Part shown: positions 1 to 37,701 of the stretch, one piece after another
Position numbering within the stretch: position 1 is the first letter of the stretch
How the letters are laid out: each line of letters begins with the position of its first letter
Assembly: GCA_028282505.1 (NCBI GenBank)
Contig: JANQHV010000368.1
Coordinates: forward strand, 1 to 37,701
Source: SAR324 cluster bacterium
GTDB lineage: Bacteria; SAR324; NAC60-12
Length of the DNA stretch: 37,701 nucleotides
Reading direction: 5' to 3'
Notes under the pieces: generated by a model
The model's database searches: none
Told to the model about the DNA's origin: nothing
Seen by the model: only the letters and a program-made list of their open reading frames with translations
Translations under genes and position numbers: made by a program

Positions 1-2
1 TC

Positions 3-344
3 TATGCTATCACCGAAAAAGAAATTACTCTCTACATTGATCAAACCAGGTATTTGTCAACCGTGAAGCACATTCCACATTTCAAAGGTGTTATTACTGA
101 TATCAGTACTGGAGGGATTAATGTGGCTGCAGCTAAATTGCCCCGTAATCTGGAAGAAGACGCATTACTGGTGTTTTCGATTGAGGCAGCAAAAATTCGT
201 GGAGATTTGGCTGCACGAATTCTGATGATTGAAGACAGCGAGGGAGGGCATCACTTGCATTTACAGTTTTTCCGACTTCGTGAAATAAAGCGAATACGGC
301 TTAATAAGTTTATCGAACAAATGAAACGGCGCACTGTTCAATGA
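3..344 (+). CDS. PilZ domain-containing protein, C-terminal part (5' truncated by window edge)
   Basis: Frame is open to the window's left edge (..YAITEKEITLYIDQTRYLSTVKHIPHFKGVITDISTGGINVAA..); 'ITDISTGGINV' matches the PilZ D/NxSxxG motif; stop overlaps the next ATG at 341. Confidence 0.7.
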   Translation, partial: YAITEKEITLYIDQTRYLSTVKHIPHFKGVITDISTGGINVAAAKLPRNLEEDALLVFSIEAAKIRGDLAARILMIEDSEGGHHLHLQFFRLREIKRIRLNKFIEQMKRRTVQ

Positions 345-2092
345 GATCAAAGAAATTAAGTTTGCTCATCGTCGATGATGAAACAGCGATCGCACAATCT
401 TTATTTTATATACTCCGCAAAGATTATCATGTGACTTCGGTTGCTTCTTCAGAAGACGCCTGGTCTTTACTGGAGCAGGGAGAGATTTTTGATATTTTTC
501 TGGTGGATGAACGCTTGCCGGGCATGCAAGGACACGAGTTACTGAAAAAAATTGCGGAGCAGTACGAAAATACCATAAGACTGTTGATTACCGGATACAC
601 CGATATCGAATCATTGATCAAGGCCATTAATGATGGTCACATTTATGGCTATATCAAGAAACCCTTTGAGATTGGGGAACTACAGTATATTATCGAAAAA
701 GCAGCCGAGTTTTATCGATTGTATATCAAAAATGCAGCGCTGACAGAAAAACTGAATCAACTGAATCAAAATCTGGAACAACGCATCGAACAACGGACAC
801 GAGAACTGACAGAATCTCAGAAGCGGTTATCCATCGTCTATGATATCACCAAAAATGTGAGTTCTACCCTGAATTTAGAGCAGGCGACGCAGTTGTTCAT
901 TCAACAGACAGTGGATGCCATTCGTCCAGATGGGTCTGGTTCCATTTTATTATATCACGAAGAAGATAATGTGATGGTGGTTTATGCCAGTCATGGCTTA
1001 GACCCCAAACACACGGGGCGCTTTGAAATCAATGTGTCTCCAGAAACGTTATACACGTATGATGTTTTTTCTACCCAGCAAAGTAAAATCTTCCCGTTGG
1101 AAGAATTGTTGCCTTTTCAAAATGAACAAACGCTGCGCCTCCACTACGGAAAATCCTACGTGCAGCAGTTGGTCGTACCGCTGGTATTTCAACAAAGATC
1201 CATTGGATTGGTCACGATTTCTCATTATACTCAAGAAAAGCCATTCACGGAAAATGATCAAAAGTTGGTAGAAAGTCTGACCCGGATTCTTGCAAATCAC
1301 TTTGAAAATGCTTCCTTGTATGAGGAAAGCCGACAAAAAGAGCAGAAAATTAGAGAGATCAACGAGCGTATACAGCGTGATTTGACAGTGGCTGCAGAAT
1401 TTCAAAATGCCATCTTACCTCAAATGACAGAGGCTCCGTTTTTGAAAATTGCGTCCAGGTATTTGCCGTATGAGAAAGTGTCGGGTGACGTCTATGATTT
1501 GTCTTTCAATCGTGATGGAGCCTTGAATATCTTTTTAGGAGATGCCACAGGACATGGGGTGGCATCAGCGTTTATGACCATGATGGTCAATATCGGATTG
1601 GATCAAATTCGCCCCAATTTACCTCCAGGAGAGGTGATGCGGAAACTTAATAAATTATTGGCTTCGCGTGATACAGGATTGTCCGTAACAGGTGTTTATT
1701 TGCGCATCACACCCGATGGTCAACTGGTAACCGCCAATGCCGGACATCCTCCTATCGTGATTCTACCGAAAAAAGAGAGCAATTTTGTGCTGCTTGGAGA
1801 GGGAGGATGCGCTCTGGGTATGTTCTTAGACGAAGTTGTGCCGTATGTCGATGAACACTACCACTTACAGGATGGTGATAAACTATTTGTCTTCACAGAT
1901 GGAATTACAGAATGGGAAAATCGGGACAAAGAGCAATATGGTCTCAATCGCCTCATTGAATTTTTCCACGAGTACCGAAACAAAGACCTTGAAGAGTCGT
2001 TGGGAATACTATTAGGCAATCTCTTTCACTTCGGATATTCCCCAGGAGATGATGTTACAATACTCGGTTTTGAATATCAAAACCCTGGGTGA
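341..2092 (+). CDS. Response regulator with GAF-like region and SpoIIE/PP2C-type serine phosphatase output domain (RsbU-like)
   Basis: N-terminal REC domain (LLIVDDE...DIFLVDERLPGMQGHELL...GYIKKPFE), coiled coil, GAF-like middle, C-terminal SpoIIE motifs (SGDVYDL, FLGDATGHGVASAFMT, VTANAGHPP, LFVFTDGITEW). Confidence 0.92.
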   Translation: MRSKKLSLLIVDDETAIAQSLFYILRKDYHVTSVASSEDAWSLLEQGEIFDIFLVDERLPGMQGHELLKKIAEQYENTIRLLITGYTDIESLIKAINDGHIYGYIKKPFEIGELQYIIEKAAEFYRLYIKNAALTEKLNQLNQNLEQRIEQRTRELTESQKRLSIVYDITKNVSSTLNLEQATQLFIQQTVDAIRPDGSGSILLYHEEDNVMVVYASHGLDPKHTGRFEINVSPETLYTYDVFSTQQSKIFPLEELLPFQNEQTLRLHYGKSYVQQLVVPLVFQQRSIGLVTISHYTQEKPFTENDQKLVESLTRILANHFENASLYEESRQKEQKIREINERIQRDLTVAAEFQNAILPQMTEAPFLKIASRYLPYEKVSGDVYDLSFNRDGALNIFLGDATGHGVASAFMTMMVNIGLDQIRPNLPPGEVMRKLNKLLASRDTGLSVTGVYLRITPDGQLVTANAGHPPIVILPKKESNFVLLGEGGCALGMFLDEVVPYVDEHYHLQDGDKLFVFTDGITEWENRDKEQYGLNRLIEFFHEYRNKDLEESLGILLGNLFHFGYSPGDDVTILGFEYQNPG

Positions 2093-5000
2093 CATCAACA
2101 AAGTCATTGTTCACCTTATGCCTTGAGCTTATGCTCTTCCAATTTTTCCGATCACTGGATAAAAAACCCCATTTTTACGGTTCAGGGATAGTTTTTGTCA
2201 TTGCACTTCTCTTCTTTGTATTTGCCCTGGTTAACACTCCAAGCACTCCAGTCCCATCACAACTACCTTCCTCCCAAAAAATTCAAACCATTCTTGCGAA
2301 AAACCGCATTTCACCGGTGTTTCATGACAGAACAATTCAGGCTGGCCTGTATTTTGTGCACCACCAACGCGGAGAAAAACTGACCGGACTGAATGAAACA
2401 CTGGGGTCGGGTGCATGTGCGATGGATTATGATCAAGATGGCTGGATCGATCTGTTCCTGGTCAATGGAGTCGGGCAAACGTACTTTTATGGACAACGGC
2501 AATGGTGGCAACAGCAAACAAGCCATGCCCTTTATCGTAATACCGGAAATGCAAAATTTGAAAATGTGACCAAGGATGCCAGACTTACTGATCCTTCCTG
2601 GGGAATGGGTTGTGTTGCAGGAGACCTCGACAACGATGGGGACCCGGATTTATTCATCACCAACTTTGGGGCAAATACCCTGTACCGTAATAATGGTGAT
2701 GGAACATTTGAGGATATTAGTAAACACGCTGGTTTTGCAGGAAACCGCTGGTCCACATCCGCTACCCTGGCTGACTATGACAATGATGGTCTGTTGGATA
2801 TTTATGTGGTGAACTACATTCGTTATCAGAAAGGCGGCAATACGCTGGAAGAAGATAGTGGATTCCAAATAAAATCACCTCCTTCCTTCAGTGCCAAGCT
2901 TTATGACAGTGAGGGAAACCGATTGTACCGAAATCTTGGTAATTTACAATTTGAAGATGTAACACGGGATGCTGGAGTCATTGATTCTTCAGGACGAGGA
3001 CTGGCAGCAATCTGGATGGATTTGGACGGGAATCAATATCTTGATTTAGTGGTTGCCAATGATGAGAATTCTCCCAATGCCATATTTCTCAATGCAGGAG
3101 ATGGAACATTCCAGGAAGCAGGCAGTTATTTTCGTTTAAACATACCTCATAGTTCCACAGGACTGGCTACTGGAGATCTGGATAATGACGAAGATCTCGA
3201 TTTGGTAGTAGGCAGTGGCAGTGGATATCCAATGCATTTGTTTATCAACCAGAGGTCTCCTGTCTCCTTTCAATCAGATTTTTATTTTTCTGGAGTCCCC
3301 TTGCACGACCAAGCCCGTGAACGTGGAGTGGGTGACGAAACCTCAATCAGTTTGGCCAATCGCGGCATTGGTATGTTCGATTTCAATAACGATGGCTGGC
3401 TCGATTTATTTGTGGTCAATGGCTGGAATATTCCCGATTTGGACAATCCTGCTTCTGCTCAAGGACAAAGAAAACTGTTGTGGGTCAATCAGGGAAATGG
3501 GATACTCCATGGTGTGGAAAATTTGGAAAGCCTGAGGGATAATTTATCAGCACGTAGCGCTGTTTTTGCTGATTTTGATAATGATGGCGACATGGATATC
3601 TACGTGACTCATAATAATGATTTGGGACAGCTCCTGATGAATGAAACCAAACCACAACATTGGTTAGGCATCCAACTGGAAGGCAGCATCAGCAATCGGG
3701 ATGCCATTGGCGCAAAGGTATGGTTGGGAACATCAAACAAGCGTCAATTTCAAACGGTTCGTCGAGGAGAAGGTTACCTTTCCAATAATGATCCAAGAAT
3801 TCATTTTGGTTTGGGAGAAGCAGCACATGTCAAGCAAATTTCAGTACAGTGGCCTGATGGCACCCAAACCAATTATCCCAATGTACCCGTTGATCACTAC
3901 ATCACTATTTTGCAGGACCAACCCCAAATCAGAATGGTACAAACCACTTCATCCTTTCATGAAGCACAGACTTCCCTGAAACTCCAGCTTGGTTCAGAAA
4001 AGGCGGAAAATCGAGCTGAATATTTACGGTGGTTGGTTGAAAACAATGACATGGATGAGCAATTACGAGAATTAAAAATAGCAGTTCATGATCCAGATGC
4101 CGGTGTTCGAAAGACGGCCATTGAAATGGCAGGAAACATGGAATGGCATCAGGGAATTTCTATTTTGATTCCGGCTCTGGATGATTTAGAAGCCCCCAAC
4201 CGGATTGCTGCGCTTCAGGCATTGCAGCAGTATGAACAAGATATACTGGTTCGCTGGTTACTTCGTTCATTCCATGATCCTTCTCCTCAAGTAAGATGTA
4301 CCGTCGCAGAGGTATTTGCTTCATTTTTTCATGAAGAAGAAGCGGTGATCCATCGAAAATATGCAGCAATTCCTGAGTTAATCCGTCTATTGGATGATAA
4401 AAACCCAAAAGTTCGGCAATGTGCAATTCGAGCATTAGGGCATTCTGAAAATTTTCGTGGTGTGGGACCATTGTTACACTTGCTGGATGATGAGGTGGCC
4501 GAGGTGCGTCTAGAGGCCATTCGATCCCTGGGGCTGATTCGTGAACAACGTGTTGCTCCTGCGTTGCATCGTATTTTTAAAAATCCTGATCAGTCTCCGC
4601 AGGTGAAAGCCCAGGTTTTGATTGCCCTCAAACGGCTTAATGATCCAAATTGGCTGACACTTTTTAAAAATCTGCTGCCTCCGCTTAGTACAACAGACCC
4701 CGATTTCGAAAAAGTGTATATGGCTTTGGAAATTTTACATGCCATACAGGAGGATTATCAAGATGGCGTGGTGATTAGTCACCAAAGACTGCATGAAGTG
4801 GTGTTAGCCTGGCTGGGTTCGCCAGATAATCTCCTGCGATCCAACGTACCGCAAAAAATTACCCTTTCTATTTTAGAAATACTGAAAAAACTGCGCAGTT
4901 CTGATCTATTTACCGTGACGGAGCAATTGACAAATCATCAAGATGCTGTTGTTCGCCAGAATACTTATCAAATGCTGATGCAATTGGATATTCATGACTT

Positions 5001-5724
5001 TATAGCCAACCTCTCAGTCCCCCTGTTGCTGAAGCAGTTGGAGGATTCAGCAACCCGCTTGCTTGCTATCAAAGCACTGGCTCATTATGCCACTGAGGAT
5101 GTGGTGCAAAAAGCACTTCTACGCATCATTGAAGATGATCAACAAGATATCAATAGTCGCTTGGCGGCCTTTGACAGTTTGGGATCTGGAGCAAGTCATC
5201 GAGTTTTATCAGACTACCTTTATCGAGATTCTCATGAACTCCTCCGTGCTGCCTCTCTCAAATATTGGGGAAATCAACTATCGACAGCTATGCCAAAAAG
5301 CTATACTCCTTATCCCTTGATTCACAGTATCCAAGATCCAAGCATGTTCGTCAGGCAAATCGCCGTGGAGATATTATTGAAGCAGAAGGATGCTTGGGCT
5401 AAGCAAATTTTGGATAATATTATTTTAGATGCCAATCAGCCTTTAGATATCCGTGCTCAGGTTCTGCAAGGTTTTCCAATCCATCAAGACAAGGTTCATT
5501 TAGAAATGTTGTTACGATTGGCAAGGTGGAGACACGATCCCATTTATAAAAACGCAATCTCTGGTTTAGGACAGTTCGATGACCCAAGAGCAGAGCAATT
5601 TCTATGGAAGCTTCTCAAAAATAAGAAAGAAATGACAGAAGTGCGTTGGGAAGCGGCATCAGCTCTCCAGCATCGTTCCCCCCAAGCAATACTACAGTAC
5701 GTCAGATCCAAGGATAGCCTATGA
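2089..5724 (+). CDS. VCBS/FG-GAP repeat + ASPIC/UnbV domain + C-terminal HEAT-repeat protein (CRTAC1-like N-terminal half)
   Basis: Repeated DxDxDGxxD motifs (DYDQDGWIDLFLVNG, DLDNDGDPDLFITN, DYDNDGLLDIYVVN, DFNNDGWLDLFVVN, DFDNDGDMDIYVTH); UnbV-like 'RDAIGAKVWLG...VRRGEGYLSNNDPRIHFGLG...VQWPDGT'; many C-terminal HEAT-like helical repeats (VRQCAIRALGH, VRLEAIRSLGLI). N-terminal hydrophobic segment. GTG start overlaps previous stop. Confidence 0.88.
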   Translation: MTSTKSLFTLCLELMLFQFFRSLDKKPHFYGSGIVFVIALLFFVFALVNTPSTPVPSQLPSSQKIQTILAKNRISPVFHDRTIQAGLYFVHHQRGEKLTGLNETLGSGACAMDYDQDGWIDLFLVNGVGQTYFYGQRQWWQQQTSHALYRNTGNAKFENVTKDARLTDPSWGMGCVAGDLDNDGDPDLFITNFGANTLYRNNGDGTFEDISKHAGFAGNRWSTSATLADYDNDGLLDIYVVNYIRYQKGGNTLEEDSGFQIKSPPSFSAKLYDSEGNRLYRNLGNLQFEDVTRDAGVIDSSGRGLAAIWMDLDGNQYLDLVVANDENSPNAIFLNAGDGTFQEAGSYFRLNIPHSSTGLATGDLDNDEDLDLVVGSGSGYPMHLFINQRSPVSFQSDFYFSGVPLHDQARERGVGDETSISLANRGIGMFDFNNDGWLDLFVVNGWNIPDLDNPASAQGQRKLLWVNQGNGILHGVENLESLRDNLSARSAVFADFDNDGDMDIYVTHNNDLGQLLMNETKPQHWLGIQLEGSISNRDAIGAKVWLGTSNKRQFQTVRRGEGYLSNNDPRIHFGLGEAAHVKQISVQWPDGTQTNYPNVPVDHYITILQDQPQIRMVQTTSSFHEAQTSLKLQLGSEKAENRAEYLRWLVENNDMDEQLRELKIAVHDPDAGVRKTAIEMAGNMEWHQGISILIPALDDLEAPNRIAALQALQQYEQDILVRWLLRSFHDPSPQVRCTVAEVFASFFHEEEAVIHRKYAAIPELIRLLDDKNPKVRQCAIRALGHSENFRGVGPLLHLLDDEVAEVRLEAIRSLGLIREQRVAPALHRIFKNPDQSPQVKAQVLIALKRLNDPNWLTLFKNLLPPLSTTDPDFEKVYMALEILHAIQEDYQDGVVISHQRLHEVVLAWLGSPDNLLRSNVPQKITLSILEILKKLRSSDLFTVTEQLTNHQDAVVRQNTYQMLMQLDIHDFIANLSVPLLLKQLEDSATRLLAIKALAHYATEDVVQKALLRIIEDDQQDINSRLAAFDSLGSGASHRVLSDYLYRDSHELLRAASLKYWGNQLSTAMPKSYTPYPLIHSIQDPSMFVRQIAVEILLKQKDAWAKQILDNIILDANQPLDIRAQVLQGFPIHQDKVHLEMLLRLARWRHDPIYKNAISGLGQFDDPRAEQFLWKLLKNKKEMTEVRWEAASALQHRSPQAILQYVRSKDSL

Positions 5725-7760
5725 AAAATCATATTTACCTGGCAATCGAAGCACGATCTCGACCACAACTGCTATGCTGGTTTCTGATTGCCTCCATTAG
5801 CGGATTTATTACGTATTTTTTTGTGGGCCAGTCCACATGGCAACAATGGACTTATCTTTTGCATACCTTCAGTGGCATGGTGTTGGGGATACTCATCATT
5901 CCATATACCATCACCCACCTTCTGCGTACTTTTAAGCTTCGGCCATTGATTTCCTTTATAACAGGCTGGGTGGGATTACTGGCATTATTTGGATTGACCG
6001 GCAGTGGCATGTACATTGCCATTTTTGGACAATCGGAATCACTACGCTGGATAGAAACAGCACATATCTGGTGTTCCTATATCACCATTATCATGCTGGT
6101 GGGGCATGTTTTATGGAAGCGACGGATGTCTTCAAAAGGATCTCCTTCTTCGAAGGGTGCCATTCCTTTAAAATGGGAGGAATGGAAATATAGCTTTCAA
6201 GGGATTCTGGCAGCAACTGCTGTTGTGGCTTTGGCAACCTGGATGTATGGTATTTTCTTACCAGAACTACCAGATCGGCCTGCTGTGGAGCCTTATGAGT
6301 TACCATACACGAATCATCCTTTCCAGCCCGGACAAACAGAGACAAAAGATGGAAATTTTGTCAAAACACATGAAATCGCTGGTTCCTATCAGTGTGGAAG
6401 CTGCCATACCGAAATTACCAGGCAATGGAGGTCATCTATTCACAGTCAGGCTGCCTCTGACCCGACTTATGTGACCAACATCAATTTTTTGGTAGAACAA
6501 CGCGGAATTGCGGCCACACGTTATTGTGAAGGCTGCCATGCCCCGGTTGCTCTCCTGACCGGAGAATTGACCGAGGGAGGAAAGCATGGTGGTATTGCTG
6601 GAACAGTAGCTAATGAAGAAGGGGTGAGTTGCATGAGTTGTCATGGCATTGAAAAAGCCGTACATTTGAAAGGGGTCGGGAGTTATCAGTTTGCCCCATC
6701 AGCAGATTACCTCTTTGCTGGCGTAACAGAAAACAAGTTTTTCCAGAAAATCAATCATTTTTTAATTCGCATCCATCCTCTTCAGCATCGAACGGATATG
6801 GCCCGCAGTATTCTTGGCGCTCCTCAAATGTGTGCGACCTGCCATGAATCCTATATGGATAAAGACATGAACAATTGGGGGTGGGTCAAGTTACAGGATG
6901 AATACACTGCCTGGTTGAATGGCCCTTATTCCGGTCAGAGCGAACAATCTTTTTCTCATCAATCAATAAAACGTTGCCAGGATTGCCACATGCCACTGGT
7001 ACCTGGTGATGATCCTTCTGCAAACACGAGTGGGAAGATTGTCTCCCACTACACTCCTGGAGGGAATACAGCCATCCCTACCATAATGGGGAACCGTGAG
7101 CAGTTTCTACTGGTTAAAGAATTTCTACAATCGGATAAAATACACATCGTGATTGAGGAACCCCAAAGGCACGATGCTGCCCGAAGTGAGCAGTTTCTTC
7201 ACAAACCGGCTCATCTCAACAAAGAACCCCCTGCCTATCTCTACCTTGGAGAACATGCTTCCATTCAGGTCGTTGTGACCAATACAGGAGTCGGCCATAA
7301 CTTTCCTGGTGGCACCATCGATATCAATCAGGCCTGGATTCAATTCCGAGTGGTGGATGCTGAGAATCAGCTGATCTATGAAAACGGCTACCTTTCTTCC
7401 AAACAAGAACTCGATCCCAACGCCTATGTCTACCAATCCATTCCAATTGACCGTTTTGGTAAGCATGTATGGAAACATGATTTATTCAATATGGTTGGAG
7501 AAAGTTTTCACCATGTTATCCCTGCTGGTAAATCTGACACGGTGGAATACTCATTCCTGATTCCTTACTGGGCAAAGAATCCACTGACCATCAGTGCGGT
7601 ATTGCGTTATCGCAAATTCAATCAAGCCTATGCCAGGTGGGCTTTGCAGGATGAAGACATTGAATTGCCCATTGTGGATATGGCCAGAGACGCGATTCAT
7701 GTTCCACTCCGGGTTCGCTCAGAACTGGAGGAAAAAATGGTAAATAATGGGAGACTTTAA
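5721..7760 (+). CDS. Membrane-anchored multiheme cytochrome c family protein with cytochrome b-like N-terminal TM region
   Basis: Five CxxCH motifs read in frame (CGSCH 6393, CEGCH 6525, CMSCH 6630, CATCH 6831, CQDCH 6975); about five N-terminal hydrophobic segments with His in helices; ATG overlaps upstream stop (ATGA). Confidence 0.9.
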   Translation: MKNHIYLAIEARSRPQLLCWFLIASISGFITYFFVGQSTWQQWTYLLHTFSGMVLGILIIPYTITHLLRTFKLRPLISFITGWVGLLALFGLTGSGMYIAIFGQSESLRWIETAHIWCSYITIIMLVGHVLWKRRMSSKGSPSSKGAIPLKWEEWKYSFQGILAATAVVALATWMYGIFLPELPDRPAVEPYELPYTNHPFQPGQTETKDGNFVKTHEIAGSYQCGSCHTEITRQWRSSIHSQAASDPTYVTNINFLVEQRGIAATRYCEGCHAPVALLTGELTEGGKHGGIAGTVANEEGVSCMSCHGIEKAVHLKGVGSYQFAPSADYLFAGVTENKFFQKINHFLIRIHPLQHRTDMARSILGAPQMCATCHESYMDKDMNNWGWVKLQDEYTAWLNGPYSGQSEQSFSHQSIKRCQDCHMPLVPGDDPSANTSGKIVSHYTPGGNTAIPTIMGNREQFLLVKEFLQSDKIHIVIEEPQRHDAARSEQFLHKPAHLNKEPPAYLYLGEHASIQVVVTNTGVGHNFPGGTIDINQAWIQFRVVDAENQLIYENGYLSSKQELDPNAYVYQSIPIDRFGKHVWKHDLFNMVGESFHHVIPAGKSDTVEYSFLIPYWAKNPLTISAVLRYRKFNQAYARWALQDEDIELPIVDMARDAIHVPLRVRSELEEKMVNNGRL

Positions 7761-7909
7761 TCTGAAATTGAAAATAGTTTTGCCTTTCGTGTTGTTTATT
7801 GAGAAAGTACTAAGAGGATGTTCAAAAAAGCCTGACAGGGGGGATGTCGATTTTTTAAAATAGAAAAGTGTTTACAAAGGAAAGCTAAAAACAGCAGAAG
7901 AGGTTAGAT

Positions 7910-8608
7910 ATGAGTAATAAAGGAACTCGCAATTTTTCAGAAATCAATGACAATGATTTGTCGACTGAATCTCCTAAATTGATGGATCTTTTAAATGTGT
8001 TTAAATTAAATTTAGAAGGTGCCGTCATGGATTTAGAAGAAGCCATCCCAACACTAACTGAACCCGCTGAAACAAAATTGTTAGCTACTTATATTGAGAC
8101 AGTTCGAAATATTATTTCTGAAATAGGTGGCATTGAATTTTTTGAATATTCCAGAGAGCATTATCAAAAACAAATGTTAGTGTTAAGGAAGCATATCGAT
8201 ATCTTTAAAGGATTATCAGTATTTGAAATAATGTTCATTGCCCAAGAAATGCAAGAAACCACACTACGAGCTGAACTGAATTATATCATGAAAAAAGGAG
8301 AACCCGTCGACGGAGTATACTTTTTAAACAAAGTAGCAGCAGATGGAAAAATAGTTGATACTGTAGAAATCACCGAAGATGGCAAAAAATTTTCACTTGG
8401 TAAAGACAGATTAATTGGACATTATGCTTTTAGTGATAAAGAATACTTAGCATCCAATTCTACAGTCAAAGTGATACATGATGTCAAGGCATTCAAAATT
8501 GAAAGCAATAAATTTCATGAGCTTCTGAGAAGATTTCCACAAATTTTAACAAATATTCATGAAAAGTTGAATCAGATCAAGGACAGCAAACATGAAAAGC
8601 ATGAGTAA
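7910..8608 (+). CDS. Cyclic nucleotide-binding-domain-like protein (divergent)
   Basis: C-terminal half has the cNMP-like layout (FKGLSVFEIMFIAQEMQ...IMKKGEPVDGVYFLNKV...LIGHYAF...VKAFKIESNKFHELL). N-terminal helical region unassigned. Confidence 0.55.
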   Translation: MSNKGTRNFSEINDNDLSTESPKLMDLLNVFKLNLEGAVMDLEEAIPTLTEPAETKLLATYIETVRNIISEIGGIEFFEYSREHYQKQMLVLRKHIDIFKGLSVFEIMFIAQEMQETTLRAELNYIMKKGEPVDGVYFLNKVAADGKIVDTVEITEDGKKFSLGKDRLIGHYAFSDKEYLASNSTVKVIHDVKAFKIESNKFHELLRRFPQILTNIHEKLNQIKDSKHEKHE

Positions 8609-8617
8609 GTGTTCCAA

Positions 8618-9334
8618 ATGAGAATAGAGAATCTGATTCCAGGCATCTTCTTGAAGCGATACAAACGTTTTTTTGTTGATGTACAGTTGAAAGATGGGAC
8701 AGTGGTGACAGCCCATACCAATAATACAGGCAGCATGAAGTCTTTGCTGGGGCCTGGCAACTCCGTATGGTTAGAACACCATGATGATCCAAAAAGAAAA
8801 TTGAAATACACCCTCCACTTGATTGAGGTTGCCCAACATGCCTTGGTTTGTGTGAATACTCAATTGCCCAACCGCTTGGTTTTTGAAGCCATTCAAGATC
8901 AAAAAATACCTGAATTTCAAAAATATGATTTACTCAAAAAGGAAGTCAAGTATGGGGAGCAGCGTTCCAGAATTGATATCTATTTGGAACAGAATCAGGT
9001 CCCAGTCTTCATTGAAATCAAAAATGTCACTCTGGCAGAAGAGAACTTACCAAGAGTTGCGCAATTTCCAGATGCCTCTACGGAGAGAGGCCGGAAACAC
9101 TTGAGAGAACTGGCTTTAGAGGCAGAAAAAGGACATCGTGCGGTGATGCTGTATCTGGTCAACCGTACCGATTGTGATAGTTTTCGATTGGCAGACCATA
9201 TTGACCTTCCCTATGTCCAGGCATACGAAGAGGCTGTTCAACAAGGATTGGAAGTGTTGGTTTACCAATCTGACATTTCCATCCACAATCATGGTGCTAC
9301 CCTCCAAATTGGCAAATCACTGCCTTTCTTCTAA
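8618..9334 (+). CDS. sfsA: SfsA family (sugar fermentation stimulation / DNA-binding) protein
   Basis: Whole-protein similarity to SfsA (NLIPGIFLKRYKRFFVDVQLKDGTVVTAHTNNTGSMKSLLGPG; SRIDIYLE; FIEIKNVTL; FPDASTERGRKHLREL). ATG at 8618 preferred over the track's GTG at 8609. Confidence 0.92.
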   Translation: MRIENLIPGIFLKRYKRFFVDVQLKDGTVVTAHTNNTGSMKSLLGPGNSVWLEHHDDPKRKLKYTLHLIEVAQHALVCVNTQLPNRLVFEAIQDQKIPEFQKYDLLKKEVKYGEQRSRIDIYLEQNQVPVFIEIKNVTLAEENLPRVAQFPDASTERGRKHLRELALEAEKGHRAVMLYLVNRTDCDSFRLADHIDLPYVQAYEEAVQQGLEVLVYQSDISIHNHGATLQIGKSLPFF

Positions 9335-9344
9335 AAATAAGAAC

Positions 9345-9788
9345 ATGACCATTCCATCATTTTTTATACCAATCCAGAGTATCAAATCAGATGCCGCACT
9401 GCGACCAGGCAATCGAGGAGAGCGCAAACTGCTGGTAACCGAGCTTTATGAAACTACAGAAAAAATAGCAGAGGATCTGGTATGGCAACCTCCAGCAGTG
9501 CAAGAAAAGTGTTCCGTCCAGATAATGGATAAGACAGAAGTGGCTGTCTTCAATCAGCATGCTTCTCAGGATAGACACTACCATAAAATTGGGACAGAAA
9601 TGTATGAGATCCTTGAAGGAACCATGACAATCCATGTAGGAGAACACGATTACTCCCTTCAAGCAGGGGACATGATAGTCGTCAATCCTGGTACCGTGCA
9701 TGAGGTCAAACCGGAAGGTACTCAATTTATATGCCGGGTGGTGACTGTCAATTGCCAAGGAACTCGGGATAAGTATATTGTGACATGA
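9345..9788 (+). CDS. Cupin domain protein
   Basis: Cupin motifs (RHYHKIGTEMYEILEGTMTIHVGE; LQAGDMIVVNPGTVHEV). ATG at 9345 avoids the 160-bp overlap with sfsA implied by the track start at 9174. Confidence 0.8.
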   Translation: MTIPSFFIPIQSIKSDAALRPGNRGERKLLVTELYETTEKIAEDLVWQPPAVQEKCSVQIMDKTEVAVFNQHASQDRHYHKIGTEMYEILEGTMTIHVGEHDYSLQAGDMIVVNPGTVHEVKPEGTQFICRVVTVNCQGTRDKYIVT

Positions 9789-10681
9789 AAAAACTACTAG
9801 AGATTTTACTTATCCATTCTTTTAAGGATCTGGTACGCTACAAGTCCTTTCTTTTCCTGATCTTTATCATTTTTCTAGCTGACCGCATTTTACGGCATTA
9901 TGTCCAGGTGGATCGCTCCTCACTGCAACTCAGCTATCTGAAAGAAGTGGGTTTGCAAGCGGCTCCCTTTGTGTTTGAAGAGTTTCCTGGCATTTTTGCC
10001 CATTGGCTACTGGAACCACGGACTTTGTTGGTGATCGTGGGCTTATTTTTGTTAAAACAGTTGATTTCCATGTGGCCTTCCAGCGATATGCGTAAAATGC
10101 ATCGTCAGGAACGGGGAAAGTTTGGTCTTTGGGATTCGTTTCGTTATTTGCAGTGGTATCAATTTTTATGGGATGCCATTGCGGTAGGAAGCATCTGTGG
10201 TGTGTTATTTTTTTGGTCAGGGATTAGTTTCATCATTTGCCGCCAAGGCTGGTTGAAGCTTCCCTCTCCTCTTTGGCTTGTTGCTCTGGGAGGATTGGTG
10301 TTCTTATCCACCCCCATTGCTATGGCTGGTTTTTCTTATTCATCCAAGTTGGCCGTCTTGTCAAAAGGCAGCTTTTCCAAGCGGCTCTCTTTATTTTTTA
10401 AGTTATTGACGGATTGGCAAACATTTTGGAAATCCTGGCTTTTTTTTCTGATTCGGATCATAGTGGAAGGAACGTTTGTGGCCATCATTCCGGCAGGATT
10501 GATTCTCACCCTGGATAACTTCTGGCTTCGCTTATTCCTGGCAGGGCTTTCGGCAACTCCTGTGTATTCTTATGTGAAGATGGTTTCATTCAAGTTCTTT
10601 ATTGAAATCTATCGTAATGATTCCCTGGTCTATGAAGAATACAAGACTTATTTGACGACACAATCAACGATAACTGTATAG
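9785..10681 (+). CDS. Integral membrane protein of unknown function
   Basis: 298-aa ORF, ATG overlaps previous stop; several long hydrophobic segments. Confidence 0.75.
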   Translation: MKKLLEILLIHSFKDLVRYKSFLFLIFIIFLADRILRHYVQVDRSSLQLSYLKEVGLQAAPFVFEEFPGIFAHWLLEPRTLLVIVGLFLLKQLISMWPSSDMRKMHRQERGKFGLWDSFRYLQWYQFLWDAIAVGSICGVLFFWSGISFIICRQGWLKLPSPLWLVALGGLVFLSTPIAMAGFSYSSKLAVLSKGSFSKRLSLFFKLLTDWQTFWKSWLFFLIRIIVEGTFVAIIPAGLILTLDNFWLRLFLAGLSATPVYSYVKMVSFKFFIEIYRNDSLVYEEYKTYLTTQSTITV

Positions 10682-10690
10682 GAACATAAT

Positions 10691-11362
10691 ATGTCAACAA
10701 CTTTAGCATTTGATGTATATGGAACTCTGATCAATACTCATGGTGTGACAGTGGCTCTGAAAGATTATGTGGGAGAACGAGCTGATGATTTTTCTCGTTT
10801 GTGGAGGGAAAAGCAGTTGGAATATTCGTTTCGCCGTGGCTTGATGCAAAATTACCAGCAATTTTCAGTTTGCACCCGTCAGGCTTTGGATTATGCCTGT
10901 CTTTTTTATAAAGTGTCGCTTACAGAAGAGCACAAGCAACGCTTGATGCAGGAGTATCGTGTGTTACCAGCCTTTCAGGATGTCAAAGATGGGCTGACAC
11001 GGGCTCAAGAAGCAGGCTTCCGTATGTTTGCCTTTTCCAATGGCAGCACCGATGCTGTGGAAATGTTGCTGCAAACCGCAGCAATCCGCCATTATTTCGA
11101 AGGGGTGGTCAGTGTCGATTCTCTAAAAACTTTCAAACCCAGTCCAGCCGTCTATTGTCATTTTCTGAGAAGCACGGGTTCGTTGGGAGCTGAAGCCTGG
11201 ATGATTTCCAGCAATCCTTTTGATGTCATTGGTGCTGTTTCTGCTGGAATGAGAGCTGCTTGGATCCAACGCTCACCCGAAATGATTTTTGATCCCTGGG
11301 AAATACAACCCACCCTGACCCTGGAGAGTCTCACTCATTTAGCAGAGCAGATCAAACAGTAG
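10691..11362 (+). CDS. Haloacid dehalogenase type II-like HAD hydrolase
   Basis: HAD motifs LAFDVYGTLINT, FAFSNGS, KTFKPSPAVY, WMISSNPFDVIGAVSAGMRAAWIQR. Confidence 0.88.
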   Translation: MSTTLAFDVYGTLINTHGVTVALKDYVGERADDFSRLWREKQLEYSFRRGLMQNYQQFSVCTRQALDYACLFYKVSLTEEHKQRLMQEYRVLPAFQDVKDGLTRAQEAGFRMFAFSNGSTDAVEMLLQTAAIRHYFEGVVSVDSLKTFKPSPAVYCHFLRSTGSLGAEAWMISSNPFDVIGAVSAGMRAAWIQRSPEMIFDPWEIQPTLTLESLTHLAEQIKQ

Positions 11363-13811
11363 TGTCGTCACCTTCCTTGTGGAGTTTTGTCTTGCTTTGA
11401 AGAAAATGAAGGCAAGCCTGAGTATTTTGGTTGAACCACCCTGAAAGGTTAAAATGATTATTGAGGATCAAAAATAAGTTTTGGTAAAAATAAGCGGAGT
11501 TCTTACCGTTCACCTTGACGGGATAGAAGGGGACTGGTTTGTTGGCCACTTTCAATTCCTGAGGAATATTCTTCAACAGGGCTTTGGTTTGATAGGTTTG
11601 TTTGACACTCTTTTTTAAATAATCGGCATAAGGGTGCTCACTCTTATTAAGGAAACTTTGTAATACCGTCAGATACGGCAGATGGTATTTATACTCAATG
11701 TCACATTTTAGTGGAAATCTATTGATAAAGGACTGGTCATATCCAAATAAAACAGGAACCAAACCAATACAAATGATCACATCAACCAGAGGATTGGACT
11801 TATATTTTGTAATAAAGCACGCATGCTCTTCAAATAATTGAAATTCACGCCCTTCATTTTTGGATATGGCATTCACTCGAAAGCCAAGCTCCTTCTTGCG
11901 CAATTCTGTGAATAATTGAGTAAAACATAGTTGGAATTGAGCGAGAATCTCAAAGTCTTGATCAAAAAAATCAAAAACTTCCTGATATTCATCCGTAAAT
12001 TTGATCAAACGGTATTTAGTCACCGGATGTTTTTGTTGAATATAATATTTTTCCTGCACATTAATCGGTGTCAAATATTTCAGAAGAGACCGATCTTGTT
12101 GGATCGTTTCGGCATGTTGGGCCTCGATCATTTTTTTATTACTTTTTTCTTCAGTCACACGCATTATTTTTCTGGCTTCAATCTTTTTATAAACCTGGTT
12201 GATGTCAGGGTTTTTTATGGAAAACACACCAGATTTGACCATATCCACAAACCAATTCTCTGCAAATTCACTGATATTTTCCGATTGAATCACAGATTTT
12301 AAGACTTTCAGATTGGCCAATGCTTCAGAGTGACTGGGGGAAGGCGGGATTTTTGCCAACTGTTGGATATAATCCAATGTCAATTGCACGTTCTTCATGA
12401 CCCTGGTTAATGTGGAAGGAGACAACAAAAATAAATCTTCTTTCACAACATTGCTCTCCATTTGAAATTCCGTATCATCGATCAATTTTTTGATAGAGGG
12501 CGTATCCATTTGAGGATTTTTATAGATATAGGCCAAAATAATTTTTTTATAGATTCTTAGATGACCCGCATCTTCTTCATTGAAGATGATCTGACAAATG
12601 TTTTCAATGAGATATTCCCATTTGTATTTTGAAAATGAATAAATCCCACGATGAAGCTGAAGTGCCTGATAAATTTTTACGATGAGAACCAATCGTTCTT
12701 GTTTATCCGTAATAATCTGATTGGTCAGATGTTTTCTATTATCAGATGACAGAATGGCCATCAAAATATATTCCTGTTCTTGTTCTAGATCCAGACCGTG
12801 GTGCTCTGCCTGGCGTTTGATGAAATCACTGTTGAATAATTTCAAATAAAATTTTGAAATTTCTTTTCGAAATAGAAAAATGTCGCCGATTAATCGAGAA
12901 TCCTTAAAAGAAGCAATCATATTCTCAATTTTTTCATGGAGTTCTTTATAATAATTAGAAAGTTGGAATATAAACGCAATGGCTACCTTATCCTGTTTTC
13001 GAATTTGCTGCATGAGAATTTGTATAAACTTGGTAAAATCCGAAAATTGTTCAAAATATCCCAACTCTTCTGTGATGAAGTATTTTTTTTCGTTCTCAAA
13101 TTGTCTGAAATTTTTGTAAGTATTGACGATAATAGCCGTAAGCTCTTTATTCAAGTCACCACGCTTGTGGGCAGACACAAGAATTTTCTTTAATTGATCC
13201 ACTTCAATATCCGCATATTCAGCAATCAATTGCTTGAGGGGTTTATTAGGACGCTCTATAATTTCGCGCAGGGAAAAATCCAGGATTTTTTCAGAAATCA
13301 GATGACCTAAATGGCTTTCATCGGATAACCATTCCTCCGTTTTCACTGGAGAGTGGCTGGCTGCTTTTTCTTCTGGTGAAGAATCTGAGAGAATGGCCTC
13401 CAACATACCTTTCAATTGGAGATACTCTTCGAAATACCAATGAACGATGCTGGTGGTTGTTTGTATTGCCAGCTCAGAATCTTCTCCCGTTAACTCATCT
13501 TCTTCTTGATAGTGGGCTCCTTCATTGGCAATATCTTTGACAAAGTGCAATTTTTTGATAATGATTGACGGTGCGGCTTTGTTTGCCTTCAATTTGTTAA
13601 TAATGCTGGCCAGGCCTCCTTTTTTTGGTATGTTTTGTCCTTTGATTTCTTTTTTGTGGATGGTGGTACAAATGTTTTCTATCAAACGACGACAATGAAC
13701 AACGGCCCCAGAAGGATTCTCATAACAAATTTTCTTTGCCTGGATATATTCATTTTTGATGAAAAGAATGTCTTTGTTGATTTTATTATCAGGATGAAAC
13801 TGGCTTTCCAT
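11352..13811 (-). CDS. Large DUF4145-like-domain protein of unknown function
   Basis: N-terminal region (AKKICYENPSGAVVHCRRLIENICTTIHKKEIKG...LHFVKDIANEGAHY) has DUF4145/HEPN-like layout; the rest is unassigned. ATG at 13811 preferred over the TTG at 13862. 3' end overlaps the convergent HAD gene. Confidence 0.6.
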   Translation of the reverse strand: MESQFHPDNKINKDILFIKNEYIQAKKICYENPSGAVVHCRRLIENICTTIHKKEIKGQNIPKKGGLASIINKLKANKAAPSIIIKKLHFVKDIANEGAHYQEEDELTGEDSELAIQTTTSIVHWYFEEYLQLKGMLEAILSDSSPEEKAASHSPVKTEEWLSDESHLGHLISEKILDFSLREIIERPNKPLKQLIAEYADIEVDQLKKILVSAHKRGDLNKELTAIIVNTYKNFRQFENEKKYFITEELGYFEQFSDFTKFIQILMQQIRKQDKVAIAFIFQLSNYYKELHEKIENMIASFKDSRLIGDIFLFRKEISKFYLKLFNSDFIKRQAEHHGLDLEQEQEYILMAILSSDNRKHLTNQIITDKQERLVLIVKIYQALQLHRGIYSFSKYKWEYLIENICQIIFNEEDAGHLRIYKKIILAYIYKNPQMDTPSIKKLIDDTEFQMESNVVKEDLFLLSPSTLTRVMKNVQLTLDYIQQLAKIPPSPSHSEALANLKVLKSVIQSENISEFAENWFVDMVKSGVFSIKNPDINQVYKKIEARKIMRVTEEKSNKKMIEAQHAETIQQDRSLLKYLTPINVQEKYYIQQKHPVTKYRLIKFTDEYQEVFDFFDQDFEILAQFQLCFTQLFTELRKKELGFRVNAISKNEGREFQLFEEHACFITKYKSNPLVDVIICIGLVPVLFGYDQSFINRFPLKCDIEYKYHLPYLTVLQSFLNKSEHPYADYLKKSVKQTYQTKALLKNIPQELKVANKPVPFYPVKVNGKNSAYFYQNLFLILNNHFNLSGWFNQNTQACLHFLQSKTKLHKEGDDTTV

Positions 13812-13950
13812 ACTCTTTTTAGATCCAATGATTCTATAGTGCTCAAGAAAAGTTTTTTCCAAATGATCTTGTTTTTGCTGTACAACTCGTTCCAGCTCGC
13901 AACTGGAGTTTTGGAAATGGGATTTGAGAAGTGAGAGATGATTTCAACAG

Positions 13951-14114
13951 CCTGAAATTGTCCCTCCCCTTACCAAGGGAGCGGGGCCGACCTTCGGTTA
14001 GGAGGGGTTGGTGCTATCAACCTAAAACCTCCCTGAAACAAAAGTCGGCCCGGTCCTCTTGCCAAGGAGGGGAAATCGTTTTTGCACAACTGGCCGAAAA
14101 TATGATCAAGCCCC
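13951..14114. repeat. Dispersed intergenic repeat, copy 1 (second copy at 27101-27258)
   Basis: Shares 'cctgaaattgt..c', 'gagcggggccgaccttcggttaggaggggttggt.ctatcaacct', 'aaggaggggaaatcgttttt', 'caactg.ccgaaaatatga.caa..cccc' with 27116-27258. Confidence 0.88.
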
Positions 14115-14164
14115 AAAAAGGTTCCTAAAAGTTTGAAATATCATGAATAATTTTTTATGTAAAT

Positions 14165-14256
14165 TAAGAACCTGTTTGAAAAACCTGCTTCTGCTGCAAA
14201 AAATCGACTCAACGAGATCGATTTTTCGTGTCGAACCATCTTTTCCAAACAGATTC
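14165..14256. repeat. Inverted-repeat (MITE-like) element, copy 1 (partial reverse copy at 37602-37665)
   Basis: Ends AGAACCTGTTTG...CAAACAGATTCT are inverted; core AAAAATCGA...TCGATTTTT is palindromic; reverse complement matches 37602-37665. Confidence 0.8.
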
Positions 14257-14373
14257 TAAAACATAAATTATAAACAGATAGGGCTTTTGTTGTCAAACAG
14301 CAATCACCAAACCAAGAGTTGATCTTTCTTAAACAATCTTGGGAATATTTGAGATAAATATCAACAGCATCAG

Positions 14374-16443
14374 ATGGCATTAAAGATTAAATACCACTTT
14401 GTTCCTGATGGCAATATTGCAGCTCTTGAACATTTGGCACCCGATGTATTTTATGTGGGAGTCGGTTCCATCCATCATCCCCAGGTGTTCGATCACCATG
14501 CGGGTCAGGCAGGCACCGACACGACCCCTGCCGCTTTGATCTGGGATGCACGAAAACAGCTATATGAAAGTGCAAAATCGTTAGAATCGCTTACCATTTA
14601 TACCCATCGTAATCCTCAATGGAGTGCTTGTTGGGGCATCATCCTGCTGGAATGGATTCTGAATGGACAGGAATTGGAAGAAACCAAAATAACGGCACTG
14701 AATACTTACAGCAGTTTTGTTTTATCCGGATATAATCCTTCGGAAGGCCCGGTCGAGCAGTCACTCATTGCCGTCTATTCCAGTGTCATGTCAGAGATTG
14801 AAGAAAAAGAACGGGATTTCGATGTTCGTGATTTAAAAAAAATCCAAACGGCTTATCAATTCTTTTCGTTTTGTTATCAGCAATTCCAAGATTACTCTGA
14901 CCTCAAAACAGGGCATTTTTTTAGAGATGACGGCCCTTATGGAAAAGCCAAACTGCATATCCGTGAAGACCATCAAGTTTACTTAAGAGACCTCCAAAAA
15001 GGTTTTCGATTCACAGCATTATTGGAACACCGAACTGGAGAAAAATTGCGGATTGATGGGCTTAAAATTGAAAAACCCTTGTCTCGACTATTCAAGTTTT
15101 GGGCTCGTAATGATCGTGAACATAGTTTTTCGAAAGCAGGATTTCCACTTACCTGGGTCCAGTGGGAACCCAACAACTGGGTGCTGACCGTCAATCCCAC
15201 CAGTGGATATCACTTAAAAGGGCTGGGAGAGTTTCTTACCAGAGAAGAACATAGAATGATTGCTCCCCCCCTCGATATGCTAAACCGTGAAGGGTATGAT
15301 AGCCCCAACCCCTGGTATGATGCCCGTAACTCCCCAGGAGAATTTACCATTGTGGCTAGTCCTCATGGAGGGACTCAAATGTCCCCCAGGCAAATTGAAA
15401 AATTATTGCGCAGATGGTTCAAAGTGCGACACTGGCAATCGGCTAAGACCAAACCGACCTGGTGGAAAAACAATTTTGCTTACTTCAGTGTTGCAGCCTC
15501 TCTGATTTTGTTAGCTGGAACCCTGTATTTGCTCTATCCCAATTTAACTGAGCTGGAGTGTGATAGGCGCAGAGGTCTTCCAGAACTCCAAGTCAGTCAA
15601 GGAAAGCACTATGCCATTGTCATTGGCATCAATGACTACAGTCAATCTGAAATGGAAGATGGGAATCCCTGGGATAATTTAAACAATCCTGCGAGAGATG
15701 CCATTAGGATCATGTGGTTTTTGGAAAACAAATTTCATTTTGAGCCTGTGCAACCAGGAGGAAGCCTCTTGATGGTTAACGGAGCAACTCATCTCAGGCT
15801 CTCTAAAAGTATTCAAAATTGGTTTGAAACGGTTAGCCACACATTAGATCAAACAAGGTTCTCTCCCTCTCTGGGCAATATCAATGTGCAAATTCAAAAA
15901 CTGGCCGAGTCCTTGACCGATCAGGACTCCTTATTGATTTATTTTGCGGGGCATGGTTCCATGTCGAAATCATTGGGCACGTGGATTCCATCAGATTTCA
16001 AGCCTGGGGAAGATATTTCATACGACCGGATTGAAGGCATCTTAAAACGGAGCGATGCCCGGCATATTTTGGTTGTGGCTGATTCCTGCTACTCTGGAAA
16101 ATTTCTGGAAGAAGACATCATGCGCGGAACCGAGGACTATGGAGATACTACAGCCGATGAAAACACCAAAGCCTTGTATCAATTGTTTTCCAGGCAGGGC
16201 CTGACTGCAGGATTTTTAGAACCTGTCTCTGATGGAAAGCGAGGGGAACACAGTCCATTTGCAGGATGTTTCCTAAGATCACTGCGGAAAAGCAAGGAAT
16301 TCCTCTCAGCTCACGCCCTTTTCATTCAAATCAACCAATGTATGCAAAAACAAAGCTCTGTGCAAAAAGTCCTATTTTCTCCCAAAAAAGATTTATGTGA
16401 CCAGGGAGGAGAATTTATCTTCCGAAAACGAAGTTTATTCTAA
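14374..16443 (+). CDS. DHH-phosphoesterase-like N-terminal region + single TM + caspase-like (peptidase C14) protein
   Basis: C-terminal caspase fold motifs: start KHYAIVIGINDY (from 15604), LLIYFAGHG (His codon 15952-15954), ILVVADSCYSG (Cys codon 16087-16089). TM-like YFSVAASLILLAGTLYLLYPN at 15481-15543. N-terminus has 'VFYVGVGSIHHPQVFDHHAGQ', resembling a DHH motif. Confidence 0.85.
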   Translation: MALKIKYHFVPDGNIAALEHLAPDVFYVGVGSIHHPQVFDHHAGQAGTDTTPAALIWDARKQLYESAKSLESLTIYTHRNPQWSACWGIILLEWILNGQELEETKITALNTYSSFVLSGYNPSEGPVEQSLIAVYSSVMSEIEEKERDFDVRDLKKIQTAYQFFSFCYQQFQDYSDLKTGHFFRDDGPYGKAKLHIREDHQVYLRDLQKGFRFTALLEHRTGEKLRIDGLKIEKPLSRLFKFWARNDREHSFSKAGFPLTWVQWEPNNWVLTVNPTSGYHLKGLGEFLTREEHRMIAPPLDMLNREGYDSPNPWYDARNSPGEFTIVASPHGGTQMSPRQIEKLLRRWFKVRHWQSAKTKPTWWKNNFAYFSVAASLILLAGTLYLLYPNLTELECDRRRGLPELQVSQGKHYAIVIGINDYSQSEMEDGNPWDNLNNPARDAIRIMWFLENKFHFEPVQPGGSLLMVNGATHLRLSKSIQNWFETVSHTLDQTRFSPSLGNINVQIQKLAESLTDQDSLLIYFAGHGSMSKSLGTWIPSDFKPGEDISYDRIEGILKRSDARHILVVADSCYSGKFLEEDIMRGTEDYGDTTADENTKALYQLFSRQGLTAGFLEPVSDGKRGEHSPFAGCFLRSLRKSKEFLSAHALFIQINQCMQKQSSVQKVLFSPKKDLCDQGGEFIFRKRSLF

Positions 16444-16446
16444 TCA

Positions 16447-16510
16447 AAAAAAGGGGACAGATTTATTTTTAAATCTTTTAACTTTAAAAAATAAACCTGT
16501 CCCCTTTTTT
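16447..16510. repeat. Long palindromic (REP/REPIN-like) hairpin
   Basis: AAAAAAGGGGACAGATTTATTTTT ... AAAAAATAAACCTGTCCCCTTTTTT: arms complementary over about 24 bp with one internal mismatch, about 15-nt loop, ending in a T run; sits 3 nt after the caspase stop codon. Confidence 0.92.
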
Positions 16511-16592
16511 AGTAAACACTTGACGAAAGAGTTATCTTATAATAGAGTAACCAATATGGTTCTATTTTGGTTCTTCATGCAAGGAGATCGTT

Positions 16593-16832
16593 ATGCCTAC
16601 CATCACACTGAAAAATATTCCAGAGCAGCTTCATAGAAAACTTAAGCAAAATGCTTCTCACAATCATCGTAGCCTCAACAACGAAATTATTGCTTGTCTT
16701 GAAAGCTCAGTCCATGCCTCTCCGATAAACAGTGAACTACTGTTAGCACGTGCTCGTACGCTCCGCAGCCAAATTTCAGGGCACTTGACAGAAGAAACTC
16801 TTGCTGATTTCAAAAATCAAGGACGGCTATGA
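16593..16832 (+). CDS. VapB/FitA-like ribbon-helix-helix antitoxin
   Basis: MPTITLKNIPEQLHRKLKQNASHNHRSLNNEIIACLE resembles Arc/FitA RHH antitoxins; stop overlaps the PIN gene start. Confidence 0.85.
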   Translation: MPTITLKNIPEQLHRKLKQNASHNHRSLNNEIIACLESSVHASPINSELLLARARTLRSQISGHLTEETLADFKNQGRL

Positions 16833-17239
16833 TCGTTGTTGATACAAATGTAATTGCCTACTTTTGGATTCCTGGAAGTTATACCCAAGAGGCAGAAAAA
16901 GTTTTTCAAATTGACCCCGAATGGAAAGTTCCGTTATTGTGGAAGTCTGAGTTACGTAATGTTTTAATCAACTATATCCGGCATGAGTATTTGACATTAG
17001 ATGTTGCCATACAAGTCATGTCCGATGCGGAAGCACAATTGAAGCTACATGAATTTTCCGTCACTTCTACAGATGTTCTTCGCTTTTCAAGTCAATCAAA
17101 GTGTGCCGCCTATGATTGTGAATTTGTTGCTTTAGCAAAAGATTTACAGGTCTCTTTAGTCACAACAGATAAAAAAATTTTATCAGAATTTCCAGATGTC
17201 GCCATTTCAATGTCACGTTATATTGCCCAAAACAAGTGA
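16829..17239 (+). CDS. PIN domain toxin (VapC-like)
   Basis: MIVVDTNVIAYFW, ELRNVL, YDCEFVALAKDLQVSLVTTDKKIL: PIN acidic motifs; ATGA overlap with the antitoxin. Confidence 0.88.
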   Translation: MIVVDTNVIAYFWIPGSYTQEAEKVFQIDPEWKVPLLWKSELRNVLINYIRHEYLTLDVAIQVMSDAEAQLKLHEFSVTSTDVLRFSSQSKCAAYDCEFVALAKDLQVSLVTTDKKILSEFPDVAISMSRYIAQNK

Positions 17240-17342
17240 GGCTGGTAACTACAACAACAAAGGAGACTTGTCTTGAAATCCTACTATTAATGACGAATGG
17301 ACATTAATCGATACGCTCGGATATGAAAACCTGATTATACAG

Positions 17343-18680
17343 GTGCTCAATATTATTGAGAATGCGACACCGCCTTTCACTATCGCTGTTTATGGGGGAT
17401 GGGGAACCGGCAAAACCAGTATCATGAAGCAACTGTTTTTCAGAGCAGGAGGACAGATTTCTTCCGTTCTCTTGCCATTTTCGGAAAGTCCCGATAACGA
17501 ACAACTGGAAGCAGCAACACTGGAGAAAATCAAGACACTCCGCAAAGCACACACACCAGAACTGGTAGCCGTTTGGTTCAACCCCTGGGAGCATCAATTT
17601 GAAGACGAACCCATCATTGGGCTCTTGCATGAAATTCGGGAAAATTTTAATTTATTTTCCAAAGTCGAAGAAGAGGCCAAAAAACTCGCCGAAGTCACCG
17701 TCAGGAGTGGCCTTGATATTCTATCCAGTATCATCAGCAACTTGAAAAAAATAAAGATCGACCCCGGTAAAATTGAAAAACATGGCGAAAATTACGAAGA
17801 GAAGCATTTTCAAATCAAGAGTTCTTCTCAACGCTTCCGTCTGCTATTTGAAAAGGCCATTGGCAAATTGATCGGCAAAGACCGTAAGGCATTGGTCATC
17901 TTCATTGACGACCTGGACCGCTGTTCGGATCAAAATGTCATCAGACTGATTGAAGGCATCAAACTTTATTTTTCAACGTCCAATTGCATTTTTGTTTTTG
18001 GCATGGATCAATACAATGTGCTGAGAACCCTGGAAAAATTCAACATTCATAAAGATTATCTGGACAAACTCTTCCAATGTGTCATCCGGGTACCTTTGAG
18101 CAAAAATTATGAAAAATTCATTGATGGCATTATCCAGGAGTATTTTGAAGATGTGGGGGCCAATGAACTGGTGCCCGTACTCTCAGACATTTTAGAAAAG
18201 AATCCAAGAAAAGTGAAAAACTTCCTCAATTCGTTCAGAGCTTACTGGGACATGTGGAAACAAGAGGAAGCAAAGCAAAAAACCGGGGATTTAAAAATTG
18301 AAATTTTTGCTTTGTTCCATTTGTTGAGAATCCACTTCGAACCAATTTTTACCATCTTGGAAAGAAATCCAGAGTATGTTCACAATTTGGCAAATGTGTG
18401 CAAAAATAATGCTCCTGACCAAAAAGTCGAACACATGTTTCAAAAATATTTGAAAAACCCCATTACCGAACAAATCACGGTAAATACTGAATCTGAAACT
18501 CAAATTATCTTACCTGATAAACTGGATAAAGAAGAATTGGAGTATATGGAAGATATCTCGTTTAAATACGAAGCTCTGGAAAAATTCAAAGAACGCTTTG
18601 TCCAATATTATGAAGACGATCCAGCACAGTTTTCTCCCGAAACCGTCAGCATCTACCTGGGAGTGATTGAAAGCGATTGA
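17343..18680 (+). CDS. KAP family P-loop NTPase (coding similarity extends upstream to about 17277)
   Basis: Walker A YGGWGTGKTS, Walker B ALVIFIDDLDRC, 'IRLIEGIKLYFSTSNCIFVFGMDQ', 'NPRKVKNFLNSF' typical of KAP NTPases. Confidence 0.88.
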   Translation: MLNIIENATPPFTIAVYGGWGTGKTSIMKQLFFRAGGQISSVLLPFSESPDNEQLEAATLEKIKTLRKAHTPELVAVWFNPWEHQFEDEPIIGLLHEIRENFNLFSKVEEEAKKLAEVTVRSGLDILSSIISNLKKIKIDPGKIEKHGENYEEKHFQIKSSSQRFRLLFEKAIGKLIGKDRKALVIFIDDLDRCSDQNVIRLIEGIKLYFSTSNCIFVFGMDQYNVLRTLEKFNIHKDYLDKLFQCVIRVPLSKNYEKFIDGIIQEYFEDVGANELVPVLSDILEKNPRKVKNFLNSFRAYWDMWKQEEAKQKTGDLKIEIFALFHLLRIHFEPIFTILERNPEYVHNLANVCKNNAPDQKVEHMFQKYLKNPITEQITVNTESETQIILPDKLDKEELEYMEDISFKYEALEKFKERFVQYYEDDPAQFSPETVSIYLGVIESD

Positions 18681-18682
18681 AC

Positions 18683-21595
18683 ATGAATCAAGTCCTGCAA
18701 CCTGGTTTTAAAGAAACCACAGAACAACAACAATTTCGTCAAACGTATATGGATAAAATCCATGCGATCTATCAGTTTGATGAATCTCTGGGAATTATGG
18801 ATTTGGGGCAGGATAAAAAGATCTCCCTGCAGGACATTTACGTTCCTCTCCGCTTTGCCCAACAGGAATTAAGCGAAACGAGGGATTGGGATATTGAAGG
18901 AGATACGCTTTCTCTGCTGAATATCCTGGAGCGTTCAAGACATATCGTTTTATCAGGGAGGCCCGGCAGTGGAAAAACCACTCTTTCCAGAATGATGATC
19001 AACTTGCTTTCATCAAGAGCCTTAACGGCGTTAGCGGAAAAATGCGGCAGGCGGTTGCCTCTATACTTCAAATTACGGGATTATCAAATCAGTCATCTTG
19101 TTTCGGCAGAGGAATTGTTCGAAGCGTTTATAACGTCCCAGGGACGAACACTGGGACTTGCCCTTTCACGGGAACACCTGGAATTTTATCTGAAGCAAGG
19201 CTGGTGCTTTCTGATTTTTGATGGTGTGGATGAAGTAGGAGGATTGAAAAACCGTCTAAAAATTAGGGAGTTTGTCCTGAAGTATTTCACCCGTTTTCAC
19301 TCCGAAAACTACATTATCGTTACCAGTCGCCCTTCTGGACTGGAGAATGTCCCTTTCAGCAGTTATCTCAATGAAAAAGAACAACACGAGTCTCTGCATT
19401 TATTAACCTCCTTTTATACCGACTCCTTCAACAAATCCCAGGCTCGGGAATTCAGCCAGAAGTGGTTCACTTTGCGGGAAGAAAATCCAGAAATTGTCAA
19501 AAAGAAGAGCAATGAATTTCTAGAATCTATCGAACAGATCAAAAGCCTTTCTGTCTTGAGACGACGGCCCGTTTTTTTAACCATGATGGCTCATATCCAC
19601 ACTACAAAAGGCAAATTACCACATTCACGAGCAGCTGCTTACGAATATATGGTAGAAGCATATATCGAAAATATTGACATCACCCGCAGACTGCATAAGG
19701 ACCTTTATCCTGAGGAACACTATCATGAATGGAGTTTTGAGGATAAAATTAAACTCTTGCAGGGGATTGCCTACAAATTTCAATTAACTGGAAGCTCCGA
19801 CAAAAAAAAGAACGATGAGGAATCTCTGATTGTTGTGAACCGGGAGGAATTGTTATCGATCATCAAAGCTATTATTGAAGAAAACAAAGAAAGCTGGCAA
19901 ACGATTCTTCCTGGGCATGCTGAGTCTCTTCTTGGATTTTATTTGACCCGTACTGGACTGCTGCATGAACCGGAAGACAACAAAGTCCAGTTTTCCCATT
20001 TGAGCTTTCAGGAATATCTGACCGCCCGTTTTATTTACAGAAAAGTCATTGACAACTATTTCAGCGCACTTGCTATTATTAAAGATGAAATCATGAGCAG
20101 GCTAACAGAAAAAATGTATGGCCGCTGGAGCGAGGTCATTTTGCTCTTTTTCAGTCTCAGCAAAGCCACAACAAACGATACGTTACGTGCCATTCAACAG
20201 GAATTGAAAGCTGATGAAGCAAAACATCAAGAGCGGATTGGTAACTTCCACAGGCTAGTGCTAACTATGTTGGATTCAGAAGAATACGGAATTAAAGAAT
20301 CAAACATGCCTTATTGGGTCGAACAGGTTTTTGAATATATGGTTAGGTTGGATATGAATAATCCAAGAAATGAGGGCCGAGCTTCTGTAAACAAAGGTTT
20401 TGTTTTGATTCAGACCTATTTCGGTTCAACAGAACGCTCTTGCAAAATTCAGCTTGCCGAAAAGACGCTGAATGAATTATTTGACAGCTATTTCCAAGCT
20501 ATTCAGCAAGATAATCACAATACTGACGCTATCAAAGGCCTGGAAAATACTATTTATGCGATTACTTACGATGCCAGAGTAGCGAATCAATTTAAGGCAA
20601 AAGCAAAAGAAGCATTACCAGTGATATTGGATAGAAATTTCTTTGATTTCCAGTTTATTGCATGTGCGGAACTTTTGACTTTTTATTTTAATGAGTTTTC
20701 TCAAACAGTGGCTGATACCTATACAATTGATGAAGCAATCATTTGCAAGCATTTAATGAGTTTTTCTATTTTTAAGGAATTTTCAAAAAAAGAGAGAAAG
20801 GACAATTGGAAGCTTCAAATAGCGGAATGGGCATGGCTAGTTGAAAAATGGTTTGTATTTTCGTTGTTAAATCATCTTTATTTTGCACATAGTCAAGCAA
20901 ATCTAAAAGAGCTATCTAAAATTAACAAGAACAGTTTATTAGAATTATTTAATGCAGAGATAAGCAATTTTTACAAGCGGAACTGGTTTTTAAATATTTG
21001 GCATGGATATCCTGGTGGCTTCGAGTGTGCAGAACAAAAAGTATGTGGCCTCGAACGTTTTAGAGCAATTTCCATACTCGTCTCTAAATCTCTTTTCACA
21101 GAGACAGGTGGTCGTCTTACAGAATATGCAACTCCAATATCCACCAAGGCAAGGAAGGTCACAGAGTTTTATAGTGGATATCGAGGAATAGAAGCAGGAG
21201 ATTCACCTGACTGGTTGAAAATACTACTCTCTTCTTTATTATTGGCTGATGCTGATATCAAATTTGAACAGGAGTATCGAAAACTTCCAATTCCCTGGCA
21301 AACGTATCATGAGTTTGAAGAATTTAATCATTTGATCAGCCAGCCTGAGTCATTGTATGATTACTTGTTGGAAAACTGTGAAGAAATCATTGATAAAACT
21401 GAGTTTTTAAAGCAGTATCGTGAGTATGATCAAAAGCCCTATGCCATGAGCAAGATGGTCAAAGAAATTCTGGACAGAGGTGAGCAGTATTATCCGACTT
21501 TTTCCAATGAAGAGGCGATGGAATTGAGCATAAAATTATTGAATGAATTTTGTGAAAAAGAAGCAGAATCGTTGAGGAGTCAAGAAAAGCTTTAG
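18683..21595 (+). CDS. NACHT-domain STAND NTPase with long C-terminal helical region
   Basis: Walker A VLSGRPGSGKTTLSR, Walker B WCFLIFDGVDEVGG, YIIVTSRPSG, 'VQFSHLSFQEYLTARFI'. ATG 2 nt after the KAP stop (TTG at 18677 also possible). Confidence 0.88.
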   Translation: MNQVLQPGFKETTEQQQFRQTYMDKIHAIYQFDESLGIMDLGQDKKISLQDIYVPLRFAQQELSETRDWDIEGDTLSLLNILERSRHIVLSGRPGSGKTTLSRMMINLLSSRALTALAEKCGRRLPLYFKLRDYQISHLVSAEELFEAFITSQGRTLGLALSREHLEFYLKQGWCFLIFDGVDEVGGLKNRLKIREFVLKYFTRFHSENYIIVTSRPSGLENVPFSSYLNEKEQHESLHLLTSFYTDSFNKSQAREFSQKWFTLREENPEIVKKKSNEFLESIEQIKSLSVLRRRPVFLTMMAHIHTTKGKLPHSRAAAYEYMVEAYIENIDITRRLHKDLYPEEHYHEWSFEDKIKLLQGIAYKFQLTGSSDKKKNDEESLIVVNREELLSIIKAIIEENKESWQTILPGHAESLLGFYLTRTGLLHEPEDNKVQFSHLSFQEYLTARFIYRKVIDNYFSALAIIKDEIMSRLTEKMYGRWSEVILLFFSLSKATTNDTLRAIQQELKADEAKHQERIGNFHRLVLTMLDSEEYGIKESNMPYWVEQVFEYMVRLDMNNPRNEGRASVNKGFVLIQTYFGSTERSCKIQLAEKTLNELFDSYFQAIQQDNHNTDAIKGLENTIYAITYDARVANQFKAKAKEALPVILDRNFFDFQFIACAELLTFYFNEFSQTVADTYTIDEAIICKHLMSFSIFKEFSKKERKDNWKLQIAEWAWLVEKWFVFSLLNHLYFAHSQANLKELSKINKNSLLELFNAEISNFYKRNWFLNIWHGYPGGFECAEQKVCGLERFRAISILVSKSLFTETGGRLTEYATPISTKARKVTEFYSGYRGIEAGDSPDWLKILLSSLLLADADIKFEQEYRKLPIPWQTYHEFEEFNHLISQPESLYDYLLENCEEIIDKTEFLKQYREYDQKPYAMSKMVKEILDRGEQYYPTFSNEEAMELSIKLLNEFCEKEAESLRSQEKL

Positions 21596-21778
21596 CTTTT
21601 TACCGTCATGTAAAGTGCTGTCAGTCAGTTCTGCGCTATCATTAGAGCATCGCCCATGCAACATTTCGTGACAAAATGATGGAACGACCTCAACAAATAG
21701 ATTTTTCGTCTGGTCGACACTACGATTTTTTGTGAGGTCCGACCTTGCAAAGATTATCATTTATAAAGGTGACAGCAG

Positions 21779-22216
21779 GTGAAGGTATATCTTGATAATT
21801 GTTGTTTAAATCGACCTTTTGATGACCAAACAAATTTAAGAATCCATCTTGAATCAGAGGCAATTAAGGTGATATTTCTTTCATGTGAACAGGGGCATTG
21901 GGATTTAATCATCAGTGTCGTCAGTAAATATGAAGTTGCCAATACACCTGACAATGCCAGAAGAAAACAACTAGAGTTGATGATTGAAATAGCCGATGAT
22001 ATGATTGAAATTAATGAGAATATTGAGAAAAGAGCAAAACAGTTTGAAATTTCAACTGGAATGAAAGCGTTTGATGCATTGCATCTTGCTTGTGCCGAAA
22101 CAAAAGCTGATGTATTTTTAACAGTCGATGATCAGTTTTTGAAAAAAGCTCGATCAATAGAAAACTTGAATGTACAAGTCGAAAATCCATTGAAATGGGC
22201 GGAGAAGGTACTTTAA
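21779..22216 (+). CDS. PIN domain protein (putative toxin)
   Basis: MKVYLDNCCLNRPFDDQ, SKYEVANT, MKAFDALHLACAETKADVFLTVDDQFL: PIN motifs. Confidence 0.85.
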   Translation: MKVYLDNCCLNRPFDDQTNLRIHLESEAIKVIFLSCEQGHWDLIISVVSKYEVANTPDNARRKQLELMIEIADDMIEINENIEKRAKQFEISTGMKAFDALHLACAETKADVFLTVDDQFLKKARSIENLNVQVENPLKWAEKVL

Positions 22217-22419
22217 TGCAAACAGTTCAAAATAAAAGTGATCATCAGATAAAATTATTAGGATATCAGATTCTAAAAAACGAGTTAGGAATAAGTGGCC
22301 TGATTCGTTTTATGCAACAGTTTGATACAGGACATGGAAATTATGTCAAGGATCGTGAAGAATGGCAAAAAGAGTATGATGTAGATTCTCTCGTAACAGC
22401 GATTAATGACTTGAAGTAA
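22216..22419 (+). CDS. Small protein paired with PIN toxin (putative antitoxin)
   Basis: ATG overlaps the PIN stop (TAATG); 67 aa, charged; cognate partner inferred from overlap. Confidence 0.65.
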   Translation: MQTVQNKSDHQIKLLGYQILKNELGISGLIRFMQQFDTGHGNYVKDREEWQKEYDVDSLVTAINDLK

Positions 22420-22458
22420 CATATCTGACGTTTGAATCAGAAAAACAAATTGATACAT

Positions 22459-25400
22459 TCATGCGCCTTTGTGAGTTGCGACACGAAAAAAGATCGAATA
22501 GATCAGCGGAATCACCACAAGGGTCAAGAGAGTGGAGATAATCAAGCCACCCATGATGGTCACGGCCATCGGTCCCCAGAATTCGCCACTGATGGCTAAG
22601 GGAAACAGGCCCGAAACGGTCGTGATGGTGGTGAGCAGGATCGGAAAGGCACGGCGTTGTCCGGCAGAAATGATCGCTTCTATTGGGGGTTTACCCGCTT
22701 TGAGGTCCACATCGATTTGTTCGAGCAGGAGAATCGCATTATTGACCACAATGCCCGCCAGACTGATCACCCCCAAAAAGGCTAGAAAACCAAAAGGATA
22801 GTCCACCAAAAACAAACCGAGGATGATGCCTAGAAATGACAAAGGAATGGTGACTAAAATGATGATCATTTTACGAACATTGCCAAATTGCATGACCAGG
22901 ATCATCACCAGCAGCGCCAGGGCAATGGGCAACTGATCCATGATGCTTTGGTTGGCTTCCTGACTCTTTTCTGCTTCTCCACTGAAAATCACACCATAAC
23001 CCGGATCAAACTTCATGGCGGCTGCTTTGGCTTCGACTGCATTGAGGATTTCAATGGCAGAACGATCACTGGAAAGATAAGCTTGGATGGTGATGGTGCG
23101 GCGACGGTTGAGATGGCGGATTTTACCAGCTTCCCACTTCAACTGGATATTGGCCACTTGCAGCAAGGGAACTGACGTTCCCTGCGAAGTGGGCACATTC
23201 AAGTTTTGTAGATACTGCAAAGAAGTGCGCTCTTCTTCTGGAGAGCGTATGATAATGGGAATGGATTTATCCCCTTCCCGAAATTCGGTCAAAGTGCCTC
23301 CGACAAAACTTCCGGCCAATACTTGAGCAATAGATTGGGTGCTGACTCCAATGCGGCGAGCCTGATCCTGGTTGATGTCAATGCTCAGTTTGGGCACCAA
23401 AGCGCCCCAGTCATCACGAATATCCCGCACTCCCGCTTCGGTTTCTAATAATTCTTGCACCTGTTGTGTATAGGCATAGAGTTTGGGCAGGTCTTTGCCA
23501 TAGACTTTCAGTTGAATGGGAGCACCCACTGGAGGACCAGAATCCAAAGACTTGACAATTGCACCAGCAGACGGATAGTGCTGTTTAAAATAGCTGCCCA
23601 GTTCTGCCATCATCTGTTCGGTCTCTTCAATGGTATGGTTATTGATGACAAATTGCGCATAATTGGAGGTCTGCTGCTCCCCACTGGCCGACATGTGAAA
23701 ACGAGGACCGCCTTTGCCAATGTAGAGAGCCATGTTACTGATTTGATCGGCATACTTTTCTAAAAGATCAGCTTCTACCTGCAATACTTGCTGACGGGTT
23801 TCTCGATAATCGGTGCCTTCTGGTAAGTAAAAATCAATAATAAATTGAAAACGATCCGAAGGAGGGAAGAAAACATTCCGTATGTGACCACTCAGTTGCA
23901 TGCCTGCCATGAAGACAAGAACGACGCCCAGCAAAGTCAAATAGCGGTACTGCAAACACCAACGCATCAACTTGGGGTAAAAGCTTACAATACGAGAAGA
24001 CTGGCTTTCTTTTTTCTTTTTCGATTTGAGCAAATAGGCACATAAGACGGGAATCAAGGTCATGGCCACAAAAAAGGAAGAAAGCAGTACAATTCCTACC
24101 ACAAAGGTAATGCTGCGGCAGAAAATCCCCACGGCCGACTTTGCCAGAGCCACTGGTAAAAAAGCAGCAATGGTGGTTGCCGTCGCTGTCAAGAGAGGAA
24201 TGGTCAATTCCTTTGACGCTTTGACGGCGGCTTGACGGATGGTTAGCCCGGATTTGGCATAATTGGAAATGGATTCAGTCATCACAATGCCATTGTCCAC
24301 CAACATTCCTAAAGCAATGATCAAAGCAGCAATGGATATCTGATGTAACGGAATCCCGACGAACACCATGACATTGAGTGTGATCAAAAATGTGAAAGGA
24401 ATCAGCATACTGATGATGATTCCCTCCCGCCAGCCAAGCAACAGGATCATGACGACTGCTACCACCGCAACAGCCTGCCACAAATTATTGACAAAATCAT
24501 TGATCTTGCGGGCTACCCAAAAGGGTTGATAGTTGAGGATGTCAAAATTGATGCCCAGGTAAGTTTGCTGCAGTTGCTCTTCCAGCAATTGTTTGACATT
24601 TTTTCCCAGTTCCAGAATTTGCCCGCCATCCTGCATTTCAACGACGACCATAATGGCATCTTTGCCCATATAGCGTATCTGGTAGGTGGGAGGATCGATA
24701 TATTCCCGTTTAATACTGAACAAATCCTCTAAAAAAAACAGATTGTTGCTGCCTGGAATGGCGATCACGGTTTTACGGATCTCTTCGACGGACTCAAATT
24801 CTCCCGTTGGTTGAATACGGATGGTTTGTGGGCCCACCTTGATGTTACCTCCAGGTGACAAAACGTTTTGTTCTTCCAGAATATTGGCAATTTGCTGAAC
24901 ACCCATCCCTAACTCAGCAAGTTTGACATTCGAACTTTCCAAATAAATGCGTTCTGCCAGCTCTCCTTCGATATCGACACGAGATACGTACTGCAAGCGT
25001 CCCAGTTCTTTTTTAAGATCTTTCGCTGTCTCCACTAGCTCGTGGTTACTGAAACCATCACCTGTTACAGCAATGACAATGGATTTTGATTTACCAAAGT
25101 CATTATTGAGCCAAGGGTTGGAGGCACCATTGGGCAGTTGTCCCTGTAAATCACCCAATTTTTCACGAACCTTATCCCAAACGGGCTTGACGTCCTCGAT
25201 GCTTTCTTTGACGACAAGAAAAACATAGGAAACACCTACAATGGAAGTCGAGTTGATTTCTTTGAGTTCTCCCACCTCTTTCATTTTTTCTTCAATTTTT
25301 TCTGTAATCAGCTCCTCCATTTTTAGTGGAGACGCCCCCGGAAAATTGGTGACAATCACTGCATTCCAGCTTGGGAAATCAGGACTTTCTTGTTTGGGGA

Positions 25401-25488
25401 TCTTGATCACAGATTGCATGCCGAGCAGGACAATCAGGAAATAGAAAAAAAGTACGACACCACGGTTGGTTAAAGAGTAATTGGTCAT
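22459..25488 (-). CDS. RND (AcrB/HAE1-like) efflux transporter permease
   Basis: 1009 aa with RND layout: N-terminal TM then periplasmic loop, GMLVDNGIVMTESISNYA, and LGVISLAGIVVNNAILLLEQID repeat. Confidence 0.93.
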   Translation of the reverse strand: MTNYSLTNRGVVLFFYFLIVLLGMQSVIKIPKQESPDFPSWNAVIVTNFPGASPLKMEELITEKIEEKMKEVGELKEINSTSIVGVSYVFLVVKESIEDVKPVWDKVREKLGDLQGQLPNGASNPWLNNDFGKSKSIVIAVTGDGFSNHELVETAKDLKKELGRLQYVSRVDIEGELAERIYLESSNVKLAELGMGVQQIANILEEQNVLSPGGNIKVGPQTIRIQPTGEFESVEEIRKTVIAIPGSNNLFFLEDLFSIKREYIDPPTYQIRYMGKDAIMVVVEMQDGGQILELGKNVKQLLEEQLQQTYLGINFDILNYQPFWVARKINDFVNNLWQAVAVVAVVMILLLGWREGIIISMLIPFTFLITLNVMVFVGIPLHQISIAALIIALGMLVDNGIVMTESISNYAKSGLTIRQAAVKASKELTIPLLTATATTIAAFLPVALAKSAVGIFCRSITFVVGIVLLSSFFVAMTLIPVLCAYLLKSKKKKESQSSRIVSFYPKLMRWCLQYRYLTLLGVVLVFMAGMQLSGHIRNVFFPPSDRFQFIIDFYLPEGTDYRETRQQVLQVEADLLEKYADQISNMALYIGKGGPRFHMSASGEQQTSNYAQFVINNHTIEETEQMMAELGSYFKQHYPSAGAIVKSLDSGPPVGAPIQLKVYGKDLPKLYAYTQQVQELLETEAGVRDIRDDWGALVPKLSIDINQDQARRIGVSTQSIAQVLAGSFVGGTLTEFREGDKSIPIIIRSPEEERTSLQYLQNLNVPTSQGTSVPLLQVANIQLKWEAGKIRHLNRRRTITIQAYLSSDRSAIEILNAVEAKAAAMKFDPGYGVIFSGEAEKSQEANQSIMDQLPIALALLVMILVMQFGNVRKMIIILVTIPLSFLGIILGLFLVDYPFGFLAFLGVISLAGIVVNNAILLLEQIDVDLKAGKPPIEAIISAGQRRAFPILLTTITTVSGLFPLAISGEFWGPMAVTIMGGLIISTLLTLVVIPLIYSIFFRVATHKGA

Positions 25489-25519
25489 GGTAATTTCAAG
25501 TTTTGCATAGGGTGGGGAA

Positions 25520-27073
25520 TTAAGGAACCAGTTTTTTGACTTTCATACCATCGGTCAAGCTATGCACACCTGCCACCACAATTTGGTTGCCATGCTGCAA
25601 GCCTTGCAGGATTTCCACCTCTTCCTGATTGAGGAGTCCCAGCACAACTGTGCGTTTTGAAACAGTGGACTGGTCGGGATCAAACACCCAAACGTACTTA
25701 TTTTGATTCACCTTATCTTGTACAATCGCATTGATCGGAATGGTGGGATAAGTAGAAATTTGTTGCTGGATATTGATCAGTACGTTTGCGGTCATGCCCG
25801 GTAGAATCTGTTGTTCTGGATTCTCCATTTGAACAAACACAGGGAATGTCAGGGTTTTTGGATCGGCACTCACCCCAACTTTTGTAATTTGTGCGGCAAA
25901 GTTTTTCTCCGGAAAATTGAGAAAGTTTACTCTGACTTCCTGACTGGCAGAGACTCTGCCAATCATGGATTCTGGTACACTGATCTGTACTTCGATTTTT
26001 TCAATATCAACCAGTGTATAGACGGGTTGTCCGGCAGAAATTTGTTCAAAATTAGAAACATGTTTTTCGGCAATAATGCCAGCAAAAGGGATTTTGAGTT
26101 GAGTGTCTGCTAAATTGGCTTGAGCCTGAATCAGATTGGCACGGATCGATTGCACTCTAGCCTGTTGGGCTTCAATTTCTTCAGCACGCCCTCCAGCCCT
26201 CGCTTTTTTTAATTCATTTTGTGCAGTTTCGATGTTTTGATTGGCCTGTTCCCATTGATTGATCGCTTGTTGTTGCTGTATCTTGGTCTGTTCCAATTGG
26301 TTCTTCGATTGCTCCAACTGGGTTTTTGCCTGCTCCAGTTGATTTTTTGCCTGCTCCAGTTGATTTTTTGCCTGCTCCAGTTGATTCTGCTGCTGGTCCA
26401 ATGTTGTACGGGCTCGATCTAAGGAACTTTTGGAAGCTGCTTGTTTTGCGTATAACTGAACCACCCGGTCATAATCTTTTTTTGCAGTATCTCTGGCGCT
26501 GATCGCACTTTGTACGGCAGATTCGGCACTGCCGATATTGGATTCGGCACTACGGACCTGGGCTTCTGATCCACGAATGGCGGATTCGGCACTGCGAATG
26601 GCAGATTCGGCACTTTTCACAGTGGATTGGGCATTGTTCTCAGCAACATGAGCACTTTTCAGCTTGCTTTCCAAAATACGTAAATCCTCAGTACGTGCTC
26701 CTTTCACCAGTTGGGATAAATTCGCTTCCGCACTTTTTAGCTGGTTGTTCAAGTCTTTCACTTTGAGCAAATAATCACGATCATCCAGCACGGCTGCGAT
26801 GCTTTCCAATGCTGCAGGATTGCCTACTTCCAACTGGAGTTTTTGTAAAACTCCCGGTACACGGAAACTGAGAACCGATTCCTTGACGCCCTTGGCAGTG
26901 CCACTAAAGGAATTATTGAGATTGGTCCCAGCCTGCATCATCACAGTCCTTAATTTCACAGGGCGAATAACTTCTTTAGAAAGGGAACGAGTTTCTTCCT
27001 TTTCGCATGCACTGAGGTGAATGATCAGCAATCCCAACAAGCAGAGAGAGACATTTTTCCATGTGATTTTCAT
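25520..27073 (-). CDS. RND efflux periplasmic adaptor (HlyD/MFP family) with expanded coiled-coil hairpin
   Basis: Lipoprotein-like N-terminus (LLIIHLSACEKE), adaptor motifs (SFRVPGVLQKLQLEVGNPA; IPFAGIIAEKHVSNFEQISAGQPVYTLVD; ILPGMTANVLI), long heptad coiled coil. Confidence 0.92.
   Translation of the reverse strand: MKITWKNVSLCLLGLLIIHLSACEKEETRSLSKEVIRPVKLRTVMMQAGTNLNNSFSGTAKGVKESVLSFRVPGVLQKLQLEVGNPAALESIAAVLDDRDYLLKVKDLNNQLKSAEANLSQLVKGARTEDLRILESKLKSAHVAENNAQSTVKSAESAIRSAESAIRGSEAQVRSAESNIGSAESAVQSAISARDTAKKDYDRVVQLYAKQAASKSSLDRARTTLDQQQNQLEQAKNQLEQAKNQLEQAKTQLEQSKNQLEQTKIQQQQAINQWEQANQNIETAQNELKKARAGGRAEEIEAQQARVQSIRANLIQAQANLADTQLKIPFAGIIAEKHVSNFEQISAGQPVYTLVDIEKIEVQISVPESMIGRVSASQEVRVNFLNFPEKNFAAQITKVGVSADPKTLTFPVFVQMENPEQQILPGMTANVLINIQQQISTYPTIPINAIVQDKVNQNKYVWVFDPDQSTVSKRTVVLGLLNQEEVEILQGLQHGNQIVVAGVHSLTDGMKVKKLVP
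26288..26394 (-). repeat. In-gene 21-bp tandem repeat (about 5 units) encoding NQLEQAK heptads
   Basis: Units at 26290, 26311, 26332, 26353, 26374; 'ctccagttgattttttgcctg' is exact twice, others imperfect. Confidence 0.88.
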
Positions 27074-27100
27074 AGATTTCCTTACTTTAATGGTGCATGA

Positions 27101-27258
27101 TCATATTTTCGTCCACCTGAAATTGTTCCTCGCCTTGTCAAGAGAGCGGGGCCGACCTTCGGTTAGGAGGGGTTGGTTCTATCAACCTCCCCTAACCCCT
27201 CCTTGCTAAGGAGGGGAAATCGTTTTTATACAACTGACCGAAAATATGACCAACCCCC
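27101..27258. repeat. Dispersed intergenic repeat, copy 2, with inverted ends
   Basis: Same sequence family as 13951-14114; ends tcatattttcg (27101-27111) and cgaaaatatga (27239-27249) are perfect inverted repeats; internal cctcccctaacccctcct / aggaggggttggt complementarity. Confidence 0.85.
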
Positions 27259-27330
27259 TTTAATGACTGATATTTTTTATCGTTATTTCTGTTGTTGAGA
27301 ATGTTGAGTTCCCAAACCAAGAACCACGAA

Positions 27331-29727
27331 TCACTGAATACGACTGGTCACATACTGATCTAATTTTTGCAAGAAAGCCTGGACTCCCGCATCTTCAGTA
27401 GAGACATACATGAAATCCAACTTTCCAACAAGACGGAGCAACTTGGTCAAAGATTGATACGTTTGAAAACGAGCAACGGTGGCATTGATTTCACTCAAAA
27501 TGACATTGCTCTGTAAATCCATTAAATCCATGATAGGGATACTTCCCTGTAAATAAGCAACCTTACCCAGTTCAAAATTTTCATGGGCCTTTTCCACGAG
27601 ATTTTCTGCGTTGTTAGCACGATTGCTATTGCTGAAATGTGTAAATTGGAGGGTACGGGCTTGTGCGGCCAGATCGGATTTTAACTTTTCTCGCGTCAGC
27701 ACGATTTCCTCAATGCGTGCCTTGGCTTCTTCAAGTTCTGTAAAGCGCAATCCTCCCGTGTATAAAGGAACACTCATGGTTATTTGAAAATTCCACCCAT
27801 CCTGGAATTGATCTTCATAAATGTCTTCTTCGTTGCGGGAATTCGTATTGACAAAATCACGATGTTCATCCTGTAATTGCGAATACCAGGAAGCCCCCGC
27901 TTCAAACTTTGGCCAAAATTGGCTCTCAATTTGTGCTTTTTGCAAGCGGACTTGCTGTAGTTGAGAGTTGGCTACTTGCAAAGCAATCGAATGTTGCCAC
28001 ATTTGTTCTGTCAAAAAATCCCGGATTAAACGAATGTGACGGTTCGTGTAGTATTTTTGCAAAAAACGTTGATTGTCTTCTAAATTATCCCGACTGAAAT
28101 GCATCGCATCCAGAGAGAGTAGTTCTTCTTTCGGAAAATTCAACAGATGGTTTAAGTGGATCTTGGCCTGGTGGCGGCTTTCGAAGGCAGATGTCATCTC
28201 CAGGTGGGCGTTTTCATATTGAATTTCAACCCGCAGGACATCGCTTTTCGTGGTTTCCTGAAGATTGTAACGTAATTCCGCAATATCTTTCAGGCGAGAA
28301 TAGGTTCGTAAATGCTCACGTTGGACTTTGACGAGTTCTTCTCTGAGTAACAAATCCAGGTAAGCCAGAATGATTTGTTCTTGCAAGTCTTCTTGCAGGA
28401 TTTGTGTTTGATATGTGGCTATTTCTTCCAGCTTGTCTGCCAACTCCAGGATGTATTTCAATTCTGGATTCCAGATATTTTGCCCGATGCTGAGTTCAAA
28501 GACAGTTTCTGCTCTGGGAGACGGAGACAAATCAGCACGTTCTTGATTGATTCTTGTGTGGCGTAGTTGCGTTTGGACTTGTGGAAAAAGTGCACTTTCC
28601 CCTTTTTTTCGCTGTAAGGTGGTTTGAGCACGAGCGGCATGGTCAATCAGAATTTGATGGTTGGCCTGTAAGCCAATTTCCACAGCCTGTTGCAGCGTCA
28701 GTGACTTTCGGTACTTTCCCTGTTCGACCAGATGTGACTCATAATAGAATCTCCAGGGAATGTCAAAACCAATGCTACGGGCTGTGTCTAAATTAAAAGA
28801 TAGATCCAGTTTCCAATCATCCAGAACAGGAATATCTTTTGGAGAAATGCCGTCCAGGATCATATTGATTTTTAAAGCATAGGTACGTCCCAAGGCCTGG
28901 TAGTCGGTCCAGGCTGCGGACATCAAAGCTCCCAATTCCACGCCATAAATCCCCTGAGCCGTTAAACTGGGTAACTTCCGCTCTGTCAAATCAGCGAAAA
29001 CCTGCTGTACTTGAAACTCAGAAAAACCATAAAGCATGTCCACAAAAATTAAATCGCTCTTCAATAGGGATAACTGTTGCGAAAAATTATCGGGGGAAAT
29101 TACCATCGTTTTCAACGAAAAACCAGCCTGAGCACCCCAGGTTTCTAGAACTTGCGAGATCTTGGTGGCGGTACCACAGTGAAATTCGGAACACAGAAAG
29201 GTCGCATTTTCGAAATCTAAAACGCTTCTGCTCAGCTCAACAAAGGCAGAAAAAATGGAAGGATCATAGGATGTGGTCCAGTTTTCATTGATAGGTTTCC
29301 AACTGTCTGGTTGCAACAATCCCTGGGCTGCTGGTGCAAACACGTTAATGGCCACGACAGGCACAGGCAAAGGAATCGTCTGCGCAAAAACCTGTGAAGA
29401 AACAGGGCCCAAACTGATAATCAAATCCAGTGATGTATCCTGTGCCAGTAGCTCCACGGCTTTATGGATTTTTTCCAGAGAAAATTGTCCAGCGATCTGC
29501 CGTTCTGCTGGAAAAAGAAGCTCGTACTTGTCTGTGGTCAACACTTCCAGTTCTTTTTTGACAGCCTCCAGAATCGGTTCATGTTCCCAAAACAAACCAT
29601 CCTGAAGCACCCCAATGCGTACCGGAGTCGCTGCCCAACACCAGAAAGGAACGAACCAGCATGTCAATAAACCTAAAATCAGGATGCGCCCCCAGAAACA
29701 CCCTCGTTCACGTGAAAGAAGAGTCAT
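27331..29727 (-). CDS. Outer membrane efflux (TolC/OEP) protein with N-terminal ABC-type substrate-binding-like domain
   Basis: Signal peptide, then 'VRIGVLQDGLFWEHEPILEAVKKEL...LDLIISLGPVSSQVFAQTIPLPVPVVAINVF' (ABC_sub_bind-like), then TolC-like 'KSLTLQQAVEIGLQANHQILIDHA...QVQTQLRHTR...' and a second OEP helical repeat. Confidence 0.82.
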   Translation of the reverse strand: MTLLSRERGCFWGRILILGLLTCWFVPFWCWAATPVRIGVLQDGLFWEHEPILEAVKKELEVLTTDKYELLFPAERQIAGQFSLEKIHKAVELLAQDTSLDLIISLGPVSSQVFAQTIPLPVPVVAINVFAPAAQGLLQPDSWKPINENWTTSYDPSIFSAFVELSRSVLDFENATFLCSEFHCGTATKISQVLETWGAQAGFSLKTMVISPDNFSQQLSLLKSDLIFVDMLYGFSEFQVQQVFADLTERKLPSLTAQGIYGVELGALMSAAWTDYQALGRTYALKINMILDGISPKDIPVLDDWKLDLSFNLDTARSIGFDIPWRFYYESHLVEQGKYRKSLTLQQAVEIGLQANHQILIDHAARAQTTLQRKKGESALFPQVQTQLRHTRINQERADLSPSPRAETVFELSIGQNIWNPELKYILELADKLEEIATYQTQILQEDLQEQIILAYLDLLLREELVKVQREHLRTYSRLKDIAELRYNLQETTKSDVLRVEIQYENAHLEMTSAFESRHQAKIHLNHLLNFPKEELLSLDAMHFSRDNLEDNQRFLQKYYTNRHIRLIRDFLTEQMWQHSIALQVANSQLQQVRLQKAQIESQFWPKFEAGASWYSQLQDEHRDFVNTNSRNEEDIYEDQFQDGWNFQITMSVPLYTGGLRFTELEEAKARIEEIVLTREKLKSDLAAQARTLQFTHFSNSNRANNAENLVEKAHENFELGKVAYLQGSIPIMDLMDLQSNVILSEINATVARFQTYQSLTKLLRLVGKLDFMYVSTEDAGVQAFLQKLDQYVTSRIQ

Positions 29728-29796
29728 TTGCGTTTTCCCCTGATGAAAAAATAGATATTTTTTTACCGTAGCAGCGTTTGGCCCCCTGTTGGAGGT

Positions 29797-32700
29797 TTAA
29801 GAACAGCCACTGGTTGCCCCACAAGACACACATTTGAGGCAAGAACCATTACGGACCATTGTGAATTGCCAACAACTGGTACAGCACTCGCCTTCGTACC
29901 CTTTCAACCGGGCTTCCTGCATTCTGTCCTGCTGAGAAAGTTCCAAGGACCAGTCATCATCGGCTTCTCCCAGAGAAGAGGTAGAGAGTTGTGCACTCAC
30001 TCCAGAACCATGTGATTTTTCAGCCAGTGCCGGGATATTCATTTCGGGAACATGCTGATCGTTTTCTTGGTTGGAATGGCCGGCTCCCTGATGCGGTGTC
30101 AAATTGTTCAGCGTTCGCTCTGCTACTACTTCTTCTTCCTCATACTCTGGCTCGGTTTCTTTACGAGAATGCAATTCGCTGATATGTAGATCTTCCGGTT
30201 TGACATGGGCTAGATCATTACGCTCCAGATAGTTGATGGCCAATTCACGGAAAATATAGTCAATAATCGAGGTACTCATTTTGATGGCATTGTGGCCCGA
30301 AACCATCCCATTGGGCTCAAAGCGGGTGAAGACGAAGGCTTCTACATACTCTTCCAGTGGCACGCCATGCTGAAGTCCCAAGGAAATAGCAATGGCAAAG
30401 GAGTTCATGATACTACGGAATGCGGCTCCTTCTTTGTGCATATCCAGAAAAATTTCGCCCAATGTTCCATCGGTATACTCGCCGGTACGCAGGTAGACTT
30501 TGTGTCCTCCAATAATGGCTTTTTGTGTATACCCTTTACGACGGTCTGGTAAGCGGCGACGCTTTGCGATATAGCGATGAATGATTCGCTCGGCTATTTG
30601 GATTTCCCTGGCTTGCTCTTGTTCTTCTTCCACAATTTCTTCTTCCTCCCAAACCGAGTCATCGATACTGGTATTGAGAGGTTGGCTCAGCTTACTCCCA
30701 TCCCGATACAGTGCATTGCATTTCAAACCCAGCTTCCAGGACGATAAATAGGCATCCTGGATATCCGAAATAGAAGCATGTTGAGGAAGGTTGATGGTTT
30801 TAGAAATGGAACCTGAAATAAAAGGTTGGGCTGCTCCCATCATATGAATGTGGGCTTGGGGAGGAATAAAGCGTTTGCCTTTTTTACCACACTTATTGGC
30901 GCAATCAAAGACAGCATAGTGTTCCTTCTTCAGGTGAGGTGCTCCTTCTACCGTCATGGTGCCACAAATGTAATCATTGGCGGCTTCAATCTCATTCTCC
31001 GAAAACCCCAATGCTCTCAAAATACTGAAATTAAAATCATTGAGCTGCTCTTCTGTCAGGCCAAGGGTATTTTTGCAAAACTCTTCTCCTAAAATCCATT
31101 TATTGAAGACAAAGGAAATATCGAAAGCCGATGTCAGTTGTTCTTCTATGCGTCCCAGCACCTCTTCTGAGAATCCCTTTTGCCTTAAAGATTCGGTGTT
31201 AATGCAGGGACTCCCCTGCAATGTTCCACGCCCTTTGACATAGTGCACAATGTCTTCCTGTTGGGATTCTTCGTACCCCAGTTTTTTTAAGGCAGGCGGA
31301 ATAGATTGGTTGATGATTTTGAAGTATCCCCCTCCAGCCAGTTTTTTGAACTTCACCAAGGCAAAGTCTGGCTCGATTCCTGTTGTATCACAATCCATCA
31401 ACAATCCAATGGTTCCTGTGGGTGCAATGACGGTCACCTGTGCATTACGAAATCCATGCTTCTCTCCCAATCGCAGAGCTCTGTCAGCATCTTCCTGGGC
31501 AGCCTTCAGTAAATCAGGAGGACAGTGCTGACTATCAATACCCATTGGACTAATGGACAGACCTTCATACTCGGTATTAGGCTCGCGATAGGCCGCACGT
31601 CGGTGATTCCTAATCACTCGTAGCATGTGTTCTTGATTATTGGAATATTCAGGAAAGGGTTCCAATTCTTTGGCCATTTCTGCTGAGGTGGAATAGGAGG
31701 TCATGTGCATGATGGCCGTAATCGCACCACAGATTGACGTTGCTTTTTCTGAATCATAAGGAATGCCCGATGTCATCAAGTACGTGCCCAGATTGGCATA
31801 GCCCAGCCCCAAAGTCCGGAATTGATAAGACAGTTCGGCAATCCGTTTACTGGGAAATTGTGCCATCAAAACACTAATTTCCAAGGCAATTGTCCACAGA
31901 CGTACCGCATGTCGAAAGCTTTTCACATCAAAGCGCTTGGTTTGAGGATCTTGAAATTTCATCAAATTCAATGATGCCAGGTTGCAGGCGGTGTCATCCA
32001 GGAACATGTACTCTGAGCAGTTGTGCACCGCAATGCCATTAGCTGTAAAATGATGAGTATGAGGTTCAGTGAGGTCAAAGACTGCTTCTTCTCCCAGGTA
32101 CGTAAGGGAGTCCACCTTGTCTGTCAGGGGATCACTGTAGGTGCCAATGGTTTCATTCAGTTGATGGAGGGCTTTTGCTTTTGGGGTATTGGGAATAAAA
32201 CCGATATAGCGTTCAAATAAAATTCGAGATTGACGACTGATGCGCAAACTATGCATTTCCTGCACATGGTATTCTTTGATACCTCCCTTACCATCAGGCA
32301 ATAGGGCTTTTGATTCTCCAGCCCGACGATTTTTATAGCATTTGGATTTGATTCCAAAGTTTAACAACAACATCTGCACTTGTTCCAACAAATGCAAAGA
32401 TGTCGAATCGAGAGCAACATATTGAGATTTTTCTCCATAATTGGCGACGGTACCATCTGCTGTGAATAATCCTCGTAACAAAGCAGCTTGCTCCATGCGA
32501 TTCAACAAAAAAGCATAGGAAGTGAGCTGTTTACCTGCACTTCCCTGATCCAAAATGGCAAATGTTGAGATTTTTTCTAAAATTTGAGGACTACCAACTG
32601 TCGTACGGTAGGTTGTCGGTGTGGTAACAACCTGACTCGGTTTATTATGTTCTCCCATTTCTGGACGTAACTGGTTGATCACATCATTAGCCCAGGAAAC

Positions 32701-34581
32701 GATAGCTTCCTCTTCTTTTCCCATTGTCAAATGGGCAGCACGACGGATGTTTCCAGCAGCATCTTCTTCATTTAAAGAGGTGAGACAACCATCTCCCAGC
32801 AACAATCCGATTAACTGAGCAACATCCTGACTTCCTGTTGATTCGGCCCCAAATGTTCCTGGAATTAAACGCACCACATCATCTTTGCTCAATTCACATG
32901 CAGGAACATCTCCACGATTTTCAGTAAACACTTGATGATCTGCTGTGAGCTTAACCTTGTAACCACTTTTGCACGACAGTTCATAAACAGGTTTCACTCC
33001 TGTAGGAAAAATTTTTTCAACTGGATATAAATTCCCATCTAAACTTTTAATTTTACGTGTTTGTCCTACTAAATGGCCAATGCACTCCAATCCATTTTCT
33101 GTGGTAATCAGTGTATCTGCGGTGACACAAGGATTAGAAGCTCGGATGGGACCGGCTTCGGGGCAGGTGTGCCATTCATTGATGGTTGTGTCAAACTGCA
33201 ATCCAGGATCGGCTGAAGACCAGGCACTGTAAGCAATTTGCTCCCAAAGATCAGCAGCCTTGAGAGTTTTACACGGTCTGGGATGTCGTCCCTCCTTCTC
33301 AGCTGTTGCTTTTTCTGTCCTCCAGTACAGATTCCAATCCTGACCTTTTTGCAAGGCTTCCATGAATTCATTACTGATCCGAACAGAATTATTGGCATTT
33401 TGTCCAGAAACCGTCGCATAGGCTTCTGAATTCCAGTCGGTATCATATTCGTCAAACTCAATGCCGGTATAACCCTGCCGGGCCAACTCAATGATGCGCT
33501 CCACATAACTGGGAGGTATTTGATTTTGATAAGCACGCTGAATCACACGGCGCAGGTTTTTATTTTTCTTACGATCAAATTTTTCTTCTCCGCCGTCCCA
33601 ACCATGAATGGCTTCAAACAACGCATTTAAAATCGTGCGAATCGTTTTAGATCCCGTCACCAAAGCGGCAACTTTTTGTTCTTCTCGGACTTTCCAACTA
33701 ACAAATTGTTCAATATCGGGATGATCCAGGTCCAGACACACCATTTTTGCGGCACGACGGGTGGTGCCCCCTGATTTGATAGCACCTGCGGCCGTATCTC
33801 CAATTTTCAAAAAAGACATCAAGCCTGAGGAAACACCTCCTCCTGAAAGAGGCTCATTGCCACCCCGTAAACTGGAGAAGTTGGTTCCTGTGCCAGAACC
33901 ATACTTGAACAAACGTGCTTCTCGAGTCCACAGGTCCATGATTCCACCATCCTGTACCAGATCATCCTTAACGGATTGAATAAAACACGCATGAGGTTGC
34001 GGATGGGTGTAGGCATCGGTCGATTCGGTCATTTGTTTTGTGTCCGGATCAATATAATAATGTCCCTGGGATGGTCCAGAAATGCCATAGGCCCAGCCCA
34101 AGCCAGTGTTGAACCATTGAGGAGAGTTGGGAGCAGCGACTTGATTGGCCAACATTGCACACATTTCATCATAAAACGCTTTTGCGTCTTTTTCTGAGTC
34201 AAAATATCCATATTTATGACCCCAGTACGTCCAACAACCAGCAAGGCGGTGAAATACCTGACGGGCATCGGTTTCTACCGTGGTTTGTTCTGCAGGAGGC
34301 AGAGTGGATAACTTGGCTTGGTCTGCCGTAGAGGACTGCAACCAGGAAGGAATATTTTTTTCTCTTGTCGATTTTAAATGTTTAGGAATTCCTGCTTTAC
34401 GAAAATACTTTTGTGCCATAATATCAGTGGCAACCTGTGACCAGTTTTTCGGAACAACCACTTCCTTCCATTCAAACACAACAGAGCCATCTGGATTGCG
34501 AATGACAGAAGAAGAAGTAGTGAACTCGATGGATTCATAGGGATCTTTACCTTCCCTGGTGTAAAGGCGGTCAATTTTCAT
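29797..34581 (-). CDS. nrdJ: Adenosylcobalamin-dependent (class II) ribonucleoside-diphosphate reductase containing an intein
   Basis: Class II RNR signatures ([56 protein letters not shown] split by the intein, [37 protein letters not shown]), C-terminal Cys-rich CTSCW...CLKCVSCG. Confidence 0.92.
32020..33129 (-). mobile_element. Intein (370 aa) with LAGLIDADG homing endonuclease, in nrdJ
   Basis: N-terminal Cys1 block '[13 protein letters not shown]', block B-like '[14 protein letters not shown]', LAGLIDADG motifs '[12 protein letters not shown]' and '[12 protein letters not shown]', C-terminal '[12 protein letters not shown]' followed by extein Cys+1 'CSEYMF'. Length 1110 nt, in frame. 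Confidence 0.93.
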
Positions 34582-34799
34582 AAATTTCCTTATTTGATGA
34601 AAGTTGGTAAAACAGATTTGCGCGGACGAAATAATGAAGATCTATTGACTCAATCGGATTTTGATCAGTCGATCACAATAGTCCATCCTGGTTATGAAAT
34701 CAATCTTTAATAACTTGTTACAAATCAAGGAACTATCTGTAATCTATTGATGATTATAACAAAATTTTTACTATTCTCAACTCTCTTTAATACGGACAC

Positions 34800-35669
34800 A
34801 TGAACTCTTTCTCTTCCAAAGAAATACTAGGCAGCCTGGTTGTTTTTGCTTCCGCTTTTTGTTTTTATTTATCCACAGTTGCCATTCGATGGGCTAAAGC
34901 AGAGGTCGTTTTACACCCAAGTTTTTTTGTCTTTTTTAGAGTATTTCTTGGGTTTCTATTCATTATCAGCATCCTGCTCATCAAACGTCAACCCCTGCGC
35001 CCTAAACGCTATGATTTGTTAATCGCCCGCACCGTGACCAACATCATTGCCGTATTTTGTTTTTTCAAAGCAGTGGATGTAACAACGGTTGCAGAAGCCA
35101 ATATTCTCAATATGACCTATCCTTTGTTCATTGTGGTGATTTCGTGGTTTTTCTTCAAAGAACAGGGCGATTGGAAAACTTATTGCTGTGCACTCTTGGC
35201 GTTTTGTGGCATTTTTTTAATTCTGGCCCCAGGAGAAATTAATATTGCCTGGAATAATTTATGGGGACTGGCCTCTGGCATTTTTGCCTCGATTGCCATC
35301 ATTTCCCTCAATTTAGCCAGGCAACACGACAACACCGATACCATTTTGTTGTTTGTTTTTGGATTGGGCAGTGTGATACTCTATGCCATTTTCCATCAAG
35401 AAATCCATTGGCCCAATTCAACAGAGTTATTTTATCTGACGCTGTGTGCCATTTTTGGAATTGCCGGGCAATATCTGATCACTCTTGGGTTTCGATACGT
35501 CACTGCGGTGGAAGGGGGGATTATTTCCTCCACACGAATTTTACTGGCAGCCATATTGGGCCCCTATCTAGCATCCGATCCTCCTCTCTCGTTATATGGA
35601 TGGATCGGTGCTTTACTGATTTTTGCCACCAATGTGTATCTCACATGGCGCAAAATTGACATTCACTAA
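34800..35669 (+). CDS. EamA/DMT family transporter
   Basis: About 10 hydrophobic segments in two homologous halves; 'VVLHPSFFVFFRVFLGFLFI', 'ANILNMTYPLFIVVISWFFFKE', 'AVEGGIISSTRILLAAILGP'. Confidence 0.85.
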   Translation: MNSFSSKEILGSLVVFASAFCFYLSTVAIRWAKAEVVLHPSFFVFFRVFLGFLFIISILLIKRQPLRPKRYDLLIARTVTNIIAVFCFFKAVDVTTVAEANILNMTYPLFIVVISWFFFKEQGDWKTYCCALLAFCGIFLILAPGEINIAWNNLWGLASGIFASIAIISLNLARQHDNTDTILLFVFGLGSVILYAIFHQEIHWPNSTELFYLTLCAIFGIAGQYLITLGFRYVTAVEGGIISSTRILLAAILGPYLASDPPLSLYGWIGALLIFATNVYLTWRKIDIH

Positions 35670-35726
35670 GTACAGCGATTCATAAAATAAGTATCCAAAT
35701 TCAAGCTCTTAAAGGTATTGACCATG

Positions 35727-35796
35727 ATGGTAGCGTCGGCCTACGTGCCGACTCAACCGTTAAATGGTTTGCCGCCATGTAAGGCGGCGCTACCAT
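35727..35796. repeat. Cloverleaf-like palindromic intergenic element
   Basis: Outer 9-bp stem ATGGTAGCG/CGCTACCAT encloses three hairpins: GTCGGC-CTACGT-GCCGAC, AACC-gttaaat-GGTT, GCCGCC-ATGTAA-GGCGGC. Confidence 0.88.
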
Positions 35797-35933
35797 AAAA
35801 GTTGAGTAACAACAAAAATTTCAGTATTTATTTCTGATTATCGGTACTAAGTACTAACTGCTCGTCCTACATCCTGATAGTATAAACAGACAGTGGTTTC
35901 TGGGGCTCTGCGTCTCAGTGGCTAGAAAATGAA

Positions 35934-37091
35934 ATGATCATGGCTGATTCGATCCAGGCCCTTTATATCCATATTCCGTTTTGCCGTCATCTTTGTCCTT
36001 TTTGTGCATTTGCAGTTCGTAAAGAAAGAGCGGCACTCCATCAACAATATCTGGAGTTGCTGTTTCAAGAGATGCAATTGCGCAATCAGCAGTTTCAAGA
36101 TCGGTTGGGCACACTCCAGTCCATTTACATAGGTGGTGGCACACCTTCTTGTTTATCCCAGGAAGAAGTCAAATCGTTGCTTGATCGTGTCCAATCCTTA
36201 TTTTCCTGCTCCCCCAATACAGAGATTTCCTTTGAAGTCAATCCAGAGGATGCATCTCACCATTACATTCAAGGGTTGGCGCAATTAGGAATCAATCGTT
36301 TGAGTTTAGGTATGCAAAGTCTTCAAGAACCCGTTTTACGAAAACTCAACCGCAATCATACGGTCAACCATGTATATAGCGCATTGGATGCACTGGAGCA
36401 GCATGCTATCCAGAACTACAACCTGGATTTGATGTTTGGAGTTCCCGATCAAACTTTAAAAATGTTTCAAGCCGACGTGAAACAACTCTTTTGCTATCAT
36501 CCTACTCATTTTTCCTTATATGGCCTGGATATTGAGCCCAATACCCCCTTTGCTCACAAACCGGAAATAGTGAACAAGGTTATCCAAGCAAAGGAATTGT
36601 CCCAGGAAATGTATCTGTGGGCCATTGACTACTTGCAGAGCCAAGGAGTTGTTCAATATGAAGTGTCTAATTTTTCAAAGTCCGATTGTCAAAGCCGCTC
36701 CAATCTTTCCGTTTGGTCAGGAAAACCCTATTTGGGATTTGGTATCGGAGCCCATTCTTACTTTCCCTACCAACGATGGGCCAATTACCGTTCCTTTCGC
36801 AAATACCAACTGGCCCTTGACACACAAGAATGGCCGGTGGCGTTCCATGAAACTCTCTCCCCTATTCAGCAAGCCAATGAAAAATTAATGTTGGGGTTGC
36901 GACAAACCTCTGGATTTTCGACCAATTGCTGGCAGGAAGAATGGGGGCTAGAGTGGCCTGGGAAGAATCAAGAACTGGTAGACCAATTCTGCTGGCAAGG
37001 ACACATGTTCTGGAACCCTCCTGTGATCTCACTCTCCCCCCAGGGGATGTTATTGGCTGATGAAATCACTGAGCAACTGATGCTCAGTTAG
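35934..37091 (+). CDS. hemW: Radical SAM HemW-like protein (coproporphyrinogen III oxidase-like family)
   Basis: ALYIHIPFCRHLCPFCAF (CxxxCxxC), SIYIGGGTPSCLS, 'FEVNPED', 'RLSLGMQSLQEPVLRKLNRNH', 'YEVSNFS', 'YLGFGIGAHSY'. Confidence 0.85.
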   Translation: MIMADSIQALYIHIPFCRHLCPFCAFAVRKERAALHQQYLELLFQEMQLRNQQFQDRLGTLQSIYIGGGTPSCLSQEEVKSLLDRVQSLFSCSPNTEISFEVNPEDASHHYIQGLAQLGINRLSLGMQSLQEPVLRKLNRNHTVNHVYSALDALEQHAIQNYNLDLMFGVPDQTLKMFQADVKQLFCYHPTHFSLYGLDIEPNTPFAHKPEIVNKVIQAKELSQEMYLWAIDYLQSQGVVQYEVSNFSKSDCQSRSNLSVWSGKPYLGFGIGAHSYFPYQRWANYRSFRKYQLALDTQEWPVAFHETLSPIQQANEKLMLGLRQTSGFSTNCWQEEWGLEWPGKNQELVDQFCWQGHMFWNPPVISLSPQGMLLADEITEQLMLS

Positions 37092-37292
37092 TCACTTTCA
37101 CGGAATTAAAAATTAAGAAGAGCGACTTAGCCACGAAGGAACACTAACGGAATGTTATCAAGATTTGTATCGGTCGACCAAGGAGGGCCGGAATATCTTC
37201 AGAGCGGTAGTGGATATTGTCCACTAAACGAGGTCGATAAGGAGGCCTGCCTTTCTAAAGATAAAAAACCTTAGAAGACAGGCTGATGACGA

Positions 37293-37388
37293 TTATTTTT
37301 TATTGGCCAGAGAACGAATTCGCTGCAGCTCTATTTTGAGACTGCGGATTTCCTGCATCAATTGTGCTAAATATTGTTTTTGATCCAT
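37293..37388 (-). CDS. Possible 31-aa small protein MDQKQYLAQLMQEIRSLKIELQRIRSLANKK
   Basis: ATG (37386-37388) preceded on the - strand by AAGAAAGGATGCACT (good SD); amphipathic coiled-coil-like peptide; below the ORF-track length cutoff. Confidence 0.45.
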   Translation of the reverse strand: MDQKQYLAQLMQEIRSLKIELQRIRSLANKK

Positions 37389-37601
37389 AGTGCATCCTTT
37401 CTTAAGAAAACACATCCGTGTATGTTGTGACTCAATGGAACAAAAAATAATAGTTCAAATTTTGCCCCGTTCTTACAAGACATGAAGACGTCATTGTCTC
37501 CATGAAGGACACGATTTTTTCATTCAAACCAATGTCCTTATTTCGTTTTTCGGCATGAAGGAAGACACACTTTAGTAAAAAAATTTGCTTTTCTCTTCAA
37601 T

Positions 37602-37665
37602 AAGAACCTGTTTGGAAAAGATGGTTCGTTGCGAAAAATCGATCTCTTTGAGCGGATTTTTGAGA
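37602..37665. repeat. Partial reverse copy of the 14165-14256 inverted-repeat element
   Basis: AAGAACCTGTTTGGAAAAGATGGTTCG..GCGAAAAATCGATCT..TTGAG..GATTTTT aligns with the reverse complement of 14165-14256. Confidence 0.8.
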
Positions 37666-37701
37666 AAATTTAAGGCGAATAGTCGGCCTATTTAACGAAA
37701 A

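Follow-up and report, generated by a model that had tools for sequence, protein, structure and literature searches.

PifA, which excludes phage T7, and the PDC-S20 protein of PADLOC are single-gene KAP proteins, the models of which have no NACHT partner. A KAP ATPase has been named as a player in anti-phage immunity (PMC8195603), and QatA, also a KAP protein, assembles into 7-8-mers and binds DNA when purified (PMC13279940). Among NACHT NTPases, the bNACHT anti-phage proteins combine a central NACHT domain with a C-terminal part that is either helical or variable, and bNACHT02 and bNACHT12 of clade 14 have no discernible effector domain (PMC12169576). The bNACHT proteins are described as single-gene systems, with bNACHT25 also needing the host chaperone DnaJ. 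Caspases with a transmembrane segment (TM) are found in the caspase conflict systems, i.e. the VMAP ternary and the EACC1 two-gene systems (Kaur et al. 2020, PMC7159879).

The locus described here lies in a window, i.e. the whole stretch of DNA analysed, of 37,701 nucleotides and contains genes for a TM-caspase similar to those of the caspase conflict systems, a KAP P-loop NTPase with a KAP domain similar in size to those of PDC-S20 and PifA, and a NACHT NTPase with the anatomy of the bNACHT proteins. In contrast to the single-gene bNACHT systems, the NACHT gene is in all cases preceded by a KAP gene that overlaps or abuts it. Combining gene order with the recurrence of the two NTPase genes in other genomes, we consider it probable that KAP and NACHT (17273-21595) are translationally coupled and make up a two-gene, NLR-like conflict module with a likely anti-phage function, and that the upstream caspase is independent of it.

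The first-pass annotation could not assign the cluster to a named system, and this assessment stands: NCBIfam does not name the KAP-NACHT pair and PADLOC recognizes only the KAP domain, with best scores to PDC-S20, QatA and PifA that are domain-level only. QatA shares its KAP domain with the KAP protein of the window; membership in QatABCD was rejected at a QatA score of 77 bits versus a cut-off of 600, and no QatB, QatC or QatD is present among the window ORFs. Assignment of the NACHT protein to EruA was likewise rejected (NCBIfam score 23.6 versus a cut-off of 1000), and no EruA paper was found in the literature covered. For the caspase, the score to caspase_w_EACC1 is 49 bits versus a cut-off of 140; its neighbors are a DUF4145 gene and vapBC, and no MoxR, vWA, VMAP or EACC1 gene lies beside it. 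In the literature covered, which includes few subscription papers and is weak evidence on this point, KAP occasionally replaces STAND NTPases and no KAP-NACHT pair was found. We file the pair within the bacterial NLR-like systems rather than in a separate category.

Gene order and the stretch between caspase and KAP

The ORFs for caspase, KAP and NACHT are all present on the plus strand and their Pfam families are confirmed (Table 1). The first-pass annotation had KAP following the caspase gene in the same orientation. The shared strand holds; the direct succession does not, as a palindrome, a promoter-like site and a vapB-vapC pair lie in the 0.83-kb gap between the two genes.

Table 1. Coordinates of the features in the window
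Feature	Position	Strand	Remarks
836-aa protein	11352-13862	-	N-terminal DUF4145; divergent from caspase; no match in defence library
Caspase-family (C14) protein, 689 aa	14374-16443	+	DHH-like domain 1-360, TM 369-387, caspase 406-689; Peptidase_C14 (PF00656) E 9e-12, residues 412-661
Imperfect palindrome	16447-16510		27-nt inverted repeat, T-run; REP/BIME-like, also terminator-like
Promoter-like site	16520-16548	+	TTGACG-17-TAGAGT upstream of vapB; consensus match only
vapB-type antitoxin ORF, 79 aa	16593-16832	+	Weak NCBIfam match, TprA N-terminal region
vapC-type PIN-domain toxin ORF, 136 aa	16829-17239	+	PF01850 E 5e-6
KAP P-loop NTPase gene	17273-18680	+	Listed ORF 17343-18680 (GTG, 445 aa); frame open from 17277; KAP_NTPase (PF07693) E 7e-24
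NACHT NTPase gene, 972 aa	18677-21595	+	TTG start overlaps KAP stop by 4 nt; alternative ATG 18683; NACHT (PF05729) E 2e-10
Second, unrelated PIN-domain gene	21779-22216		3' of NACHT
Small ORF	about 22216-22416		Begins at stop codon of second PIN-domain gene; possibly another toxin-antitoxin (TA) pair
Ribonucleotide reductase-like ORF	29797-34581		Apparent intein (...AVHNC)

The palindrome is a member of a genome-wide repeat family: a 21-mer derived from it has 58 matches with at most two mismatches across the 7.57-Mb genome and the reversed control has none. The family is of the GGGGACAG type, and a gene in L049 (13633-14322) resembles a REP-associated transposase. Matches of the promoter-like kind are only slightly more frequent than expected from shuffled sequence and the site is, therefore, weak evidence for a promoter. 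Downstream of it, the PIN-domain toxin ORF follows the small antitoxin ORF with a 4-nt overlap, as is characteristic of VapBC. The palindrome together with the other features in the gap argues for a transcriptional and evolutionary boundary 3' of the caspase gene. We suggest that vapBC is a separate TA pair and that the predicted promoter may also supply KAP-NACHT.

Recurrence of the KAP-NACHT pair and distribution of the caspase

Searches for KAP in plasmids, in the contigs of 85,462 species and in genome sets identified seven loci besides the window in which KAP and NACHT of these subfamilies follow each other in this order. These are (i) an intact pair with overlapping ORFs in Ca. Magnetomicrobium (Nitrospirota; L063) and a second locus, also from Nitrospirota (L108), (ii) a plasmid of Ca. 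Magnetococcus massalia (L053), in which KAP is split by IS4 and NACHT is cut by IS1380, (iii) Ca. Venteria (L102), with a 1-nt overlap between KAP and NACHT, and two further members of the same order (L112 and L111), and (iv) a remnant from the window's own family (L048), in which the 5' part of KAP is joined to NACHT just before Walker B in what appears to be a deletion. A further KAP, cut short, is located at the end of a contig (L103/L067). No NACHT gene follows the full-length KAPs with poorer matches to the profile (E about 1e-36 and weaker) and, thus, adjacency to NACHT tracks the KAP subfamily. In the five complete pairs, a small sample, the pairwise identities of KAP and of NACHT correlate (Spearman 0.83), as expected under co-inheritance. 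That KAP and NACHT belong together as a unit is thus supported by the seven other loci and by the congruent divergence of both genes. Single-protein scans found no relatives of KAP in viral contigs and none of NACHT in genome contigs, and sequence searches of the PDB gave no match.

The identification of the second gene as a KAP NTPase is supported by Pfam, and its Walker A (GGWGTGKTS) and Walker B (IFIDDLDRC) motifs are intact; all five complete KAPs compared carry a GxWGxGKTS Walker A and a DDLDRC Walker B motif. An AF2 model of KAP had a pLDDT of 56, which is too poor for a fold search. The KAP homologues start with M..NDxWTL or nearly so (MGYLNDEWTL in L053, MDFFNDEYTL in L063, MQEKYHNDVWTL in L111 and RYFNDSWTL in L048), and the window encodes this conserved start motif as NDEWTL from position 17289, i.e. 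upstream of the listed GTG. The sole well-placed ribosome binding site and start codon, AAAGGAG and TTG 17273, are one base out of the KAP frame. TTG 17273 is likely the original KAP start, and the offset would reflect either an assembly error, a real lesion, or translation from GTG 17343 that leaves out the conserved N-terminus. Decayed copies are also found in Magnetococcus and in two other genomes (G031 and G757), and the window copy of KAP-NACHT, with its KAP start offset by one base, may be inactive.

The first-pass annotation placed the NACHT start two bases past the KAP stop, which is correct for the ATG; the alternative TTG overlaps the stop codon. Its observation that NACHT lacks an N-terminal effector is confirmed, with Walker A at residue 94 behind a linker of ~90 residues and no earlier domain. 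The relatives, with Walker A at residues 95-125, likewise have no N-terminal effector. Both Walker motifs of the window NACHT (GRPGSGKTT and LIFDGVDEV) are intact. In each locus where NACHT is full-length, similarity to this protein stops at residues ~450-557, so that residues 1-550 are conserved and residues 550-972, the putative sensor, are divergent. Such a combination of a constant switch and a divergent C-terminal region is what one would expect of a STAND sensor. The C-terminal half contains LRRs in L102, a 12-bp x 22 repeat array in L063 (11646-11913) and a 6-bp x 42 repeat array in L111 (7309-7559); in the window copy this half has no tandem repeats. The low-complexity arrays in L063, L111 and L048 encode RDLxRYL, SRSLS and RSLYRS in units of 6-12 bp, and such tandem arrays could change length quickly.

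The caspase is distributed differently. With a profile of 33 caspase domains, the window's own caspase is detected at E 3e-69 and no caspase is found at E<1 near any of the seven other KAP-NACHT loci (flanks of ~2.6-9 kb per side, with one locus ending at NACHT), a small sample that is still compatible with a substantial minority of loci with a caspase. Of the 52 genomes of the window's phylum, 17, the window's own among them, contain caspase relatives; traces of KAP-NACHT are limited to the window and G031, in which the trace is on another contig than the caspases. Conserved co-occurrence of the three genes was not found in the sequence covered: caspase relatives rarely neighbor KAP-NACHT, which is the outcome that the first-pass annotation named as refuting a three-gene system.

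Proposed working of the pair and alternatives

From the order, adjacency and recurrence of the two genes, the intact Walker motifs and the conserved and variable halves of NACHT, all of which are directly observed, we infer a scheme for sensing, oligomerization, activation of KAP in trans and defence itself: (i) the variable C-terminal half of NACHT would recognize a signal from the invader, (ii) NACHT would then oligomerize in an ATP-dependent manner, (iii) oligomerized NACHT would switch on the KAP NTPase in trans, with KAP being the effector or the motor of the effector, and (iv) the infected cell would stop growing or die. The role of KAP in this scheme follows from the combination of a NACHT protein without an effector domain and a constant KAP companion, and the choice of KAP as the effector is a guess. 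More specifically, we tentatively suggest that the two genes constitute an unnamed anti-phage pair working as a split NLR, in which an effector-less NACHT activates KAP in trans and exchangeable C-terminal sensors (LRR, low-complexity arrays or helical) are combined with a constant KAP. If true, a trans-acting effector arrangement would be added to bacterial NLR-like immunity and KAP NTPases, such as those of PifA and Qat defence, would gain a defined upstream sensor. The caspase would act independently of this pair, with a DHH-like domain in the cytoplasm, a single TM and the caspase domain on the outer face of the membrane.

The first-pass annotation instead proposed a three-gene system with NACHT as the sensor, KAP as a second NTPase module and the membrane caspase as an effector acting in trans through its protease domain. 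The three genes are near neighbors on the same strand, and links between caspases and NACHT are found in other bacterial conflict systems (PMC7159879), and a caspase-NACHT fusion occurs in Haliscomenobacter. However, finding these three genes close together in one window does not count as evidence for a joint system. The palindrome, the promoter-like site and vapBC separate the caspase from KAP, no caspase was found in the flanks covered of the seven other pairs, and 16 further genomes of the phylum contain relatives of the caspase, with a trace of KAP-NACHT in just one of them. Moreover, the net charge is +5 in the 20 residues preceding the TM of the caspase and -1 in the 20 residues following it, which by the positive-inside rule and a simple hydropathy estimate suggests that the caspase domain is outside the cytoplasm (periplasmic); in this predicted position it would be hard to reach for a cytosolic NACHT-KAP complex. 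Together, these data make a role of the caspase as trans-acting effector of the pair very unlikely, and we judge it to be an independent protein. Alternatively, the effector could be the PIN RNase, released or regulated by KAP-NACHT in a four-gene operon vapB-vapC-KAP-NACHT. In favor of such an operon, only 33 nt on the same strand separate the vapC stop from TTG 17273, a single promoter-like site is located upstream of all four genes, and certain ternary conflict systems have PIN RNases as effectors (PMC7159879). Nevertheless, according to the ORF listings the other KAP-NACHT loci have no vapBC-like pair directly upstream, and the unrelated PIN gene 3' of NACHT makes the TA genes look like local background. 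We, therefore, consider this model quite improbable.

Two further possibilities concern the function of the pair as such. The one-base offset between the TTG start and the KAP frame, and the relatives broken by IS elements or deletion, would fit a decaying, functionless remnant; yet 1,400 codons of KAP and NACHT are open with all Walker motifs intact, and in an assembly of 692 contigs the offset could be an artefact, or a start at GTG 17343 could bypass it, making this explanation rather unlikely. We also give little credence to the idea that KAP-NACHT serves regulation or maintenance instead of defence. Signal-dependent regulators are also found among STAND proteins, and the flanks of the KAP-NACHT loci are mostly ordinary genes, several of them housekeeping genes, with no defence-island or prophage setting seen for any of the eight loci; against this idea speak the rare and patchy distribution, the plasmid copy, the frequent decay and the known anti-phage members of both the KAP and the NACHT family. 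We, thus, favor the two-gene conflict module.

The DHH-like domain and the relatives of the caspase

The features that the first-pass annotation ascribed to the caspase are present, i.e. intact His/Cys motifs (GHG from residue 526 and, at 571, SCYSG of the DxCxSG type) and one central TM. Caspase relatives are plentiful in the window's phylum, with up to six per genome (G047), and many have signal-peptide-like N-termini. In a tree of caspase domains the window caspase is on a long branch and its position is unresolved and, for this reason, the exported nature of many relatives was not used as phylogenetic evidence.

Absent from the first-pass description is the N-terminal domain of ~360 residues (14374-15450 in the window), in which no Pfam model matched residues 1-360 and for which the AF2 model had a pLDDT of 39, too poor for a fold search. 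Three relatives of this domain were found: in G095 it is fused to TIR (L062, 7524-9107), in G393 to TCAD9 (L071 1-2544/L088), with genes for DUF4384 and a stand-alone caspase next in order, and in G045 to another region with C-terminal TMs (L047 7135-9687/L029). TIR and TCAD9 are accessory domains of the caspase conflict systems. All copies share the signature (N/D)PWYDxR...TIV...P..G. The copies in G095 and G393 resemble DHH phosphoesterases in having a DHH triplet and an HxxPDxD-like motif; the window copy has kept VFDHH, and its HxxPDxD-like motif, positioned after DHH, is degenerate (THRNPQWSA). In classical DHH proteins the two motifs are in the opposite order, and the likeness is one of motifs only. 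That the N-terminal domain travels with other partners counts against an effector role of the caspase for KAP-NACHT. Its location beside a caspase gene in G393 and its fusion to the caspase in the window suggest that the functional partnership of the caspase lies with this domain. Found in fusions with caspase, TIR and TCAD9 and lacking a Pfam model, the DHH-like domain is a candidate for a new sensor or adaptor domain.

What the first reader, a model, noticed from the sequence alone, without database searches (positions are those of the whole stretch)
14374..15543. DHH-like domain fused through a TM helix to a caspase domain
The N-terminal ~370 aa contain 'VFYVGVGSIHHPQVFDHHAGQAGTDTTPAALIWD', recalling the DHH motif of DHH/Myg1-type phosphoesterases (..GG.yDp...yDHHq..), and a later segment (VLTVNPTSGYHLKGLGEFL) in a DHHA1-like position. 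A nucleotide-processing or nucleotide-sensing domain on a membrane caspase would suggest a small-molecule trigger. The other metal-binding motifs of active DHH enzymes are not obvious, so it may be a binding rather than catalytic domain.
Basis: inference. Interest (0 to 1): 0.7.

Follow-up and report, generated by a model that had tools for sequence, protein, structure and literature searches.

The report
Permuted DHH-like sensor on membrane caspase
A bacterial membrane protein joins a caspase-type protease to a degenerate, rearranged copy of a nucleotide-cutting (DHH) enzyme domain. The same domain is found next to or fused with other immune-type effectors, so it probably senses a small nucleotide-like signal that switches the protease on.

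Summary
ORF 14374-16443 (689 aa) has an N-terminal domain (aa 1-345), one TM helix (aa ~369-387) and a caspase with an intact His/Cys dyad. No Pfam, NCBIfam or PADLOC model matches the N-terminal domain. I collected 30 relatives from several phyla. Intact members carry all four DHH-phosphoesterase motifs, but in the order II-III-I-IV instead of I-II-III-IV, i.e. permuted. Restoring the canonical order raises the HMM-HMM match to NrnA-type DHH proteins from 29 columns (prob 55) to 83 columns (prob 95), above all random and shuffled controls. The AlphaFold model of an intact member has GdpP and exopolyphosphatase (both DHH) as top PDB hits. In the window protein FDHH and the motif I His remain, but all four metal-binding Asp are lost; all 11 caspase-fused members are degenerate while keeping the caspase dyad. 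Intact members lie directly behind CorA-like genes (5 loci) or are fused to class III cyclases or TIR. Best reading: a new, permuted DHH-like family, here a pseudoenzyme sensor gating a membrane caspase. Ligand unknown; a nucleotide such as SAM-AMP is the lead hypothesis. DHHA1 similarity was not shown.

The parts
14374..16443 (+). whole gene: permuted DHH-like domain - TM - caspase, 689 aa
   Evidence: full-length relative L017, 46% identity over 694 aa
14374..15408 (+). permuted DHH-like domain, aa 1-345
   Evidence: AF2 pLDDT 89.2; family profile E 3e-135 (the window is one of the profile's rows)
14446..14469 (+). motif II position VFYVGVGS (aa 25-32); Asp replaced by G29 (relatives: DVGN)
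   Evidence: motif table
14488..14499 (+). motif III FDHH, aa 39-42, retained
14602..14628 (+). displaced motif I THRNPQWSA (aa 77-85); relatives THxxPDxDA; Asp replaced by Q82 and S84, His78 kept
   Evidence: Pfam DHH profile positions ~2-50 match here in relatives
14716..14730 (+). motif IV position FVLSG (aa 115-119); relatives vDrG; Asp replaced by L117
15088..15114 (+). conserved C-subdomain motif LFKFWARND, aa 239-247
15307..15363 (+). conserved C-subdomain motifs NPWYDAR (aa 312-318) and FTIVASP (aa 324-330), kept in nearly all degenerate members
15478..15534 (+). single TM helix, aa 369-387; N side +3/-0, C side +3/-3
   Evidence: hydropathy
15607..16356 (+). caspase (Peptidase_C14) domain, aa 412-661
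   Evidence: Pfam E 9.1e-12
15952..15954 (+). caspase catalytic His527 (YFAGHG)
16087..16089 (+). caspase catalytic Cys572 (ADSCYSG)

Best explanation
The N-terminal domain belongs to an undescribed, circularly permuted DHH-phosphoesterase-like family (motif order II-III-I-IV). In other members the domain keeps all catalytic motifs and sits beside or inside nucleotide-signalling and immune-type proteins. In the window protein it has lost the metal-binding Asp residues, so it most likely acts as a ligand-binding pseudoenzyme: it binds a small signal, probably a nucleotide second messenger, and through the single TM helix brings together and activates the catalytically intact caspase, which then cleaves cell proteins in a defence or suicide response. 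Shown by computation: domain homology, permutation, motif loss, intact caspase dyad, recurrence of the fusion. Inferred: catalytic inactivity, ligand binding, nucleotide as ligand, activation by proximity, role in defence, and the orientation sensor inside / caspase outside (positive-inside rule).
For: Motif table: D / DHH / HxxPDxDA / DxG in standalone, cyclase-, TIR- and one multi-TM member; degenerate in all 11 caspase fusions. Pfam DHH motif I matches lie after the DHH motif, below threshold, in 7 of 8 intact members tested. hhalign to NrnA-like proteins: native order score 40.5, 29 columns; canonical order score 63.6, 83 columns, prob 94.8; 200 random moves max 54.7, 120 shuffles max 47.0; the gain vanishes once motif I is placed behind motif II. 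Foldseek on the intact-member model: GdpP (prob 0.91, 0.85) and yeast exopolyphosphatase as the top three PDB hits; viral library: phosphoesterase, exopolyphosphatase and DHH proteins among the better hits. Partners: five standalone members directly behind mutually homologous CorA-like genes, three tested by PADLOC as CorA-like, E 2e-21 to 3e-13; TIR fusion E 2e-10; class III cyclase fusions E 4e-11 to 4e-15; domain-TM-caspase recurs in Planctomycetota. All 11 caspase fusions keep the His/Cys dyad. In type III CRISPR, corA is likewise adjacent to or fused with a DHH-family phosphodiesterase (NrN) acting on SAM-AMP (PMC10600005).
Against: Foldseek on the window's own model finds no DHH structure. 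De-permuting did not raise Pfam DHH scores overall (vs 75). Model coordinates could not be inspected, so assembly of the motifs into one site was not seen. No ligand-making enzyme was recognised beside the window gene, and the closest relative shares no neighbouring gene. Only one of the CorA-paired loci (L020/L102) was seen next to CRISPR genes.
Confidence: 0.55

Rival explanations
1. The domain is DHH-derived but now a protein-interaction or oligomerisation module; the trigger is a protein partner or membrane state, not a small molecule.
For: All metal-ligand Asp lost in the window; Planctomycetota caspase fusions have lost the whole DHH segment; the C-terminal motifs, of unknown role, are the part kept best (62% identity to L017).
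Against: H78 and DHH are still kept in both window and L017; relatives sit with CorA and cyclases, i.e. nucleotide-signalling contexts.
Confidence: 0.27
2. The domain is still an active phosphodiesterase that degrades the trigger and so times caspase activity, as NrN does for CorA.
For: Intact relatives have all motifs; L017 keeps the motif II Asp and one motif I Asp.
Against: The window lacks all four Asp (G29, Q82, S84, L117), which DHH enzymes need for metal binding (established knowledge of the family).
Confidence: 0.06
3. The domain is not related to DHH enzymes; FDHH and THxxP are coincidental.
For: No Pfam match above threshold in any member tested; window model has no PDB match.
Against: All four motifs occur together in ten intact members; hhalign test with controls; GdpP and exopolyphosphatase as top structural hits.
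Confidence: 0.05

Closest known systems
NrN / NrnA-type DHH phosphodiesterases (CRISPR NrN degrades SAM-AMP)
   Same: Same four motifs (HxxPDxDA, D, DHH, D); intact members sit beside CorA-like genes, and degenerate ones are fused to CorA-like parts, as nrn and corA are adjacent or fused (PMC10600005)
   Different: Motif order II-III-I-IV; different C-terminal subdomain (PWYDGR, TIVDAP) with no detectable match to the NrnA C-terminal part; window copy has lost the metal ligands
GdpP (cyclic dinucleotide DHH/DHHA1 phosphodiesterase)
   Same: Best PDB structural match of an intact member (5xt3, prob 0.91)
   Different: Low TM-score (0.25) in a sequential alignment, as expected for a permuted chain; no DHHA1 shown; partners here are class III cyclases, CorA, TIR, caspase
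Type III CRISPR CorA effector systems
   Same: Intact members lie directly downstream of CorA-like genes matching PADLOC CorA models
   Different: CRISPR genes seen beside only one of the five pairs; window has no CorA partner
EACC1-associated caspase system (eLife 2020, PMC7159879, system 4)
   Same: Membrane-linked caspase; caspase and cNMP cyclase swap in the same system
   Different: NCBIfam model far below cut-off (48.9 vs 140 bits); caspase is C-terminal here and no EACC1 gene was identified beside it

Membership tests
DHH phosphoesterase superfamily | motif I HxxPDxDA | tested here: not met
   Met in intact relatives; window THRNPQWSA keeps His, loses both Asp
DHH phosphoesterase superfamily | motif II Asp and motif IV Asp | tested here: not met
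   Met in intact relatives (DVGN, vDrG); window G29 and L117
DHH phosphoesterase superfamily | motif III DHH | tested here: met
   FDHH aa 39-42, same column in L017 and all intact relatives
DHH phosphoesterase superfamily | canonical motif order I-II-III-IV | tested here: not met
   Order II-III-I-IV; canonical reordering restores an 83-column HMM match
DHH phosphoesterase superfamily | Pfam PF01368 above gathering score | tested here: not met
   Best relative 23.0 bits in native order vs cut-off 28.1; window no hit
DHH phosphoesterase superfamily | DHH fold | tested here: inconclusive
   Intact member: GdpP and yeast exopolyphosphatase top hits, E 2e-3 to 5e-3; window model: none
DHHA1 domain | C-terminal DHHA1 subdomain | tested here: not met
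   C-part alone vs NrnA-like profile score 10.7, prob 0; no Pfam hit
Caspase (peptidase C14) | profile match and His/Cys dyad | tested here: met
   E 9e-12, 45.6 vs 21.4 bits; H527, C572
EACC1-associated caspase system | NF047832 above cut-off | tested here: not met
   48.9 of 140 bits
Type III CRISPR ancillary effector | encoded in a cas10 locus | tested here: not met
   Window contig C494 holds none of the host's three Cas10 matches (contigs C205, C195, C257)
Nucleotide-gated effector | nucleotide binding | not testable with these tools
   needs a binding assay

The most novel reading that the evidence does not exclude
[quoted passage not shown] Catalytic copies reset the CorA, TIR and cyclase systems, and degenerate copies are the receptors of membrane caspases, giving a nucleotide-gated, membrane-spanning caspase with its protease outside the cytoplasm.
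Probability: 0.2. Interest if true: 0.9.

Novelty: new variant of a known kind. Interest (0 to 1): 0.7.

Why it matters
Nucleotide sensors that control immune effectors are known mainly as CARF and SAVED domains. A recurrent domain with DHH ancestry, missed by the profile libraries used here because its chain is rearranged, that pairs with CorA, TIR, cyclase and caspase partners would add a sensor/hydrolase family and make its ligand directly testable. It would also suggest how a group of bacterial membrane caspases is triggered.

Tried and rejected
Direct profile searches of the window domain (Pfam, NCBIfam, PADLOC, PDB sequences) found nothing. Single-sequence and several alignment-based viral scans found no relatives. 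Plasmid and phage tblastn with the window protein: none. For the one genome scan I used a query alignment containing two artificial consensus rows to widen the DNA patterns; hits were confirmed against the window sequence only. De-permuted sequences against Pfam: no clear gain, so Pfam was not used as proof of permutation. RecJ as canonical comparator: no match in either order, so NrnA-like proteins were used. A shared operon with the PIN-KAP-NACHT genes downstream was rejected as an explanation: the L017 relative shares none of the window's neighbours. No description of a permuted DHH family was found in the paper library; most subscription papers are not in it.

Full report
1. Observation. 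The gene 14374-16443 encodes 689 aa. Above its cut-off Pfam recognises only the caspase, aa 412-661. Hydropathy gives one TM helix, aa 369-387. The region before it, aa 1-345, folds confidently as one unit (pLDDT 89) and matches no Pfam, NCBIfam or PADLOC model and no PDB sequence.

2. Relatives. The window protein has a single copy of the domain in its own genome and one clear relative in the 52 genomes of its phylum. A plasmid search with that relative reached a Thiodictyon protein, and that one reached Caballeronia proteins. One scan of 84,980 genomes gave ten loci. Profile searches found the domain in 2 of 395 genomes of the Desulfobacterales relative's phylum, 9 of 195 of the Thiohalocapsa order, and 11 of 392 Planctomycetota. 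The family is rare and scattered.

3. DHH relationship and permutation. Ten members carry DVGN (or DTGN, DAGN), DHH, HxxPDxDA (slightly varied in two) and DxG, the four DHH motifs, but with motif I behind motif III. In most of them the first ~50 positions of Pfam DHH match this displaced motif I, always below threshold. Aligned as HMMs with NrnA-like proteins from the window's phylum, the native order gives 29 columns (motif I only, score 40.5); moving the motif I unit to the front gives 83 columns covering motifs I, II, III and the following helix (score 63.6, prob 94.8). Random segment moves reach at most 54.7 (200), shuffled N-terminal columns at most 47.0 (120). Placing motif I anywhere before motif II keeps a high score; behind it the gain is lost. 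PDB profile search: native order finds no DHH protein; canonical order finds only GdpP, weakly (E 0.6). Foldseek on the intact L021 model (pLDDT 92) ranks GdpP and yeast exopolyphosphatase first. The Pfam test was neutral, and the window model alone gives no DHH hit.

4. State of the window copy. FDHH and H78 remain; the Asp of motif II (G29), both of motif I (Q82, S84) and of motif IV (L117) are gone. L017 keeps two of the four. The nine Planctomycetota caspase fusions have no DHH segment. So all 11 caspase fusions are degenerate, while all 11 keep the caspase His/Cys dyad. The C-terminal motifs LFKxWARxD, PWYDGR and TIVDAP persist in recognisable form in nearly all members. Between window and L017 the sensor is better conserved (57%) than the caspase (41%). 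This pattern fits a binding domain rather than an enzyme.

5. Company. Five standalone members (L018-L022) follow directly behind mutually homologous CorA-like genes; the three tested match PADLOC's CorA-like models. One of these loci also has a CRISPR-type repeat array, Cas1, a Cas2-like ORF and a Cas6-reverse transcriptase fusion. Other members are fused to CorA-like C-termini (degenerate), TIR (intact), class III cyclases (two intact, two degenerate), or a large multi-TM protein (intact). In the tree, the window/L017 pair and the Planctomycetota group are separate, each well supported; starred branches force at least two changes of the caspase label, so separate fusions are likely, and within Planctomycetota cyclase and caspase swap.

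6. Mechanism. By analogy with CorA-NrN, where a DHH phosphodiesterase degrades SAM-AMP and corA and nrn are adjacent or fused (PMC10600005), and with GdpP, the family most likely handles nucleotide signals. The window protein would be a receptor version that activates its caspase. Positive charges on the N side of the TM helix in the caspase fusions suggest the sensor inside and the caspase outside the membrane; for the window protein itself the bias is weak. Ligand, binding and activation are inferred, not shown.

7. Verdict.

Noticed in passing
17343-21595: KAP NTPase gene followed by a NACHT protein whose TTG start overlaps the KAP stop: a likely coupled STAND/NLR-type pair directly downstream.
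   Followed up: partly
16829-17239 and 21779-22216: Two PIN-domain genes flank the KAP-NACHT pair; antitoxins not identified.
   Followed up: no
11352-13862 (-): 836-aa protein with an N-terminal DUF4145 domain (E 8e-8), rest unassigned, divergently next to the caspase gene.
   Followed up: no
7910-8608: Protein with a weak, below-cut-off cNMP-binding domain match (E 3e-4).
   Followed up: no
own genome G000: Eleven caspase (C14) matches and three Cas10 genes on contigs C205, C195, C257.
   Followed up: partly
L020 / L102: CorA-like and permuted-DHH genes within about 0.5 kb of a CRISPR-type array with Cas2-like, Cas1 and Cas6-reverse transcriptase ORFs.
   Followed up: partly
L022 4454-6250: The CorA-like partner reading frame loses similarity at its end and lacks the C-terminal TM part, perhaps a frameshift.
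   Followed up: no
L018 4324-4584; L013 1483-1692: Short orphan fragments of the permuted-DHH family, C-terminal (87 aa) and N-terminal (69 aa).
   Followed up: no
L024 3213-7256: 1347-aa Caldiserica protein: intact permuted DHH plus a long unassigned region and six C-terminal hydrophobic segments.
   Followed up: no
L088 2773-4374 (-): Intact permuted DHH domain fused to a TIR domain; substrate of neither is known.
   Followed up: partly
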